Below the pieces are notes generated by a model. That model made no database searches, was not told the DNA's origin, and was given only the letters and a program-made list of their open reading frames with translations. From Kutzneria kofuensis (GTDB lineage: Bacteria > Actinomycetota > Actinomycetes > Mycobacteriales > Pseudonocardiaceae): a stretch of 64,000 nucleotides of DNA. Made by a program: the position numbers and the translations under genes. Positions 1 to 64,000 of this stretch are shown one piece after another (position 1 is the stretch's first letter; the number at the start of each line of letters is the position of its first letter). The stretch lies in the NCBI RefSeq assembly GCF_014203355.1, contig NZ_JACHIR010000001.1:5830038-5894037 (forward strand), given 5' to 3'.

Positions 1-1
1 G

Positions 2-337
2 GCCGTGCTGCACTTCGTGCCGGAGCCGGCCGACCTGGGGCCGCTGATCGAGCGGTACCGCAACAAGCTCGCCCCGGGCAGCATGCTGGCCATCACCCAC
101 GCCACCGGCGACCACCGGCCCAAGGAGCAGGAGGAGGGGCTGGTGAACCTGTACTCGAAGAGCACCAACACGGCGTTCAACCGGTCCCGCAAGCAGATCG
201 CGGCGCTGTTCGGCGACTTCGAGATGGTGGAGCCGGGCGCGGTCTACGTGCCGGAGTGGCGGCCCGACGAGGGCGAGGCCGAGGAGCACCCCGAGCGCTT
301 CCTCTTCTTCGGCGGCGTAGGCGTCAAACCCGCCTGA
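2..337 (+). CDS. SAM-dependent methyltransferase, DUF574 type (5' truncated)
   Basis: The gene enters from the left edge, so only the last 111 codons are seen and the reading frame begins at base 2. The visible part opens with AVLHFVPEPADLGPLIERY, followed by a segment around residues 65-95 with VEPGAVYVPEWRP. This resembles the C-terminal half of the actinobacterial S-adenosylmethionine methyltransferases of the DUF574/Methyltransf_19 family, many of which are multi-copy genes of unknown substrate. The SAM-binding glycine motif would lie upstream of the window. The stop is followed directly by a large nested hairpin. The family call is inferred from the C-terminal pattern alone. Confidence 0.75.
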   Translation, partial: AVLHFVPEPADLGPLIERYRNKLAPGSMLAITHATGDHRPKEQEEGLVNLYSKSTNTAFNRSRKQIAALFGDFEMVEPGAVYVPEWRPDEGEAEEHPERFLFFGGVGVKPA

Positions 338-434
338 CCCCGCGAGTCACGCTCTCAGGCAGTGCGAATGTCGGTTTCGGGCATCGGCTGCCCGAAACCG
401 ACATTCGGTGTGCCCCAGAGCGTGACTCGCGGGG
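338..434. terminator. Nested perfect hairpin between convergent genes (repeat family A)
   Basis: The outer arms at 338-355 and 417-434 are perfect 18-base inverted repeats, and inner arms at 366-381 and 391-406 are perfect 16-base inverted repeats around a 9-base loop. The element lies between the convergent ends of the methyltransferase and the alpha-galactosidase, so it can serve as a bidirectional terminator. Its right half (390-435) is clearly similar to 62,712-62,757, so it belongs to a dispersed intergenic family rather than being a one-off terminator. Confidence 0.75.
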
Positions 435-436
435 GT

Positions 437-1804
437 TCAGCGCCAGACCTTGAGGAGCTTCGCCGAGTGCGGGGCCAGGTTCGCGCTGAACGAGTTGGTG
501 AACTTGCCCAGCTGCTGGTGCGACCACAGGTCGCGCACGCTCGCCTTGCCGTGGAAGCCGAAGTCGGACCAGTTCGCCGTCACGGTCGCGGGCGAGGTGT
601 CCAGGTTGAACAGGGCGACCGTGTACGAGCCGTCGGCGTTGCGCGTCCACCAGGTCTGCTGCGGGGTGTGCGCGACGACCGGCTTGGCCGCGCGGCCGGC
701 CTGGTCGACGGCGATGACCTCGTCGTTGGTGAGCAGCGACAGGCCGTAGGAGTCCAGCTTGGTCAGGTCGTCGCCGGTGTAGAGCGGCGCCGCCTCGATG
801 GCCCACAGCGTCATGTACAGCTGCCGCTCGTCGTTGGACAGGCCGTCCATCTGCCCGTTGCCGACGTCGAGCGAGTCGAGGTTGTTCCAGCCGCCGCGGC
901 CGGTGTCGCCGATCCACGGCACCACGTCGTCGAACCGCTTGACCAGCGAGTTCTGCCAGGTGACGAGCGTGTCGCAGTAGCACTCGACGTCGGTGTCGAC
1001 GCGCCAGCCGTTGCTGTAGCGCTGCCACGTGTCGATGTAGTCGTGGTCGAGCGACCAGGACAGCAGGAACTGGATGTTGCGGCCGGTCTTCACCAGCGCC
1101 TTGGACCACGCGGCGACGTCGGCGGTGTTGTCGTAGTTGGGGCCGGTCTTGTCCGAGCCGGGGCCGACGCCGTCCAGCTTGAGGAAGTCGATGCCCCAGC
1201 CCGCGAACATCTGCGCGATGGAGTCGATCCACTTCCCGGCGCAGGGGTTGTCGAAGTTCAGCTTGTACGAGCTGTCCCAGCCGTTGGTGGTGCGCAGGTC
1301 CGGGTAGACGATGTCGCGGGTGAAGCAGCCGGGCGCGCCGTAGATCGGCGAGTTGCCGCCGTTGTAGGCCTCCTTCTCCAGGCCGACCGGCATGTAGGTG
1401 CCGATCTTCAGGCCCATGGAGTGGATCTTGCGCGCGGTGGCGGCCATGCCGTCGGGGAAGCGCGCGGCGTCGGTCAGCGGCCGGGCGTACTGGTCGTACT
1501 CGGGGGTCCAGTCCCACTTGCGCCACCAGCCGGCGTCGATGTTGACGTACTGGTAGCCGTGCGAGCGGAGCTTGGTGGCCATCACCTGGGCCTGTTCGAG
1601 CACGTGCTGCTCGGTCAGCCAGCTGTAGTCACCCTGCGTGTTCACCCCTGGGTACTTGGTCGACTGGAGGCTCCAGCTGCTCCACCCCAGGTACGGTGTG
1701 TTCGCCGTGGGTTTGCTCGGTGTTCTTGCGTCCGCTACCGGGGCAAGCCCGGCGATCACCGTGCACAACGCGGCGAGCAGGACGATCATGCGGGAACGGC
1801 GCAT
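437..1804 (-). CDS. Secreted alpha-galactosidase-like glycoside hydrolase, family GH27
   Basis: This is a 455-residue secreted enzyme expected to hydrolyse terminal alpha-galactosides (or the related beta-L-arabinopyranosides) in plant oligosaccharides. Residues 1-27 form a signal peptide (MRRSRMIVLL, then a hydrophobic core ending ADA). The GH27 barrel begins with PYLGWSSWS near residue 37, followed by YVNIDAGWW near 87 and DFLKLDG near 206, where Asp211 is the likely nucleophile; the acid/base is probably in WRVDTDVE near 270. A short beta domain ends the protein. The ATG at 1804 was chosen because AGGAG lies nine bases upstream and gives a proper signal peptide. It is divergent from a ROK regulator, which probably controls it. 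The exact sugar specificity cannot be read. Confidence 0.88.
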   Translation of the reverse strand: MRRSRMIVLLAALCTVIAGLAPVADARTPSKPTANTPYLGWSSWSLQSTKYPGVNTQGDYSWLTEQHVLEQAQVMATKLRSHGYQYVNIDAGWWRKWDWTPEYDQYARPLTDAARFPDGMAATARKIHSMGLKIGTYMPVGLEKEAYNGGNSPIYGAPGCFTRDIVYPDLRTTNGWDSSYKLNFDNPCAGKWIDSIAQMFAGWGIDFLKLDGVGPGSDKTGPNYDNTADVAAWSKALVKTGRNIQFLLSWSLDHDYIDTWQRYSNGWRVDTDVECYCDTLVTWQNSLVKRFDDVVPWIGDTGRGGWNNLDSLDVGNGQMDGLSNDERQLYMTLWAIEAAPLYTGDDLTKLDSYGLSLLTNDEVIAVDQAGRAAKPVVAHTPQQTWWTRNADGSYTVALFNLDTSPATVTANWSDFGFHGKASVRDLWSHQQLGKFTNSFSANLAPHSAKLLKVWR

Positions 1805-1894
1805 GGCGGCGCACTCCTGTCGGAAGGGGGCAGTCATGGCGGCGACGGGTTGCTGGCATGAAACTCCGCGTCCGATCGGGTGTCAAGGTCGTTA

Positions 1895-1909
1895 ATTTCT
1901 GAGGGAAAT
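1895..1909. promoter_or_regulatory. Possible ROK operator in the galactosidase/ROK intergenic region
   Basis: ATTTC at 1895-1899 and GAAAT at 1905-1909 form an AT-rich inverted repeat in an otherwise GC-rich, 106-base divergent intergenic region. It sits directly before the ROK start codon and covers its GAGGGA ribosome-binding site. ROK repressors often bind such AT-rich palindromes and autoregulate, so I infer an operator. The arms are only five bases long, so chance is possible. Confidence 0.35.
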
Positions 1910-1910
1910 A

Positions 1911-3074
1911 ATGTTTGCTATGGTCAATGTCGTGTCCGCCGCGGTCCAGGTGTTCGCCGTGGTGCTGCGGCACGGCCCGATCTCGCGCGTCGAGGTCACC
2001 GCGCGCACCGGCCTGTCGCCGGCCGCGGTGACCAAGGCGGTGCGCCCGCTGGTGGACGCCGGCTACCTCACCGAGCGACCGGACGAGCGCGCGCCGTCCC
2101 GGCTCGGCCGACCGGCGATGCCCGTGCAGGTGGTCGCCGATCGGGCGTTCTTCGTCGGGGTGAAACTCACCGCCGACGAGGTCATCGCGGTGCGCACCGA
2201 CCTCTGCGGCGGCACCCGGGACGTGGTGCACCGGCCGCTGACCTCGACCGCCGTCGCCGACGTCATCGAGGTCGTCGCCGACGTCGTCGGCGCGCTCGCC
2301 ACCGGCTACGAGGTGGCGTGCCTCGGCGTGTCGCTGGCCGGCGACGTGCTGCGGGACACCGGCATGGTCCGCTTCTCGCCGTTCCTGAACTGGCGCAACG
2401 TGCCGCTGGCCGACCTGGTCTCGGCCGCCACCGGGCTGCCGACCCTGATCGAGAACGACGTCCGCGCGCTGACCGTGGCCGAGCACTGGTTCGGCGCCGG
2501 CGTCGGCGTGTCGTCGTTCGCCCTGGTCACGGCCGGTACCGGCATCGGCTGCGGGCTCGTCGTCAACGACGTGCTGCTGCCGGCCGGCGAGCTCGGCCAC
2601 GTGGCGATCGACGTGGACGGTCCCGAGTGCTACTGCGGCGGTCGGGGCTGCGTGGAGGCGCTGGCCGCGGACCGGGTGGTGCTGGCCGGCTGCTCAACGG
2701 TGGTGGGCCGCGCGCTGACCATGCCCGAGGCGATCGAGCTGGGCCGGTCCGGCGACCCGGCCGTGCACGCCGTGTTCGAGCGCGCCGGCCGTGCCCTCGG
2801 GCTGGCGCTGGCCGCCGTGGCCAACCTGGTCGGGCCGGAGCGGATCGTGCTCACCGGCGAGGCCGTCGGCGGCTACGACCTGTACGCGGAGCAGATCCGG
2901 CAGGCGCTGGCCGCGCAGGCGTTCGGCGCGGCGGCGGCGTGCGAGCTGGTGGTGCGGCCGCTGCCGTTCGACGAGTGGGCCCGCGGCGCCGCCGTCGTCG
3001 GCATCCAGGACCTGATCACGCGAAGTGGGGCAGCACGTGGCTCAGCAGGTGCGGTGACGCTGCCAGCGCGGTGA
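1911..3074 (+). CDS. ROK family transcriptional regulator
   Basis: This 387-residue protein has an N-terminal winged helix (about residues 8-65, with GPISRVEVTARTGLSPAAVTKAV) and a C-terminal ROK sugar-kinase fold. The fold shows the phosphate-binding stretch VTAGTGIGCG near 205 and the zinc motif CYCGGRGC near 240. Such proteins usually repress sugar-use genes and respond to a sugar or sugar phosphate. It is divergent from the GH27 alpha-galactosidase, so control of that gene is the natural inference. The ATG at 1911 has GAGGGA four bases upstream; an in-frame ATG at 1920 is an alternative start. Its last 59 bases overlap the end of the convergent membrane protein gene. Confidence 0.88.
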   Translation: MFAMVNVVSAAVQVFAVVLRHGPISRVEVTARTGLSPAAVTKAVRPLVDAGYLTERPDERAPSRLGRPAMPVQVVADRAFFVGVKLTADEVIAVRTDLCGGTRDVVHRPLTSTAVADVIEVVADVVGALATGYEVACLGVSLAGDVLRDTGMVRFSPFLNWRNVPLADLVSAATGLPTLIENDVRALTVAEHWFGAGVGVSSFALVTAGTGIGCGLVVNDVLLPAGELGHVAIDVDGPECYCGGRGCVEALAADRVVLAGCSTVVGRALTMPEAIELGRSGDPAVHAVFERAGRALGLALAAVANLVGPERIVLTGEAVGGYDLYAEQIRQALAAQAFGAAAACELVVRPLPFDEWARGAAVVGIQDLITRSGAARGSAGAVTLPAR

Positions 3075-3534
3075 ACCGGATGAACCGGCCGGCCAGCGTC
3101 GTCACCACGAAGGCCACCACCGACATCCGGGCCACGCCGGCGAGGACCGTGGTCGCCATGAACGGCGGCATGCCCACCACGGAGCTGACGCCGGTAGTGG
3201 CGATCATCAGCTTCGGGTGCCGCTCGCACCGGGCCCGCAGGGCCGTGAACCAGGTGGCCAGCTTCGCCCAGGCCATCCGCCACCAGGTCCGCCGGCGCGG
3301 CTTGTCCTTGGGCTGCAACCACTTCGGCAGCGTGATGTGGCCGCGGGCGGCGAAGAAGTAGAGCAGCTTGCCGACCACCTGGCCGACCGCCACCACGCCG
3401 CCGAGGATCCAGCACGCGATCGGCGGGTGGTGCCCGTCGGCGATCATGCCGATCAGGAACAGCTCCACGCTGATCAGTGGGCAGATCGCCGAGCCGACCG
3501 CGACACCGAGGGAGATCGCCAGCCACAGCAGCAC
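3016..3534 (-). CDS. Small integral membrane protein, VTT/DedA-like
   Basis: This 172-residue hydrophobic protein has about four membrane segments: residues 1-30, 40-65, 105-125 and 130-155. The pattern of GVSSVVGMPPFMATTVLAG and AGRFIRFTAL is like the VTT (SNARE-associated, DedA/YqaA) family, whose members move or scramble lipids. The stretch between segments two and three is very basic (KPRRRTWWR). The GTG at 3534 has a strong GGAGGGAG seven bases upstream. It overlaps the ROK gene tail-to-tail. The family assignment is by pattern only, so the function is unknown. Confidence 0.65.
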   Translation of the reverse strand: MLLWLAISLGVAVGSAICPLISVELFLIGMIADGHHPPIACWILGGVVAVGQVVGKLLYFFAARGHITLPKWLQPKDKPRRRTWWRMAWAKLATWFTALRARCERHPKLMIATTGVSSVVGMPPFMATTVLAGVARMSVVAFVVTTLAGRFIRFTALAASPHLLSHVLPHFA

Positions 3535-3625
3535 GGCGACTCCCTCCCCCGACCGAATGATCTCTGACCCGACCGAGGCTACCGGAGTGGCACTGGCGTT
3601 TGAGTCGTGCTACGGGGCCATTTCC

Positions 3626-3643
3626 GGTGGACTTTCGTCCACC
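3626..3643 (-). terminator. Short terminator hairpin after the penicillin-binding protein gene
   Basis: GGTGGAC (3626-3632) and GTCCACC (3637-3643) form a perfect seven-base stem with a four-base loop, just past the stop codon of the minus-strand penicillin-binding protein gene. Confidence 0.5.
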
Positions 3644-3650
3644 CCAGGGA

Positions 3651-5297
3651 CTACTTCTGCACGGCGCTGACGTAGCTGTACAGCGCCGCGTCGAGGTTCG
3701 CCTCGTAGCCCCCGGTCATGCCCAGCAGGGCGCGGTTGCCCTTGCCGTCCGGCGGGGTGGCGAACATGTTCGCCGCGGTGGTCACGCCGTTGAAGTCCAG
3801 CATCGACCAGGCCCACCACTTGGGCACGTCGGCGCCCCGCACCGCGTTCTTGAACGGCGTGAACTGCCGGACCGGCTCGATCGTGCCGTCGCCGCCCCAG
3901 AAGTTCTCGGTCTGCGGCTGGGCCCGCCAGATCACCTCGCCGTTCTGCCGGATCTCGGAGACCTCGTAGGGCTGGTTGTACTGGTAGCCGTTGGCCATCG
4001 AGCTCATCGCCGCCGCCGCGCGCAGCGGCGTGGTGGCCAGCGCCTTGGTGCCGGGGATGAAGTCGATGCCGGCGTCCTCGTAGTGGTTTGCCGGGACGAC
4101 GCTGCCGAGCACCTTCTCCACGTCGCTGCCGAGCGGGCCGGCGGCGGAGAACGCGTCGTTGAAACCCTGCTTGAGGTAGTCCGGACCGCCGTAGAAACCG
4201 AGCACTGCCCCCGTCCTGTCGTCCACCGAGGCCATGCCGATGTGCACGTTGCGGTCCTGCGGCTTGTTCGGATCCAAAGTGGACATACGGTCGTCGACGG
4301 CCTTCTTGGCCGCCTGCATGTAGTCCTGGCGGAACGTGGTCACCACGGTGTAACCGCCGCGGGCCACGGTGTTGGAGTCCGGAACGGACGGGTCCTTCTC
4401 GTGCAGCCGGTCCAGGTTCTGCATCGCCGCGTCGACCATGTAGCCGTTCATGCCGCCCATGTCGTCCGGCTCGTACTTGACCGGCGTCGGGAACTGCAGC
4501 GAGGCCCGCTGCTGTGTCGACAGCTCGTGCTCGGCGACCATGCCGTCCAGCACGTAGTTCCACCGGTCCTGCAACGCCTTCGCGGCCTTCGGGTCCTTGT
4601 CCGCGGTCGCGTAGTAGTACGGCGACTGGATGACCGCGGCGATGTAGGCGGCCTTGGCCGGGTCGGTCAGCTGCGAGACGTCCACGCCGAAGTAGGCCCG
4701 CGACGCCGACTCGATGCCGTAGGCCCCGCGGGCGAAGTAGATGGTGTTCAGGTAGTCGACGAGAATGGCGTCCTTGGACTCCACCTGGTCCAGCTTGATC
4801 GCCACCAGCACCTCGTTCAGCTTGCGGCCCAACGTCTGCTGCTGGGTGAGGTAGTAGTTCTTGACGAACTGCTGGGTGATCGTGGAGCCGCCCTGCAGGT
4901 TGCCGCCGCTGCTGGTCAGGTCGTTCTTCAGCGCGCGCAGCAGGCCCATCGGGGACACGCCCGGGTCGCTGTAGAAGGTGCGGTCCTCGGCCGCCAGCAC
5001 CGCCTGGCGCACCACCAGGGGGATCTGGTCGAAGCTGACCGGCCGGCGGTTGGTGCCGACGTGGGTGATCTGGCTGGAGCCGTCGGCGTACGTGAAGATC
5101 GTCGCCTGCTGCACCGCGTCCTCGTTGGGCTTGGGGATCTGCACCGTGGCCACCGCCACGAAAAAGCCGGCGACCATGCCGGCCACCAGTGTCGCCGACG
5201 TCCCCAGGACCAGCTTCCACGAGGGCAGCCAGCGGCGCACGCCCCGCTTGTTCCGCCGCGGATAGTCGATGAGGCGCACTCGGTTGTCCTTCCCCAC
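3651..5297 (-). CDS. Transglycosylase-type penicillin-binding protein with a degenerate transpeptidase domain
   Basis: This 548-residue peptidoglycan polymerase has a basic cytoplasmic tail, one membrane anchor (about 28-51) and a GT51 glycosyltransferase domain (about 75-260). GT51 motifs are intact: the catalytic-type AAEDRTFY with Glu104, GGSTITQQF at 136-144, and RKLNE at 158-162. The C-terminal transpeptidase-like part is about 190 residues, shorter than in class A PBPs. Where family members have SxxK it reads GSDVEK (391-395), so the lysine is not in register. No SxN motif is seen, and KTG is replaced by MTG (527-529). I infer that it polymerises glycan but does not cross-link. The GTG at 5297 has a weak ribosome site; a GTG at 5279 preceded by GGGGAAGGA may be the true start. 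Confidence 0.85.
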   Translation of the reverse strand: MGKDNRVRLIDYPRRNKRGVRRWLPSWKLVLGTSATLVAGMVAGFFVAVATVQIPKPNEDAVQQATIFTYADGSSQITHVGTNRRPVSFDQIPLVVRQAVLAAEDRTFYSDPGVSPMGLLRALKNDLTSSGGNLQGGSTITQQFVKNYYLTQQQTLGRKLNEVLVAIKLDQVESKDAILVDYLNTIYFARGAYGIESASRAYFGVDVSQLTDPAKAAYIAAVIQSPYYYATADKDPKAAKALQDRWNYVLDGMVAEHELSTQQRASLQFPTPVKYEPDDMGGMNGYMVDAAMQNLDRLHEKDPSVPDSNTVARGGYTVVTTFRQDYMQAAKKAVDDRMSTLDPNKPQDRNVHIGMASVDDRTGAVLGFYGGPDYLKQGFNDAFSAAGPLGSDVEKVLGSVVPANHYEDAGIDFIPGTKALATTPLRAAAAMSSMANGYQYNQPYEVSEIRQNGEVIWRAQPQTENFWGGDGTIEPVRQFTPFKNAVRGADVPKWWAWSMLDFNGVTTAANMFATPPDGKGNRALLGMTGGYEANLDAALYSYVSAVQK

Positions 5298-5353
5298 AGC
5301 CCGATCGTGTCGGGGGGTACGACTCCGATGACGCCTCGGGGGTTGTCCCCGGT

Positions 5354-5908
5354 TCAGGAATTGATCAGTTTCAGGTCCAGCGGACCCGTCACCCTGGCCT
5401 CACGCAGTGGCCGCCCACCAGCGTCCAACGTGCGCACCACGCCGTCCGTCTGCCAGCCCACCGAGTGGTAGAAGTTCAGCGAGGCCCGGTCCGCCTCCGG
5501 CACCCAGCTCACGCCCCTCGTAGCGCCCATGTTCCGCAGCGCTTCCGCCGCCGCCGCGAGCAGCCTGCCGCCGTGGCCTCGGCGGCCCCAGCGGGGCTCC
5601 ACCAGCAGCGTCGCCACCAATCCTGTGGTCGCCGCGTCGTCCGGCAGCGACCCGTCCGCCTCCGCCACCTCGCTGTCCGGCGCCGGGCCCGCCACGCAGA
5701 AGCCCACCGTCCACTCGCCCTCGGTCGCCACCACCACCGTCGCCGTGGCTTCCTCCACGAGTTCCCGCATCGCCGCCGTGTTGTCCAGTCCGGCCAGCAC
5801 GTCCTCCGGCAGCAGGTCCCGGTAGGCCGTGCGCCACGTGTCGCGCTGGATTCGGGCGATCTCCTCGGCGTCGGTGAGGACGGCGGGACGAACAGACGCT
5901 TCAGCCAC
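5354..5908 (-). CDS. GNAT family N-acetyltransferase
   Basis: This 184-residue protein has the acetyl-CoA binding signature of the GNAT fold: VATLLVEPRWGRRGHGGRLL at about 112-131, followed by the conserved Asn-Phe-Tyr segment LNFYHSVGW near 150. The N-terminus carries the typical opening VLTDAEEIARIQRDTWR. The substrate cannot be predicted. It lies upstream of, and reads in the same direction as, the penicillin-binding protein gene, 56 bases apart; a link in function is not evident. Confidence 0.82.
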   Translation of the reverse strand: MAEASVRPAVLTDAEEIARIQRDTWRTAYRDLLPEDVLAGLDNTAAMRELVEEATATVVVATEGEWTVGFCVAGPAPDSEVAEADGSLPDDAATTGLVATLLVEPRWGRRGHGGRLLAAAAEALRNMGATRGVSWVPEADRASLNFYHSVGWQTDGVVRTLDAGGRPLREARVTGPLDLKLINS

Positions 5909-5977
5909 GCGGAGAACCTAGCGGGTGGTGAACAGGCCGTCATGAGGCCGCCTCCAACCACGAGAGCGCGAGGCCCC

Positions 5978-6092
5978 GCCGATGCCTGGACCGTCGCCGG
6001 ATTTCGCCCGCCGCCACGCAACGCGCCCCACCGCGCAAGCCGACGCGGCGGGCTAAATCCGGCTAGGGAAGGCATCGGCCCCGAAGGGGCCG
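5978..6092. repeat. Large imperfect intergenic hairpin
   Basis: GCCGATGCCT (5978-5987) pairs with AGGCATCGGC (6070-6079), and nested inside, CCGGATTT (5997-6004) pairs with AAATCCGG (6055-6062). A second compact hairpin follows: CGGCCCC (6076-6082), loop GAA, GGGGCCG (6086-6092). The structure fills the gap between the divergent GNAT and YcaQ-type genes. It is not at a gene end, so it is not an obvious terminator. Confidence 0.5.
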
Positions 6093-6130
6093 AGCCCCGC
6101 GCGGCACGCGCGGCATGAGAACTGTCAGGG

Positions 6131-7369
6131 GTGGGTGGCAGCATCTTGTGCGTGCTCAAGATGTCCTCCATGGCGGCCCGTCGGACCGCCCTTGCCGCGC
6201 AGGGGTTCGCCCAGGCGCGGCCGTCCGGCGCGGTGACCAGGCGACACCTGCAGGGGGTGCTGGCCCGGACCCAGGTGCTGCAGCTGGATTCGGTGAACGT
6301 GGCGGTGCGTGCCCACTACGCCCCGTTGTTCAGCAGGCTCGGCAACTACCCGGTGGAGCTGCTGGACGAGGCGGCGTGGTCGCACAGCGCGAGGCGGCCG
6401 AGGCTGCTGGTGGAGTACTGGGCGCACGTGGCGTGCCTGATGCCGGTGTCGGACTGGCCGCTGCTGCGCTGGCGGATGCGAGCGCACAAGGAGCAGCCGA
6501 ACGCGTACTGGCAGAGCGCGGGCGGGGAGCGGCTGGCGGAGGAGGTGCTGACGGCGGTGAAGGAGCTCGGCCCGATCACCGCGGGGGCGCTGGAGGACCA
6601 GCTGGGCCTGAAGGTGGAGCGCGAGCGGGGGCGCGGCGGCTGGTGGAACCGGTCGGACGTGAAGCGGACCTGCGAGTACCTGTTCGCGACGGGGGAGCTG
6701 ACGACCGGCACGCGCCGGGGCTTCGAGCGCTACTACGACCTGACGGAGCGGGTGCTGCCGCCGGACGTGTTCTCGGCGCCGGAGGTGTCGCCGGAGGACG
6801 CGGCCCGGCAGCTGATCGCCAAGTCGGCGGTGGCGCTGGGCGTCGCCACGGAGCCCGACCTGCGCGACTACTACCGGCTCAAGCCGCAGTCGTCGCAGCA
6901 GGCCGTCGCCGAGCTGGTGGAGGATGGGGTGCTGGAGCCGGTCGCCGTGGAGGGCTGGCGGCACCAGGCGTATCGGCACGTCGACGCCCGCACGCCGCGC
7001 CGGGTGCAGGCCCGGGCGCTGCTCTGCCCGTTCGATCCGCTGATCTGGGAGCGGGACCGCACCGAGCGGCTGTTCGACTTCTTCTACCGCATCGAGATCT
7101 ACGTGCCGGAGCCCAAGCGGATCCACGGCTACTACGTGTTCCCGTTCCTGCTCGGCGAGGATCTCGTAGCCCGTGTCGATCTCAAGGCCGACCGCGCCGC
7201 CGGCGTGCTGCGGGTGCCCGGCGCGTTCGCCGAGCTCGGCGTGGACCACGCGGAGGTGGCGCACGAGCTCGCCGAGGAGCTGCGGCTGATGGCCGACTGG
7301 CTGGGCCTGGACGGGGTGGTGGTCGGAAAGCGGGGTGATCTGGCCTCGCGCCTCGGGGCCCTGGTCTGA
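6131..7369 (+). CDS. YcaQ/AlkX-type DNA glycosylase (HTH_42 winged-helix family)
   Basis: This protein of up to 412 residues matches the YcaQ/AlkZ DNA glycosylase family, built of tandem winged helices and able to remove bulky alkylated bases or unhook interstrand crosslinks. The active-site region reads QVLQLDSVNV near residue 50, giving the Q-x-D form typical of YcaQ (AlkX) rather than the Q-x-Q form of AlkZ. Other family segments are EYWAHVACLMP near 97 and FDPLIWERDRTERLFDF near 300. The first ATG at 6131 is uncertain; ATGs at 6161 and 6170, where family similarity begins (MAARRTAL), are likely alternatives. A paralogue lies at 27,532. Confidence 0.85.
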   Translation: MGGSILCVLKMSSMAARRTALAAQGFAQARPSGAVTRRHLQGVLARTQVLQLDSVNVAVRAHYAPLFSRLGNYPVELLDEAAWSHSARRPRLLVEYWAHVACLMPVSDWPLLRWRMRAHKEQPNAYWQSAGGERLAEEVLTAVKELGPITAGALEDQLGLKVERERGRGGWWNRSDVKRTCEYLFATGELTTGTRRGFERYYDLTERVLPPDVFSAPEVSPEDAARQLIAKSAVALGVATEPDLRDYYRLKPQSSQQAVAELVEDGVLEPVAVEGWRHQAYRHVDARTPRRVQARALLCPFDPLIWERDRTERLFDFFYRIEIYVPEPKRIHGYYVFPFLLGEDLVARVDLKADRAAGVLRVPGAFAELGVDHAEVAHELAEELRLMADWLGLDGVVVGKRGDLASRLGALV

Positions 7370-7505
7370 CCCCGAACTGAATCGGGTGGAGTGCCCCGCG
7401 CCATCTGAAACTCGCAGTCCGGGCGTTCCCGTGTGACCAAGCGCGTACGGCTCTGGCGTATGGGAACGTTGCTGTGCAAGGATGTTCGTGTAGGGGGAGG
7501 GGAGA

Positions 7506-7553
7506 CACAGCCTCGGGGTCGCCCACCTTTGACTGGACGGCCCCGAGGCTGTG
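7506..7553. terminator. Hairpin with perfect 13-base stem
   Basis: CACAGCCTCGGGG at 7506-7518 pairs with CCCCGAGGCTGTG at 7541-7553. It lies between the convergent YcaQ-type and DUF4097 genes, the first of two hairpins in tandem. Confidence 0.6.
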
Positions 7554-7578
7554 GCTAACTCTCCGTGCACCCAGCGAT

Positions 7579-7631
7579 CACGTCGGCCCGGGACCGCCTA
7601 TCCCCTCTTCGGGCGGTCCCGGGCCGACGTG
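7579..7631. terminator. Hairpin with perfect 20-base stem
   Basis: The arms at 7579-7598 and 7612-7631 are perfect 20-base inverted repeats around a 13-base loop. It is placed 40 bases beyond the stop of the minus-strand DUF4097 gene and can terminate transcription from either side. Confidence 0.7.
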
Positions 7632-7670
7632 CGTGGTGCCCGTCTCCCCCTGACGGACACCTTCCCCAGG

Positions 7671-8579
7671 TCACCCCACGGCGGTCGTGATGACGGCGTT
7701 GCCGGAGCCGGTGCGGCCGCGAACCGTCAGCTTCGGCTCCTTGCCGGCGGGCGGCGTGCTGGACACGTCGAGTTCGCTGCGGGCCTGCCCGGCATGCGAC
7801 ACGAGGTCGACCATGGCGGCGGTGCCGGAGCGCACGGCCACCCGCAGCTCCCCGCTGCCGGTGACGAGCTCGATGGCGCCGCAGGCGGCGTCGGCCACGG
7901 TGATGTCACCGGTGCCGGTGCGCACCATGACGTCAGACTGCACGGCCCCCAGCCACACGTCGCCGGAGCCGGTGAACAGGGCGCTGCGCCCGCCCACGGA
8001 CGAGACCTCGATGTCGCCGGAGCCGGACTTCACCCGAACCCCGCCCATCATCGGGCCGAGCCGCACGGCGGCGGAGCCGCTGTTCACGCTGGCGACGCCG
8101 TCGGCGCGGTCGACGCTGACGTCACCCGTGCCGCTGATGACGTTCAGCCGCCCGGCCGACCCGGTGGTGACCAGGGTCGCGGAGCCGCTCTTGGACTCCA
8201 CGTGCGAGCCGTTGGGCGCCTCGACCACGATCGCCAGCGGCACGCCGCGCATCGGCAGCGGCTTGGGCGTGCGCACGACCAGCCGGCTGCCGGTCAGGTC
8301 GATGCGGGTCTGCCGCACGGCGTCGTCCGGCGAGCCCTCGGTCGGCGTGCCGAACTGGCCGCTGACCCAGTTGAGCAGCCCGGACAGGCCGGGAATCCAC
8401 TGGTCGGAGGCGTCCTCGTCGTAGCGCACGGTGACCCGCACGCCCGGCCGCTCGGACAGCCGCACCTCGATCCGGCCGGCCCCGACGGCGACGTCGATCT
8501 CGATCGGACCGGTCGCCTCGAACTCTTCTTCCCGGACATGGCCCGTGTTGCCGGGCATGCTCTCGGTCACTGTCTCCAC
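7671..8579 (-). CDS. DUF4097 family beta-repeat protein
   Basis: This 302-residue protein has no signal peptide or membrane segment. From about residue 120 it is made of short beta-strand repeats with the recurring pattern SGSGDI, SGTGDV, TGTGDI, TGSGEL, about 20 residues apart. This is typical of the DUF4097/DUF2807-like beta-solenoid fold, often found beside regulators or anti-sigma factors; the biochemical role is unknown. It starts only three bases after the stop of the ribbon-helix-helix gene upstream, so the two form an operon and probably act together. Confidence 0.8.
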   Translation of the reverse strand: METVTESMPGNTGHVREEEFEATGPIEIDVAVGAGRIEVRLSERPGVRVTVRYDEDASDQWIPGLSGLLNWVSGQFGTPTEGSPDDAVRQTRIDLTGSRLVVRTPKPLPMRGVPLAIVVEAPNGSHVESKSGSATLVTTGSAGRLNVISGTGDVSVDRADGVASVNSGSAAVRLGPMMGGVRVKSGSGDIEVSSVGGRSALFTGSGDVWLGAVQSDVMVRTGTGDITVADAACGAIELVTGSGELRVAVRSGTAAMVDLVSHAGQARSELDVSSTPPAGKEPKLTVRGRTGSGNAVITTAVG

Positions 8580-8582
8580 CCC

Positions 8583-9191
8583 TCAGCCCTCCACCCAGCC
8601 GCTGACGCGCGAGCCGCCGTGGCCGCCGCGCCCCCGATCCGGGCCCTGGTCGTTCCACCCCTGCCAGTTGCCGCGGCCTCCGCCGTGGCGACCCCAGTTC
8701 TGGTTCTCGTCCCACCACTGGCCACGGTTGCGGCCCCGGCCGCGCCCGCCGCGGTGCTGGTTGTTCAGCGCCCCCTGCACGGCCTGCGCCACGAAGGCGT
8801 TCAGCGACTGCCCCTGCGCGGAGGCGGCCTGCTCGGCCTTGGCCTTGAGCTCCTCCATCAGCCGGACCGTGATGCGGCTGATGTCGCCGGTCGGGTCGCC
8901 GACGAAGGCGGTCTCCTCGGCGGCGGGCTCGTCGGCTTCCGACGGCGCGGTGGTGGGCGTGACCACCACCTGCACGTCCCGGCCGTCCAGCCGCAGGCTG
9001 ACGACGTGGTCGTCGAGCGACGCGGTGACCTCGGCGGCGAGGTCGGACAGCGCGTTCATGATGGCCAGCCGGGCGGCCGGCTCGAGCGCGGCGGACAGCA
9101 CGGCTGCGGTGCGTCGGGTCTGGTCGTCCCCGGCTGCGGCGGCGGTCGTGAGGTCCTCGCGCAACGTTGCGATGTACGGCGTGAGATCCAT
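8583..9191 (-). CDS. Ribbon-helix-helix (HicB-like) regulator with Gly/Arg/Trp-rich tail
   Basis: This 202-residue protein has three parts. Residues 1-95 are a helical/beta domain with many small residues. Residues 103-143 are a ribbon-helix-helix segment (DISRITVRLMEELKAKAEQ, then QSLNAFVAQAVQGALN) like HicB-type DNA-binding proteins. Residues 145-202 are a low-complexity tail rich in Gly, Arg, Asn and Trp (RGGRGRGRNRGQWW). No HicA toxin is next to it; DUF4097 follows instead. Five TGACGTCA-like boxes overlap its start and promoter, so it probably represses itself. A TTGACT-N17-CAGAGT promoter on the minus strand places the transcript start at or near the ATG, suggesting leaderless translation. 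Confidence 0.75.
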   Translation of the reverse strand: MDLTPYIATLREDLTTAAAAGDDQTRRTAAVLSAALEPAARLAIMNALSDLAAEVTASLDDHVVSLRLDGRDVQVVVTPTTAPSEADEPAAEETAFVGDPTGDISRITVRLMEELKAKAEQAASAQGQSLNAFVAQAVQGALNNQHRGGRGRGRNRGQWWDENQNWGRHGGGRGNWQGWNDQGPDRGRGGHGGSRVSGWVEG

Positions 9192-9264
9192 GACGTCACT
9201 CTGACATCACTCGTGACGTCAGTCAAGGGTGATGACGTCATTGGTAGTGTCGCCATGATGTCAC
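9191..9264. promoter_or_regulatory. Array of five TGACGTCA-like operator boxes with the minus-strand promoter
   Basis: Palindromic boxes lie at 9191-9198 (TGACGTCA), 9202-9209 (TGACATCA), 9214-9221 (TGACGTCA), 9233-9240 (TGACGTCA) and 9257-9264 (TGATGTCA). Their starts are 11, 12, 19 and 24 bases apart, close to one or two helical turns. The minus-strand promoter has -35 TTGACT (complement of 9221-9226), a 17-base spacer and -10 CAGAGT (complement of 9198-9203). The last box lies about 15 bases before a TACGCT element at 9278-9283 that may be the thyX -10. Binding by the adjacent ribbon-helix-helix protein is inferred. Confidence 0.7.
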
Positions 9265-9320
9265 AGGCGTCGTCGTCTACGCTCGGGTGAACCGCCACCG
9301 GGGAGTAGGAGACAAGGCTC

Positions 9321-10073
9321 GTGACCGAGACGGTGCCGCTGAAGGTGCAGCTCATCGCCAAGACGGAGTTCTTCCCGCCGGCGGACGTGCCGTGGACGAC
9401 CGACGAGGACGGCGGCCAGGCGCTGGCCGAGTTCGCCGGCCGCGCCTGCTACCAGTCCTGGTCCAAGCCGAACCCGGCGACCGCGACCAACGCCGGCTAC
9501 ATCCGGCACATCATCGAGATCGGCCACCTGTCCGTGCTGGAGCACGGCTCGGTCAGCTTCTACCTGAGCGGCCTGTCCCGCTCGCTGACCCACGAGCTGA
9601 TCCGCCACCGGCACTTCTCGTACTCGCAGCTGTCCCAGCGCTACGTGCCCGAGCGCGACGCCGCGATGGTCGAGCCCGAGGTCATCGCCGACGACCCCGA
9701 GCTGCACGCCAAGTTCGTCGCCGCCGCCGAGGCCAGCGTCAAGGCCTACACCGAGCTGCTCGAGGGCCTGGAGAAGAAGTTCGCCGACGTGCCCAGCGGC
9801 ACGCTGCGTCGCAAGCAGGCCCGCCAGGCGGCGCGTGCGGTGCTGCCCAACGCCACCGAGACCCGGATCGTCGTCACCGGCAACTACCGGGCCTGGCGGC
9901 ACTTCATCGCCATGCGCGCCAGCGAGGCCGCCGACGTGGAGATCCGCGCGCTGGCCATCGAGTGCCTGCGCCAGCTCAAGAAGGCCGCGGCCAACGTGTT
10001 CGACGACTTCACCATCTCCGAGCTGCCCGACGGCACCGAGGTGGCGTCCAGCCCGTTCGTGACCGAGGGCTGA
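9321..10073 (+). CDS. thyX: Flavin-dependent thymidylate synthase ThyX
   Basis: This 250-residue enzyme makes dTMP from dUMP with methylenetetrahydrofolate and FADH2. The ThyX signature RHR-x7-S is present at 95-105 ([11 protein letters not shown]), preceded by the conserved [13 protein letters not shown] near 69-81 and followed by the substrate-binding segment [19 protein letters not shown] near 175. The length matches M. tuberculosis ThyX. The GTG at 9321 has GGAG and AGGAGA upstream. It heads a run toward dapA and rnj, as in mycobacteria. Its promoter region abuts the ribbon-helix-helix operator array. Confidence 0.96.
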
Positions 10074-10076
10074 GCG

Positions 10077-10703
10077 ATGGGTGTGGCGAGCGAGGAACGC
10101 CGGCTGATCTGCGAGGCGTTCGAGGACCTCGGCCCGGACGCGCCGACCCTGTGCGAGGGCTGGAACGCCCGCGACCTGGCCGCGCACCTGGCCGTGCGGG
10201 AACGCCGGCTGGACGCGTCGCCCGGCATCATGATCAAGGCGTTCGCCCCGCACACCCAGCGCGTGCAGGACGCCTACGCGGCCAAGCCGTGGCCGCAGCT
10301 GGTCGACCTGGTGCGCAGCGGGCCGCCGCGGCTGTCCCCGTTCGGCATCCCCGGCTTCGACGAGCTGGCCAACACCGTCGAGATGTTCGTGCACCTGGAG
10401 GACCTGCGGCGGGCCCAGCCCGACTGGGAGCCGCGGGCGCCCGAGCCGGTGCGCGACGCCGCGCTGTGGAAGATGCTGTCCCGCAGCAGCAAGCTCACCT
10501 TCCGCAACAGCCCGGTCGGCGTGATCCTGCGCCGCGCCAACGGCAGCGAGGTCGTGGCCAAGCGCGGCCCGAACACCGTCACCATCACCGGCGAGCCCGG
10601 TGAGCTGGTGCTGTTCCTGTCCGGACGGGACCAGGTGCGGCTGGAGTTCGACGGCGAGCAGTCGGCCGTCGCACGAGTCAAGGGCCTCAACCGAGGCATC
10701 TGA
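10077..10703 (+). CDS. TIGR03085 family protein (maleylpyruvate isomerase-like, metal-binding fold)
   Basis: This 208-residue protein belongs to an actinobacterial family with the DinB/MDMPI four-helix metal-binding fold. The start carries LCEGWNARDLAAHLAVRERR (about 25-44), the family's typical first metal-histidine segment, and a second histidine lies in VEMFVHLEDLRRAQP near 103. Related proteins use mycothiol, but the reaction of this family is unknown. It begins three bases after the thyX stop, so it is translated from the same message. Confidence 0.85.
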   Translation: MGVASEERRLICEAFEDLGPDAPTLCEGWNARDLAAHLAVRERRLDASPGIMIKAFAPHTQRVQDAYAAKPWPQLVDLVRSGPPRLSPFGIPGFDELANTVEMFVHLEDLRRAQPDWEPRAPEPVRDAALWKMLSRSSKLTFRNSPVGVILRRANGSEVVAKRGPNTVTITGEPGELVLFLSGRDQVRLEFDGEQSAVARVKGLNRGI

Positions 10704-10937
10704 CGGTGTCCGTGCGCCGCGTTCCGCGGCGGGCTCGGCCCCCTTTGAGCCGGCGCCTCGCCCTTGCCGGATTTTCGAGGCCCGCGTCGGCTCGGTGCTG
10801 GGGCGCGTCGGGCGGCGGACCTCAAAGATCCAGCAACCGGGCGAAGCACCGGCGGGGCCGAGCGTTCTCCGAGGTGGAGCGACACCGGCGGGGCCTCCCG
10901 GTCCAGCTCAAGGTGTGGACCGGGTAGCGTCTTGGCC
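10704..10937. other. GC-rich gap before dapA, no gene seen
   Basis: In these 234 bases I see no frame with family features and no clean long hairpin. Short stretches (GCGGCGGGCTCGGCCCC and TTGCCGGATTTT) resemble parts of the hairpin at 5978-6092, so it may hold a decayed copy of such an element. The promoter of the dapA-rnj pair would be expected here. Confidence 0.3.
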
Positions 10938-11852
10938 ATGACCGGGAGTTCCACCACAGCACCAGCACGGCCCTTCGGCCGGGTGCTCACCGCCATGATC
11001 ACACCGTTCGACCGGGACGGCGCGCTCGACCTGGACAAAGCCCAGGAGCTGGCGAATCGGCTGGTGGACCGCGGGCATGACGGCATCGTGGTGAACGGCA
11101 CCACCGGCGAGTCGCCGACCACGACCGAGAGCGAGAAGGCGGACGTGGTCCGCGCCGTGGTGGACGCGGTCGGCGACCGCGCGATCGTCGTCTCCGGCGC
11201 CGGCAGCTACGACACCGCGCACTCGGTGCGCCAGGTGCAGCTGATCGAGAAGGCCGGCGCGCAGGGCGTGCTGACCGTCACGCCGTACTACTCGCGGCCG
11301 CCGCAGGCCGGCGTCTACGCCCACTTCCGCGCCGTGGCCGACGCCACCGGGCTGCCGGTGATGCTCTACGACATCCCGCCGCGCACGATCGTGCCGATCG
11401 AGGTCGACACGCTGCGCCGGCTCGCCGAACACCCCAGGATCGTGGCCGTGAAGGACGCCAAGGGTGATCTGCTCGCCGGCAGCGAGGTGCTGGCCAGCAC
11501 CGACCTCGCGTACTACTCCGGGGACGACCCGCTCAACCTGCCGTGGCTGACGCTCGGCGCGGCCGGCATGGTCAGCGTGATCGGGCACGTGGTCGGCAAC
11601 CGGCTGCGGGCCATGGTGGACGCCGTCGACGCCGGCGACCTGGCCGCCGCCCGCGCCGTGCACAACGAGCTGCTGCCGCTGCACCGCGCCATGTCCGCCA
11701 TCGGCGGCGGCGTGATCTTCGCCAAGACCGCGCTGCGGCTGACCGGCGTGGAGGTCGGCGACCCGCGGCTGCCGCTGCCGGCCGCGACCCCGGAGCAGAC
11801 CGCCGCGCTGGCCGACGTGCTGCGCACCGTGGGCCTGGAGGTGGCCGCGTGA
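10938..11852 (+). CDS. dapA: 4-hydroxy-tetrahydrodipicolinate synthase DapA
   Basis: This 304-residue enzyme condenses pyruvate with aspartate semialdehyde, the first committed step of lysine and diaminopimelate synthesis. Family motifs in order are AMITPFDRDGALD (19-31), VVNGTTGESPTT (51-62), YDIPPRT (144-150) with the catalytic Tyr, and VAVKDAKGD (169-177) with the Schiff-base Lys172. The ATG at 10938 is the only start that fits the usual N-terminus. The rnj GTG overlaps its stop by four bases (GTGA), so the two genes are translationally coupled, the same order as in mycobacteria. Confidence 0.96.
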   Translation: MTGSSTTAPARPFGRVLTAMITPFDRDGALDLDKAQELANRLVDRGHDGIVVNGTTGESPTTTESEKADVVRAVVDAVGDRAIVVSGAGSYDTAHSVRQVQLIEKAGAQGVLTVTPYYSRPPQAGVYAHFRAVADATGLPVMLYDIPPRTIVPIEVDTLRRLAEHPRIVAVKDAKGDLLAGSEVLASTDLAYYSGDDPLNLPWLTLGAAGMVSVIGHVVGNRLRAMVDAVDAGDLAAARAVHNELLPLHRAMSAIGGGVIFAKTALRLTGVEVGDPRLPLPAATPEQTAALADVLRTVGLEVAA

Positions 11853-13546
11853 CCGACGTGATCATTCCGCCGCGTCCGGGCAACAACCCGCCGCCGCTGG
11901 CCGACGGCGGCCTGCGCATCGTGGCGCTTGGCGGCATCGGCGAGGTCGGCCGGAACATGACCGTGTTCGAGCACGCCGGCCGGCTGCTCATCGTCGACTG
12001 CGGCGTGCTGTTCCCCGAGGACATGCAGCCCGGCGTCGACCTGATCCTGCCCGACTTCCGGGCCATCGAGAACCGCCTCGACGACATCGAGGCCATCGTG
12101 CTCACGCACGGCCACGAGGACCACATCGGCGCGGCGCCGTTCCTGCTGCGCAACCGGCCCGACGTGCCGGTGATCGGCTCCAAGTTCACGCTCGCGCTGC
12201 TGGCCGCCAAGTGCAAGGAGCACCGGCTCACGCCCGTGCTGGTCGAGGTGGCCGAGGGCGAGCGCACCCAGCACGGGCCGTTCGAGCTGGAGTACTTCGC
12301 CGTCAACCACTCCATCCCGGACGCCATCGCCATCGCCATCCGCACGGCGGCCGGCCTGGTGCTGCACACCGGCGACATCAAGCTGGACCAGCTGCCGCTG
12401 GACGGCCGGCTCACCGACCTGGCCGGCTTCCACCGGCTCGGCGACGAGGGCGTCGACCTGTTCCTGGTCGACTCCACCAACGCCGAGGTGCCCGGCTTCG
12501 TCACCCCCGAGCGGGAGATCGGGCCGGTGCTGGACCAGGTGATCCGCACCGCCACGCAGCGGGTGATCGTGGCCTGCTTCGCCAGCCACGTGCACCGCGT
12601 GCAGCAGATCCTCGACGTCGCCGTGAAGCACGGTCGCAAGGTCGCGCTGGTCGGCCGGTCCATGGTCCGCAACATGGGCATCGCCGCCGAGCTGGGGCTG
12701 CTGCACGTGCCCGAGGGGCTGCTCGTCGACCTGGACGCGGCGATGCTGATGCCCGAGGACGAGGTGCTGTTCGTGTCCACGGGCTCGCAGGGCGAGCCGC
12801 TGTCGGCGCTGTCCCGGATGGCCCGCGGCGAGCACCGGCAGATCTCCATCCGCTCCGGCGACACCGTCGTGCTGGCCAGCTCCATGATCCCCGGCAACGA
12901 GACCGCGGTGTTCGGCGTGGTCAACGGCCTCGTCCGGCTCGGCGCGCACGTCGTGCACCAGGGCAACGCCAAGGTGCACGTGTCCGGCCACGCCGCCGCC
13001 GGCGAACTGCTGTTCCTGTACAACGCGGTGCGGCCCAGCAACGTGATGCCCGTGCACGGCGAGTGGAAGCACCTGCGGGCCAACGCCGAGCTGGCCATCC
13101 GCACCGGAGTGGCCGCCGAGCAGGTGGTCATCGCCGAGGACGGCGTGGTTGTCGACCTCGTCGACGGCAAGGCCGCCATCTCCGGCCGGGTCGAGGTCGG
13201 ACACGTCTACGTGGACGGCCTGTCCGTCGGCGACGTCGGCGAGTCCACCCTGTCCGACCGGCTCGTGCTCGGCGAGGGCGGCTTCATCAGCATCACCGTC
13301 GCCGTGGACACCGCCACCGGCCGTGCCGTCGCCCCGCCGACCATCTCCGGCCGTGGCTTCTCCGACGACCCCAAGGCGCTCGACCAGGTCGTGCCGCTGG
13401 TGGAGATGGAGCTGTCCCGGACCGAGGCGGAGGGCATCACCGACACCCACCGCATCGCCCAGTCCGTCCGCCGGGTCGTCGGTCGCTGGGTCGCCGAGAC
13501 CTACCGCCGCCGCCCCATGATCGTCCCGACGGTGATCCCCGTCTGA
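11849..13546 (+). CDS. rnj: Ribonuclease J
   Basis: This 565-residue metallo-beta-lactamase/beta-CASP ribonuclease combines 5'-to-3' exonuclease and endonuclease activity in RNA decay and processing. It shows the metal-binding HGHEDH at 87-92, HTGDIKLDQ near 172, the beta-CASP region with FASHVHR near 248, and STGSQGEP near 310. Near 390, VHVSGHA and NVMPVHGEWKHL carry the late histidines. The length equals that of actinobacterial RNase J. The start GTG overlaps the dapA stop. A family B hairpin follows the stop codon. Confidence 0.95.
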   Translation: MTDVIIPPRPGNNPPPLADGGLRIVALGGIGEVGRNMTVFEHAGRLLIVDCGVLFPEDMQPGVDLILPDFRAIENRLDDIEAIVLTHGHEDHIGAAPFLLRNRPDVPVIGSKFTLALLAAKCKEHRLTPVLVEVAEGERTQHGPFELEYFAVNHSIPDAIAIAIRTAAGLVLHTGDIKLDQLPLDGRLTDLAGFHRLGDEGVDLFLVDSTNAEVPGFVTPEREIGPVLDQVIRTATQRVIVACFASHVHRVQQILDVAVKHGRKVALVGRSMVRNMGIAAELGLLHVPEGLLVDLDAAMLMPEDEVLFVSTGSQGEPLSALSRMARGEHRQISIRSGDTVVLASSMIPGNETAVFGVVNGLVRLGAHVVHQGNAKVHVSGHAAAGELLFLYNAVRPSNVMPVHGEWKHLRANAELAIRTGVAAEQVVIAEDGVVVDLVDGKAAISGRVEVGHVYVDGLSVGDVGESTLSDRLVLGEGGFISITVAVDTATGRAVAPPTISGRGFSDDPKALDQVVPLVEMELSRTEAEGITDTHRIAQSVRRVVGRWVAETYRRRPMIVPTVIPV

Positions 13547-13557
13547 TTTCCGGTTCG

Positions 13558-13600
13558 GAACGGACCATTCCTCTACTCGGAGTTTTGGAATGGTCCGTTC
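13558..13600. terminator. Bidirectional terminator hairpin (repeat family B)
   Basis: GAACGGACCATTCC (13558-13571) pairs with GGAATGGTCCGTTC (13587-13600), a perfect 14-base stem with a 15-base AT-richer loop. It lies between the convergent rnj and EamA genes. The same core, GGACCATTCC/GGAATGGTCC, recurs twice at 39,980-40,125. Confidence 0.8.
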
Positions 13601-14513
13601 ACAGCGTTGGTGGGGTGTCCGGTTCGATGCGACGGCCGGCGGCGACCTGCACGATGGCGGCGCCGGCCAGCAGCACCGCCGCCCCGACGATCTGCACCAC
13701 GGTGAGCACCTGGTCGAGGATCAGCCAGGCCGCCAGCGTGGCCACCAGCGGCTCGACCAGGCCCAGCACGGACGCCGCCGCCGACGGCAGGTGCCGCAGC
13801 GCCAGGATGCCGGCGACGTACGCGAAGGCGGTGCTGACCAGGGCCAACAGCACCAGGCCCAGCCACACCGGGCCGAGCGCCGTCGGCGTGGTCATGGCGT
13901 GCCACGGCAGCGCCCAGGGCGGGCTGACGATGCTGATCAGCACCGCGCCGACGACCATGCCGCCGATGGTCAGCGCCATCGGGTCGCCGTCCTTGGCGGC
14001 ATGCTCGCCGAGCAGGTAGTACGCCGCCGTGCCGACGGCCGCGCCGAGGCCGGCGAGCGTGCCGACGAGGTCGAAGCTGACGGCGTCGAAGAGCTGGGCG
14101 ATCATCGCCAGGCCGACCAGCGCCAGCACCGTGCCGAGCCACATCGACGCGGGCAGCCGGGTCCGCCGCACGAACCGGATCCACAGCGCCACCAGCACCG
14201 GCGCGAGGAACTCCAGCACCATGGCCACGCCGACCGGGATCCGGGACACCGCCACGAAGTACAGCAGCGGGCTGCCGATCACGCCCAGGACCGCGTAGCC
14301 GAGGACCAGCCGCCACGAGGCGAGCTTGGGCAGGCCGGTGAACGGCGCGGCGAACGCCAGCAGCACGATCGCCGTCAACACGATGCGCACGGCGGTGACC
14401 TGCAGCGGCGTGAAGCCGGCGTCGTAGGCGACCTTTGCCGGCAGGCCGGAGAAGCCGAAGGCGATGGCGGAGAGCAGGCTGGCCACGGTGGCGCGGAGTC
14501 GGGCAGTCGTCAC
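13599..14513 (-). CDS. EamA/RhaT-type drug/metabolite transporter
   Basis: This 304-residue inner-membrane protein of the DMT superfamily has ten hydrophobic segments arranged as two EamA repeats. The first repeat begins SAIAFGFSGLPAKVAYDAG and the second begins VGTAAYYLLGEHAAKDGD. The final segment carries the typical SAAASVLGLVEPLVATLAAW, a conserved DMT loop. It probably exports small metabolites or amino acids; the substrate is unknown. GTG 14513 was chosen because upstream codons lack membrane-protein character; it has no clear ribosome site and may be leaderless. It is divergent from ftsK. Confidence 0.85.
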   Translation of the reverse strand: MTTARLRATVASLLSAIAFGFSGLPAKVAYDAGFTPLQVTAVRIVLTAIVLLAFAAPFTGLPKLASWRLVLGYAVLGVIGSPLLYFVAVSRIPVGVAMVLEFLAPVLVALWIRFVRRTRLPASMWLGTVLALVGLAMIAQLFDAVSFDLVGTLAGLGAAVGTAAYYLLGEHAAKDGDPMALTIGGMVVGAVLISIVSPPWALPWHAMTTPTALGPVWLGLVLLALVSTAFAYVAGILALRHLPSAAASVLGLVEPLVATLAAWLILDQVLTVVQIVGAAVLLAGAAIVQVAAGRRIEPDTPPTL

Positions 14514-14586
14514 GGGGCCAGTCTCGATCAGCGAGTTGCGCTGCCGTGACGTATGTGACGGAAGTGAAAGGGCTACCGTAGGGGGC

Positions 14587-17025
14587 ATGGCAGGCCGGAC
14601 GACGACTTCGAAGCGGACCCCGACACGCGGGAGAAGCACGTCCAAGCCCCGTCCGGCGACCAAGCCCCGGGGCAAGGCGACGTCGTCCAAGCGGGGCAGC
14701 GCCGCGCCGGTGAAGGCCGGCTGGGGCTTCTTCGCCAAGGGCATCGGCGGCCTGGCCCGGGCGGTCGGCCGCACCAAGGAGCTCGATCCGGCGCACCGCC
14801 GGGACGGTCTCGCCCTCGTGATGATCGGGCTCGGCGTGATCTTCGCCGCCGGTGTCTGGTGGCATGCCGGCGGCCCCGTCGGCGGTTGGCTCGACCTGGC
14901 GGTGCGCAGCGTCATCGGCGGCGCCGCCTACGTGCTGCCGCTGGTGCTGCTGTTCATCGGCATCGTGCTCATGCGCTCCGATCCGCTGCCCGAGGCGCGG
15001 CCGCGGATCGTCTTCGGCATGATCCTGCTCGCGGTGGCCATACTCGGTCTGCTGCACCTGTTCTTCGGCGCGCCCGAACTCGCCTCCGAGAGCGGCAACG
15101 CCGGCGGTGCGGTCGGCTGGTTGGCCGGGCATTTCCTGGCCCAGGGCCTCACCGGCTGGGTCGCCGTGCCGCTGCTCGGTCTTGTTGCCGTGTACGGGAT
15201 CCTGCTACTCACCGGCACTCCCGTCCGGGAGGTGCCCAACCGGCTGCGGGCCCTCATCGACCAGTCGGCCACGTCTCTGCCCGTGCCGTCGGCGTCGGAA
15301 GCCACGCCGACTGAGGACGTCACGGAGAAGGACAGCTCGTCGGTGCGGCTGCGGCGGCCGTCGCGGCGGCGTCAGGCCGCCGACGCGGCCGAGGAAGCGC
15401 CGCGGCAGCTGGAACTTCCCACCGAGGAGCCGGAACCGGAGCCGGTCGCCGCTCCTCGTCCCGCGGCCAAGCCGCGCAAGACTCCCGCCGCTGCGGACAA
15501 GCCCGCCGCCCCGCGGGCCGTCGACGGCGACTACACCTTGCCGTCGTTGGAGATGCTGCAGGACGGCGATCCGCCGAAGTCCCGCAGCCGGGCCAACGAC
15601 TCCATGATCGAGGCCATCACCGGCGTGCTGGAGCAGTTCTCCATCGACGCCCAGGTCACCGGCTTCACCCGTGGGCCGACAGTCACCCGCTACGAGGTGG
15701 AACTCGGGCCCGGCGTGAAGGTCGAGAAGATCACCGCCCTGACCAAGAACATCGCGTACGCCGTCGCCACCGACAACGTGCGGCTGCTCGCGCCCATCCC
15801 CGGCAAGTCCGCCGTGGGCATCGAGGTCCCCAACAGCGACCGGGAAATGGTGCGGCTGGGCGATGTTCTGCGTGCACCCTCCACTGTGCAGGATCAGCAT
15901 CCGCTGGTTGTCGGTCTGGGCAAGGACATCGAGGGACACTTCGTCACCGCGAACCTGGCGAAGATGCCGCACCTGCTGGTGGCCGGCTCCACCGGTTCCG
16001 GTAAGTCCAGCTTCGTCAACTCCATGCTGGTGTCGCTGCTCGCCCGGGCCACTCCCGACGAGTGCCGGATGATCCTCATCGACCCGAAGATGGTCGAGCT
16101 CACGCCGTACGAGGGCATTCCGCACCTGATCACGCCCATCATCACCCAGCCCAAGAAGGCCGCCGCCGCGCTGGCGTGGCTGGTTGAGGAGATGGAACAG
16201 CGGTACCAGGACATGCAGGTCAACAAGGTCCGCCACATCGACGACTTCAACCGCAAGGTGCGGTCCGGCGAGATCACCGCCCCGCCCGGCAGCGAGCGTG
16301 AATACCGCCCTCGCCCCTACATTCTCGCCATCGTCGACGAGCTGGCCGACCTCATGATGACCGCGCCCCGTGACGTCGAGGACGCCATCGTTCGCATCAC
16401 CCAGAAGGCCCGCGCCGCCGGCATTCACCTCGTTCTCGCCACCCAGCGCCCTTCCGTCGACGTCGTCACCGGCCTCATCAAGACCAACGTCCCCTCGCGC
16501 CTGGCCTTCGCCACCTCGTCCCTCACCGACTCCCGGGTCATCCTCGACCAGCCCGGCGCCGAGAAGCTCATCGGCATGGGCGACGGCCTCTACCTCCCCA
16601 TGGGCGCGGCCAAGCCCCTGCGCATCCAGGGCGCCTACGTCGGCGACGACGAGATCAACGCCATCGTCTCCTTCACCCGGGACCAGGCTCAGCCCGACTA
16701 CACCGACGGCGTCACCTCCGCCAAGGCCGGCGAGAAGAAGGAGATCGACGCCGACATCGGCGACGACCTCGACCTGTTGCTGCAGGCCACCGAACTCATC
16801 GTCACCAGCCAGTTCGGCTCGACCTCCATGCTCCAACGCAAACTCCGCGTCGGCTTCGCCAAGGCCGGCCGCCTCATGGACCTACTGGAGACGCGCGGAG
16901 TCGTCGGACCCTCCGAGGGGTCCAAGGCCCGCGAGGTCCTCATCAAGCCCGACGAGCTGGAATCGGTGTTGTTCACCATCCGCGGCGGCGGCGCCCCCGA
17001 GCCGGACGAGGAGGACGAGGAGTAA
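14587..17025 (+). CDS. ftsK: DNA translocase FtsK/SpoIIIE
   Basis: This 812-residue septal DNA pump clears and segregates chromosome ends at division. A basic N-terminus (residues 1-60) is followed by four membrane segments (about 75-215), an acidic/proline-rich linker, and the RecA-like motor: Walker A GSTGSGKSS near 466 and Walker B AIVDELADL near 580. Family stretches ATQRPSVDVVTGLIK and GAEKLIGMGDGLY follow. The C-terminal gamma winged helix (about 725-790, QFGSTSMLQRKLRVGFAKAG) reads KOPS-like sequence. The ATG at 14587 follows GTAGGGGG. It ends in an acidic EPDEEDEE tail. Confidence 0.96.
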   Translation: MAGRTTTSKRTPTRGRSTSKPRPATKPRGKATSSKRGSAAPVKAGWGFFAKGIGGLARAVGRTKELDPAHRRDGLALVMIGLGVIFAAGVWWHAGGPVGGWLDLAVRSVIGGAAYVLPLVLLFIGIVLMRSDPLPEARPRIVFGMILLAVAILGLLHLFFGAPELASESGNAGGAVGWLAGHFLAQGLTGWVAVPLLGLVAVYGILLLTGTPVREVPNRLRALIDQSATSLPVPSASEATPTEDVTEKDSSSVRLRRPSRRRQAADAAEEAPRQLELPTEEPEPEPVAAPRPAAKPRKTPAAADKPAAPRAVDGDYTLPSLEMLQDGDPPKSRSRANDSMIEAITGVLEQFSIDAQVTGFTRGPTVTRYEVELGPGVKVEKITALTKNIAYAVATDNVRLLAPIPGKSAVGIEVPNSDREMVRLGDVLRAPSTVQDQHPLVVGLGKDIEGHFVTANLAKMPHLLVAGSTGSGKSSFVNSMLVSLLARATPDECRMILIDPKMVELTPYEGIPHLITPIITQPKKAAAALAWLVEEMEQRYQDMQVNKVRHIDDFNRKVRSGEITAPPGSEREYRPRPYILAIVDELADLMMTAPRDVEDAIVRITQKARAAGIHLVLATQRPSVDVVTGLIKTNVPSRLAFATSSLTDSRVILDQPGAEKLIGMGDGLYLPMGAAKPLRIQGAYVGDDEINAIVSFTRDQAQPDYTDGVTSAKAGEKKEIDADIGDDLDLLLQATELIVTSQFGSTSMLQRKLRVGFAKAGRLMDLLETRGVVGPSEGSKAREVLIKPDELESVLFTIRGGGAPEPDEEDEE

Positions 17026-17028
17026 CCC

Positions 17029-17245
17029 CTACCGCTGCAACGGAACCTTCGCCAGCGCCTCCCGGATCGTGGTGGCGGTCTGGCACTCGTCCAGATCAAG
17101 GAAGTTGTTGCTGCCCGGCAGGGTGGTCTCGGCCGGCAGAACTCTATCCCGAGCTTCCGGCCCAGCTGGCTGACGCGCTTGGTGAGGCGCTCGGCCGCTG
17201 CTGGCGATTCGAGCAGGCCGGCGCTGGCTTCCCGCTGACAGGGCG
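17029..17245 (-). pseudogene. Remnant of a broken gene (frameshifted C-terminal part)
   Basis: Read on the minus strand, a protein-like stretch REASAGLLESPAAAERLTKR, then VSQLGRKLGIEF, is followed after a frame change by VLPAETTLPGSNNFLDLDEC, then QTATTIREALAKVPLQR and a stop at 17029-17031. Both pieces have ordinary amino-acid composition, unlike the shadow frames around them. No start codon or upstream part remains. I infer the tail of a decayed gene of unknown family, lying between ftsK and the toxin-antitoxin pair and perhaps left by the event that brought the pair in. Confidence 0.5.
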
Positions 17246-17318
17246 GGCCCGAACCCGGGCCCTGGCTAGAAGTCGAGCTAGGATTCGGGCAACCTTCCTG
17301 GGGGAGGTGGCGGTAGCC

Positions 17319-17618
17319 GTGAACATCAACACCGATGACCTGGTCAGTGTCACCGAGGCCAACAGCTCGCTGTCCCGGCTGCTCAACGAGGCCCATGAGG
17401 GCCGAAGCAAGCTGGTGATGCGGAACAACAAGCCACTCGCCGCCATCGTGAGCCCGCAGGATGCCGCGCGACTTCAGCGGCTGGACGAGCTCGAGGACGA
17501 CCTTCGTCTGCTCGCCCTCGCGCTGGCGCGAACCATCACCGACGACGGCGCACGGCACAGCCTCCACGATGTGGCGGCCGAGTTCGGGATCGATCCGGCG
17601 GATCTGGACGAGGACTGA
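17319..17618 (+). CDS. Antitoxin, Phd/YefM (RelB-like) type
   Basis: This 99-residue protein has an N-terminal Phd/YefM-type DNA-binding domain: LVSVTEANSSLSRLLNEA, then KLVMRNNKPLAAIVSPQDA. Its C-terminal tail (DDGARHSLHDVAAEFGID) probably wraps the toxin. The GTG at 17319 is chosen because GGGGGAGG lies at about 17299-17306, 12 bases upstream; a GTG at 17307 touches that site and would be too close. The toxin gene starts three bases after its stop, so the two are co-translated. It should neutralise the toxin and repress the operon with it. Confidence 0.82.
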   Translation: MNINTDDLVSVTEANSSLSRLLNEAHEGRSKLVMRNNKPLAAIVSPQDAARLQRLDELEDDLRLLALALARTITDDGARHSLHDVAAEFGIDPADLDED

Positions 17619-17621
17619 GCA

Positions 17622-17987
17622 TTGGCACGGGTCCTGCTTACCACCGAAGCGAAGGAAGACCTTCGGGACCTGGACGGCACGGCTCGGCTCCAGGTGCTCA
17701 AGGCGCTGAATAAGTTGGAGAACGAGCCGGACAAGGGCGGTGCGCCGCTCGGCAACCGTGCCGGCGGAAACCTGGCCACCTTTCGCAAGCTCGTCGTCGG
17801 CGACCGGGACTATCGGATCGTCTACCGCATCGAATCGGACGGCACTGTTGTTGTCGTATGGGTGATCGGCAAGCGCGCCGACGGCGAGTGCTACGACATG
17901 GCCGTTGCGCGTGTTCGTCTGCACGCGGGCGACCAGGAACTGGTCGGTGAACTCCTCAACCTGTTGGAGCGCATCGAACCCCGATGA
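17622..17987 (+). CDS. RelE/ParE-type toxin
   Basis: This 121-residue basic protein has the RelE/ParE fold pattern: LLTTEAKEDLRDLDG at the start, GNLATFRKLVVGDRDYRIVY in the middle (about 48-68), and VVWVIGKRADGECYDMAVAR near 78. The Arg and Tyr in GDRDYRIVYRI fit the mRNA-interferase surface of RelE toxins. It is longer than typical RelE by a C-terminal helix (DQELVGELLNLLERIEPR). It begins with TTG three bases after the antitoxin stop. Confidence 0.82.
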   Translation: MARVLLTTEAKEDLRDLDGTARLQVLKALNKLENEPDKGGAPLGNRAGGNLATFRKLVVGDRDYRIVYRIESDGTVVVVWVIGKRADGECYDMAVARVRLHAGDQELVGELLNLLERIEPR

Positions 17988-18033
17988 GTGGGCTGGGTGC
18001 GCCACGCCCCCTGGTCACGGCGCACCCAGCCGG

Positions 18034-18834
18034 TCATTCCTCGCCGGCGAGGAAGCCTTCGATGTCGGGCTCCTCGCCGCCGGGCTCGGTGAGCCGCTCG
18101 GCCAGCGTCGGCACGGGCTGGTCCAGCCACGCCGGGTCGTCCTCCAGCAACCCGTGCTTGGACGCGAACTGCTCGGTGGCGTCCCGGATCGACTCCCGCA
18201 GCGCGCCGACGACGACGCTCTCGGCGGTGCTGGTCAGCTCGATGAGCAGCGACCGGACCTTGTCGAGCTGGTCGGCCTGCCCGCTGGTCTCGGCGATGGC
18301 GGGCCACAGGTATCGCTCGAAGACGTCGACGAAGTCGGCGGCGACGCGGTCGGTGGCCTCGCGCAGCCGCTCGTACTGGCTGAGCACCTCCTGCGGCCCG
18401 ATGGTGAGCTGGCACAGGCGGGCGCCGCTCTCCAGGGCCCAGCGCCGGGTGTGCGGCCGGCCGTGCCGCCACTTGACGAGCCCGAGCTGGGTGGCCCGGC
18501 GCAGCAGCGACGGCCGAAGCTCCCGTACGGACACCAGGGCGCGGATCTCGTTGATGCCGATGGGAATCCAGTCCTCGGGCCCGTCCGGCGCGAGTCCGAG
18601 CACGTCGGCGACGGAGTCGCCGCGGTCCCGGGCCTCGATCAGCTGCGCGATGGCCGGCAGCGAGAAGCCACGGTCCTGGAGTCGCTGCACGAGCCGGAGC
18701 CGCTGCACATGACTGACGTCGTAGCGGGCGGTGCGGCCGACGCGCCGGGGCGCGTGCAGCAGACCCTTGGTCTGGTACATGCGGATCGTGCTGGTCGGCA
18801 GGCCGACCTCGGCGGCGAGCTCCTCGACGGACAC
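18034..18834 (-). CDS. MerR family transcriptional regulator
   Basis: This protein of about 266 residues opens with a MerR winged helix: VEELAAEVGLPTSTIRMYQT, then RTARYDVSHVQRLRLVQRLQ, then FSLPAIAQLIEA. A long helical C-terminal domain (about 110-250) with no metal-binding cysteine pattern suggests an organic ligand or a partner protein. The GTG at 18834 is preceded by GAGGA; an in-frame TTG at 18870 would add 12 residues. A perfect nine-base inverted repeat lies about 40 bases upstream and overlaps the stop of argA, so autoregulation is likely. Confidence 0.8.
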   Translation of the reverse strand: MSVEELAAEVGLPTSTIRMYQTKGLLHAPRRVGRTARYDVSHVQRLRLVQRLQDRGFSLPAIAQLIEARDRGDSVADVLGLAPDGPEDWIPIGINEIRALVSVRELRPSLLRRATQLGLVKWRHGRPHTRRWALESGARLCQLTIGPQEVLSQYERLREATDRVAADFVDVFERYLWPAIAETSGQADQLDKVRSLLIELTSTAESVVVGALRESIRDATEQFASKHGLLEDDPAWLDQPVPTLAERLTEPGGEEPDIEGFLAGEE

Positions 18835-18871
18835 GGGACGATCCTCGCGCGCCGCGACCAGTCCAGTCAAT

Positions 18872-18897
18872 ACTCTTCTAGTTGTAATTAGAAGAGT
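18872..18897. promoter_or_regulatory. Probable MerR operator palindrome
   Basis: ACTCTTCTA (18872-18880) and TAGAAGAGT (18889-18897) form a perfect nine-base inverted repeat with an eight-base spacer, a dyad typical of MerR binding sites. It covers the argA stop codon (18888-18890) and lies upstream of the merR start on the same strand. Both genes are transcribed leftward, so this may also act as a promoter inside the pair. Confidence 0.65.
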
Positions 18898-19391
18898 TGC
18901 AGCAGCATTCGGCTGTTGCCGAGCGTGTTCGGCTTCACGTAGGTGAGGTCGAGGAACTCGGCGACGCCCTCGTCGAACGAGCGCAGCATCTCGTCGTAGA
19001 CCTCGGGCGACACCGGCGTGCCCTCGATCTCCACGAAGCCGTGCCGGTTGAAGAACTTGGTCTCGAAGGTCAGCACGAAGATGCGGGCCAGCCCCAGCTC
19101 CCGGGCCAGCTCGACGAGCCGGTCCACGATGGCGTGCCCGATGCCCCGCCCGGACGCGAGGGGGTCGACGGCGACGGTGCGGATCTCGGCCAGGTCCTCC
19201 CACAGCACGTGCAGCGCCCCACAGCCGACGACCTTGCCGTCCAGTTCGGCCACCCAGAACTCCTGCACGGACTCGTACAGTGTGACCAGCTGCTTGGCCA
19301 GCAACACCTTGCCCGCGTAGTGATCGACGAGCGCCTTGATCGCGCGCACGTCGGCGATGCGGGCCCGCCGCACGAGAAGACCGTTGTCCAC
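18888..19391 (-). CDS. argA: Amino-acid N-acetyltransferase, ArgA-like (N-acetylglutamate synthase)
   Basis: This 167-residue GNAT protein resembles the short actinobacterial N-acetylglutamate synthase (M. tuberculosis Rv2747, about 174 residues), first step of arginine synthesis. It shows RRARIADVRAIKALVDHYAG at the N-terminus, the conserved EFWVAELDGKVVGCGALHVL, the acetyl-CoA loop LASGRGIGHAIVDRLVE near 95, and FVLTFETKFFNRHGF near 120. The GTG at 19391 is chosen; a TTG at 19400 adds three residues. Its place beside ftsK in mycobacteria supports the call. Confidence 0.85.
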   Translation of the reverse strand: MDNGLLVRRARIADVRAIKALVDHYAGKVLLAKQLVTLYESVQEFWVAELDGKVVGCGALHVLWEDLAEIRTVAVDPLASGRGIGHAIVDRLVELARELGLARIFVLTFETKFFNRHGFVEIEGTPVSPEVYDEMLRSFDEGVAEFLDLTYVKPNTLGNSRMLLQLF

Positions 19392-19488
19392 GGTTGTCAA
19401 CCTAGTCCGTGGCCGCCGCACACCACCGCCCCGGTGAACGACCGTCGCCGTAAGCTGCGGGGCGGACACAGTCAGCGGAGGGGGAGCG

Positions 19489-22400
19489 ATGACCGGCGCG
19501 GGGTGGGACGCCTTCGCGGAGGCCGAGCGCGCGGCCTCGATGGGCCGCACGACGGTGCTGACCACCGCGGACGGCGCGTGGTGGCTGCTCAACCCCGGCC
19601 AGCCGTGGCTGTGGTGGCGCGGCGTCGGCCAGTGGCGGCCGATGGCTCCGCCGCCGGACCCGGGATTCCGCGCCACGGCCCGCCCGGCGCAGCTCCCCGG
19701 CGGCCAGGCGCCGCAGCAGCCCGCGCCCCAGCCGATGCCGCAACAGCCGGTGCCGCAGCCGGGATCGCTCTACCCCGAGCCGCCGGTTTCCCAGCCGTTC
19801 CCGCAGCAGCCGCCGATGTCGCAGCCGTTCCCGGCTCAGCAGCAGTACGCGCCACAATTCCCGGCCCAGCAGGCGTTTCCGGCCCAGCAACCCTTCCCGC
19901 AGCCCGCGCAGCAGCCGTTCCCGCAGCAGGCACCGCCCCCGCTGCCGCAGCAGGGCCCGCCGCCGCTGCCCCAGCAGCCGGAGACCCGTGCCTTCGTCGA
20001 GCCGCTGTACGGAGGTGGTCACTTCGTGCGCACCGGCGAGCCGGTGGCGGCGTTCTTCGACAAGGCGAAGCGCGTGATCCTGTGGGCGGACGGCATCCGC
20101 CACGCGGAGAACACAGCCGGCCAGGCCAACCCGGTCATCCTGCTGATCGGCCAGCAGCACAGCGGCCAGCGCCGCCTGATGCGCTCCTTCGCCCCGTTCA
20201 TGAGGGCCACGGAGGCGATCACCGAGTCGGAGCCGGTGATCAAGACCGCGGCCAGCCTGATCCTGTCCGCCAAGGAGCAGGAGAAATCACTCGAAGCGGT
20301 GGTACGCGCGGCGATCGCCTCGGCGTTCGAGAAGACGCCGGTGCTGATGATCGAGAACGCCGACGCGCTGCTGGCCGACGCGGGCGACCGGGGCAGCATC
20401 GTCGACATCGTCGTGGAGGTCGCACACGACCAGGAGGAGTGCGGCGTCCTGGTGTTGGCCGGCACCCCGGCGTTCCTCAAGCAGCTCACCGACGCCGCCC
20501 CGGCAGTCGCCCAGCGGGCGCTGATCTACCACCTGCCGGACTTCGAGCAGCGGCCGGCGGCGGAGGCGTTGCTGGACGTGCTCGCCGCCGAACGCCAGGC
20601 GTCGATGACGCCGGAGGCCCGCGCCGGCATGGCCGACCTGATCACCGGCGGCCGTACGCACCGCACGACCGGCGGCGCCCGCCGCGTCGAGGCCGTGATC
20701 GAGACGGCCTGTCAGAGCGCGATCATGCGCAGCGGCATGGCCCGCATCGACGGGCAGGACCTGGCCGAGCTGCGCCGGGCGGCCGGCAACAGCGACCGCA
20801 AGTCCGCTGCGGAACTGCTGGCCGAGCTGAACGCGATGGTGGGCCTCGACTCGGTGAAGCGCCAGGTAAACAACCTCGTCTCCGAGCTGCAGGTGGACGA
20901 GCGCCGCCGCGCCGCCGGCCTGCCCATCCCGCAGCGCAGCCGGCACCTCGTCTTCACCGGCAACCCCGGCACCGCGAAGACCACCATGGCCCGGGTGATC
21001 GCCGAGCTGTACCGGGAACTGGGCGTGCTCAGCGGCGGCCAGCTCGTCGAGTGCATGCGCGCCGACCTGGTCGGCGAGTACGTCGGCGAGACGTCGGGCA
21101 AGACCCGCAAGCTGATCGAGCAGGCGTACGGCGGCGTGCTGTTCATCGACGAGGCCTACAACCTCGTGCAGGGCGGCGACGAGGACTACGGCCCCGAGGC
21201 GGTGGCGGAACTCCTTGCGCAGATGGAGAACCACCGCGACGACCTGATCGTCATCGTGGCCGGCTACCCGCGCGAGATGAGCACCTTCCTCGACTCCAAT
21301 CCGGGACTGCGCTCGCGGTTCCAGACCCGCATCGAGTTCCCCGACTACAGCAACGAGGAACTGGCCCGGATCTTCCAGCTGATGGCCGAGTCGCAGGGCT
21401 ACGAGCTGGCCCCGGACCTGCTGGCCGCGCTGCCGGTGCGGATGAGCCGGATCAGCCGGGGCAAGGGCTTCGCCAACGGCCGGTCGGCCCGTCAGCTGCT
21501 GGAGGCGACGATCAGCCGGCAGTCGGCGCGGCTGGCGGCCGACCCGAGCTCGGACGTCGCCTCGCTCAACCGGCTGTTGGCCGCGGACGTCCCGGCGCCG
21601 GGCGATATCGGTGTGCGGATGGGAGACGGTGGGGCGCAACGGAGTCTGCCCGATCTACTGTCCGAATTGGACAACATGATCGGGCTGGAGCCGGTGAAGC
21701 AGCGGGTCCGAGCGATGGTCGCCGAGATGGACGTGGACAAGCAGCGCCGCGCGCAGGGCCTGCCGGTGTCGCCGCGCAGTCGGCACCTGGTGTTCACCGG
21801 CAATCCCGGCACCGCGAAGACGACCGTGGCCCGGCTGATCGGCGAGATCTACCGCGAGCTCGGGGTCGTCACGTCCGGGCACGTGATCGAGGCGCAGCGG
21901 TCGGACCTGGTCGGCGAGTTCACCGGCCAGACCGCGCCGAAGACGCGAGCCGTGTGCGAGGACGCGCTCGGCGGCATCCTGTTCATCGACGAGGCGTACA
22001 CGCTGGTCAGCGGCCAGGCCGGCGACTTCGGCTCGGAGGCGGTCGCGGAACTGCTGGTGCAGATGGAGAACCACCGCGCCGACATGGTGGTGATCGTCGC
22101 CGGCTACCCGAAGCTGATGGACGACTTCATGGAGGCCAATCCCGGCCTGCGGTCGCGGTTCGCCAACCGGGTCGAGTTCCCGGACTACAGCAACGAGGAA
22201 CTGGCCAAGATCTTCCTCGCGATGGCGCACGGCCAGGGCTACACCACCTCCGACGACCTCGTGGCGGCCCTGCCGGACCGGATCCGGTTGATCCCCCGCG
22301 GTCGCGGTTTCGCCAACGGCCGCTCGGCCCGTCAGCTGCTGGAGGCGACGCTCACCCAGCAGTCGGCGCGCCTGGCCGGCGCCGGCCAGGCGGACGCGGC

Positions 22401-24132
22401 CACGCTGAACACGTTGATCGCCGACGACCTGCCGGCCCCGGACGGAGCCGGTGTGGCGCAGGGGAGCGGCGGCCCGCGCAAGACGCTGCCCGAGCTGCTG
22501 TCCGAATTGGACAACATGATCGGGCTGGCGCCGGTGAAGCAGCGGGTGCGGGCGATGGTCGCCGAGATGGACATCGACAGCAAGCGGCGCGCCGCCGGCA
22601 TGAAAACCGCGGAACGCAGCCGGCACCTGGTGTTCACGGGCAATCCCGGCACCGCGAAGACCACCGTGGCCAGGCTGATCGCGCAGATCTACCGCGAGCT
22701 CGGCGTCGTCACGTCCGGGCACGTCGTCGAGGCGCAGCGGTCCGACCTCGTCGCCGAATACCTCGGTCAGACCGCGCCGAAGACCCGTGCCGTCTGCGAG
22801 AGCGCCATCGGCGGCATCCTGTTCATCGACGAGGCGTACACGCTCGCCGGCAACGGCGACGGGGACTACGCGTCGGAGGCGGTCGCGGAACTCCTTGTGC
22901 AGATGGAGAACCACCGTGACGACCTGGTGGTGATCGCCGCCGGCTACCCCAAGGAGATGGACGAGTTCATGGAGGCCAACCCCGGCCTCCGGTCCAGGTT
23001 CGCCAACCGGGTGGAGTTCCCCGACTACAGCAACGACGAGCTGGCCGCCATCTTCCAGGTGATGGCGCGCGGCCAGGGGTACGTGCTCGCCGACGACCTC
23101 GTTTCCGCGCTGCCGCAACGCATCACGCGCATCCCGCGCGGCCGCGGCTTCGCCAACGGCCGGTCGGCGCGTCAGCTGCTGGAGGCTACGATCACCAAGC
23201 AGTCCGGGCGGCTGGCCGGCATGGCCGACTTCGACGCCTCCGCGCTGAACACGTTGGTGGCCAACGATTTGCCGGCACCCGAGGACAGCGGCGTGCAGCA
23301 GGGCGACGGCGGCCGGCGGCGCAGCCTCGCCGAGCTGATGGCCGAGCTGGACGGCATGATCGGCCTGGCGCCGGTGAAGGAGCAGGTGCGCACGCTCGTC
23401 GCCGAGACGAGGGTGGACGCCCGCCGCCGGTCCGCCGGGCTGAAGGTGGCCGCCCGCAGCCGGCACCTGGTCTTCACCGGCAATCCCGGCACCGCCAAGA
23501 CAACGGTGGCCCGGCTGATCGCCCAGCTGTTCCGGGAACTCGGCGTCCTGTCGTCCGGGCATCTGGTCGAGACCAGCCGCCCCGACCTGATCGGCGAGTA
23601 CATCGGCAGCACCGCCCCGAAGACCCGGGCCGTCATCGAGAAGGCCATCGGCGGCGTGCTGTTCATCGACGAGGCGTACACCCTCGTCGGCGACGGTCCC
23701 TCCGACTACGGGCCCGAGGCGGTGGCGGAACTCCTCGTGCAGATGGAGAACCACCGCGACGACCTGCTGGTGATCGCCGCCGGCTACCCGGCCGAGATGG
23801 ACCGCTTCCTGGACGCCAACTCCGGCCTGCGGTCCCGGTTCGGCGCGACTGTCGACTTCCCCGACTACAGCAACGAGGAACTGGCCGGGATCTTCGAGGT
23901 GATGGCCCAGAGCCAGAACTACCTGCTCTCCGACGACCTCCGGGCCACCCTCCCGACGGCCATCGCCGGGATCGACCGTGGCGTCGGTTTCGCCAACGGA
24001 CGGTCGGCCCGGCAGTTGCTGGAGCGGACCATCGCCCGCCAGGCCGTGCGGCTGGCCGCCCCGGACGTCGACCTCGACGCCCTGCCGGACGAGGAACTCC
24101 AGACGCTGCACGCCGCCGACCTGCCGGCCTGA
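19489..24132 (+). CDS. Multi-module AAA+ ATPase with four tandem CbxX/CfxQ-type domains
   Basis: This 1547-residue protein begins with about 50 residues rich in Trp and a Pro/Gln-rich linker (about 60-165). Next comes an AAA-like domain (about 180-430) with a poor Walker A (GQQHSGQR near 214) and VLMIENADALL near 284. Four CbxX/SpoVK-like AAA+ modules then begin near residues 440, 718, 998 and 1278, a regular period of about 280. Each has Walker A GNPGTAKTT (near 490, 770, 1050, 1330) and Walker B FIDEAY (near 552, 832, 1112, 1392). All carry GTAK instead of GTGK. Single CbxX units act as ring-forming remodellers (Rubisco activase CbbX, EccA); here most of a ring is covalently joined. It is divergent from argA, and the client is unknown. 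Confidence 0.88.
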   Translation: MTGAGWDAFAEAERAASMGRTTVLTTADGAWWLLNPGQPWLWWRGVGQWRPMAPPPDPGFRATARPAQLPGGQAPQQPAPQPMPQQPVPQPGSLYPEPPVSQPFPQQPPMSQPFPAQQQYAPQFPAQQAFPAQQPFPQPAQQPFPQQAPPPLPQQGPPPLPQQPETRAFVEPLYGGGHFVRTGEPVAAFFDKAKRVILWADGIRHAENTAGQANPVILLIGQQHSGQRRLMRSFAPFMRATEAITESEPVIKTAASLILSAKEQEKSLEAVVRAAIASAFEKTPVLMIENADALLADAGDRGSIVDIVVEVAHDQEECGVLVLAGTPAFLKQLTDAAPAVAQRALIYHLPDFEQRPAAEALLDVLAAERQASMTPEARAGMADLITGGRTHRTTGGARRVEAVIETACQSAIMRSGMARIDGQDLAELRRAAGNSDRKSAAELLAELNAMVGLDSVKRQVNNLVSELQVDERRRAAGLPIPQRSRHLVFTGNPGTAKTTMARVIAELYRELGVLSGGQLVECMRADLVGEYVGETSGKTRKLIEQAYGGVLFIDEAYNLVQGGDEDYGPEAVAELLAQMENHRDDLIVIVAGYPREMSTFLDSNPGLRSRFQTRIEFPDYSNEELARIFQLMAESQGYELAPDLLAALPVRMSRISRGKGFANGRSARQLLEATISRQSARLAADPSSDVASLNRLLAADVPAPGDIGVRMGDGGAQRSLPDLLSELDNMIGLEPVKQRVRAMVAEMDVDKQRRAQGLPVSPRSRHLVFTGNPGTAKTTVARLIGEIYRELGVVTSGHVIEAQRSDLVGEFTGQTAPKTRAVCEDALGGILFIDEAYTLVSGQAGDFGSEAVAELLVQMENHRADMVVIVAGYPKLMDDFMEANPGLRSRFANRVEFPDYSNEELAKIFLAMAHGQGYTTSDDLVAALPDRIRLIPRGRGFANGRSARQLLEATLTQQSARLAGAGQADAATLNTLIADDLPAPDGAGVAQGSGGPRKTLPELLSELDNMIGLAPVKQRVRAMVAEMDIDSKRRAAGMKTAERSRHLVFTGNPGTAKTTVARLIAQIYRELGVVTSGHVVEAQRSDLVAEYLGQTAPKTRAVCESAIGGILFIDEAYTLAGNGDGDYASEAVAELLVQMENHRDDLVVIAAGYPKEMDEFMEANPGLRSRFANRVEFPDYSNDELAAIFQVMARGQGYVLADDLVSALPQRITRIPRGRGFANGRSARQLLEATITKQSGRLAGMADFDASALNTLVANDLPAPEDSGVQQGDGGRRRSLAELMAELDGMIGLAPVKEQVRTLVAETRVDARRRSAGLKVAARSRHLVFTGNPGTAKTTVARLIAQLFRELGVLSSGHLVETSRPDLIGEYIGSTAPKTRAVIEKAIGGVLFIDEAYTLVGDGPSDYGPEAVAELLVQMENHRDDLLVIAAGYPAEMDRFLDANSGLRSRFGATVDFPDYSNEELAGIFEVMAQSQNYLLSDDLRATLPTAIAGIDRGVGFANGRSARQLLERTIARQAVRLAAPDVDLDALPDEELQTLHAADLPA
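21643..24090 (+). repeat. Tandem 840-base coding repeats (AAA+ modules 2-4)
   Basis: Within the multi-AAA gene, equivalent points of modules 2, 3 and 4 fall near 21,643, 22,483 and 23,323, exactly or nearly 840 bases apart. The DNA around 21,661-21,715 and 22,501-22,555 is almost identical (TCCGAATTGGACAACATGAT in both), so modules 2 and 3 come from a recent duplication or are kept alike by gene conversion. Confidence 0.8.
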
Positions 24133-24344
24133 GTCGGTCTTGACCGGCCCGGGATTCTGGACCCGCAAGGGCGTCACTGCGGCGAAGGCAGGCGCGGTCG
24201 GCGGCGTCCGACGGCGTGTCGCGGCACCATTCGGCCGAACAGTTCACGACGATCGGCGGAAGATGCTCTTTATGTCCGATTGTGGGCCGTCTGTTGGAAA
24301 GGTGTGCTTCGTTGGCGTTGTCCCCCAGGAAGGGATTCCCCCCA

Positions 24345-27300
24345 GTGACCGCACATCTCAGACGCCGGGCTGGTGCCATCGCACTGGCCGGCGTGCTCGG
24401 TGCGAGCGCCTTCGCGTTGGCCACCCCTGCTGCCAGCGCCGAGGATGCGCCCCCGAGTTCCGCCAAGCAGCTCGACAAGCAGGACCGCGAGTTGGTCGCC
24501 CAGGCCGAGCGGGCCGGCAAGCCGACCGTGACGCTGGTCGTCGCGGCCGAGCGCGGCCGCACCGACCAGGCGGTCCAGCAGCTGCGTGACCTCGGCGGCA
24601 AGGTCGACACGGCCGCCAAGGACGTGGACTACATCAAGGTCGAGGTGCCGCGCGACAAGGCCGAGAAGGCCGCGCAGCTGGGCGCCGTGAAGTCCGTGGA
24701 CGTCGACGGCCTGATCAAGCAGGACGACCCGCGGCCGGAGGGCACCAGCGCGCCGCTGCCGCAGAAGCCGCCGGGCAAGGACACGCCGCGCGTCAACCCG
24801 TACCTGCCGACCGGCGACACCGGGGCCGCGCAGTTCGCGCAGGCCGTGCCGCAGTGGGACGGCCGCGGCGCCACCGTCGCGATCCTCGACTCCGGCATCG
24901 ACCTGGACACGCCGGCGCTGGCCAAGACCACCACCGGCGAGCGCAAGATCGTCGACTGGTACGACGCGAACGACCCGGTGGAGTCCGGCGACGGAACCTG
25001 GGTCGCGATGTCGAAGACCCGCTACACCGGCAAGTTCAGCGCGGGCGGCCGCAACTGGACGGCCCCGGCGACCGGCGGCCCGTACACCATCGGCACGCTC
25101 GCCGAGACCGCGGGCGACCTGCGCAGCGGCGAGCTGGGCGGTGACCTCAACCGCGACGGCGACAAGACCGACTCCTTCGGCATCCTGCAGGACGTCACCA
25201 CGAAGGAGGTCCGCGTCGACACCGACGGGGACGGCGACTTCACCAACAACGCCCCGATGATCGACTACCGGTACAAGCAGGACGTCGGCCACCTCGGCAC
25301 GGTGGCGTTCGTCGTGCAGACCGACAAGTCGAACTACACCGGCGGCGGCACCGCGTTCGTCGACATCGGCATCGCCGGCGCGGCCCACGGCACCCACGTC
25401 TCCGGCATCGTCGCCGGCAACTCGCTGTTCGGCGGCAAGATGGCCGGCGCGGCGCCGGGCGCGAAGCTGATGGCGGTCAAGGTGTGCCTGACCTCGTCCT
25501 CGTGCACCGCCAGCGGCCTGATCGACGGCCTGCTGTACGCGGCGCGCAACGGCGCCGAGGCGATCAACATCTCGATCGGCGGCCTGCCGGCGCTCAACGA
25601 CGGCAACAACGCGCGCGCCGACCTGTACAACCGGACCATCGCCGAGTTCAACGTGCAGCTGTTCATCTCCGCCGGCAACAGCGGCGCGGGCGCGAACACC
25701 GTCGGCGACCCGTCCGTGGCCACCGACGCGATCAGCGTCGGCTCGTACATCACCGACGCCACCTGGCTGTCCAACTACGGCTCGGTGACGGCCGCCAAGC
25801 AGGGCCTGCACCCGTTCTCCTCCCGCGGCCCGCGTGAGGACGGCGGCTTCAAGCCCGACATCGTCGCCCCCGGCTCGGCGATCTCCACGATCCCGCCGTG
25901 GCAGCCGGGCGGCCCGGTCGCCGGCACCTACGCGCTGCCCGCCGGGTACGCCATGTTCAACGGCACCTCGATGGCCGCCCCGCAGGCGACCGGCGCGGCG
26001 GCGCTGCTGATCAGCGCGTACAAGGCGACGCATCACGGGCAGCGGCCGCCGGTGGCCTCGCTGCGTGAGGCGATCAAGTCCACCGCGAAGTTCGTGCCCG
26101 GCGTCGGCGCGTACGAGCAGGGCGCCGGCCTGATCGACGTCCCGGCGGCGTTCCACCGCTTGCAGGACAACGTGTCGCCGGCCGCGGTGACCGCCAGCGT
26201 GCCGGTGAACACCGTCCTCAGTGGACAGTTGAAGCCCGCGCCGGGTCAGGGCGTCGGCATCTACGACCGTGAGGGCGTCACCCCCGGCAAGGCCTACACC
26301 CGCACGTACACGCTGACCCGGACCAGCGGCCCCAACCGCAACACCCGGTACGACGTGCAGTGGACCGGCAACGACGGCACGTTCAGGTCGGCCGGATCCG
26401 TGGTGCTGCCGCTGAACAAGCCGGTGTCGTTCGAGGTCAAGATCAACCCGCGCGGCGCCGGCGTGCACTCCGCGCTGCTCAAGGTCTCCGGCACGAACCT
26501 GCTCACCATGAACACCGTCGTCGCCGTGCCGGACTTCACCGCGGCCAACGGCTACACGACGACCACCAAGGGCAAGATCAGTCGGAACGAGAACACCAGC
26601 GTGTTCGTCCGGGTGCCGGCCGGCGCTACCGCGCTCAAGGTCGACATGGCCGCGAGCACCGGGCAGATCCGGTTCCTGCGCGTCGACCCGACCGGTCTTC
26701 CGCTGGACTCCAACACCTCCACCAACTGCTACCTGCCCGACGCGGGCGCGGGCTGCGCCGGCGGCACGCCGACCAGCCGCACCGTCGTCAACCCGATGCC
26801 GGGCGTGTGGGAGATCGACGTCGAGTCGCGGCGCACCTCCGACGAGCTGAGCACGCCGTTCACGCTGACCACCGCGCTGATCGGCACCAAGATCAGCCCC
26901 GATCCGGACACGATCGCGTCGGCCACCCTCGGCAGCCCGGTCGCGCGGCAGTACGGCGTGTCCAACCAGCTGGCCGCGATCAACGGCAAGCTGGTCGGCG
27001 GGACGCTGGGCAGCAAGGCCACCTCGCGGCCGACCATCGGCCACGGCCAGGTGCAGAAGGTCGACGTGACCGTGCCGGCGGGCATGACGACGTTCACCGC
27101 CAAGATCGGCAACCCGTCCGACGGCGCCGCCGACCTGGACATGATCGTCTACGACTGCACCAGCGGCAGCTGCGTGCAGGCCGGCACCAGCGGCAGCTCG
27201 ACCGCCGAGGAGCAGGTCACGATCAACAATCCGGCCGCCGGGCACTGGCAGGTCGAGATCGACGGTTACGACGTGCCGGCCGGCACGACCGCGTACGACT

Positions 27301-27515
27301 ACAGCGACATCTACATCTCGCCGTCGCTGGGCAACGTGACCGTCAACGACAACAGCGCCAACCGGCCGTCCGGCAGCACGTGGACCGTTGCCGGCACCGT
27401 CACCGCGAATGCGCAGCCCGGCGCCGGGCGGGTGCTCGTCGGCGAGCTGCACCTCGTGCTGGAGGACGGCTCCGTCGTAGGTCGCGCGTCGGTTGTCGTG
27501 CAGTCGGTGAGCTGA
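24345..27515 (+). CDS. Secreted subtilisin-like serine peptidase (S8 family)
   Basis: This 1056-residue exoprotease has a signal peptide (about 1-34, ending ASAED) and an N-terminal inhibitor-like region (about 40-130). The S8 domain carries the triad Asp near 182 (VAILDSGID), His near 347 (AAHGTHVSG) and Ser near 541 (FNGTSMAAP); the oxyanion Asn is in FISAGNSG. The Asp-His gap is about 165 residues and includes two calcium-loop-like stretches (DLNRDGDKTD and DTDGDGDFTN). About 480 residues of beta-rich C-terminal domains follow, the last like a pre-peptidase C-terminal domain. The GTG at 24345 has AGGAAGGG upstream. Protein feeding is the likely role. Confidence 0.9.
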   Translation: MTAHLRRRAGAIALAGVLGASAFALATPAASAEDAPPSSAKQLDKQDRELVAQAERAGKPTVTLVVAAERGRTDQAVQQLRDLGGKVDTAAKDVDYIKVEVPRDKAEKAAQLGAVKSVDVDGLIKQDDPRPEGTSAPLPQKPPGKDTPRVNPYLPTGDTGAAQFAQAVPQWDGRGATVAILDSGIDLDTPALAKTTTGERKIVDWYDANDPVESGDGTWVAMSKTRYTGKFSAGGRNWTAPATGGPYTIGTLAETAGDLRSGELGGDLNRDGDKTDSFGILQDVTTKEVRVDTDGDGDFTNNAPMIDYRYKQDVGHLGTVAFVVQTDKSNYTGGGTAFVDIGIAGAAHGTHVSGIVAGNSLFGGKMAGAAPGAKLMAVKVCLTSSSCTASGLIDGLLYAARNGAEAINISIGGLPALNDGNNARADLYNRTIAEFNVQLFISAGNSGAGANTVGDPSVATDAISVGSYITDATWLSNYGSVTAAKQGLHPFSSRGPREDGGFKPDIVAPGSAISTIPPWQPGGPVAGTYALPAGYAMFNGTSMAAPQATGAAALLISAYKATHHGQRPPVASLREAIKSTAKFVPGVGAYEQGAGLIDVPAAFHRLQDNVSPAAVTASVPVNTVLSGQLKPAPGQGVGIYDREGVTPGKAYTRTYTLTRTSGPNRNTRYDVQWTGNDGTFRSAGSVVLPLNKPVSFEVKINPRGAGVHSALLKVSGTNLLTMNTVVAVPDFTAANGYTTTTKGKISRNENTSVFVRVPAGATALKVDMAASTGQIRFLRVDPTGLPLDSNTSTNCYLPDAGAGCAGGTPTSRTVVNPMPGVWEIDVESRRTSDELSTPFTLTTALIGTKISPDPDTIASATLGSPVARQYGVSNQLAAINGKLVGGTLGSKATSRPTIGHGQVQKVDVTVPAGMTTFTAKIGNPSDGAADLDMIVYDCTSGSCVQAGTSGSSTAEEQVTINNPAAGHWQVEIDGYDVPAGTTAYDYSDIYISPSLGNVTVNDNSANRPSGSTWTVAGTVTANAQPGAGRVLVGELHLVLEDGSVVGRASVVVQSVS

Positions 27516-27531
27516 CCGGCATGCTGTCCGG

Positions 27532-28662
27532 GTGAGACGAATCACCGATAGGCAGAGGCGGGCCCTTCTCGGGGCCCGCCATCTGCTGTTTCGGCGTGGC
27601 GACACCGTCGAAGAGGTCGCCGACGCCGTGCTCGCCCTGCACGCCACCGACGCCGCCACGGTGTTCCTGTCGATCTTCGCCCGGCTGCGGGAGCCTTCCG
27701 TCGAGGCTGTCGAGAAGGCTTTGTACGGCGAGGTGACGCTGCACCGGATGCTCGCCATGCGACGGACGCTCTTTGCCGTCCCCGGCGACCTTGCCCCGGT
27801 TGTTTGGTCTTCGACCGGCCGCGCCATCGCCGCCCGTGAGCGGGCCGGTTTCGTCAAGTTCCTCGCCGAGGCCGGCTACTCGGAGTCGTGGCTGGCCGGT
27901 GTCGAGAAGTCGACAATTTCCGCCCTTGCTGCCCGCGGCGAGGCCGTGCTCTCCGACCTCGGCTCTGACGTCCCCGAGCTGCGGGAGCAGGTCACCGTCG
28001 CCGCCGGAAAGCCCTACGAGGCAACGCAGAGCATCGGCACCCGGCTGATCCGGGTGCTCGCCGCCGAGGGCCTGATCCGCCGCTCCCGTCCTCGCGGCGG
28101 GTGGACCAGCAGCCAGTTCCGCTGGGCCCCTTCCGTCCCCTTCGACGACGTCCCCGACGCCAAGGCCGCTCTCGTCCGCCGTTGGCTCGACCGCTACGGT
28201 CCCGCCACCGTCGCCGACATCAAGTGGTGGACCGGCTGGACCGTCACCGACGTTCGGAAGGCCCTCGCCGACACCGAGACCGTGTCCTTGGACGACGGCT
28301 CCACCGCGCATGTCCTCCCCGATCTCGACGTCCCCGACGTCGGCCCGTGGGCCGCCTTGCTCCCCGCCCTCGACCCCACGCCGATGGGCTGGCAGGAGCG
28401 GTCCTGGTACCTGCCCGCCGACCGCTCCGAGCTCTTCGACCGCTCCGGCAACATCGGCCCCACCGTCTGGTGGGACGGCCGCGTCGTCGGCGTCTGGGCC
28501 CAGCGCCCCGACCGTTCTCTTGCCTGGGAGCCGCTGGCCGAACTGCCCCGTGCCGCCGTGAAGGCCATCGCCGTCGAGATCGACCGCCTCACCGCCGCCC
28601 TCGGCGACGTCCGGGTCACCCCCCGCTTCCGCACCCCCCTCGAACGAAAGCTCTCGTCGTGA
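27532..28662 (+). CDS. YcaQ/AlkZ-like winged-helix protein with altered active-site motif
   Basis: This 376-residue protein is of the HTH_42 DNA glycosylase family. The N-terminus ITDRQRRALLGARHLL and the segment ADAVLALHATDAATVF (about 30-45) align with the family's catalytic strand. At the active site, where YcaQ has Q-x-D and AlkZ has Q-x-Q (or H-x-Q), it reads H-A-T. Further conserved parts are MLAMRRTLFAVP, GPATVADIKWWTGW and LLPALDPTPMGW. It may be a glycosylase variant or a DNA-binding protein that lost catalysis. The GTG at 27532 lies 17 bases after the subtilase stop; a hairpin (27,557-27,580) sits within its first codons. Confidence 0.8.
   Translation: MRRITDRQRRALLGARHLLFRRGDTVEEVADAVLALHATDAATVFLSIFARLREPSVEAVEKALYGEVTLHRMLAMRRTLFAVPGDLAPVVWSSTGRAIAARERAGFVKFLAEAGYSESWLAGVEKSTISALAARGEAVLSDLGSDVPELREQVTVAAGKPYEATQSIGTRLIRVLAAEGLIRRSRPRGGWTSSQFRWAPSVPFDDVPDAKAALVRRWLDRYGPATVADIKWWTGWTVTDVRKALADTETVSLDDGSTAHVLPDLDVPDVGPWAALLPALDPTPMGWQERSWYLPADRSELFDRSGNIGPTVWWDGRVVGVWAQRPDRSLAWEPLAELPRAAVKAIAVEIDRLTAALGDVRVTPRFRTPLERKLSS
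27557..27580 (+). terminator. Hairpin overlapping the start of the YcaQ-like gene
   Basis: GGCGGGCCC (27557-27565) pairs with GGGCCCGCC (27572-27580), a nine-base stem with a six-base loop, extended by an imperfect AGGCAGA/TCTGCT flank. It lies 42 bases after the subtilase stop, the usual place of a terminator, but inside codons 9-17 of the next gene. It may limit read-through. Confidence 0.4.
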
Positions 28663-28758
28663 CGAAGTGATCGACATCCGGCCTGAGCTAGGCTAGAGGT
28701 CGGTTCGTACGATTTACTTGCACGGAAGGCCGCGTAGCCGCCGCTAGGGAGGTGTCAG

Positions 28759-29955
28759 GTGCTCCGCAGCTTCCGAGTTGCCAACCATCGGTCGATCCGG
28801 GATGAGCAGGAGCTCCTCCTGCTGCCCGCGTACCAAGACAACGAACCGGCTGTGCCGGTCGCGGCTGTCTACGGCGCGAACGCCTCGGGCAAGTCCAACC
28901 TCGTCGACGCGCTGGCGTTCATGGCCATGGCCGTACGGCATTCTTTCGGTCGCTGGTCGCCCGATGGTGGTGTGCCCCGCCGGCCGTTCAAGCTCGACCC
29001 CGAAGCGGGTGCGGACCCGTCGGCCTTCGTCGTCGACGTGTTGCTCGACGGTGTGCCTCATACGTACGGCTTCCTGGTGGACGACTCGCGAGTGCTGTCC
29101 GAGTGGTTGTACAGCTATCCGGAGAAACGCAGGCGAGTGATGTTCGAGCGGGAGGGCGACAAGGTCAAGATCGGCAGCACCGTTCAACTGGCGGCAAACA
29201 AGCTCGAGGGACTCGTCGGGCTCATGAGGCCGAACGCGTTGTTCCTCGGTCTTGCGGTGCAGTCCAATGTCGTTCAACTGTATCCCGTGTACCGGTTCTT
29301 TGATGATGTGTTGGCGTTCCGTCCGTTCGGCTTCAGAAATGACACGCGTCGACTGGGTGATTTCCTAAATCTGTCGCCGCATAACCTGGAGCGGGTAACT
29401 GACCTTGTTCGGGTTGCTGATGTCGGTGTGCGCGGTATGCATGTGATCGAGCCTTCTGAGTTGGACGCCAACGATCGACTGCCTCGGATTGCTTTCACGC
29501 ATGCAGGATCGGAGGCGGTTCTTGATTTCATCGAGGAGTCGGAGGGGACGAGATCCTGGGTCGTGTTGCTGCCTGTGGTGTTGACGGCGCTCGACCGGGG
29601 GCAGACCTTGGTTCTTGACGAGCTCGACACGAGCCTGCATCCGAAGCTGACGGCTCAGCTGGTGCGGCTGTTCCAGGAGCCCGGAACCAATCCGAACCAC
29701 GCGCAGCTGATCTTCACCACCCACGACACCTCGCTGCTGGGCACGATGCTCGGCGACGAGGTGCTCAAGCGCGACCAGGTGTGGTTCGTGGAGAAGGACG
29801 GCGAGGGGGCCAGCAAGCTGTATCCGCTGACGGATTTCCATCCGCGTAAGGGGGAGAACACCGAGCGGCGGTACCTGGGCGGCAGTTACGGGGCGGTGCC
29901 GGTGCTGTCGGAGCGGGACTTCGCCGAGGCGGTTCGGACGCGAAATGCGTCGTGA
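28759..29955 (+). CDS. RloA/AbiLi-like AAA family ATPase
   Basis: This 398-residue ATPase is of the SMC/ABC-like AAA_15/AAA_21 class. The start FRVANHRSIRDEQEL, Walker A GANASGKSN (about 39-47), Walker B TLVLDELDTSLHP near 287 and the switch histidine LIFTTHDTSLLG near 315 are intact. In related RloA-RloB, AbiLi-AbiLii and OLD-family systems such an ATPase works with a TOPRIM-type partner in phage defence. The partner gene follows, overlapping by 11 bases. The GTG at 28759 has GGGAGG upstream. Bases 29,250-29,560 are visibly less GC-rich than the neighbours, which suggests transfer. Confidence 0.82.
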   Translation: MLRSFRVANHRSIRDEQELLLLPAYQDNEPAVPVAAVYGANASGKSNLVDALAFMAMAVRHSFGRWSPDGGVPRRPFKLDPEAGADPSAFVVDVLLDGVPHTYGFLVDDSRVLSEWLYSYPEKRRRVMFEREGDKVKIGSTVQLAANKLEGLVGLMRPNALFLGLAVQSNVVQLYPVYRFFDDVLAFRPFGFRNDTRRLGDFLNLSPHNLERVTDLVRVADVGVRGMHVIEPSELDANDRLPRIAFTHAGSEAVLDFIEESEGTRSWVVLLPVVLTALDRGQTLVLDELDTSLHPKLTAQLVRLFQEPGTNPNHAQLIFTTHDTSLLGTMLGDEVLKRDQVWFVEKDGEGASKLYPLTDFHPRKGENTERRYLGGSYGAVPVLSERDFAEAVRTRNAS

Positions 29956-30508
29956 GAACTCGTCCAGGCGGCGGGCTGCCTTCAGGGAACCGCGCAAGCA
30001 GGTTCTCATCGTATGTGGGGGAACGCGGACCGAGCCGGACTACTTCGACGGGTTGAAGCGGGCGCGGCGGAATCCGGCGGTTCAGGTCAAGGTGCTGGGC
30101 AAGGGAATCGACCCCGAACAGTTGGTTACGCACGCGCATAAGGTCGGCAGTGATTTCGACGAGGTGTGGTGCGTGGTGGACACCGACGAGTTCGACATCG
30201 CGAAGGCGGTGAAGCTGGCCGACAAGTTGAAGGTGCGGCTCGCGGTGTCCAATCCCTGCTTCGAGCTGTGGCTGTTGTTGCACTTCTGCGACCACCGCGG
30301 GGAGAGCGCGAGCTACCGGCAGCTGTTGCCGAAGTTGATCAAGCACGTGCCGGGGTACGACAAGTGCCGCCTCGACTTCGACCAGTTCGACCCGGGTGTG
30401 GCGGAGGCAGTGCGAAGGGCGGAGCGGCTCGATCCGAGTGGGCGGGATCACGGGCAGAACCCGTCCACCGGAGTGTGGAAACTGGTCCGACAGGTCCTCC
30501 CGGACTGA
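29945..30508 (+). CDS. RloB-like protein (TOPRIM-type partner)
   Basis: This 187-residue protein is of the RloB family (AbiLii-like). The opening basic stretch ([12 protein letters not shown]) is followed by [18 protein letters not shown] with the conserved Glu near 29. Next comes [10 protein letters not shown] near 76-85, which together with that Glu resembles the metal-binding acidic set of a TOPRIM nuclease. [14 protein letters not shown] near 100 is the RloB hallmark. It overlaps the ATPase gene by 11 bases, so the pair is made together. By analogy with AbiL and OLD systems it is probably the effector nuclease and the ATPase the sensor; this is inference. Confidence 0.82.
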
Positions 30509-30539
30509 AGGACGCCCCCGGGCGGATACCCTTGAGCAC

Positions 30540-31961
30540 GTGTCTTCCCCCTCCACGTCCCGTCGTGTCGCCCTGCTCACCCTCGGCTGCGCCCGCAACG
30601 AGGTCGACTCCGAGGAGATGGCCGGCCGGCTGACGGCCGACGGCTGGCAGCTGGTCGACCCCGACGAGGGCGGCGCGGACGTCGTGCTGGTGAACACGTG
30701 CGGGTTCGTGGAGTCGGCGAAGAAGGACTCGGTGGACACGCTGCTGGCGGCCTCGGACTCGGGCGCGAAGGTGGTGGCGGTGGGCTGCCTGGCCGAGCGC
30801 TACGGCGCGGAGCTGGCGGAGAGCCTGCCGGAGGCGGACGCGGTGCTGGGCTTCGACCACTACCCGCAGCTGGGGGAGCGTCTCGACGACATCCTCCAGG
30901 GCCGGACGGTGGAGGCGCACAAGCCGGTGGACCGGCGCACGCTGCTGCCGATCAGCCCGGTGCAGCGACCCCAGAAGGCCCCGGAGGTGGCTCTCCCGGG
31001 CCACGGCACGGCCTGGGGCCCGCAGGTGCTCAGGACCCGCCTGGACGACTCGCCGGTGGCGCCGCTGAAGATCGCCTCGGGCTGCGACCGGCGCTGCTCG
31101 TTCTGCGCGATCCCGTCGTTCCGTGGCGCGTTCGTGTCCCGCGGCGCGGAGGAGATCCTGGGCGAGGCGGCCTGGCTGGCCACGCAGGGGGTCCGCGAGC
31201 TGTTCCTGGTCAGCGAGAACTCCACCTCGTACGGCAAGGACCTGGGCGACGTCCGGGCCTTGGAGACGCTGATCCCGCGGCTGGCCGAGGTGCCGGGCAT
31301 CGACCGGGTCCGCGTCTCCTACCTGCAGCCGGCGGAGACCCGCCCGGGCCTGGTCCGCGCGATCGCGACGACGCCGGGCGTGGCCGACTACTTCGACCTG
31401 TCCTTCCAGCACTCCAGCGAGGCGGTGCTGCGCCGGATGCGCCGCTTCGGCTCGACCGACTCGTTCCTGGCGCTGATCAAGCAGATCCGGGAGCTGAGCC
31501 CCACGGCGGGCATCCGCACCAACGTGATCGTCGGCTTCCCCGGCGAGACCGAGGACGACCTGTCCGAGCTGGAGCGCTTCCTGACCGAGGGCCGGCTGGA
31601 CGCGGTGGGTGTGTTCGGCTACTCCGACGAGGACGGCACCGAGGCGCTCACCCTGGACGGCAAGCTCGACGCCGACACCGTCGCGGAGCGGGTGGCCCGC
31701 TTCTCGGCCCTGGTCGAGGAGCTGACGGCGCAGCGCGCGGAGGACCGGATCGGCGAGCAGGTGGTGGTCCTCGTCGAGCACGAGGAGGATGAGGACAGCG
31801 ACTGCGTCGGCCGGGCCGCCCACCAGGCGCCCGAGGTCGACGGGGAGTGCGTGATCGTCGACGCCGAGGGACTGAAGGTCGGCGACATGGTCCGTGCGGA
31901 GGTCACCGACAGCGAGGGGGTGGACCTCATCGTTCGCCCGATCGAAGTGCTGCCGCGATGA
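30540..31961 (+). CDS. rimO: Ribosomal protein S12 methylthiotransferase RimO
   Basis: This 473-residue radical-SAM enzyme adds a methylthio group to an aspartate of ribosomal protein S12. An N-terminal UPF0004 domain has the three cluster cysteines in [15 protein letters not shown] and AVGCLAERY. The radical-SAM CxxxCxxC is CDRRCSFC near 182-189, and a C-terminal TRAM domain starts near 405 ([12 protein letters not shown]). [14 protein letters not shown] and [15 protein letters not shown] are family marks. The GTG at 30540 fits the usual start [11 protein letters not shown]. Its stop overlaps the pgsA ATG by four bases (ATGA). Confidence 0.95.
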
Positions 31962-32539
31962 GTGAGGGAGACGAGCCGAGAGCCGTGCCGCTGCTCAACA
32001 TCGCCAACGTGTTGACGGTGTCGCGGCTGGTCATGGTGCCGTTCTTCCTGCTCGCGCTGTTCACCGGCGGCGGCGAGGACCTGCTGTGGCGGCTGGTCGC
32101 GTTCGGCCTGTTCGTGCTGGCCTCGATCACCGACCGGATCGACGGCGACCTGGCCCGCAAGCACGGCCTCGTCACCGACTTCGGCAAGATCGCCGACCCG
32201 ATCGCGGACAAGGCGCTGACCGGCTCCGCGCTGGTGGGCCTGTCGGTCCTCGGCGACCTGCCGTGGTGGGTGACGATCGTGATCGCGGTCCGCGAGATCG
32301 GCGTGACCCTGCTCCGGTTCTGGGTGATCCGCCGCGGCGTCATCCCGGCCAGCCGGGGCGGCAAGGCCAAGACGCTGATGCAGATCGTGGCGATCGGCTT
32401 CTACCTGCTGCCGCTGCCGCCGTGGCTGCTGTTCGTCCGCTGGGTGACGATGGGTGTCGCGCTGCTGCTCACGGTCGTGACCGGCGTGGACTACGTGGTC
32501 CGGGCGTTCCGGCTGCGCGCGGTGGCGGAGACCCCGTGA
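31958..32539 (+). CDS. pgsA: CDP-diacylglycerol--glycerol-3-phosphate phosphatidyltransferase
   Basis: This 193-residue membrane enzyme makes phosphatidylglycerol phosphate. The CDP-alcohol phosphotransferase motif is complete: the consecutive stretches [12 protein letters not shown] and [15 protein letters not shown] (about 66-92) supply the Asp/Gly/Ala-Arg pattern. It has about six membrane segments, starting with [20 protein letters not shown]. It overlaps rimO upstream and cinA downstream by four bases each, so all three are translationally coupled. The order pgsA-cinA-clgR is the actinobacterial norm. Confidence 0.95.
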
Positions 32540-32994
32540 CCGCGGACCTGATCGCCCGGCTGCGCGAGCTGGGCCAGACGGTGGCGACCGCGGAGTCGCT
32601 GACGGCGGGCATGGTGGCGGCGGAGTTGGCCTCGGTCCCGGGTTCGAGCGCGGTGCTGCGCGGCGGCCTGATCGTGTACGCGACCGAGTTGAAGACGAAG
32701 CTCGCCGGCGTCGACGCGGGGCTGCTCGCCGAGCACGGGGCGGTGCACCCGGACGTCGCCGCCCAACTCGCCCGAGGCGCCGGCGACCGCTGCGCGGCGA
32801 CGTGGGGCCTCGGCCTGACCGGCGTCGCGGGCCCGGATCCGCAGGACGGTGTCGCACCCGGCACGGTGTACGTGGCGGTGGCCGGCCCGCCCGGCGTCGA
32901 GGTGCGCCGGCTGAGCCTGACCGGCGGCCGGCAGGCCGTCCGCGAGGGCAGCGTGACCGCGGTGCTGGACCTTCTCCGGGATTGCCTGAGGTGA
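32536..32994 (+). CDS. cinA: CinA C-terminal domain protein (nicotinamide-nucleotide amidohydrolase, PncC-like)
   Basis: This 152-residue protein corresponds to the C-terminal domain of CinA, an NMN deamidase (PncC) that recycles NAD by-products. The marks are ATAESLTAGMVAAELASVPG (about 18-37), GGLIVYATELKTKLAGV near 45-61, and WGLGLTGVAGPDPQDG near 90-105. The GTG start overlaps the pgsA stop (GTGA). It lacks the N-terminal molybdopterin-like domain of full CinA, as usual in actinobacteria. Confidence 0.93.
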   Translation: MTADLIARLRELGQTVATAESLTAGMVAAELASVPGSSAVLRGGLIVYATELKTKLAGVDAGLLAEHGAVHPDVAAQLARGAGDRCAATWGLGLTGVAGPDPQDGVAPGTVYVAVAGPPGVEVRRLSLTGGRQAVREGSVTAVLDLLRDCLR

Positions 32995-33195
32995 ACCGCG
33001 GGTAGCCGAACGTGCCCGATTCCCCCGTCTCAAAGTGTGGCGAGCCGCTCGATCGTGTGGTGAACCCGCGCCGTCCGCGACGCGTTGCCATGATCGGTGG
33101 AGGATCGACCTGGACCCGCTCAAGCCCTGGTCAACGCGGTGTCGGGGATCTTGCCTGGTCACCGTGGGCCGGGGAACATCCGGGTTGATTCACTC

Positions 33196-33212
33196 GTTCG
33201 CCTTGGGCGTAC
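33196..33212 (+). promoter_or_regulatory. ClgR-type operator upstream of clgR
   Basis: GTTCGC (33196-33201), five bases, then GCGTAC (33207-33212) is a near-perfect dyad (one mismatch) that contains CGC-N5-GCG, the core of known actinobacterial ClgR sites. It lies about 80 bases before the clgR start, so positive autoregulation is likely, as in Corynebacterium, Mycobacterium and Streptomyces. The rest of the 296-base gap (32,995-33,290) shows nothing else clear. Confidence 0.6.
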
Positions 33213-33290
33213 GTGGTGAGAAGTCGGTGCCAGCGGGGGTGCCGTCTGGGTAACGTGGTCGGTACGGGCCCGGCTGGAAGGAGGCGCGCG

Positions 33291-33719
33291 ATGACAGTGC
33301 TGCTTCGCGAGGCGATCGGTGATCGGCTTCGCCACACACGCACCACCCAACACCGCACGCTGCGTGAGGTGTCCCGGTCCGCACGGGTCAGCCTGGGCTA
33401 CCTGTCGGAGGTGGAGCGCGGCCGCAAGGAGGCGTCCAGCGAGCTGCTGGCCGCCATCTGCGATGCGCTGGATCTGCCGATGGCCGACCTGCTGCACACA
33501 GTCGCCTCCGACATGAGCGCGCTGGCCGCGATGGCCAACGGGCCGACCGCGGACGAGGCCGCCAAGCCGCGCGAGTCCGCCGACGCCGCCTACGAGGGCG
33601 GCCGGCTGGTGCACGACGCCGTGGGCGACAGCCTCAGCGACATCCGGCTCCAGCCGGTGCTCACGCACCGCCTGCCCACGATCACCCCGCCGCGGGGAGA
33701 GGTCGTGGTCGCCGCGTAA
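33291..33719 (+). CDS. clgR: Transcriptional activator ClgR (XRE family)
   Basis: This 142-residue protein has an XRE helix-turn-helix (about 10-70: [20 protein letters not shown], then [20 protein letters not shown]). In actinobacteria ClgR activates clp protease, chaperone and psp genes under envelope or proteotoxic stress. The position before pspA matches M. tuberculosis. The C-terminus ends GEVVVAA; in Streptomyces a C-terminal alanine pair makes ClgR a ClpP substrate, so the same control is plausible. The ATG at 33291 has GGAAGGAGG upstream. Confidence 0.92.
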
Positions 33720-33758
33720 GACGCGAGGAGGCGCTCCACCCTGGACGAATTCGAGCTG

Positions 33759-34334
33759 GTGGCGCTGCTGGTGGCCCTGGTGCTGCTGGCCGTCGCCGCC
33801 GGATCGCTGCTGGTGCTGACCAGACGCAGGCCCGTCGCCCGTGCGGGCCCGCCGGTCCACGAGCGCCGGCACGACGTCGACTGGGTGGACCGCGCCGAAC
33901 TGGCGGTCGGTCAACTGCGCGACTGCCCCTACGAGGACAACGCCGTCGGCGTGCTCGCGGAGATGCGGGCCGCCGCGGCGGACATCGACGCCGTCGACCG
34001 GGCGTTGGCCGCGCTGCCCGCCGCCCGCCTGCGCCGAACCCGTGACCATTTGGCGGCCCGGCTGGCCGCGGACGGGGCCGGTGGCGCGGAGCTGACCACC
34101 GCCTATCGAGCGGTGAGTGATCGTCTGGCTACGGCGGAGCGACTGCACGCCACCAGGGACGCCCTCGCGACACGCATGCACGCGTGTGTCACCGGGTTGG
34201 AACGCGTTCGTGATTCGGCCCACGTCCCCGATCCCGACCGGACCGTTGAGCTGGTGGAACTGCGCGCGAACCTGGCCCAGGTCCGGGTGCTGGCCCGGGG
34301 CCTGCCCCAGGTTCCCGCTCAGGGGCCACCCTGA
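33759..34334 (+). CDS. Single-pass membrane protein with coiled coil, between clgR and pspA
   Basis: This protein of about 191 residues has one N-terminal membrane helix (residues 2-24, VALVLLAVAAGSLLVL), a short basic turn (TRRRP), then an Ala/Arg-rich helical part (about 55-185) that may form coiled coils. I know no named family for it. In M. tuberculosis clgR is followed directly by pspA, so this gene is an addition in the stress locus and is probably a membrane partner of PspA. The GTG at 33759 is the first usual start; a CTG at 33741, nine bases after GAGGAGG, would add six residues and fits the ribosome site better. Confidence 0.6.
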   Translation: MALLVALVLLAVAAGSLLVLTRRRPVARAGPPVHERRHDVDWVDRAELAVGQLRDCPYEDNAVGVLAEMRAAAADIDAVDRALAALPAARLRRTRDHLAARLAADGAGGAELTTAYRAVSDRLATAERLHATRDALATRMHACVTGLERVRDSAHVPDPDRTVELVELRANLAQVRVLARGLPQVPAQGPP

Positions 34335-34461
34335 TATTCGGCGGGGTCGGTGGTAGCGGCCCAGCTCACCTGACACGATGGAACCCGCACCGCCACCGGC
34401 TCGTTGGCCTGGTCGCGGCGTTCTCGCACATCCAGGAGTAGGCAGAAGGCAGGCGGAGGAG

Positions 34462-35298
34462 ATGGCCAACCCTTTCGTGAAGGCTTGGAAGTACCTGATG
34501 GCGGCGTTCTCCGCCAAGATTGACGAGAACGCCGATCCGAAGGTGCAGATCCAACAGGCCATCGAGGAGGCCCAGAAGCAGCACCAGGCGCTGTCCCAGC
34601 AGGCCGCGGCCGTGATCGGCAACCAGCGGCAGCTGGAGATGAAGCTGAACCGGCAGCTCGGCGAGGTGGAGAAGCTCCAGGCGTCGGCGCGGCAGTCGCT
34701 CGTGCTCGCCGACGAGTCCCGGGCCAAGGGCGACGAGGCCAAGGCGCAGCAGTTCGAGCAGGCGGCGCAGTCCTTCGCGACCCAGCTGGTGACCGCCGAG
34801 CAGAACATCGAGGACCTCAAGACCCTGCACGACCAGGCCCTGCAGGCCGCGGCGCAGGCCAAGGGGGCCGTCGAGCGCAACGCGATGATGCTGCAGCAGA
34901 AGCTCGCGGAGCGCACCAAGCTCCTCAGCCAGCTGGAGCAGGCCAAGATGCAGGAGCAGGTGGCCCGCTCGCTCAACCAGATGAGCGAGCTCGCCGCGCC
35001 CGGCAACGTGCCGTCGCTGGAGGAGGTCCGCGACAAGATCGAGAAGCGGTACTCCACCGCACTCGGCTCGGCGGAGCTGGCCAGCAACTCGGTGCAGGGC
35101 CGCATGCTCGAGGTGCAGGCGTCGACCACGGAGATGGCCGGCAACGCGCGGCTGGAGCAGATTCGCGCCTCGCTGCGCGGCGGCTCGGTGGCCGGGGAGG
35201 TCACCGGCGGGGCGCCGGCGTCGGCCCCGGCCGTCAACCAGTCCAGCATCCAGCAGGAGATCGCGGCGCGGGTGCAGCAGGAGAAGCAGCAGTCCTGA
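34462..35298 (+). CDS. pspA: Phage shock protein A homologue (PspA/Vipp1/IM30)
   Basis: This 278-residue coiled-coil protein is of the ESCRT-III-like PspA family, which coats and repairs the stressed inner membrane. The N-terminus [20 protein letters not shown] is the amphipathic membrane-binding helix, followed by heptads through about 215 ([20 protein letters not shown] and more). A Gly/Ala/Pro-rich linker and a short end helix ([13 protein letters not shown]) complete it. The ATG at 34462 has GGAGGAG directly upstream. ClgR, encoded three genes earlier, is its probable activator. Confidence 0.94.
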
Positions 35299-35321
35299 GC
35301 CGGTGACGGGGGAGCAGAGCG

Positions 35322-36143
35322 ATGGTGGCCGGACCGCGTAGGCGGGACCTGGGCGAGCTGATCAGGCTCGGCCAGTCCGTCGGCGAACAGTTGCGCGGTC
35401 CGGTTGCCGACACCGTCCGGACCAAGGTGCACGGTTGGCGTGACCCCCGCGCCAAGCTGCTGCGCCGCCGTCGGCGGGCCAAGCGCTCCACGGCGGCGTG
35501 GTCCGGCGCCACCGCGCTCGGCGGCGTCTGGGTCGGCATCGACGCCGCGCATGCCGAGCTGTTCTCCACGGTCGGCGGCTTCACGTCCATGATCGTGACC
35601 GCCCTGTTCCTCTACTGCACGTCCGGTTCCGTGCGGAAGCTGGTCACGCTGCAGCGTCAGCCGCTGCCGCCCGCGGTCCCGCCGCCGGTGCGGCTGCCAC
35701 CGGCCGGTTCGGCCGCCCGCGAGCCGATGCGCCGGCTGGCCGAGGCCGAAGCCAGCCTCGCGGAGTTGTTGGTCCAGCTCGGCACGCCGCGACCCGGCGG
35801 ACTCGCCCCGCTGCCGGCGGAGTCGCTGGCCCACGCCCAGGAGTCGGCCACCGAGGCCGCCACCGCGCTGCGCGCGGTCGCCGCCCAGCTGGCCGCCGTC
35901 GAGCGGGCCCGCACCATCGCGCCGGCATCCCAGCGTGGGCCGCTCGACCAGGGCATCACCGACCTGCGCCGCCGCCTCGACGAGGGCCTCGACGGCTATC
36001 TCGCACTGATCGGCACCGCCGGGCAGGCGGTCATCGCCAGCAGCCCCGTCTCGCCCAACGAGGCGCTGCTCGACGCCAGCGACCGGCTCTCCGGCCTGGC
36101 CTCGGCCCTGCGCGAGTTGTCCGGCCCGGACGACTACCGCTGA
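35322..36143 (+). CDS. PspM-like membrane protein of the ClgR-PspA locus
   Basis: This 273-residue protein has a basic start (LRRRRRAKRS, about 47-56), two adjacent membrane segments (about 57-75 and 84-102), a proline-rich turn, then a long Ala-rich helical cytoplasmic part (130-270). The place after pspA and the two-helix topology match M. tuberculosis Rv2743c (PspM), which binds PspA at the membrane. Sequence identity is not obvious by eye, so the call rests on position and topology. It starts 23 bases after the pspA stop. Confidence 0.7.
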   Translation: MVAGPRRRDLGELIRLGQSVGEQLRGPVADTVRTKVHGWRDPRAKLLRRRRRAKRSTAAWSGATALGGVWVGIDAAHAELFSTVGGFTSMIVTALFLYCTSGSVRKLVTLQRQPLPPAVPPPVRLPPAGSAAREPMRRLAEAEASLAELLVQLGTPRPGGLAPLPAESLAHAQESATEAATALRAVAAQLAAVERARTIAPASQRGPLDQGITDLRRRLDEGLDGYLALIGTAGQAVIASSPVSPNEALLDASDRLSGLASALRELSGPDDYR

Positions 36144-36476
36144 TCGATTCGCCCACCTCGATCCCGCAGGTCCGCCTCGGTGCCGCCGCAGCCCGGCGTC
36201 GGCGGGCCCGCCCCGTCGTCCCCGTTCGCGGCGACCGCCCGTGCAGCCCGGTTGGCTCCGCTGTTCGGTGCCGGACCATTGCGCCGGCCGGGCGGACCTC
36301 GCGCCACTCTCTCGTGAGCTGTGACTCTAAGTGACGGATATGGCAGCACATTGTGCGGGGCGGTGGAGATTCTTCAGGCAAATGTGTGATTATCAGTTTG
36401 TTATCTAGCCGAGACCGCTACCGGCCGTGGCAGGATCGGGCGAGGCAGTGCAGCCGGACCCACGGGGAGGTCTGAC
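36144..36476. other. Intergenic region before the uracil permease, no gene seen
   Basis: In these 333 bases no frame shows family features. The last 110 bases hold an AT-richer stretch (about 36,370-36,410, with TGTGATTATC and GTTATCT) that may carry the permease promoter. I see no riboswitch or long hairpin. Confidence 0.4.
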
Positions 36477-37730
36477 GTGGCGTTGTGGACCGTGCACGGC
36501 GACGGTCGCCGCGTGACGGACGGCGAGGTGGTGGCCCCCGATGAGCGGCTCAGCTGGCCGCTGACCGTCGGGTTCGGCCTCCAGCACGTCGCCGCCATGT
36601 TCGGCGCCACCGTGCTCGTCCCCGCCAGCACCGGCTTCCCGGTCTCCACCACACTGCTGTTCTCCGGCGTCGGCACGCTGCTGTTCCTCGTCGTCACCCG
36701 CAACCGGGTGCCCAGCTACCTCGGCTCCTCGTTCGCGTTCATCTCGCCGCTGACCGCCTCCCGGCTGGAGGGCCTGCCCGCGCAGCTCGGCGGCGTCCTC
36801 GCCACCGGCGTGCTGCTGGTGTTCGTCGGCATCGCCGTGAAGGCGCTGGGCGTGCGGCTGCTGGAGTCGCTGATGCCGCCGGTGGTCACCGGCGCCGTGG
36901 TGATGCTGATCGGGCTGAACCTCGCCCCGTCGGCCACGCGCAACTTCCAGGACCAGCCCGGCCTCGCCGTCTTCACGCTCGCCGTGATCCTGCTGTGCGG
37001 GGTGCTCGGGCGCGGCCTGTTCTCCCGGGCGTCGGTGTTGATCGGCATCCTCGCCGGCTGGGTGGCCGCGGCGCTGACCGGCGGGCTGAGCGCGGCCCGG
37101 CTGGACGACGTCGCCAACGCCGCCTGGTTCGGCTTCCCCCAGCTGACCGGGCCGGAGCTGCGGCCCAACGTGGTGCTCGCCGTGCTGCCGGTGGTCGTGG
37201 TGCTGGTCGCGGAGAACGTCGGGCACGTCAAGGCGGTCGCCTCGGTGACCGGACGCAACCTGGACGGCAGCGTCGGCGACGCGCTGATCGCCAACGGGCT
37301 GTCCACCGCGCTCGCCGGCATCGGCGGCGGCTCCGGCACGACCACGTACGCGGAGAACATCGGCGTGATGACGGCGACGAAGGTCTACTCGACCGCCGCC
37401 TACGCCGTCGCCGGGGTGTGTGCTATCGGGCTGTCTTTTTGCCCGAAATTCGGCACATTGCTCAACACGATGCCGACCGGTGTGCTGGGCGGCGCGATGG
37501 TTCTGCTCTACGGCCTGATCGCGTTGGTCGGCGTTCGGATCTGGCTGGACAATCGAGTCGATCTTCTCAACCCGGTTAACCTGATGGTCGCGGCGGCCGC
37601 GCTGGTGGCCGGCGTCGGCAACCTCACCGTCCCGATCGGCGGCGTCGCGCTCGGCGGCATCGCCTGGGGCTCCCTGCTCATCGTGGTGGGACACCCGTTG
37701 CTCCGAACGCTGAAGGCCGCGCGCGGCTGA
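36477..37730 (+). CDS. Uracil/xanthine permease, NCS2 family
   Basis: This 417-residue inner-membrane transporter has about 13-14 membrane segments and probably imports uracil by proton symport. The N-terminal SWPLTVGFGLQHVAAMFGAT is the UraA/NCS2 opening, and the signature GGGSGTTTYAENIGVMTATK (about 282-301) is present. MPPVVTGAVVMLIGLNLA near 139 and TMPTGVLGGAMVLLYGLIAL near 337 are also typical. The GTG at 36477 has GGGGAGG upstream. It is a neighbour of pyrD but not in an operon with it. Confidence 0.9.
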   Translation: MALWTVHGDGRRVTDGEVVAPDERLSWPLTVGFGLQHVAAMFGATVLVPASTGFPVSTTLLFSGVGTLLFLVVTRNRVPSYLGSSFAFISPLTASRLEGLPAQLGGVLATGVLLVFVGIAVKALGVRLLESLMPPVVTGAVVMLIGLNLAPSATRNFQDQPGLAVFTLAVILLCGVLGRGLFSRASVLIGILAGWVAAALTGGLSAARLDDVANAAWFGFPQLTGPELRPNVVLAVLPVVVVLVAENVGHVKAVASVTGRNLDGSVGDALIANGLSTALAGIGGGSGTTTYAENIGVMTATKVYSTAAYAVAGVCAIGLSFCPKFGTLLNTMPTGVLGGAMVLLYGLIALVGVRIWLDNRVDLLNPVNLMVAAAALVAGVGNLTVPIGGVALGGIAWGSLLIVVGHPLLRTLKAARG

Positions 37731-37910
37731 CGTCAATCGGTTCTGTTAAAACCGCCGATCACATTGAAAATCTCCCTGTTTCCTCAGCTTCTCCTCAGGG
37801 TTAGCCTTCCTGGCACCCGGTGCGGTGGGCTGCGGGACCCGATTGCCGCGCGGGGGCTGAAATCCGTCCCGTGACTTTTTGTCGCGGGGACTTCAGAAGG
37901 GGCGAATTTC

Positions 37911-39902
37911 GTGCGAAGAACTCCAGCGATGCTGCTTGCGCTGGCGATGGCCGGGGCCGGTATGACCGGCCTGGTGCCGTCCGCCGCCGCGGCGGGCCAG
38001 TCCGTGATTCCGGACTCGCACCCGCGGTGGGCCAGCCCGAACGCCAAGGTCGGCAACGCCGACGCGGCGAGCAAGCTGACCTTCCGGGTGTACCTGAAGC
38101 TGGCCGACCAGGCCGGGCTCGAGGCCGCGGCCACCGCCGTGTCCGACCCGACCAGCCCGTCCTACCGCAAGTTCCTCAGCACCGACCAGGTGCGGACCCG
38201 GTTCGCGCCGACCGCCGGTGCGGTCTCCGCGGTGCGCAACTGGCTGACCTCGGCCGGCTTCGCCGCCGGCGAGGTGCCCGCCAACAACGCCTACGTCGAG
38301 GCCACCGGCACGGTCGACCAGGTGCAGAAGGCGTTCGGCGTCACCCTGGGCGAGTACCGGGTGCAGGGCAAGACGCTGCGGTCCCAGGACCGCGCGCTGT
38401 CGGTCCCGGCCGCCGTCGCGTCGTACGTCTCCGGCGTGATCAACATCGATCAGGCCACGGCGCTGCTCAAGCCGTCCCACGTGGGCGCGGCCGGCGACGC
38501 CACGCCCGACGCGGTGCAGCCCAAGGCCAAGACGAGCCAGCCCGCGGTGGCCCCGCCGCCGGCGGCCTTCGTCAACGCTCGGCCCTGCTCGGACTACTAC
38601 GGCCAGCAGGTCGACACCACCGACCCGGCCTACGCCGGCAAGCAGCTGCCGTACGCGGTCTGCGGCTACACGCCGCCCCAGCTGCGCGCCGCCTCCCAGC
38701 TCGACATCGCCGGCCGCTTCGGCCTCGACGGCCACGGCGTCACCGTCGCCATCGTCGACGCGTTCGCCTCGCCGACGCTGTACGCGGACGCCGCCGAGTA
38801 CGCCAAGCGGCACGACCCGGCGCACCCGCTGACCAGGTCCCAGTACAGCGAGATCGTGTTCCCGCCGACGCCGGGCTCCGAGGACCCCGACCAGTGCGAC
38901 GCCTCCGGCTGGTACGGCGAGCAGAGCCTGGACGTCGAGGCCGTGCACGCCATGGCCCCCGGCGCGAAGATCCTCTACGTCGGCGGCGCCGACTGCTCGG
39001 ACGAGGGCCTGGACAAGGCGCTGAACACGATCGTGTCGAAGAACCTGGCGCAGATCGTCTCCAACTCGTACGGCAACAACGGCGAGGACGTCCCCGCCGA
39101 CGAGGTGCAGGCGTTCCAGTCCATCGCCATCCAGGCGGCGGCCGAGGGCATCGGCGTGTACTTCTCCTCCGGTGACGACGGCGACGAGAGCCACGACCTG
39201 GGCCACCCGTCGGCGGACTTCTCCGCGACCAGCCCGTGGGTGACCGCGGTCGGCGGCACCAGCCTCGGCATCGGCAAGGACGGCCGCAAGGTGCTGGAGA
39301 CCGGGTGGGCCACCGGCAAGTCCACGCTGACCAACGGCGCGTGGAACCCGCCGGCGCCGGGCGCCTGGCTGTACGGCTCGGGCGGCGGCACCTCCGTGCT
39401 GTTCCCGGAGCCCAACTACCAGAAGGGCGTCGTGCCGGACGCGCTGGCCAAGCAGAACCAGACCGGCAACAACCGCGGCCGCGTCGTGCCGGACATCTCG
39501 ATGGACGGCGACCCGACCACCGGCATGCTGATCGGCATCACGCAGACCTGGCCCGACGGCAGCGTCAAGTACGGCGAGTACCGCATCGGCGGCACCAGCC
39601 TCGCGTCGCCGCTGATGGCCGGCCTGATGGCCGTCGCCGACCAGTTCGGCGGCCGGCACGGGTTCATCAACCCGTGGCTGTACAAGGCCCTGTCGCACAC
39701 CCCGGCGGTCACCGACGTCAAGCCGGTCGACGGCGGCTCGGTCCGTGTCGACTACGTCAACGGCATCGACGCCACCGACGGCTACGTGCGCAGCGTCCGG
39801 TCGTACAACGACCCGGACCAGACCATCCACACCACCCGCGGCTACGACAACGTCACCGGCCTCGGGACGCCCAACGGCCTGCTCTTCCTGGGCCTGATCT
39901 AG
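37911..39902 (+). CDS. Secreted sedolisin (S53) peptidase with pro-kumamolisin domain
   Basis: This 663-residue secreted acid-type serine peptidase has a signal peptide (1-28, ending AAAAG). An activation domain (about 35-190, SYRKFLSTDQVRTRFAPT and GVINIDQA) precedes the catalytic domain. Sedolisin residues are in YGEQSLDVEAVHAMAPGA (Glu and Asp four apart), SSGDDGDES (Asp), and IGGTSLASPLMAG (Ser). The end YDNVTGLGTPNG is the calcium-site loop. The GTG at 37911 has GAAGGGG upstream. A terminator hairpin follows. It probably feeds on protein. Confidence 0.92.
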   Translation: MRRTPAMLLALAMAGAGMTGLVPSAAAAGQSVIPDSHPRWASPNAKVGNADAASKLTFRVYLKLADQAGLEAAATAVSDPTSPSYRKFLSTDQVRTRFAPTAGAVSAVRNWLTSAGFAAGEVPANNAYVEATGTVDQVQKAFGVTLGEYRVQGKTLRSQDRALSVPAAVASYVSGVINIDQATALLKPSHVGAAGDATPDAVQPKAKTSQPAVAPPPAAFVNARPCSDYYGQQVDTTDPAYAGKQLPYAVCGYTPPQLRAASQLDIAGRFGLDGHGVTVAIVDAFASPTLYADAAEYAKRHDPAHPLTRSQYSEIVFPPTPGSEDPDQCDASGWYGEQSLDVEAVHAMAPGAKILYVGGADCSDEGLDKALNTIVSKNLAQIVSNSYGNNGEDVPADEVQAFQSIAIQAAAEGIGVYFSSGDDGDESHDLGHPSADFSATSPWVTAVGGTSLGIGKDGRKVLETGWATGKSTLTNGAWNPPAPGAWLYGSGGGTSVLFPEPNYQKGVVPDALAKQNQTGNNRGRVVPDISMDGDPTTGMLIGITQTWPDGSVKYGEYRIGGTSLASPLMAGLMAVADQFGGRHGFINPWLYKALSHTPAVTDVKPVDGGSVRVDYVNGIDATDGYVRSVRSYNDPDQTIHTTRGYDNVTGLGTPNGLLFLGLI

Positions 39903-39917
39903 TTTCTCCGACCACGT

Positions 39918-39953
39918 GTGGCGCCTGCCCTCCTCTCCTGGGGCAGGCGCCAC
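39918..39953 (+). terminator. Terminator hairpin of the sedolisin gene
   Basis: GTGGCGCCTGCCC (39918-39930) pairs with GGGCAGGCGCCAC (39941-39953), a perfect 13-base stem with a 10-base loop, 16 bases after the stop codon. Confidence 0.8.
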
Positions 39954-39958
39954 CCGTA

Positions 39959-40138
39959 TGTCAACCCCAGACCGTTCGGAAAGGACCATTCCTCACGTTC
40001 AACGTCAGGAATGGTCCTTTCACCCAGCACCGGGCCGGCGTCTACCGCCACTCCCGCCTCGCGTCAACCCCGGACCGCTCGGAACGGACCATTTTCAAAC
40101 TCCGAGTTGAGGAATGGTCCGTTCCGAGCGTCGGTGGG
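39959..40138. repeat. Tandem copies of the family B palindrome
   Basis: AAAGGACCATTCCT (39980-39993) pairs with AGGAATGGTCCTTT (40007-40020), and GGAACGGACCATT (40081-40093) pairs with AATGGTCCGTTCC (40113-40125). The flanks also match (TCAACCCC, a G or A, then GACCG and TCGGAA), about 101 bases apart, so one unit was duplicated. The same core occurs at 13,558-13,600, again between convergent genes (here the sedolisin and pyrD). Confidence 0.75.
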
Positions 40139-40139
40139 G

Positions 40140-41159
40140 TCAGCGCAGCGAGCGGTTGATCTTGCGGATCAGGCCGGGGCCCTCGTAGATGAAGCCGGTG
40201 TAGACCTGCACGAGGTCGGCGCCGGCGTCGATCATCCGCTGTGCCGAGTCGGGGTCGAAGATGCCGCCGACACCGATGATCGGCAGCCGGCCGCCGGTTT
40301 CCTTGTGCACCAGGCGGACCACCTCCAGTGCACGGGCCGCCAGCGGCCGGCCGGACAGGCCGCCGGTCTCCTCGGCCTTGGCTCGGTCCGACGCGGCGAG
40401 GCCGTCCCGGCTCAGGGTCGTGTTGGTGGCGATCACGCCGCTGATCTCGTGCTCGCCGCAGACCTCCAACAGCTCGCCGATGGCGCTGTCGGTGAGGTCG
40501 GGGGCGATCTTCACCAGCAGCGGCCGGTTGTCGGCGTTCTCCTCCTGGATGCCGGCCAGCAGCTCGTTGAGCGCCGCCCGGTCCTGCAGCGAGCGGAGGC
40601 CGGAGGTGTTGGGGGAGCTGATGTTCACGGCGAAGTAGTCGCCGTGCCGGCCGAGCACCCGCATCGAGTGCCGGTAGTCCTCGACGGCCCGCTCGACCGG
40701 CGTGACCTTGGACTTGCCGAGGCTGATGCCCAGCGGCACCGGCAGCGGCCCGAGCCGGTCCAGCCGGTCCGCAAGCGCTTGCGCGCCCCGGTTGTTGAAG
40801 CCCATCCGGTTGATCACGGCCTCGCTGTCGGGCAGCCGGAACAGCCGCGGCCGGTCGTTGCCCGGCTGCGCGTGCCGGGTGACGGTGCCGACCTCCACGA
40901 AGCCGAAGCCCAGCGCCGGCCACGCCGGCAGCGCGACGCCGTCCTTGTCCATGCCCGCGGCCAACCCGACCGGGTTCGGGAAGTGCACGCCGAACACCGT
41001 GCGCGGCGCCACCACGCCGTACCGGGCGCGCAGCGCCGACAGCACCGGCGGCATCGCGGCGACCCGCCGCAGCACGGTCATCGTGCGCTCGTGGGCCACC
41101 TCGGGGTCGCCCCCGCCGAACCGGAACAACGTCCTGCGGACCAGCTGCTTGTACACCAC
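40140..41159 (-). CDS. pyrD: Dihydroorotate dehydrogenase (quinone), class 2
   Basis: This 339-residue FMN enzyme oxidises dihydroorotate to orotate in pyrimidine synthesis, passing electrons to the quinone pool. The N-terminal helix pair ([20 protein letters not shown]) is the class 2 membrane-contact region. FMN and substrate motifs are [12 protein letters not shown] (63-74), [21 protein letters not shown], the catalytic-serine segment [15 protein letters not shown] near 178, and [13 protein letters not shown] near 293. The GTG at 41159 gives the usual start. It is monocistronic here. Confidence 0.95.
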
Positions 41160-41294
41160 GGGCCCTATCGTGCCTGGTCACGGCGGGCACGCGAACGGTG
41201 GCCACCGGTGGTGTGACGCAGCCGACGCCGCGAGTAGCCTGGATCGTCGTGCCCGGTTGAGGAACTGCCGGGGAATGCCCGGGACGACGAGGGG

Positions 41295-42506
41295 GTGTTC
41301 GACGTGTCGTACCAGAGCCTGCCGCCGGCGGCGGCGCGGCTGTACCGGCTGCTCGCCATGCATCCCGGGGCCGACTTCGACGCTGACCTGGCCACCGCGC
41401 TCGATCCGGACGGCGAGGAGCTGCTGACGACGCTGGCGAAGGCCGGTCTGCTGCGGGCCTCGCACGGCGACCGCTACTCGTTCAGCTCGCTCGCCCAGGG
41501 GCACGCCCTGCAGCAGCTGCACCGCACCGACAGCGCGGCCGAGCAGCTCGCGGCGCTGCGCGCCATGGTGTGGTGGTACGTCGACCGCGCGATCGCCGCC
41601 GACAAGGTGATTTCCGCGCAGCGGTGGCGGTTGAGCGAGCGCTACGCGGACGTGCCGGCCTTCGACGGCGACGACGCCGAGGCGATGGACCTGCTGGAGC
41701 CGGACCGCGCCAACTTCGTGCAGGTGGCGACCGCCGCGTACGAGTCCGAAATGGACGATGCCGTGCTGGCGCTGGCGGAGGCGTTGTGGGGCCTGTACTT
41801 CCACCGCCAGCTGTACGCGGACTGGAAGACCGTCAACGAGGTCGCGGTGCGGGCGGCCGTGCGTCGCGAGGACAAGCGGGCCGAGGCGCGGATGCGCTGC
41901 CAGCTGGGGTTCCGCCACTACGCGCTGGACGATTTCGCCGCCGCCAGGGCGGAATTCGTCGCCGCCGTGGCGGTCGAGCCGGCCGATCACCCTCGGGGGC
42001 TGGCCACCGACCTGGAGTCGCTCGCCCTGGCCCACTTCAGCCTGGGTGAGCACGCCGAGGCCCTGGACTGTATCGAGCGGGCGATTCCCCTTGCCCCGCA
42101 GGACCAGCAGCGGGCGCTGCTCAGCCACCACCGGGCCCGCGTCCTGTCCGCGCTCGGCCGCTACGACGAGGCGTTCGCCGGCCTCGGCGCGGCGCTGAAG
42201 CACACGCAGGACAAGGGTGATCGCTACAACGAGGGCCGGGTGCTGGCCAGCATCGGCGAGACCTTCCTGCGGACCGGCGAGCCGGCCAAGGCCGCGGCCG
42301 AGCTGGGCCGTGCCCTGGCGGCGATGGTCGAGAAACGCCGGATGTTCCAGGAGGCAGTCGTCCGCGGCCTGCTCAGCCAGGCCCACGAGCAACTCGGCGA
42401 CCGTGCGGCCGCGCTGGACGAGGCCCGCAAGGCGCACGCCATCCTGCACGTCCTGGAGCACCCGCGCGAACCCGTTGCGCGGCAACGGCTCGACGAGCTC
42501 AGCTGA
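41295..42506 (+). CDS. Winged-helix/TPR protein resembling the C-terminal half of an AfsR/STAND regulator
   Basis: This 403-residue protein starts where the winged helix of NB-ARC (STAND) regulators normally follows the ATPase: SYQSLPPAAARLYRLLAMHP (about 5-24), then LAKAGLLRASHGDRYSFSS. A helical domain (about 80-200) and about five tetratricopeptide repeats (200-400, e.g. LESLALAHFSLGEHAEALDC) follow. No P-loop, SARP or other signalling domain is present, so it is either a stand-alone scaffold or a regulator that has lost its motor. GTG 41304, ten bases after GAGGG, may be the true start. The next gene, convergent, encodes an amyloid-motif protein. Confidence 0.72.
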   Translation: MFDVSYQSLPPAAARLYRLLAMHPGADFDADLATALDPDGEELLTTLAKAGLLRASHGDRYSFSSLAQGHALQQLHRTDSAAEQLAALRAMVWWYVDRAIAADKVISAQRWRLSERYADVPAFDGDDAEAMDLLEPDRANFVQVATAAYESEMDDAVLALAEALWGLYFHRQLYADWKTVNEVAVRAAVRREDKRAEARMRCQLGFRHYALDDFAAARAEFVAAVAVEPADHPRGLATDLESLALAHFSLGEHAEALDCIERAIPLAPQDQQRALLSHHRARVLSALGRYDEAFAGLGAALKHTQDKGDRYNEGRVLASIGETFLRTGEPAKAAAELGRALAAMVEKRRMFQEAVVRGLLSQAHEQLGDRAAALDEARKAHAILHVLEHPREPVARQRLDELS

Positions 42507-42610
42507 CGATCACCCGCGCGCCGGCCGGCTCCGCCGATGGGCGGCTCCGCCGAGGGGCCGGCACCTCGACGCTCGGCGGCCACGGTCCGCCCGGACGGTG
42601 CGTTCGGGCC

Positions 42611-42633
42611 CCCACCCCGCACACCGGGGTGGG
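42611..42633. terminator. Terminator hairpin between convergent genes
   Basis: CCCACCCCG (42611-42619) pairs with CGGGGTGGG (42625-42633), a perfect nine-base stem with a five-base loop, in the gap between the TPR gene and the small amyloid-motif gene. Confidence 0.7.
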
Positions 42634-42648
42634 TCGCCCCTGCCCGGC

Positions 42649-43044
42649 TCAGTCGTGATGCACGATGCGGTCGATGTTGCCGGCCTGCACGACGAATCCG
42701 GAGACAGCGCCGTTGATGTTGTTGTTCACGCCGCCCGACTTCGCCGTCTGCGTCACGGTGTTCCTGGTGACGGCGATCTCCGCCTTCGCCGCGCTCCACA
42801 GTTCGCGCAGCTCGGCGGCGAACGCGGGGTCGTTCTCCTCGGTCCGGTGCAGCACCGTGGCCAGCGCGTCGACCCACTTCGTGTCGTCCGGGTTCTCCTG
42901 CGCCTGCGCCAGGACCACCTCGGAGCCGGGATCCTTGGCGAACTTCTCCTTGACCCGCTGCAGGAGCTTGCCGATGGCCTTGCCGCCGACGGTCACGGCC
43001 TCCTTGGCCAGCGCGCCGGCGATGGCAGTCAGGATCGGATCCAT
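42649..43044 (-). CDS. Small helical protein with C-terminal RHIM-like amyloid signalling motif (candidate cell-death effector)
   Basis: This 131-residue protein has a hydrophobic, Gly/Ala-rich N-terminal helix (residues 3-28, ILTAIAGALAKEAVTVGGK), a helical body to about 95, a Ser/Gly linker, and at 107-124 NNNINGAVSGFVVQAGNI. That end matches the N-x3-G-x3-G-x-VVQAG-x-I pattern of bacterial amyloid signalling sequences (BASS3 type), which resemble the animal RHIM core. In actinobacteria such motifs end small Bell-domain effectors, thought to be HeLo-like membrane-killing proteins switched on by NLR partners. The layout here is the same. No partner motif is visible in the neighbouring WHD/TPR protein. 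The effector role is inferred from architecture. Confidence 0.65.
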   Translation of the reverse strand: MDPILTAIAGALAKEAVTVGGKAIGKLLQRVKEKFAKDPGSEVVLAQAQENPDDTKWVDALATVLHRTEENDPAFAAELRELWSAAKAEIAVTRNTVTQTAKSGGVNNNINGAVSGFVVQAGNIDRIVHHD

Positions 43045-43144
43045 ACCTCACCCCTCGTAACGGCAATCGCTCAACGGTAGCAGCGCGGGCGGTTCGAAGG
43101 AGTGCAAGCGCGGTGTGGCGGTGCTCGCCACCCGGGCGGAGTAA

Positions 43145-43942
43145 TCACGCCGTCGGGCCGGGTTGGCAGTGCGGGCAGTACCAGGTGGGCCGCTGCTGCA
43201 GCCCGCTGCCCTGCACGGCCCGTACGACGGCGTGACCACAGCGCAGGCAGCGCTTGCCGTGCCGTTCGTACACCCAGTGCTGCCGGCCCCGCGTGGTCTC
43301 CCCGGTGGTCGACTGCTCGGGGCGCCACGCGTTGCGTAGCAACAACTTGTGGCTGAGCTCGACGGCGCGGGCCGCGTCGGTGGCGGAGACCGGCGACCAG
43401 GGGGAGACGCCGAGCAGGAAGCAGACCTCGGCCTTGTACAGGTTCCCGACCCCGGCCATCACCCGTTGATCGAGCAGCGCGAGGCCGATCTCCCGGGCCG
43501 GGTCGGCGGTGAGCCGGCGGGTCGCCTCGGCGGCCATCGCGGCGTCCCAGTCCGGGTGCAGCAGGTCCGGCCCGAGGTGCCCGACCAGCCGGGACTCCTC
43601 GGCGGTCGGCAGCAACTCCAGGTCGTGCAGGAGAAAGCCGACAGCCGAACGGTCCGAAGTGGACAGAATGGCGCGGACCTGGTGCGACGGCCGGCGCCAG
43701 CGGTCGCCGGGGCGGTACAGGTGCCAGCTGCCGTCCATTCGGAGATGGCTGTGCAGGCTGACGCCGTCGCCGAGGCGGGTGAAGATGTGCTTGCCCACCG
43801 AACCGACGCCGACCACCTCGCGGCCCGTGAGGTCCACAGTGGACAACGAGGGGTGGCGGATCTCCCCGCGCGTCAACGTGTTTCCGGCCAACGCGTCGTT
43901 CAGCCGGTGCGCGGTGAGGAAAACCGTGTCGCCCTCGGGCAT
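43145..43942 (-). CDS. DNA glycosylase/AP lyase, Nei2 (endonuclease VIII-like)
   Basis: This 265-residue Fpg/Nei-family repair enzyme removes oxidised bases. Start MPEGDTVF gives the catalytic N-terminal Pro and Glu in the Nei form (Fpg has MPELPE). The helix-two-turn-helix is LLDQRVMAGVGNLYKAEVCF (about 158-177). The C-terminal zinc finger has CLRCG and CPHCQ (about 230-258). The Lys of VGKHIFTRL near 49 is the conserved beta-hairpin residue. Its ATG overlaps the last base of the ParA-type gene stop, so the two are co-translated. Confidence 0.92.
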   Translation of the reverse strand: MPEGDTVFLTAHRLNDALAGNTLTRGEIRHPSLSTVDLTGREVVGVGSVGKHIFTRLGDGVSLHSHLRMDGSWHLYRPGDRWRRPSHQVRAILSTSDRSAVGFLLHDLELLPTAEESRLVGHLGPDLLHPDWDAAMAAEATRRLTADPAREIGLALLDQRVMAGVGNLYKAEVCFLLGVSPWSPVSATDAARAVELSHKLLLRNAWRPEQSTTGETTRGRQHWVYERHGKRCLRCGHAVVRAVQGSGLQQRPTWYCPHCQPGPTA

Positions 43943-44901
43943 CAGGGCAGGTGTGGTTCCATGAACTGCGGCCGGCCGACGGGACCCGGCTCCTGCGGCG
44001 CGCTCTCCTCGGCGGCGGCCTCCTCAGCGACGGTCTCTTCGGCGACGGTCTCCTCGGTCGTCTCCTCGACGGCGGGCGCCTCTTCGTCGTGCGCGAACAC
44101 CGAGCGGGTTCGCCGGCGGCTCGACCGCAGCACCCGGGCCAGCAGCAGGTTGAACGCCAGCGCCACCTCGCGTGCGCCCGGCGTGTTCCACATGTGGATC
44201 GGCATGCACGCGCCCTGCGCCTGCTGCACCGCCAGCCGGTCCGGCAGCGCCACCGGCATCACCAGCGGCCCGAAGATGTCGCGCAGCTCGTCGATGCGGA
44301 ACTGGTGCTCGTGCGACCGCGGCCGCACCCGGTTCACCACCACGCCCAGCGGCTGCAGGTCGGGGTTGTGCTCCTCCCGCTCCGCCTGCACCGCCTCGAA
44401 CGCGCGCTGCACGCCCGACACCGCGAACATCGTCGGCTCCGTGACCAGCAGCGCCCGGTCGGCCGCGACCAGCGCGGACCGGGTCAGCTGGCCCAGCGAG
44501 GGCGGGCAGTCCAGCAGCACCAGCTGGTACGGCTGCTCGTCCTCCTCCAGCATGTCGTGCACGGTGGCGAGGGCCTTCTCCAGGCGGCTGAGCTTGTTGG
44601 TGCCGGGGTCGGGGTGGTTGAGCCCCTCCACCTCCTCGGCGCCGACCAGCACGTCCACACCCTCGCCCCAGCCGCTGGGCGCGATGGCCGCCCGCACGAT
44701 CTCCGGCTTGGGGTTCTGCAGCACGTGGAACAGGGTGGCCTCGGTCTCGGCCGGTTCCAGTGTCGCCGTCGAGTTGCACTGCGGGTCCAGGTCCACCACC
44801 AGGGTGCGCACTCCCCGGCGCAACGCCGCCGAGGCCAGGCCCAAGGCAACCGTCGTCTTGCCGACACCGCCCTTGAGGCTCAACACCGCAACCGTATGCA
44901 C
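43942..44901 (-). CDS. ParA/MinD-type ATPase
   Basis: This 319-residue Walker-type ATPase has the deviant P-loop LKGGVGKTT (9-17), the switch VVDLDPQCNST near 39-49, and LLDCPPSLGQL near 122. The C-terminal 50 residues are acidic repeats (VEETTEETVAEETVAEE), probably disordered. ParA proteins form gradients on DNA or membranes to place cargo; with no ParB beside it, this is an orphan ParA whose cargo is unknown. It is co-translated with nei2. Functional coupling to base excision is not established. Confidence 0.85.
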   Translation of the reverse strand: MHTVAVLSLKGGVGKTTVALGLASAALRRGVRTLVVDLDPQCNSTATLEPAETEATLFHVLQNPKPEIVRAAIAPSGWGEGVDVLVGAEEVEGLNHPDPGTNKLSRLEKALATVHDMLEEDEQPYQLVLLDCPPSLGQLTRSALVAADRALLVTEPTMFAVSGVQRAFEAVQAEREEHNPDLQPLGVVVNRVRPRSHEHQFRIDELRDIFGPLVMPVALPDRLAVQQAQGACMPIHMWNTPGAREVALAFNLLLARVLRSSRRRTRSVFAHDEEAPAVEETTEETVAEETVAEEAAAEESAPQEPGPVGRPQFMEPHLP

Positions 44902-44969
44902 ACGGGCAGCCTACGGTCTCCGACAAGCCGCGCAGATCACGACACCGGCACACCCATAGACTCGGGCCC

Positions 44970-45689
44970 ATGCGACCCGATGCCGTCCGCCTGGCGCTCG
45001 ACACCGAGCTGGCCGCTGTCCGCCGCCGGCACGCCGAGCCGCCCCGCGTGCTGGACGTCGGCGGCGGTTCCGGCGTGTGGGCCGTGCCGCTGGCGGCCGC
45101 GGGTTGCCTGGTCACGGTCGTCGATCCCAGCCCCAACGCGCTGGCCACCCTGCAGCGCCGGGCCGTCGAGGCCGGCGTCGCCGACCATGTCACCGCCGTT
45201 CAGGGCGACAGCGACGCCCTGTCCGATCTTGTCCCCGCCGGCCGCGCCGACCTGGTCCTCGGCCACGGCGTGCTGGAGGTCGTCGACGATCTCGCCGCCG
45301 CCCTCTCCCAGCTCGCCGGCGCCGCCGCCCCCGGCGGCGCGGTGTCCGTCCTGGTCGCCAACCGTTACTCAGCGTTGATCAACCGGGTACTCGCCGGCCG
45401 GCTCGTGGACGCCCGCCAGCTGCTCGACGACCCCGAGGGGCAGCTGCCCGGCGACACCCTCAAGCGTCGCTTCGACGTGGAGAGCCTTCGGGCCGCCTTG
45501 AGCGCCGCCGGCCTGGACGTCGAGTTGCTCCAGGGCTACGGCGTCGTCGCCGACCTCGTGCCGGGAGCCGTGCTGGAGAGCAACCCCGGCGCTGCCGAGG
45601 CACTGGCCCAGCTGGAGGTCGCCGCCGCGACCCAGCCCCCGCTCCGTGACGTGGCGTCTCGGCTCCACGCCCTGGCCCGCAGGCCCTGA
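44970..45689 (+). CDS. Class I SAM-dependent methyltransferase
   Basis: This 239-residue protein has a Rossmann methyltransferase fold: motif I VLDVGGGSGVWAVPLA (about 27-42), motif II VTVVDPSPNAL near 48, and DLVLGHGVLEVVDDLAAAL near 94. The later part LPGDTLKRRFDVESLRAAL resembles the SmtA/CmoA-like group found beside dinB in many actinobacteria. The substrate is unknown. It is divergent from the ParA gene (68 bases apart). Confidence 0.82.
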   Translation: MRPDAVRLALDTELAAVRRRHAEPPRVLDVGGGSGVWAVPLAAAGCLVTVVDPSPNALATLQRRAVEAGVADHVTAVQGDSDALSDLVPAGRADLVLGHGVLEVVDDLAAALSQLAGAAAPGGAVSVLVANRYSALINRVLAGRLVDARQLLDDPEGQLPGDTLKRRFDVESLRAALSAAGLDVELLQGYGVVADLVPGAVLESNPGAAEALAQLEVAAATQPPLRDVASRLHALARRP

Positions 45690-45718
45690 GCCGGCGGGTC
45701 CACAGGGGACCCGCCGGC
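45690..45718. terminator. Bidirectional terminator hairpin
   Basis: GCCGGCGGGTCC (45690-45701) pairs with GGACCCGCCGGC (45707-45718), a perfect 12-base stem with a five-base loop, filling the short gap between the convergent methyltransferase and sedolisin genes. Confidence 0.8.
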
Positions 45719-45725
45719 GGCCTGG

Positions 45726-46967
45726 TCAGAAGCCGGTGGTGCCGTGCGGGGTGCCGAGGCCGGTCGGCCCGTCGTAGCCGGGGACGGAGGTGCAGAGGTA
45801 GGTGCCGCCGCAGCTGCCGTTGGAGCCGGTGGTGACGTCGTTCAGCCCGGACGTGTGCGAGTACGGGTAGGAGCCGGAGGTCACGGAGTTGCCGGCCAAC
45901 GCGTACACGCTGGCGATGATGGGCGAGGAGAGGCTGGTGCCGCCGACCTGCACCCAGCCGTCGGCGCCCTGGGCGAGCCCGAGCGCGATCAGGAAGTCGC
46001 AGAAGGAACTGGTGCCGCAGCTGTTGTAGGTGTCGTAGATGCCGAGCCCGGAGGCGGGGTCGGCGACGGCGGAGACGTCGGAGACGGTCCGGTTGGCGCA
46101 AGCGGTGTCGTGCTGCCAGGACGGCTTGGGCTCGATGGCGGAGCAGCCGCTGCCGGCGCCGGACCAGGCCTTCTCGGCCCAGCCGCGAGGGGTGCCGGCG
46201 GCCTTGGTGAGGGTGGTTCCGCCGACGGCGGTGACGTAGGGCGAGGAAGCGGGCCAGCTGACGCCGTAGCCGGAGTCGCCGGAGGAGGCGGTGACGGCGA
46301 TGCCGGGATGGTTGAGGTGCGCGTCGGCGGCGGTGATGGTGCCGTCCTCGGCGCCGCCGTAGCTGTTGGAGATGGCCACGACGCCAGGGGTGTTGGCGGC
46401 GGTGTCGACGGCCGTCATCAGCGGGTCGGTGTCGGGGGAGTTGGCCTCCACCAGCAGGATGTGGCAGTCGGGGCAGGTCGCGGAGACGGCATCCAGGTCG
46501 AGGCTGATCTCCTCGGCCCAGCCGTAGTCACCGGCCGGCAGCGGGCTGGTGGCCCCGTTCTGGTTCACCTTCTTGAAGCAGCCGTTGGCCGTGGTGCACG
46601 GCGAAAGCCCGCGCTTGCTGCGGAACACGGCGAGGTCGGCCTCGGCGGTCGGCGCGTCCATGGCGTCCACGATGGCCACGGTGCGACCGCCGGAGAGCAG
46701 GCCGGTGACGCCGTACGCGGACTGGATGTCGGTGGGCGCGAGGCCGACGGGGGTGGTGACGGTCATCGGGCCGGGGCCGTTCGGCGACTTGATCGCCTTG
46801 CCCAGGCAACGGAAGTGAGCATGGCTCGTGGCGCAGCCGAGATCGACCAGGCCGCCGGACAGCAGCGGGGCGGCCTGGGCCACGGGAGCGGTGAAGGACA
46901 GGGGGACGAGCGCGGCGGCGGCCAGCGCGAGGACGGTGAGGAATCGGGATCTGCCGCAGGGTGACAT
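45726..46967 (-). CDS. Secreted S53 (sedolisin-type) peptidase without propeptide domain
   Basis: This 413-residue secreted peptidase has a signal peptide (1-32, ending AQAA), a short cysteine-containing segment, and directly the catalytic domain. Sedolisin residues are in WAEEISLDLDAV (Glu153 and Asp157, four apart), SSGDSGYGVSWP (Asp231) and VGGTSLSSP (Ser near 338). Unlike the sedolisin at 37,911 it has no pro-kumamolisin domain of about 170 residues. Cysteine pairs (e.g. CPDC, CANRT, CGTSSFC) suggest disulphides. The ATG at 46967 has a perfect TAGGAGG. Confidence 0.88.
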   Translation of the reverse strand: MSPCGRSRFLTVLALAAAALVPLSFTAPVAQAAPLLSGGLVDLGCATSHAHFRCLGKAIKSPNGPGPMTVTTPVGLAPTDIQSAYGVTGLLSGGRTVAIVDAMDAPTAEADLAVFRSKRGLSPCTTANGCFKKVNQNGATSPLPAGDYGWAEEISLDLDAVSATCPDCHILLVEANSPDTDPLMTAVDTAANTPGVVAISNSYGGAEDGTITAADAHLNHPGIAVTASSGDSGYGVSWPASSPYVTAVGGTTLTKAAGTPRGWAEKAWSGAGSGCSAIEPKPSWQHDTACANRTVSDVSAVADPASGLGIYDTYNSCGTSSFCDFLIALGLAQGADGWVQVGGTSLSSPIIASVYALAGNSVTSGSYPYSHTSGLNDVTTGSNGSCGGTYLCTSVPGYDGPTGLGTPHGTTGF

Positions 46968-47164
46968 TCCGCCTCCTAGGTGACTCGCGTCACATTTCGG
47001 GACTGGATCGTCTCGTGTCGCCCTCGCGGGTGACACTCCGCCAAACGACTGTTGGCACTCACAGTTACGACCTGCGAAAGCCGGGGGTGAGGCGGCCGGG
47101 AGTGTCGGACCCCGGCGTTAGACTCGTCGCCGTCCGAGTCGAACGTGTGATCGAGGGGTGCGGC

Positions 47165-48424
47165 ATGGGGCGCAGCGGCAACCTGCCCCGCGGCCTGGTG
47201 GAGCGGTTCCGGGTCTCGGACACCGTGTGGCCGGACGACACCGGCTGTCCGATCCTGCACGTCGACATGGACGCCTTCTACGCGTCGGTGGAGATCCGGG
47301 AACGGCCGGAGCTCAAGGACAAACCGGTCATCGTGGGCGGCACCGGCAACCGGGGCGTGGTGTCCTCGGCCAACTACATCGCCCGCGGTTTCGGCGTCCG
47401 CTCGGCGATGCCGACCACGCGGGCCCGCCGGCTGTGCCCGCACGCGGTGTTCATCGCCCCCACCTTCGGCCTCTACACCGAGGCGTCCCGCACGGTCATG
47501 AACCTCTTCCGGGAACTCACGCCGCTGGTCGAGCCGCTCAGCCTGGACGAGGCGTTCCTCGACGTGTCCGGCGCGCTGCGGCGGCTGCGCACGACGCCGT
47601 CCCGGATCGGCGCGCAGTTGCGCCAGGACGTGCTGGAGCGCACCGGCGTGAACTGCTCGGTCGGCGTGGCGTCCACGAAGTTCATCGCCAAGCTGGCCTC
47701 GGGCCTGGCCAAGCCGGACGGCATGGTGGTGGTGCCGAAGGAGCGGACGCTGGAATTCCTGCACCCGCTGCCGGTGTCGGCGCTGTGGGGCGTCGGCGGT
47801 CGGACCGCGGAGGCGTTGGAGCGCATCGACATGCAGACGATCGGGGACGTGGCCGCCGCGCCGGTGTCCCGGCTGAGGCGGGTGGTCGGCGCGGCGGCGG
47901 CCGATCACCTGTACGCGTTGTCGCACGCGCACGACCCCAGACCGGTGGTGCCGGATTCGGCGGAGAAGTCGATCGGCGCGGAGGAGACGTTCGACGTCGA
48001 TCACCACGACCGGGAGCTGCTCAAGCGGGAGCTGCTGCACCTGTCCGAGCGAACCGCGGCGACGCTGCGGGCGCGGGGACTGCGCGGCCGGACCGTGTCG
48101 ATCAAGGTGCGCTTCGAGGACTTCACCACGATCACCCGATCGAGGACCTTGCCGGTGGCCACCGATGTCACCCAGGAGGTCTATCAAGCCGCCGCCAAAC
48201 TGCTCGTCGAGAACGTTCCGTATGGCGCCGTTCGGCTGATCGGTGTACGTGTCGAGCAATTGGCGCAGGCGTCCGAGATCGGCGAACAACTGCTCATCGA
48301 CGCCCCGGAGCGGGGCTGGCGGGAAGCGGACCAGGCCGCCGACTCGGCACGTTCCCGATTCGGCGGCGCGGCCGTGCGCCCAGCCTCATTGCTGGGACGG
48401 ACAACTCGGAAAGAACGCGGATGA
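47165..48424 (+). CDS. dinB: DNA polymerase IV (Y-family)
   Basis: This 419-residue translesion polymerase has the catalytic set HVDMDAFYASVE (Asp34) and LSLDEAFLDV (Asp128, Glu129). Y-family marks are SSANYIARGFGVRSAMP, SVGVASTKFIAKLASGLAKP, the little-finger start EKSIGAEETFD near 263, and RGRTVSIKVRFEDFTTITRS. The ATG at 47165 follows GAGGGG; upstream codons lack family similarity. No clear C-terminal beta-clamp motif is seen beyond the last stretch. It runs toward a small convergent secreted-peptide gene. Confidence 0.94.
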   Translation: MGRSGNLPRGLVERFRVSDTVWPDDTGCPILHVDMDAFYASVEIRERPELKDKPVIVGGTGNRGVVSSANYIARGFGVRSAMPTTRARRLCPHAVFIAPTFGLYTEASRTVMNLFRELTPLVEPLSLDEAFLDVSGALRRLRTTPSRIGAQLRQDVLERTGVNCSVGVASTKFIAKLASGLAKPDGMVVVPKERTLEFLHPLPVSALWGVGGRTAEALERIDMQTIGDVAAAPVSRLRRVVGAAAADHLYALSHAHDPRPVVPDSAEKSIGAEETFDVDHHDRELLKRELLHLSERTAATLRARGLRGRTVSIKVRFEDFTTITRSRTLPVATDVTQEVYQAAAKLLVENVPYGAVRLIGVRVEQLAQASEIGEQLLIDAPERGWREADQAADSARSRFGGAAVRPASLLGRTTRKERG

Positions 48425-48433
48425 ATTGACCGG

Positions 48434-48565
48434 TTAGTCGTACGGCTGGCCGATGGCGGGCGCGGTGGTCCCAGTGGTCTGCTGCGGCGTTGCCACGCTG
48501 GCGACAGCGCCGGCACCTGCGAAGACGGCGAGCGCGAGCGCCACGGCGGCCATGGTGAAGCGCAT
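48434..48565 (-). CDS. Very small secreted peptide (43 residues)
   Basis: A short frame codes for MRFTMAAVALALAVFAGAG, then AVASVATPQQTTGTTAPAIG, then QPYD. The first 25 residues are a textbook signal peptide, leaving only about 18 residues (Thr/Pro/Gln-rich) after cleavage. The ATG at 48565 is preceded by GGAGG at the right spacing. The function is unknown. It is convergent with dinB and divergent from the LuxR regulator, which might control it. Confidence 0.6.
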   Translation of the reverse strand: MRFTMAAVALALAVFAGAGAVASVATPQQTTGTTAPAIGQPYD

Positions 48566-48724
48566 TGTTCCTCCGTGATGACTACAATGAGTACACAGGT
48601 GGTGCGCGATTCGTTCACCAGGGTGGCAGTCGGCGCGTGACACCCGAACCAGCGGCGAATGAACAATGGGCAGCAATGATGTCGCCGGGTGTTCACCTCG
48701 AATGGTTCGAATAAATGAAATGTC

Positions 48725-48753
48725 TTGTTCATCCCTCGTTTTTGTTGTATTCT
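48725..48753 (+). promoter_or_regulatory. Promoter of the LuxR-family gene, probably leaderless
   Basis: TTGTTC (48725-48730), a 17-base spacer, and TATTCT (48748-48753) form a good housekeeping-type promoter. Transcription would start about seven bases later, at or next to the ATG at 48761. No ribosome-binding sequence precedes that ATG, so the message is probably leaderless. The 195-base gap to the divergent small-peptide gene is AT-richer than its surroundings. Confidence 0.6.
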
Positions 48754-48760
48754 GGCCCGC

Positions 48761-51451
48761 ATGCTGATCGGGCGCGGCCGCGAGCTGTCCCGGCTCACCG
48801 CTCGGGTCCGCGAACTCGCCGGTGGCCGGGGTGGGGCGGCGTTCGTCGACGGCGAGCCCGGCATCGGCAAGACCACGCTGCTGCGCGCGGTGTGCGACGC
48901 CGCCGCGGAAAACGGTTGCCGCGTGCACTGGGGCGCGGGTGACGAACTCGGCCGGCTGCTCCCCCTGCTGCCGCTGCTGGAGGCGCTGCGCGCGGAGCGT
49001 TCCGACGAGGGGCAGGCCGTGCTGCGCCTGCTGCGCGGCGAGGTCCCGACCGTGCTCGACCCGTCCGCGGTCGCGGCGGAACGCGTGCTGGGCATGGTCG
49101 AGGAACTGTGCGCGGACGGCCCGGTGGTGCTGGCGATCGACGACCTGCAGTGGGCGGACAAGGTCACCGTCGCGGTGCTCAGCCGGCTGGTGAAGCTGGT
49201 CGACCAGCTGCCGCTGCTGCTGGTCGGCACGCTGCGCCCGGTCCCGGTCCGCGACGACCTGTCCGCGCTGTGGCGGCAGCTCGGCGCCGACGGCCAGGTC
49301 AGCCTGGGGCCGCTGCCGGCGGAGGCGATCGGCGAGCTGGTCGCCCAGCTGGTCGACGCGCACCCGACGGACGAACTGCTCCGGCACGCCGAGGGCGCGG
49401 CCGGAAATCCGTTGTACGCAACGGAGCTCGTCACCGCGGTGGCGGACGGCGCCGACCGCCCCGGCTCGTTGGCCGCCGCGATCGACCACCGGCTGGACTT
49501 CCTGTCCGAGCAGACCCGGCACGTGCTGCGCGCCGCGACCCTGCTCGGCGTCGTGTTCTCCGTCGCCGACCTCGGCGTCGTGCTCGGCCGCACGGTCGCC
49601 GAGCTGCTGCCCGCGCTGGACCAGTCGACCGCGGCCGGCGTGCTCGTCGAGTCCGGCGACGGCCTGTCGTTCCGGCACGCGTTGGTGCGATCCGCCCTGT
49701 ACGAACGGATGTCGCCGCCCGTACGGACCGCATGGCACCTGGAGGCGGCGCGGCTGCTGGCCGACGCCGGCTCGCCGGTCGAACGCGTCGCCAAGCAACT
49801 CTTGGTCGCCTCCGGCGCCGACGACTGGACCGTGGACTGGTTGTGCGACAACGCCGGCGCGCTCATCGGCCAGTCCCCGTCCGCGGCCGTGGACCTGCTG
49901 CGCCGCGTCCTCGCCACGCCCCGCTGGGACGCCCGGCGGCTGTCGCTGGCCAGCCGGTTCGCCGACGCGCTGTACCGAACCGGCGATTTCGACGAGGCCG
50001 AGCAGGTCGCCACCCGCGCGCTCGCGCTGTCCGCCGACCCGGTGCAAATCGTGTGGCTGCACCACATTCTGTTGCAGTGCCGCAGCATGAGCGGCCGTGT
50101 CGCGCAGTCGCTGGTCGAACTGGACCGCGCGTTGTCAGACCCGGACACCACCGGCCGGGTGCGGGCCCGGCTGCTCGTGCTCACCGCCCGTGCGCACTGG
50201 AATCTCGGTGACGCCGACGCCGCCGAGAAGACTGCGCTCGACGCCGCCGACGCCGCGCCCGCCGACGAATGGGTTGTCGGCTGGTCCCTGCACGTCCGCA
50301 GCATCGTCCTCATCATGCGCGGCGACATGGCCGGCGCCCTGGAGCTGCTCGACCACGCCGTGCGGGTGATCGGCCGCGACGGCGCGACCGCGGAGCTCAG
50401 CCTGCTGCTGCGCATCAACCGCGCCGTGGCGCTCGGCGGCGTCGACCGCTGCGACGAGGCGGTGGCCGCCGCCCGAGACGTACGTCAACTGGCCGAGCAT
50501 GTCGGCAACACGGTCCGGTTGGCGCAGGCGCAGAGTGCCCTCGTACAGATGTCGTACGACTCGGGGTGCTGGGACGACGCGCTGGTGGACGTGGACCTGC
50601 TCGCCGACGAGCTGAAGAACCCGGTGGTGGCCGCGGCCGACCACAGCATCGCCGCGCTGATCAAGCTGCACCGCGGCGATCACGCCGCCGCCGGCCGGCA
50701 CCTGGCCATCGTGCGGGCGGCCCAGGTGGGCCGGCATCCCGTGCTGCACATGGCCTTGGCGACCAGCCTGGAGCTGGAGCAGGCCGGCCGCCTGGACGAG
50801 GCGCTGGCCGCGCTGCACACCTCCGCCGACTTCGACGACGTGCTGCCGGTGATCGTCCGCCTCGCGGTGGCCGTCGGCGACCTCGACACCGCGCGGGAGA
50901 CCACCGAGCGGGTCGTCGAGCTGGCGGCCGATTCCGAGGTGCAGCACCGGATCGGGGCCGCCGCGTACTGCCGGGGGCTGGTCGACCGCGACGGCGAGGA
51001 GCTGCTGCGCGCGGCCACCGCCTACCGCGAGTGCGGCCGTCCGCTGGCCCGGGCCATGGCGCTGGAGGCGGCCGCCGCCGCGTTTGTCCACAGCGGACAG
51101 TCGAGTTCGGCGCGGGCCGCCGCGTCCCGGTCGCTCGACCTGTACGCGGAGCTCGGCGCCGAGTGGCAGCTGGCCCGGGCGCAGTCGGTGCTGCGGGCGC
51201 TCGGCCTGCGGCGCGGCCCGAAGGTCAAGCACCGCCGGGCGAAGACCGGGTGGGACAGCCTCACGCCGGCCGAGGCGACCGTCGCCCAGCTGGTGGTGGC
51301 GGGCCTGTCCAACCCGCAGATCGCCGAGCGGCTGTTCGTGTCCCGCCGCACGGTGACCACGCACGTCTCGCACATCCTGGCCAAGCTGCAGGTCCGCACC
51401 CGTACGGACATCGCGCGGGAGGCGAGCCTGCGCCAGGCCGCGTCCGGCTGA
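48761..51451 (+). CDS. Large LuxR-family ATP-binding regulator (LAL/MalT-like)
   Basis: This 896-residue STAND-type activator has an AAA ATPase at the N-terminus (Walker A GEPGIGKTT at 31-39; Walker B VVLAIDDLQWAD near 128) and a long TPR-like helical middle (about 350-820). A LuxR helix-turn-helix ends the protein (about 835-890, LTPAEATVAQLVVAGLSNPQ, then SRRTVTTHVSHILAKLQVRT). LAL regulators respond to a ligand and often switch secondary-metabolite or sugar genes. No biosynthetic cluster is adjacent; the tiny secreted peptide gene upstream is the only divergent neighbour. The ATG at 48761 starts at LIGRGREL, the family's usual start. Confidence 0.9.
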   Translation: MLIGRGRELSRLTARVRELAGGRGGAAFVDGEPGIGKTTLLRAVCDAAAENGCRVHWGAGDELGRLLPLLPLLEALRAERSDEGQAVLRLLRGEVPTVLDPSAVAAERVLGMVEELCADGPVVLAIDDLQWADKVTVAVLSRLVKLVDQLPLLLVGTLRPVPVRDDLSALWRQLGADGQVSLGPLPAEAIGELVAQLVDAHPTDELLRHAEGAAGNPLYATELVTAVADGADRPGSLAAAIDHRLDFLSEQTRHVLRAATLLGVVFSVADLGVVLGRTVAELLPALDQSTAAGVLVESGDGLSFRHALVRSALYERMSPPVRTAWHLEAARLLADAGSPVERVAKQLLVASGADDWTVDWLCDNAGALIGQSPSAAVDLLRRVLATPRWDARRLSLASRFADALYRTGDFDEAEQVATRALALSADPVQIVWLHHILLQCRSMSGRVAQSLVELDRALSDPDTTGRVRARLLVLTARAHWNLGDADAAEKTALDAADAAPADEWVVGWSLHVRSIVLIMRGDMAGALELLDHAVRVIGRDGATAELSLLLRINRAVALGGVDRCDEAVAAARDVRQLAEHVGNTVRLAQAQSALVQMSYDSGCWDDALVDVDLLADELKNPVVAAADHSIAALIKLHRGDHAAAGRHLAIVRAAQVGRHPVLHMALATSLELEQAGRLDEALAALHTSADFDDVLPVIVRLAVAVGDLDTARETTERVVELAADSEVQHRIGAAAYCRGLVDRDGEELLRAATAYRECGRPLARAMALEAAAAAFVHSGQSSSARAAASRSLDLYAELGAEWQLARAQSVLRALGLRRGPKVKHRRAKTGWDSLTPAEATVAQLVVAGLSNPQIAERLFVSRRTVTTHVSHILAKLQVRTRTDIAREASLRQAASG

Positions 51452-51475
51452 CCAGGCCGGGCCGGCCCGGCCTGG
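51452..51475. terminator. 24-base perfect palindrome after the LuxR gene
   Basis: A perfect palindrome with no loop, CCAGGCCGGGCC at 51452-51463 followed by its own complement, begins at the base after the LuxR stop codon. It is followed by more GC-rich repeats. It probably terminates the LuxR message, and may also serve the convergent DUF6328 gene ending at 51,596. Confidence 0.65.
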
Positions 51476-51595
51476 AGGTGGGCCCGGCCGGCGCCGGCTC
51501 CGCCGGCCCGGACATCGCGCGAGTCGAGGCCGCGCCACTCGGCCGACGCGCGAGTCGGGGCTCCGGGCCAGCGGATTCAGGTGGTCAGCGGGGTT

Positions 51596-52156
51596 TCAGC
51601 GCTGCCGGGGCACGGGCCGGCGACGCACCCTGGGCGACTGCCCCCGGCACCAGCGCAGCCACAGCGGGACGATGTACCACCACAGCGAGAACCAGCTCAC
51701 GATGCCGGCGGTGAGCATGCCCGTCCATTCCTGGCCCAGCACCACGTCCAGGATCAGTATCAGAGCGGACGCCAGCGACAACATCAGCAACACCAGGCCG
51801 GACAACGCCAACCCGCTGGCCAGGTGCACCAGTTGCCGCTTGAGCCGGTGCTGGAACACCAGCCGGTGCACCGGGGCGGGCGCGATCAGCAGCGCCGTCG
51901 CCGCCGCGCCGAGCACCAGGCTGGCGACGAACGCGCCGCGGTCGAACTCGCTCAGCGAGCCGAAGCGCGGCGTGAACGCCAGCGACAGCAGGAACGCCAG
52001 CAGCAGCTGCACCCCGGTCTGCGCGACCCGGATCTCCTGCAGCAGCTCGGCGTAGTTGCGGTCCAGCCGCTGTGTCGGCGTCTCCCCGCGGGCGACGAGA
52101 TTCCAGCTGTCGTGGCTCTCGTGCTGACTACGGGCGGTGGCTGGCAGGTGCGTCAT
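51596..52156 (-). CDS. DUF6328 family membrane protein
   Basis: This 186-residue protein has four membrane helices (about 50-68, 77-95, 110-133 and 142-162). The signature ETPTQRLDRNYAELLQEIRV, then AQTGVQLLLAFLLSLAFTPR (about 24-63), is typical of the actinobacterial DUF6328 family. Its function is unknown. Both ends are basic and should lie in the cytoplasm. It faces the LuxR gene end-to-end, separated by palindromes. Confidence 0.82.
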   Translation of the reverse strand: MTHLPATARSQHESHDSWNLVARGETPTQRLDRNYAELLQEIRVAQTGVQLLLAFLLSLAFTPRFGSLSEFDRGAFVASLVLGAAATALLIAPAPVHRLVFQHRLKRQLVHLASGLALSGLVLLMLSLASALILILDVVLGQEWTGMLTAGIVSWFSLWWYIVPLWLRWCRGQSPRVRRRPVPRQR

Positions 52157-52282
52157 GGCTGGATCCGTTCATCGCGGGGACACCGGCTGTTCAACCGTCG
52201 CGCACACACGGTGAGGAGTCATCGGAGACGTGACGTATGTTGGCGGCGAACCATCACCCGTTCGAGAGGCGTATGCATTCCC

Positions 52283-53374
52283 GTGACGATCACCCGTGCC
52301 GACCTGCCGTCACTGACCGGAATGCGCTGGGCCGCCGCCTTTCTGGTGTTCTGCCTGCACATCGTGGTCGCGTCGATGCTCGATCCGGCCAGCGCCGGGG
52401 CGAAGGTGGCGTCGCTGCTGTTCGGTGCGGGTGAGATCGGGGTGTCGTTCTTCTTCGTGCTGTCCGGTTTCGTGCTGATGTGGTCGGCCCGGCCCGGTGA
52501 CAGCCCGGTGCGGTTCTGGCGGCGCCGGCTGGCCCGGATCTACCCGGTGCACGTGGTGACGGCGCTGCTCGCGGTGTTGCTCGCCGTGACGCTCGGGCAG
52601 TTGGCCCGGCCCGACAACTTCTACGGCGTGCCCGACCCCGGCAGCTTCCTGGCCAACCTGTTCCTGATCCACTCGTGGATCCCCGGCCAGCAGCAGTCGT
52701 TGAACACCGTCAGCTGGACGCTGGCGTGCGAGGCCTTCTTCTACCTGACGTTCCCGGTCTGGGGCGCGCTGGCCCGGCGGCTCTCCTCGCGCGGCGCGGT
52801 CGTGTTCGCCTTGGTCAGCGTGGCGTTGGTGATCACTCCGGCGTTCCTGCAGCGGGAACTGTCGCTGCAGTGGCTCCAGGCCTTCCCCGCCGCCCGGATC
52901 GGCGAGTTCACCCTCGGCGTGGCCCTGGCCCGGTTGGTCGCGCTCGGCAGTTGGCGCGGTCCGCGGCTGGACATCGCCCTCGGTGTGATGCTGATCAGCT
53001 ACTTCCTGGTGCCGGTGTGGCCCGGCGAGTACGGGTTCTCGGTGGCGACGATCATCGGCATCGGCGTGCTCATCCCGGCCGCCGCCATGGCCGACCTCCG
53101 CGAGGAGCCGTCGTTCTGGCGTTCCCCGCGCATGGTCCGCCTCGGCGAGCTCTCCTTCGCGTTCTACATGATCCACCTGATGGTGATCCGCGTGGTGCGC
53201 CGAGCCGCGCCGGGTTTGGTGCGTCTGGGCAGCACCGCGGAGTTGTTCGTGGTGACCGGCATCTTCGCGGTGTCACTGGGGCTGGCGTGGGTGCTGTACG
53301 AGTACGTGGAGACACCGTGCCGGCGCGCGCTGACCCGGCCGCGGCGGAAGCGGAAGGAACTGGTGCCGGCCTGA
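52283..53374 (+). CDS. Membrane acyltransferase (acyltransferase 3 / OafA family)
   Basis: This 363-residue integral membrane protein has about ten helices. The N-terminal LTGMRWAAAFLVFCLHIVVA with the conserved His, then GVSFFFVLSGFVLMWS and FWRRRLARIYPVHVV, are the marks of the acyltransferase-3 family. Such enzymes O-acylate cell-wall polysaccharides, glycolipids or antibiotics; the acceptor is unknown. The GTG at 52283 gives the family start but has no clear ribosome site. The end is very basic (RRALTRPRRKRKE). Confidence 0.87.
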   Translation: MTITRADLPSLTGMRWAAAFLVFCLHIVVASMLDPASAGAKVASLLFGAGEIGVSFFFVLSGFVLMWSARPGDSPVRFWRRRLARIYPVHVVTALLAVLLAVTLGQLARPDNFYGVPDPGSFLANLFLIHSWIPGQQQSLNTVSWTLACEAFFYLTFPVWGALARRLSSRGAVVFALVSVALVITPAFLQRELSLQWLQAFPAARIGEFTLGVALARLVALGSWRGPRLDIALGVMLISYFLVPVWPGEYGFSVATIIGIGVLIPAAAMADLREEPSFWRSPRMVRLGELSFAFYMIHLMVIRVVRRAAPGLVRLGSTAELFVVTGIFAVSLGLAWVLYEYVETPCRRALTRPRRKRKELVPA

Positions 53375-53535
53375 TCAGTGACGCCGCGTCGAGGCGTCGT
53401 GGCCGTCCCACGTGGCGCGGAAACCTCCGAGGACCTGCCCCGGCCGGCCGGCAGCGGCCTGCGCTACATCGGCGACCCACGCTTGTGTCCACGCCAGGCG
53501 GCCAGCATCTCCAGCCGTTGACACGTCCTTGCGGG

Positions 53536-53569
53536 TTGTTGTCCACTAATTGCGGCTATACATCCGATG
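53536..53569 (+). promoter_or_regulatory. Possible promoter and operator before the GH95-like gene
   Basis: TATACA (53557-53562) is a good -10 element, with TTGTTG (53536-53541) at a short 15-base spacing. The palindrome CATC-C-GATG (53561-53569) overlaps the -10, as expected for a repressor site. The remaining 160 bases after the acyltransferase show no gene. Confidence 0.35.
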
Positions 53570-53598
53570 ATTGCTGTCCACCTGTCAAGGGAGACACG

Positions 53599-56577
53599 GT
53601 GCCCACCAGCAGCCGCTTACGAGTCGCCTTCGTGGCGACCACCCTGACCGTAGCCGGCCTCGCAACCCCGACCGACGCCCACGCCGCCACGCTGACCACG
53701 GCGTGGCAGAACGGGGCCTTCCAGATCGACCGCCACGCCGTGGTCAGCCGCTCGAACATCGTGCTCGGCGCGCCGAACAGCGCCGCCACCCAGTCCCTGC
53801 CGCTGGGGAACGGGGCGCTGGGCGCGGCGGTGTGGGCCGCCGGTGGCTTCACCGCCCAGCTGAACCGGGACGACACGTTCCCGGACCGCAAATCCCCGGG
53901 CCAGGTGACGATTCCGGGCCTGGCCAGGCTGACCTCGGCCGCGGACTTCGCGGCGCATCTCGACCTGTACGACGGCGTGCTGACGGAGACCGGCGGCGGC
54001 CTGACCGCGCGCATCTACGTGCGGGCCGACAAGGACGAACTGGTCGTCGACGTCGCGGGCGCGGACCCGAACAGCGTCCAGACGGCGCAGGGCAACCTGT
54101 GGTCGGGACGGTCGCCGCAGGCGCAGGCCTCGGGCGCGACCGGCACACTGGCCGAGACGTGGGTGGACAACCCGACGGGCGGCACCGGGCAGACCTTCGG
54201 CAGCCTGCTCGCGGTCACGGCCGGTGGCCGCAACGCCACCAGCACCGTGGTGAACGGCCAGACGGTCAAGGTTTCCTTCAACCCCAACGCCGACGGCACC
54301 TTCCGGGTCGTCGTCGGGGCGCCGCACTGGACGGGCGGCAATGCGCCGAGCACCGCCGCGCAGCTGATCGGCAACGACGCGACGGCGTCCGGTGTGGACA
54401 CCGGCCATCTGAACTGGTGGCACAACTTCTGGGCCGGCGCGAACCTGATGGAGGTCAACTCCGCCGACGGATCCGGGCAGTACCTGGAGAACCTGCGGAC
54501 GATCTACCTCTACCAGGAGGCCAGTCTCAACCGCGGCCAGTACCCGGGCACGCAGGCCGGCGTGGCGGACCTGTTCGCGTTCTCCCAGGACACGCAGGAC
54601 TGGGTGCCGGCCGACTACTGGTTCTGGAACCTGCGGATGCAGCTGGCGGCGAACCTCAGCTCGGGCGTGCCGGCGCTGAACACCCCGTTCTTCAACCTGT
54701 ACACGTCCAACCTGGCCAACATTCAGTCCTGGACGCAGCAACACGTGCCGGGGACGACCGGCGCCTGCGTCCCGGAAACGATGCGGTTCAACGGAAACGG
54801 CTACTACGGCGGCGGCAGCGCGGCGAACAACGCCTCCTGCGACTCGACGATCGCGCCGTCGTACAACTCGTTGAACCTGTCCACGGGCGCCGAGGTCAGC
54901 CTGTGGATCTGGCAGACGTACCAGCAGAACCGCAACCAGTCCTTCCTGCAGAACGGCTATCCGCTGATGAAGGCGGCCGCGCAGTTCCTGTTGTCGTACG
55001 CCAAGACCGGCGCGGACGGCCGGCTGCACACCACCGCGAACGCCCATGAGACGCAGTGGAACGTGACGGACCCGGTCACGGACATCCTCGCCATGCAGGC
55101 GTTGTTCCCGGTGGTCGTCTCGGCGGCGCAGACGTTGAACACGGACCAGTCGTTCGTGGCACAACTCCAAGCGGCGCAACAGAAGATCCCGCCGCTGCCG
55201 CGTACCGACGCGGCCACCCACAAGCAGGTGCTGACGGCTGACGCCGACGCCGGCGGCCAGGACGTGATCGCGTTCTCCACGCAGCCGGCGGCGGAGCTGC
55301 ACAACGGGGAGAACCTCGACCTGGAGGCCACCTTTTCGTACGGCGTGATCGGCGACAACTCCGGCACGCTGACCGCGCTGGCCAAGCGCAGCTACGACGC
55401 TCGGCTGTTCCGGAACAACGCCGACTGGGACTACGACGCCCTGTATGCGGCCCGGCTGGACCTGGCCGGCGAGGTCAAGGCCAACCTGGTCGACAACGTC
55501 AAGAAGTACCAGCTGTATCCGTCGGGCATGGCCAGCCTGTTCGGCACGGTCGGCGACGAGCCGTACAACGAGGAGACCGGCATCGTCGCGGCCAGCATGA
55601 ACGAGGCGTTGGCGCAGGACTACGACGGGCTGCTGCGGATCGCGCCGGCCTGGCCGGCGGACTGGGACGGCGACGGCACGGTTTCGGTGCAGCACAACAG
55701 CAGGGTCGACGTGCAGGTGCGCGGCGGTGTGCCGGTGACTGTGGTGCTGGAGGCCGGCGACAACGCGGCGATGGCGGTCCGCAGCCCCTGGTCGGGACAG
55801 TCGGTCCAGGTGATCGACGCCAACACCGGGGCCACGGTGGTCGCGCCGACGACCGCCAACCAGTTCACGGTCAACACCGCCACGGGCCACAAGTACCTGA
55901 TCGAGAAGACCGCCGATCCGTTCACCTCCCTGCCGTTCGCCCAGGTCACGGGTACGGCGGCGAACTCGGCCAAGCACTTCGGGCCGGTGCGGATCGGCCT
56001 GGACCAGGCCACCGTCGCCGGCTCGTTGTCCGCCACCTACAACAACGTCGGCGTCACCGCGGACAACAACACCAACCCCGGCGACATCGACGGCGGCGGG
56101 GCGAGCATGTCCGCGACCGCGCTGGCCAACGCCGGGGCGCGGGCCGGCGGCACGGTCAGCCACGGCGGCCTGACCTTCACCTGGCCGTCGCAGGCGGGAA
56201 CCGGTTCGGCCGACAACACCGTCTCCAATGGACAGACGATCGCGTTGAACGGATCCGGCAACACCCTGGGGTTCCTGGTGACCGCGACCTACGGCCCGGC
56301 CAGCGGCACCGGAACGATCACCTACACGGACGGCAGCACCCAGGACTTCACGCTGTCCAGTTCCGACTGGTGGGGCGGCAGCGGTGACGTGGCGATCGCC
56401 GCCGCGTACCAGAACCGCCCGGGCAACACGACCTACCAGCACGCGGCGGACGTCTACTACGTGGGCGTGCCGCTGCAGGCCGGCAAGACCACCAAGACCG
56501 TCCGGCTACCGACCGTGAGCGGCTCGGCTACGGCGGGCACACCTTCCCTGCACGTGTTCGCCCTGGCCCGGGGCTGA
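53599..56577 (+). CDS. Secreted GH95-like glycoside hydrolase
   Basis: This 992-residue secreted protein has a signal peptide (1-29, ending AHAA). The first domain (about 35-270) has SLPLGNGALGAAVWAAGGFT, then AQLNRDDTFPDR, the typical opening of GH95-type enzymes. An (alpha/alpha)6-like catalytic region (about 280-690) includes PADYWFWNLRMQLAANLSSG, ETMRFNGNGYYG and HETQWNVTDPVTD. The last 215 residues (about 775-992) are a beta-rich domain beginning FGPVRIGLDQATVAGSLSAT that may bind sugar or cell wall. GH95 enzymes cut alpha-L-fucosides or galactosides; the substrate here is uncertain. The GTG at 53599 has AAGGGAGA. Confidence 0.75.
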   Translation: MPTSSRLRVAFVATTLTVAGLATPTDAHAATLTTAWQNGAFQIDRHAVVSRSNIVLGAPNSAATQSLPLGNGALGAAVWAAGGFTAQLNRDDTFPDRKSPGQVTIPGLARLTSAADFAAHLDLYDGVLTETGGGLTARIYVRADKDELVVDVAGADPNSVQTAQGNLWSGRSPQAQASGATGTLAETWVDNPTGGTGQTFGSLLAVTAGGRNATSTVVNGQTVKVSFNPNADGTFRVVVGAPHWTGGNAPSTAAQLIGNDATASGVDTGHLNWWHNFWAGANLMEVNSADGSGQYLENLRTIYLYQEASLNRGQYPGTQAGVADLFAFSQDTQDWVPADYWFWNLRMQLAANLSSGVPALNTPFFNLYTSNLANIQSWTQQHVPGTTGACVPETMRFNGNGYYGGGSAANNASCDSTIAPSYNSLNLSTGAEVSLWIWQTYQQNRNQSFLQNGYPLMKAAAQFLLSYAKTGADGRLHTTANAHETQWNVTDPVTDILAMQALFPVVVSAAQTLNTDQSFVAQLQAAQQKIPPLPRTDAATHKQVLTADADAGGQDVIAFSTQPAAELHNGENLDLEATFSYGVIGDNSGTLTALAKRSYDARLFRNNADWDYDALYAARLDLAGEVKANLVDNVKKYQLYPSGMASLFGTVGDEPYNEETGIVAASMNEALAQDYDGLLRIAPAWPADWDGDGTVSVQHNSRVDVQVRGGVPVTVVLEAGDNAAMAVRSPWSGQSVQVIDANTGATVVAPTTANQFTVNTATGHKYLIEKTADPFTSLPFAQVTGTAANSAKHFGPVRIGLDQATVAGSLSATYNNVGVTADNNTNPGDIDGGGASMSATALANAGARAGGTVSHGGLTFTWPSQAGTGSADNTVSNGQTIALNGSGNTLGFLVTATYGPASGTGTITYTDGSTQDFTLSSSDWWGGSGDVAIAAAYQNRPGNTTYQHAADVYYVGVPLQAGKTTKTVRLPTVSGSATAGTPSLHVFALARG

Positions 56578-56641
56578 ACGGGCACACCCTGCCGGCAATC
56601 GGCGTCTCGGAGCTGCAACTTCTTGACATCATGACGCAGAA

Positions 56642-59560
56642 TTGCGGCCAACCTGGCGCAAATTCGGCAGATTGGCACCCCTGATGCTCCTCGGAAGAGT
56701 ACTGCCCGCGCTGACCGCGGCCGGACTGCTCCTCGCGAGCGGTCCGGCCGCGTTCCCCGCCCTCAACAGCGCCGCCGCGGCGGACGCCACCAACCTCGCC
56801 CTCGGCAAGCCGATCACCGCGTCCTCGGTGATCGGCAACTTCGCCGCGAGCAACGCCGACGACGGCGACCCCACCACCTACTGGGAGGCCGCCGGCAACA
56901 GCTTCCCCAACACACTCACCGTGTCGCTCGGCTCCAACGCCGACGTCACGTCGATCGTGCTGCGGCTCAACCCCTCCACCGACTGGGGCGCCCGCACCCA
57001 GACCATCGAGGTCCTCGGCCGCGACCAGGAGGCCGCCGGCTTCACCGGCCTCGTCGCCGCCACGCCGTACGCCTTCGACCCGGCCACCGGCAACACCGTG
57101 ACGATCCCGGTGACCGCCCGCGTCGCCGACGTGCAGCTGAAGATCACCGCCAACACCGGCTCCGGCGGCGGCCAGATCGCCGAGTTCGGCGTCTTCGGCA
57201 CGCCGTCGCCCAACCCCGACCTGACCGTCACCGACACGGCCTGGACGCCGGGCACGCCGATCGAGACCGACGACGTCACGGCCGCCGCGACCGTGCGCAA
57301 CGTCGGCCAGCTCGCCACCAGCGCCACCACCAACGTCGGCTTCTACCTGGGCACGACCAAGGTCGGCACCGCCCAGGTCGGGCCGCTGGCGATCGGCGCG
57401 TCCGCGACGGTCTCGGCGAGGATCGGCCGCCACGACGCCGGTTCGTACCGGCTGACCGCCAAGGTCGACGAGGCCAACCGGATCATCGAGAAGGACGAGA
57501 CCAACAACGCCTTCACCGCCCCGTCGCCGCTGGTCGTCGCCCCGGTGGCCAGCTCGGACCTGGTCGCCGCGGTCAGCCCCACGCCGGACGAGCCGGCCGC
57601 CGGCGACCTCGTCGACTTCGTCGCCACGCTGAAGAACCAGGGCACGCGGCCGTCAACCCCGGGCGGTCACACCGTCAAGGTCACGATCACCGACGCGTAC
57701 ACCGGCCGGTTCCAGACGGTGCTGGTCGGCGTGCACATCGGCACCCTCACCCCCGGCGCGTCGGCCACGGTTCACCTCGGCAAGTGGCGGGCCGCCGCCG
57801 ACGGCCGCTACACCGTGAAGACCGAGCTTTCCAACGACGGCAACGAAGTCGCCATCAAGCGGGCCAACAACGTCGCCAGCCAGGACCTGTACGTCGGTCG
57901 CGGCGCGGCGATGCCGTACCACACCTACGAGGCGGAGAACGGCGTGCTCCGCGGCGGCGCCGCGGTTGTCGGTCCCAACCGGACGATCGGCGACCTCGCC
58001 GGCGAAGCGTCCGGCCGCCGGGCCGTGACCCTGAACCAGACCGGCGCCTCCGTCGAGTTCACCACCGAGGAGCCGACCAACACCTTGGTCACCCGGTTCT
58101 CCGTTCCGGACGGCACGGAGTCCACTCTGGACGTCTACGTGAACGGCAAGTTCCTCAAGCCGATCACGTTGAACCCCAAGTACGCCTGGCTGTACGGCCC
58201 GGAGGCGTCGCCCGGCAACGACCCCGCCGCCGGCCCGGCGCGGCACATCTACGACGAGGCCAACCTGCTGCTCGGCACCACCGTGCCGGCCGGCAGCAAG
58301 ATCCGCCTGCAGAAGGACGCCGCCAACACCGCCAGCTACGCCATCGACTTCGTCAGCCTGGAGCGGGTCGCGCCGGTCGCCAACCCCGATCCGGCGCACT
58401 ACGTCACGCCCGCCGGCTTCACCCAGCAGGACGTGCAGGCCGCGCTGGACAGGGTCCGCACCGACATCACCGGCGCCTACACCGGCGTCTATCTGCCTGC
58501 GGGCGACTACCAGACCACCGACAAGTTCACTGTCTCCGGCACCGCCGTCAAGATCGTCGGGGCTGGCCCGTGGTTCACGCGGTTCTTCGCCCCGCAGGAC
58601 CGGACCAATGTCGACGTCGGCTTCCGGATCGACAGCTCCGCCAACGGGTCCAGCTTCGCCGGCTTCTCCTACTTCGGCGACTACGACACCCGGCTGGACG
58701 GCCAGGGCCGCGTCTTCGACCTCGCCAACGTGTCCGATATCAGCATCGACAACGTGTGGGTCGAGCACAGCGTGGTCATGGTGTGGGGCACCAACGTGCA
58801 CAACCTGACCGTGTCCAACTCGCGGGCGCGGGACCTGATGGCCGACGGCGTCAACCTGACCAACGGCAGCACCGGCAACCACGTCGTCAACAACGAGGCG
58901 CGCAGCACCGGCGACGACAGCTTCGCGCTGTGGGCCGCCACCGACCTGCACAACGGCGACCAGCGTGACAACCTGTTCGAGCACCTCACCGCGCTGACCC
59001 CGTGGCGGGCCGCCGGCGTCGCCGTCTACGGCGGCCAGGCCGACACCTTCCGGGACGTGGTCGTCGCCGACACCCTCGCCGGCAGCGGCGTCACCATCAG
59101 CTCGCTGAACTTCGGCGTGACGATGCGGGACTTCGGCCCGGACACCACCGCCCTGCGCAACTTCTCCGTCGTGCGGGCCGGCGGCCACTTCTGGGGCGCG
59201 CAGACCTTCCCGGCGGTCTGGGTCTTCTCCGCCACCAACGCGTTCCGGGCCATCCGGGTGTCCGATGTGGACATCGTCGACCCGACGTACAGCGGCATCA
59301 TGTTCCAGACCGACTACATCGGAGGCCAGCCGGCGTACCCGATCACCGACACCGAGTTCGACCACGTCTCCATCAGCGGCGCCCACCGCAGCGGCGACGC
59401 GTTCGACGCCAAGTCCGGCTTCGGACTGTGGGCCAACGAGCTCCCGGAGCCGGGACAGGGCCCGGCGGTCGGCTCGGTGACGTTCCACGACCTGCGGCTG
59501 TGCGACAACGCGCAGGACATCAAGAACACGACGACCACCTTCGCGATCACCGTGCGGTGA
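56642..59560 (+). CDS. Secreted multi-domain carbohydrate-active protein: CBM32, CARDB, CBM35 and GH87-like beta-helix
   Basis: This protein of about 972 residues has a signal peptide (WRKFGRLAPLMLLGRVLPAL, then a hydrophobic core). A discoidin/CBM32 domain (about 48-190, LALGKPITASSVIGNFAASN) is followed by two CARDB domains (195-300, 302-415), a CBM35-like domain (425-580, YHTYEAENGVLRGGA), and a right-handed beta-helix (about 590-970). The helix has VYLPAGDYQTT, DLMADGVNLTNGS and STGDDSFALWA; the Asp-Gly and Gly-Asp-Asp positions fit GH87 alpha-1,3-glucanase (mycodextranase). It follows the GH95-like gene by 64 bases. The start is uncertain: TTG 56642, or ATG 56684. Confidence 0.75.
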   Translation: MRPTWRKFGRLAPLMLLGRVLPALTAAGLLLASGPAAFPALNSAAAADATNLALGKPITASSVIGNFAASNADDGDPTTYWEAAGNSFPNTLTVSLGSNADVTSIVLRLNPSTDWGARTQTIEVLGRDQEAAGFTGLVAATPYAFDPATGNTVTIPVTARVADVQLKITANTGSGGGQIAEFGVFGTPSPNPDLTVTDTAWTPGTPIETDDVTAAATVRNVGQLATSATTNVGFYLGTTKVGTAQVGPLAIGASATVSARIGRHDAGSYRLTAKVDEANRIIEKDETNNAFTAPSPLVVAPVASSDLVAAVSPTPDEPAAGDLVDFVATLKNQGTRPSTPGGHTVKVTITDAYTGRFQTVLVGVHIGTLTPGASATVHLGKWRAAADGRYTVKTELSNDGNEVAIKRANNVASQDLYVGRGAAMPYHTYEAENGVLRGGAAVVGPNRTIGDLAGEASGRRAVTLNQTGASVEFTTEEPTNTLVTRFSVPDGTESTLDVYVNGKFLKPITLNPKYAWLYGPEASPGNDPAAGPARHIYDEANLLLGTTVPAGSKIRLQKDAANTASYAIDFVSLERVAPVANPDPAHYVTPAGFTQQDVQAALDRVRTDITGAYTGVYLPAGDYQTTDKFTVSGTAVKIVGAGPWFTRFFAPQDRTNVDVGFRIDSSANGSSFAGFSYFGDYDTRLDGQGRVFDLANVSDISIDNVWVEHSVVMVWGTNVHNLTVSNSRARDLMADGVNLTNGSTGNHVVNNEARSTGDDSFALWAATDLHNGDQRDNLFEHLTALTPWRAAGVAVYGGQADTFRDVVVADTLAGSGVTISSLNFGVTMRDFGPDTTALRNFSVVRAGGHFWGAQTFPAVWVFSATNAFRAIRVSDVDIVDPTYSGIMFQTDYIGGQPAYPITDTEFDHVSISGAHRSGDAFDAKSGFGLWANELPEPGQGPAVGSVTFHDLRLCDNAQDIKNTTTTFAITVR

Positions 59561-59562
59561 GT

Positions 59563-59599
59563 GAACAGCAGGTGCCGGCACGGCCGGCACCTGCTGTTC
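59563..59599. terminator. Bidirectional terminator with perfect 17-base stem
   Basis: GAACAGCAGGTGCCGGC (59563-59579) pairs with GCCGGCACCTGCTGTTC (59583-59599) around a three-base loop, exactly filling the gap between the convergent GH87-like and double-psi-barrel genes. Confidence 0.85.
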
Positions 59600-59600
59600 G

Positions 59601-60290
59601 TCAGCCCCGGAAGCAGTGGCCGTTCTGGTACAGATCTCCCGGCGACACCGCCAACCCGGCCGGCGGGTTGACCTGGTACGGCCGGGAACCGTTGCGGGTC
59701 AGGGAGTCCTCGCACTTCACGATGCCGCGGTCGGTCGCGGCCCCGGCCCACAGATCGACGTGCGAGCCGGCGCAGTTGGCGCAGGTGTCCTCGAGGATGA
59801 AGTACCGCCGCACGTCGGGCACGTAGATCTTGGTGCCGGGCTTGAAGCTGCCCTGCTGGGCGGCGAACGTGATGGGGTCATCGAAGGTGCCGGTGCCGCC
59901 GGCCCGGCCGTGCATCACGTCGGGGAAGGCGATTTCCCGGCTGCCGGGCGGGTCGTTGTCGGCCGCGCCGTAGAAGGTGATCTGGCCGGAGGCGTTCGGG
60001 TTCGCCTGCTGCGGAGGGGCGGCCGGGGGAGCGGCCGGGGGTGGCGGCGCGATGCTGGCGGCCGAGGTCGGCTTGGCGGTCGTCGTCGAGGAGGAAGCGG
60101 CGGTGGTCGTGGTGGTCGGCGCGGCGGTGCTGGTGGTGGTCACGTAGGTGGCGCCGCCGATGATCGGTGGCCCGGCGACGGGGATCGAGGTGCCGGCGAC
60201 CTGCCGGGGCGGGGAGAACAGGTACACGGCCACGCCGATCACGAGCAGGACGGCGACGGCCGCCGCCCCGACGACAACTCTCGTCCGCAT
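59601..60290 (-). CDS. Membrane-anchored protein with double-psi-barrel (3D/DPBB-like) domain
   Basis: This 229-residue protein has one N-terminal membrane helix (6-24), a Thr/Ser/Pro/Ala-rich outer linker (about 45-100), and a C-terminal domain (105-229). That domain reads GTFDDPITFA, KIYVPDVRRYFILEDTCANC, AGSHVDLWAG and CEDSLTR. The spacing of FDDPITFA, the EDTCANC loop and HVDLW is like the 3D/DPBB fold of cell-wall lytic enzymes and expansin-like proteins. Two cysteines in CANC plus two later ones suggest disulphides. The activity is unproven. Confidence 0.65.
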   Translation of the reverse strand: MRTRVVVGAAAVAVLLVIGVAVYLFSPPRQVAGTSIPVAGPPIIGGATYVTTTSTAAPTTTTTAASSSTTTAKPTSAASIAPPPPAAPPAAPPQQANPNASGQITFYGAADNDPPGSREIAFPDVMHGRAGGTGTFDDPITFAAQQGSFKPGTKIYVPDVRRYFILEDTCANCAGSHVDLWAGAATDRGIVKCEDSLTRNGSRPYQVNPPAGLAVSPGDLYQNGHCFRG

Positions 60291-60367
60291 GAGTAAAGGT
60301 CCTTGACGTTCACCGGCAATGCCCGGAACCTATCGGCCGGTTGATCATCGTCAAGGGTCCAAGGTCC

Positions 60368-61327
60368 CTAGTCCCAGTCGACGGCGATCCCCGCGAGCCC
60401 GCGGCCGACGCGGGAGAAGTAGGCGCTGGCGACGCCGCCGATGCCGCACACCAGATCCTCGGACTGGGTCGGCTCCGTGTCCTCCCGCAGCCGGAAGTAG
60501 CTGGTGCAGCGGGCCGGCATCGCCTTGCGGTGGAAGGCCATCTGCAGCAGGTACTCGCCGGACGGCTCGCGGAAGGTGCGGTTGGTGCCGGGCGTCGGCC
60601 GGGCCGGCTCGTTGTGCAGGCTGAAGCAGAACACGTGCCGCTCGCCCTCGGTGAGCCGGCGGTCGAACAGCAGTTCCAGCACCATCGTGGACGACTCGAG
60701 GTGCCGTCGGATCCGCCCGGTGCGACAGCCCTCCGCGGTGCGCACCACGTACGTCTCCACTGAGCTGCCGTCGTCGGCGTGGAACATCGCGATGTACCGG
60801 TCCGGGCCGGCGTTGTTGGCCTGCACCACCATCCGCGTCGTGGACGCGCGCTGGCAGCGGTGCTGGTCGATCGTGATCATGTCGTGCACGGAGAGCATGC
60901 GCAGCTCGCCGTTGCACACGATGGACTCCTGCGGCACGTCCAGTTCGCTCAGCAGCGCGTCGGACGCCGACCAGAGTGAGCCGAACTCGCCGAACGAGCC
61001 GACCGGCTGGCGGTCCGGCGCCGGGCGGGTGCGCGGGCCGACCAGCACCACCAGCGAGTCCGGCGGCAGCGTCAGAACCCGTTCCAGCGCCCGTAACGCG
61101 GACAGCGCGCGCGGCACCTCGGGGTGGCGCAGGCCGCGCTGCCAGTAGCTGAGGGTGGACTGGCCGACGTGCACGCCCATCCGGTCCAGGTGGGCGCCGA
61201 GCCGGGCCAGCGACAGGCCGCGGTGCGCGATGGCGGTGCGCAGGGCGCGGGGAAAGGGGCCGTAGCGCAGGGCCTCGACGAGGGTGGCGTCGAGTTCGGG
61301 TGGCGGGGGTGTCGACTCGGTGCTCAT
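60368..61327 (-). CDS. XRE-like helix-turn-helix regulator with long C-terminal domain
   Basis: This 319-residue protein has a helix-turn-helix at about 18-95 (FPRALRTAIAHRGLSLARLG, then GQSTLSYWQRGLRHPEVPRA). This resembles an XRE domain in which the second helix chooses operator bases. The C-terminal 200 residues (about 115-319) are beta-rich, with no catalytic motif I recognise (YIAMFHADDGSSVETYVVRT). Similar proteins are frequent in Pseudonocardiaceae and are unnamed. It lies head-to-head with the small membrane protein gene at 61,549. Confidence 0.65.
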   Translation of the reverse strand: MSTESTPPPPELDATLVEALRYGPFPRALRTAIAHRGLSLARLGAHLDRMGVHVGQSTLSYWQRGLRHPEVPRALSALRALERVLTLPPDSLVVLVGPRTRPAPDRQPVGSFGEFGSLWSASDALLSELDVPQESIVCNGELRMLSVHDMITIDQHRCQRASTTRMVVQANNAGPDRYIAMFHADDGSSVETYVVRTAEGCRTGRIRRHLESSTMVLELLFDRRLTEGERHVFCFSLHNEPARPTPGTNRTFREPSGEYLLQMAFHRKAMPARCTSYFRLREDTEPTQSEDLVCGIGGVASAYFSRVGRGLAGIAVDWD

Positions 61328-61548
61328 CCGTCCCAGGGCGTTCGCAGGGTGTGAACGGCGTGTGAATGTTCACCGTAGGTGGCCGCGGTGCACGGCGGAA
61401 GGCCCTGATCGACGGGGAACGCTCCGCCCGGTCAACGGACACTCTTGTCCGCCACCGTCTCGTCACGCACAGTCATCGCAGCCGCCGGTCGCGGTGCCCT
61501 GCACCCCGCGACCGGCGCGCCAACGAACTCGCCAGGAGGTCGAAGACC

Positions 61549-61887
61549 GTGCACGCACTCGCGGCCGCCGCCGTCGCGGCGGCACTGGTCGCCGCGCCCG
61601 CCGCGGCGTCGCCCGACCACGCCACCCGGCCGTACCAACAATCCCTCGAAGGGCGGAAGGGTGCCGGCGCACCCCCGCCCTCGGTGACACAGAGATACGT
61701 ACTGACGCTGCCCGGATCGCCATCGCGGGGCACGGGTCTTCACGGCAGCTACGCCGACCGAGACAATCCCGCGCCCGCGGGCGACTCACCGCCGCCGAGC
61801 CCGGGAATGATCGTGCTGCTGGCGGTGTTGGCGCTGGTCGGGGCCGGTGCCCTGATGGTGGCGCCGCGGTGGCTGCGCGGGCAGTGA
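61549..61887 (+). CDS. Small secreted/type I membrane protein
   Basis: This 112-residue protein has a signal peptide (1-22, ALAAAAVAAALVAAPAAAS), a Pro/Ser-rich outer part of about 60 residues, and a C-terminal membrane helix (about 84-105, MIVLLAVLALVGAGALMVA) with a basic tail (PRWLRGQ). The GTG at 61549 has AGGAGG nine bases upstream. It has no LPXTG motif and no known family. A role at the cell surface is inferred only from topology. Confidence 0.6.
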   Translation: MHALAAAAVAAALVAAPAAASPDHATRPYQQSLEGRKGAGAPPPSVTQRYVLTLPGSPSRGTGLHGSYADRDNPAPAGDSPPPSPGMIVLLAVLALVGAGALMVAPRWLRGQ

Positions 61888-62096
61888 ACGGCCGTCCGAG
61901 GGGGCGCCGGTGGGGCCGGCCGCTACCCCTAGTGGATGATCGTGCCTGACGCCACCGCTTCTGGCGGCCCGACCGGCTAGTGGACAAGCCTCGCGGATCG
62001 TATCCTGGTTGGTGACGCCCCAAAGTGGGCGTCCGCCGGGTTCGGCGGCAACCGAGACCCTGGCGCCCGCGACCCCACTGTGCCGGAGGAGGAGTC

Positions 62097-62486
62097 ATGC
62101 CACTCTCCGAGCACGAGCAGCGACTGCTCGACCAGATCGAGCGTGCGCTCTACGCTGAGGACCCGAAGTTCGCCTCCACTGTGCGTGGTGCTCGTCTCCG
62201 CCGGCCGTCCCGACGGCGCAGGCTGTACGGCATCGTCGCCTTCCTTGTTGGTGTGGCTTTGCTCGTATTCGGTGTGATCGTGCCGCTCAAGCTCGCCAGC
62301 ATCCCGATTGTCAGCGTGCTTGGCTTCCTGGTCATGTTCGTCGGTGCTCTGCTGACACTGACAACACTGACCAAGGGCGGCGGCGCCTCCGCCGAGGGTT
62401 CCGGGCAGTCCGGCGGCACCCCGCACCGCTCCGGCTTCGCGCAGCGCATGGAAGATCGTTTCCGCAAGCGCTTCGAAGAGGAGTGA
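62097..62486 (+). CDS. DUF3040 family membrane protein
   Basis: This 129-residue actinobacterial protein starts MPLSEHEQRLLDQIERALYA and continues EDPKFASTVR, the DUF3040 hallmark. Two membrane helices (about 42-62 and 67-90) and a basic/acidic tail (MEDRFRKRFEEE) follow. Family members are often next to mraZ and the division cluster, but here no mraZ follows, only hairpins and a secreted protein. The function is unknown. The ATG at 62097 has GGAGGAG. Confidence 0.88.
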   Translation: MPLSEHEQRLLDQIERALYAEDPKFASTVRGARLRRPSRRRRLYGIVAFLVGVALLVFGVIVPLKLASIPIVSVLGFLVMFVGALLTLTTLTKGGGASAEGSGQSGGTPHRSGFAQRMEDRFRKRFEEE

Positions 62487-62519
62487 CCCCGACACATCCC
62501 TTCGACCTCCACCCGCTTC

Positions 62520-62546
62520 AAGGGCCCCCTCCCCGAGGGGGCCCTT
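62520..62546 (+). terminator. Terminator of the DUF3040 gene
   Basis: AAGGGCCCCCT (62520-62530) pairs with AGGGGGCCCTT (62536-62546), a perfect 11-base stem with a five-base loop, 34 bases after the stop codon. Confidence 0.85.
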
Positions 62547-62553
62547 AGCGTTT

Positions 62554-62757
62554 CCGCGAGTCCCGCTCTCGGGCTGGAGAGTTCCGTCCTCGGGCCCACC
62601 CGCTTACGCAACCACGCTGGAAAATGCCCGAGGGCGGAACTCGCCGAGGCGCCCGAGAGCGGGACTCGCGGGGGGCATGCCACCGACACGCCGCCCCCCT
62701 CGGCGGACGTGTGCCCGAAACCGTATTTCGGCCTGCCCGAGAGCGGGACTCGCGGAT
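62554..62757. repeat. Nested hairpin plus half-copy of repeat family A
   Basis: Outer arms at 62554-62574 and 62651-62671 are perfect 21-base inverted repeats. Inner arms at 62579-62595 and 62626-62642 pair over 17 bases with one mismatch. A further unit at 62712-62757 (GCCCGAAACCG, ATTTCGG, GAGAGCGGGACTCGCGG) repeats the right half of the element at 390-435 and can pair again with the left arm. The 329-base gap from the DUF3040 stop to the next gene is otherwise taken up by a terminator and a promoter. Confidence 0.75.
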
Positions 62758-62760
62758 GGG

Positions 62761-62788
62761 TTGACATAACGGACAAATCGGATACGGT
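62761..62788 (+). promoter_or_regulatory. Promoter before the small secreted protein gene
   Basis: TTGACA (62761-62766), 16 bases, then TACGGT (62783-62788) is a good housekeeping-type promoter. Transcription would begin near 62,795, just before the ATGs at 62804 and 62816. Confidence 0.6.
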
Positions 62789-62803
62789 CGTGGTGATCAT
62801 GAC

Positions 62804-63181
62804 ATGGGGGTGCGCATGACCACGACCCGTCGTATCGCGCTGATCTCCGCGGCAACCCTCGCCTGCGGGCTCGCGTTCACCGGCGCCGCGGCCGCCGGCA
62901 GTCCGAACTGCCAGGACTGGTGGACGATCGACGACACGAACAAGACGGTCTTCACCGACCAGACCCGGTCCGTGACCTTCTGGGGCCACCGCAGCTGCGA
63001 CGGCCCGCGGACGCCGTCCTGGTGGTCGGCCCCGTACCGGCCGGACGAGCCCGACGACCACTCCTGGGAGTCCGTGAAGAAGCTGCACGGCAACGACCCC
63101 GGCTCCCTCGCCTACGGCTTCGAGATGCACAACACCCCAAAGGGCTGGGTTGCCACCGGCTTCGCCTCCGCGCACGGCTGA
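62804..63181 (+). CDS. Small secreted protein of unknown function
   Basis: This protein of about 125 residues has a signal peptide (MTTTRRIALISAATLACGLA through FTGAAAAG), leaving a mature part of about 94 residues rich in Trp and Asp. It has two cysteines (NCQDWW and RSCDGPR) that can form a disulphide. I recognise no family. The ATG at 62816 follows GGGGG with good spacing and may be the real start; the ATG at 62804 adds four residues. It is followed 18 bases later by a hydrolase gene. Confidence 0.65.
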   Translation: MGVRMTTTRRIALISAATLACGLAFTGAAAAGSPNCQDWWTIDDTNKTVFTDQTRSVTFWGHRSCDGPRTPSWWSAPYRPDEPDDHSWESVKKLHGNDPGSLAYGFEMHNTPKGWVATGFASAHG

Positions 63182-63199
63182 CGGGCCTACCCTGCCGCC

Positions 63200-64000
63200 A
63201 TGACAGCGGGGGAACAGCTCGCACACGACGTCGGTCCCGACCACATCCAGATCTGCTACGAGCGATTCGGCGACCCGGCGGACCCGCCGGTGTTGCTGAT
63301 CATGGGCGCGAACGCCCAGATGATCGGCTGGCACGAGGGGTTCTGCCGGGAGCTGGTCGACCGCGGCCTGCACGTGATCCGGTTCGACAACCGGGACGCC
63401 GGCCGGTCGACGCACTTCCACGGGCAGGCCGACGTGATGGCGGCGCTGGCGGGTGACTTCTCCAGCGCCGCCTACTCGCTGGCGGACATGGTCGGCGACA
63501 CGCTGGGGCTGCTCGACGTGCTGGGCATCGACGGCGCGCACCTCGTCGGGGCCTCGATGGGCGGCTACATCGCCCAGCTCACGGCGATCGAGCACCCGGA
63601 GCGGGTCCGCTCGCTGACGTCGATGATGTCCACCACCGGCAGCCGTGCGGTCGGCCAGGCCGACATGGGGGTCTTCGCCGAGATCGGGTCCCAGCCCGGG
63701 GACGACCGCCAGGCCTACATCGACTGGTACGTCCACGCCCTGCCGATCTTCGGCTCACCGGCCTTCCCGCACGACCCGGCGGAGGTCGCCGAGCGTGGCG
63801 GCCGGTACTACGACCGCGGCTACGACCCGCAGGCGATGATGCGCCAGGGCGTCGCCGCCGTGGTGACGGGCGATCTGACGCCGAGGCTGCGGGCCGTCAG
63901 GACCCCGACCCTGGTGATCCACGGCGACGCCGACCGCATGTGCGACGTCAGCGGCGGCAGGGCCACCGCCGAGGCCATCCCCGGCGCCGAGCTGGTGATC
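63200..64000 (+). CDS. Alpha/beta hydrolase (3' end beyond the window)
   Basis: The first 267 codons are seen, with no stop before the right edge. The alpha/beta hydrolase fold shows the oxyanion strand VLLIMGANAQMIGWH (about 31-45), VIRFDNRDAGRST near 63, the nucleophile elbow VGASMGGYIAQ (Ser near 118), and the acid loop TLVIHGDADRMCD near 237. The catalytic His would be past the edge. It resembles 3-oxoadipate enol-lactonase-like or aclacinomycin-methylesterase-like esterases; the substrate is unknown. The ATG at 63200 is 18 bases after the preceding gene. Confidence 0.85.
   Translation, partial: MTAGEQLAHDVGPDHIQICYERFGDPADPPVLLIMGANAQMIGWHEGFCRELVDRGLHVIRFDNRDAGRSTHFHGQADVMAALAGDFSSAAYSLADMVGDTLGLLDVLGIDGAHLVGASMGGYIAQLTAIEHPERVRSLTSMMSTTGSRAVGQADMGVFAEIGSQPGDDRQAYIDWYVHALPIFGSPAFPHDPAEVAERGGRYYDRGYDPQAMMRQGVAAVVTGDLTPRLRAVRTPTLVIHGDADRMCDVSGGRATAEAIPGAELVI

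Follow-up and report, generated by a model that had tools for sequence, protein, structure and literature searches.

The window analysed here, a 64,000-nucleotide stretch of the 10.4-Mb genome of the soil bacterium Kutzneria kofuensis, holds a gene for a 131-residue protein that ends in a short glycine-punctuated motif and lies beside a gene derived from an NLR (Table 1). The locus raises two questions: what kind of protein the small gene encodes and, should this be an effector, which receptor would trigger it. The reading that we favour, and consider likely from sequence comparison, is that of a Bell-like effector in a BASS amyloid-signalling pathway, with a BASS2-like motif and with its receptor NLR encoded elsewhere in the genome. 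An amyloid-signalling, Bell-like effector is well supported because the C-terminal motif is conserved, the same motif stands before P-loop NTPases in the manner of NLRs, and the body shows remote profile similarity to proteins with BASS3-type motifs.

Table 1. Features of the effector locus, in window coordinates.
Feature	Coordinates	Strand	Remarks
Effector gene, 131 aa (P0002)	42649..43044	-	ATG start; coding-type codon composition by gene caller
Helical body, residues 1-90, Bell-like	42775..43044	-	Hydrophobic helix at the N-terminus; D72-P73-x-F75 and L79-R80 conserved
Amyloid-signalling-type motif, residues 105-128, GGVNNNINGAVSGFVVQAGNIDRIV	42661..42732	-	Profile and alignment
Neighbour, 403 aa: winged-helix and TPR end of an NLR, NTPase and motif missing	41295..42506	+	Convergent with effector; alternative start GTG at 41304
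Deletion scar	41249..41294	+	Place of the sister species' full-NLR start codon (GTG); stop after three codons here
pyrD (dihydroorotate dehydrogenase)	40140..41159	-	Conserved flank, outside the system; present in 5/5 other genus loci
Fpg/Nei-type DNA glycosylase gene	43145..43942	-	Conserved flank, outside the system

The 131-residue open reading frame proposed by an earlier, sequence-only reading of this DNA was confirmed, and the minus strand, which that reading did not give, can now be added. A plus-strand open reading frame in nearly the same place (42665–43060) was set aside as an antisense frame, the gene caller having picked the minus frame. The fpg-type gene lies on one side of the effector gene, and the convergent TPR gene followed by pyrD on the other; promoter and terminator scans found neither element. 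A search of 100 genomes found relatives of the effector in 33 of them at E ≤ 0.01, most of these genomes belonging to its own family. The effector matches no curated family, whether in NCBIfam, in PADLOC or in Pfam, where the best E of 0.1 is below cut-offs; PADLOC has no match for the neighbour either. Further out, the window encodes a large AAA/LuxR-type regulator (48725–51451, plus strand; PF13191 and PF00196) and, near the locus, two secreted-protease-like genes conserved in the genus (37929–39902, plus strand; 45726–46967, minus strand), which we take to be of the S53 type; the Pfam scan covered the second of the two and gave no significant match for it.

The layout previously described for the C-terminus, N108-x3-G112-x3-G116-x-V118-V-Q-A-G122-x-I124, is present as claimed. 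The motif is found in 28 of 30 aligned sequences (the window protein and 29 proteins obtained from 31 loci, L025 and L031 having been missed), the exceptions being L024 and L149; of the two missed loci, L025 carries the motif, and the larger locus of L031 (L148) has no motif match. Across the larger loci, 26 of 30 have a C-terminal motif match above 12 bits (all except L142, L144, L148 and L149). Conservation over the 30 aligned sequences is highest at G112 (30), followed by Q120 (28), N108 (26) and V106 (25), and the mean relative entropy of the motif columns exceeds that of the body (2.60 versus 1.94), so that the motif is the better conserved part. The pattern that the sequence-only reading had set against its own proposal, a body kept and the 107–124 segment lost, is rare (two of the 30 aligned sequences and one further locus), since nearly all homologues carry the motif, which is also more strongly conserved than the rest of the protein. 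At L149 (G001:C22), the effector body is fused to a long, different C-terminus that replaces the motif (352 aa).

Scored against a C-terminal profile of 22 non-genus homologues, from which the motif-less L024 and L149 were omitted, the window protein reaches 33.3 bits (E 2.5e-8 for 10,000 sequences), whereas 5,000 shuffled versions of its tail score 15.0 bits at most; the motif is therefore more than chance. It is retained by the effector at all six genus loci, and the window copy is the second weakest of these, only that of G006 scoring lower. The family consensus reads GGV-x-N-x-x-S-G-T-V-x-G-x-V-V-Q-A-R-D-I-x-G-x-I-x-F; the window protein departs from it at R126 and I127 (position 126 is glycine in 26 of 30 sequences) and lacks the family's last glycine.

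Since the neighbouring gene has neither switch nor motif, the trigger would have to come from receptors elsewhere in the genome. The sequence-only reading had suggested looking for an NLR with the same motif at its N-terminus, and such proteins exist in the same genome. A motif profile built from effectors only gives 18 matches there up to E 10, among them NLR-type proteins at C1:7095907 (NB-ARC, E 1.1e-8, with TPR), C1:8363704 (NB-ARC, E 3.1e-8, with TPR) and C1:7852833 (NACHT, E 9.1e-9). The motif-bearing protein at C1:5741585 has weaker NTPase matches, that at C1:7971233 has a P-loop by pattern alone, that at C1:8694879 (L134) is an NLR with a frame broken between motif/P-loop and remainder, and at C1:8703393 the motif is internal. 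The motifs of C1:7095907, C1:8363704 and C1:5741585 each beat 1000 of 1000 shuffles. NB-ARC matches in this genome number 66 in total. An attempt to name the receptor by motif subtype, using the loss of the last glycine common to the window effector and several NLRs of its genome, was by eye and too weak to be retained.

Over the genus, the motif profile has 75 matches at E ≤ 0.1, in six of seven genomes. In 50 regions taken from six genus genomes (10 from the genome of the window and 40 of the better-scoring others), there are 50 motif matches above 15 bits; of these, 32 stand just before a P-loop, four at the extreme C-terminus of short proteins and 14 in neither place. By comparison, only one of 244 motif-free frames of at least 300 aa in the same regions has such a P-loop, a loose control that includes non-coding frames. 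Within ~6 kb of the effector, a motif-bearing NLR with a strict P-loop was found at four of 30 homologue loci (L121, L123, L125 and L146), so that most of these loci lack one nearby; at L122 the motif scores 30.0 bits on a protein without a strict P-loop, at L116 it is borderline and at L117 not significant. In G025 the effector lies ~120 bases upstream of an adjacent motif-bearing NLR on the same strand. A second, seemingly NB-ARC-less gene at L123 proved to be a start-calling artefact, its open frame being a full NLR. The other motif-bearing NLRs of the genome are likely to be the receptors.

The motif occurs on other proteins as well. A 253-aa protein of the same genome, encoded near glycolytic-type genes (L138:4284-5045; C1:823283-824044, minus strand), ends in the effector motif, in the form TNTINGTSTNTVQAHTIKGGIHFG, and has no match in Pfam, NCBIfam or PADLOC; a 280-aa protein of G004 (L219) ends in the motif as well, and both are presumably cyclase-like. 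A short frame at L140 (C1:2185028, same genome) carries a motif that closely resembles the one on a 650-aa frame of G006 (L209), and looks like an NLR remnant.

Section 9 of PMC7889193 describes Bell effectors as small alpha-helical domains that have a hydrophobic helix at the N-terminus and bear the motif at the C-terminus. The window protein shows this layout, with a helix of moderate hydrophobicity and a poor model. The structure prediction for which the sequence-only reading had called, made by AlphaFold2 from three sequences, shows five helices plus a disordered tail, in a poor, low-confidence model (mean pLDDT 55.7). The hydrophobic N-terminal helix claimed by that reading holds as a helix (residues 3–14 in this low-confidence model), but its hydrophobicity is moderate, with a best Kyte–Doolittle mean over 18 residues of 1.33 from residue 4 and no clear membrane segment. 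A profile of the body gives weak sequence-profile matches to proteins with BASS3-type motifs that are not significant (E 0.23–0.65). Compared by hhalign with five Bell-like domains, taken from the N-termini of proteins that carry a BASS3-type motif or are similarly laid out, the body reaches a probability of 84% over 65 columns, with an E value of 7e-6 that refers to this one comparison, and the reversed control reaches 3.5%. The layout agrees with that of a Bell-type effector, and we take the profile-profile comparison, single-profile matches being not significant, as moderate support for a Bell-like domain. The genome encodes a second Bell-like body, joined to a different tail (L243; C1:3476576-3476833).

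The absence of a strong membrane segment from the body bears on a different interpretation, in which the motif, amyloid-type or of another assembly class, scaffolds signalling and the body is an adaptor or an enzyme regulator instead of a killer. The motif at the C-termini of the 253-aa and 280-aa proteins, and on several proteins without a strict P-loop, would also suit such a role. We nevertheless think it rather unlikely, the architecture agreeing with that of Bell effectors as given in section 9 of PMC7889193 and the body being a remote match to them.

If the gene is a Bell-like effector of the BASS type, an NLR encoded elsewhere in the genome and carrying the motif at its N-terminus would use its TPR part to sense a danger signal and its NTPase to oligomerize. 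The clustered NLR motifs would then nucleate a cross-beta core and recruit the C-terminal motif of the effector, and the Bell-like domains brought together in this way would attack the membrane or halt growth in some other way. The scheme follows section 9 of PMC7889193, in which the NLR senses, oligomerizes and templates the effector motif, and the Bell domain attacks the membrane. Sequence comparison shows the motif, its conservation across the family, its place at the N-termini of NLRs in the same genome and its loss, with the NTPase, from the neighbouring gene; that amyloid forms and templates the effector, that the membrane is attacked, that cells die in defence, and which receptor acts, is inferred. 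The effector is probably a self-destructive protein. Weighing against this reading are the weakness of the window motif, the poor structure model, the lack of a clear membrane segment, the non-significant single-profile matches of the body, the scarcity of motif-bearing NLRs near homologues and the absence of a PADLOC match.

Effectors of this class had been expected beside NLR genes, and the neighbour in the window is indeed NLR-derived, but it has lost both motif and NTPase, so that no complete NLR adjoins the effector here. The encoded protein starts within the winged-helix region, which in NLRs comes after the NTPase, and its best relative in the same genome is the wHTH-TPR part of C1:7095907 (35% identity, E 1.3e-44). 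The gene is found at the same locus in six of seven genus genomes, at 54–85% identity outside the window's own. In the sister species G006 the locus encodes a protein of 643 aa that comprises motif, P-loop NTPase and TPR part (85% identity), with one gene between this complete NLR and the effector. Two profiles give the G006 motif (L115) 12.9 and 17.5 bits, neither score being reached by any of 1000 shuffles; the NTPase aligns to AfsR/HaaT-type models but has no Pfam NB-ARC match at E 0.01.

Measured against G006, the 723 bases from the start codon to the winged helix can be aligned over only 49 bases in the window, 244 in G002, 204 in G005, 23 in G001 and 56 in G004, and in most of these genomes the front remnants fall below the TPR part in identity. 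In G002 the motif persists with a frameshift, together with part of the NTPase, which contains a stop. In G005 the motif remnant is in the TPR frame, but a shift of one base separates it from its old start, and for this reason an intact motif-wHTH-TPR fusion was considered there and rejected. By these alignments, the front of the neighbour is deleted or scarred in the window and in four other species; the different remnants across species indicate that the direction was deletion, not insertion, and that at least the final losses were separate. The open literature, taken as excluding subscription papers and preprints, yielded nothing on beheaded NLRs beside such effectors.

The remaining TPR part nevertheless evolves under constraint, as judged from codon substitution. 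It contains no stop in any of six genomes, and its pairwise YN00 dN/dS is 0.09–0.15 for computable pairs. Fitted by branch over four genomes (G001 and G004 lying outside the fit, on a weakly resolved tree with bootstrap 55–68), dN/dS is 0.113 for the window, 0.137 for G002, 0.097 for G005 and 0.085 for the intact G006; the method is rough, branch-wise values for Fpg being erratic (0.009 to 0.185). Compared with the intact gene, the TPR part is 0.93, 0.90 and 0.77 identical at codon positions 1, 2 and 3. A simple calculation puts the share of a branch that could be neutral at ~6% or less. Constraint on the truncated genes is concluded because long free drift would give far higher dN/dS; it is less clear in G004, where NG86 gives 0.55–0.70 for the TPR part versus 0.27–0.33 for pyrD. 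The low values elsewhere may instead reflect a very recent loss of the front in every lineage, against which stands the fact that the front is almost gone.

These data also weigh on the possibility that the locus is decaying, with a broken receptor and with effector and TPR remnant both on the way out, which we judge quite improbable. Retention of the motif by the effector at every genus locus speaks against it, as do the TPR dN/dS of 0.10–0.14 on the three truncated branches fitted, near the value of the intact branch, and the excess of identity at codon positions 1 and 2 over position 3; in its favour are the different scars with which the neighbour's front was lost in five species, the conserved glycine lost from the window motif, and the fast evolution of the effector (NG86 dN/dS 0.38–0.83 over 15 pairs versus 0.12–0.33 for pyrD). 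If the orphan TPR protein is instead functional, it may act as a decoy, a brake or a co-sensor. We tentatively propose, as a possibility somewhat short of an even chance, that repeated decapitation in five species has kept the TPR sensor as a decoy or brake, or as a co-sensor in trans, and has turned a pair acting in cis into a network of many receptors.

The class of the motif is best guessed to be BASS2. A passage of PMC9815663 places the 3-mer ARD at the C-terminal end of BASS2, and the guess is made because the family consensus, ending VVQARDI-x-G, fits this signature; the window copy itself reads AGN and lacks the last glycine, and the likeness is drawn through the ARD remark. The sequence-only reading had named the RHIM-like BASS3 class. 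The VQAG of the window protein does resemble the first half of the RHIM core, the glutamine being common to both, but the protein scores -0.0 bits against the BASS3 profile (one printed peptide, Frankia ORT49035.1 from Table 2 of PMC8086366, and six genomic relatives), profile-profile comparison with the motif family gives a probability of 0.4%, Pfam shows no RHIM match up to E 1, and D and I stand where BASS3 examples, which read G-V-Q-V-G-x-x-N-x-Q, have N and the second Q, so that this class, whose core Q-V-G-x-x-N-x-Q is absent from the protein, is very improbable and the earlier assignment falls. VQAG is moreover peculiar to some members of the family, the residue after VQA being R in 18 and G in seven of the 30 aligned sequences. 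A BASS3 protein described in PMC9815663 has conserved glutamines seven apart (Q113 and Q120); the residue seven after Q120 of the window protein is I127, not glutamine. A search with the BASS3 peptide at E ≤ 1 found clear relatives in nine of 60 genomes, and none in the genome of the window. Reading RHIM from a short VQxG string is thus misleading.

Among known systems, the BASS3, RHIM and PP motifs share with the BASS2-like motif favoured here a short, glutamine-centred build on an effector of similar construction, but differ in sequence pattern and show no profile similarity. The fungal motifs of the HRAM (HET-s) type have the same general look of a short, glycine-punctuated motif; a comparison of the motif profile with solved structures returned no HET-s, its sole match up to E 10 being an autolysin at E 1.9. 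The complete receptor of G006 and the trans receptors align to the AfsR/HaaT-type NB-ARC-TPR models of NCBIfam over NTPase and TPR parts, but far below equivalog cut-offs (82.0 and 274.1 bits versus 1430 for AfsR), and they carry an N-terminal motif where AfsR has a DNA-binding part.

The closest likeness is to the BASS/Bell amyloid NLR signalosomes of filamentous bacteria, reportedly described by Dyrka and colleagues in 2020: a small helical protein with a C-terminal motif, NLRs with an N-terminal motif and a multicellular actinobacterial host. The difference is that the neighbouring NLR has here lost motif and NTPase, and that matching receptors are encoded elsewhere in the genome. Whereas the effector by itself would add one member to a known class, the locus offers a natural series of complete, scarred and beheaded NLRs in close species, with the effector kept throughout. 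This series makes it testable whether amyloid-linked NLR sensors work without a switch of their own, and whether several receptors drive such effectors in trans, an arrangement invisible to the usual search for adjacent gene pairs.
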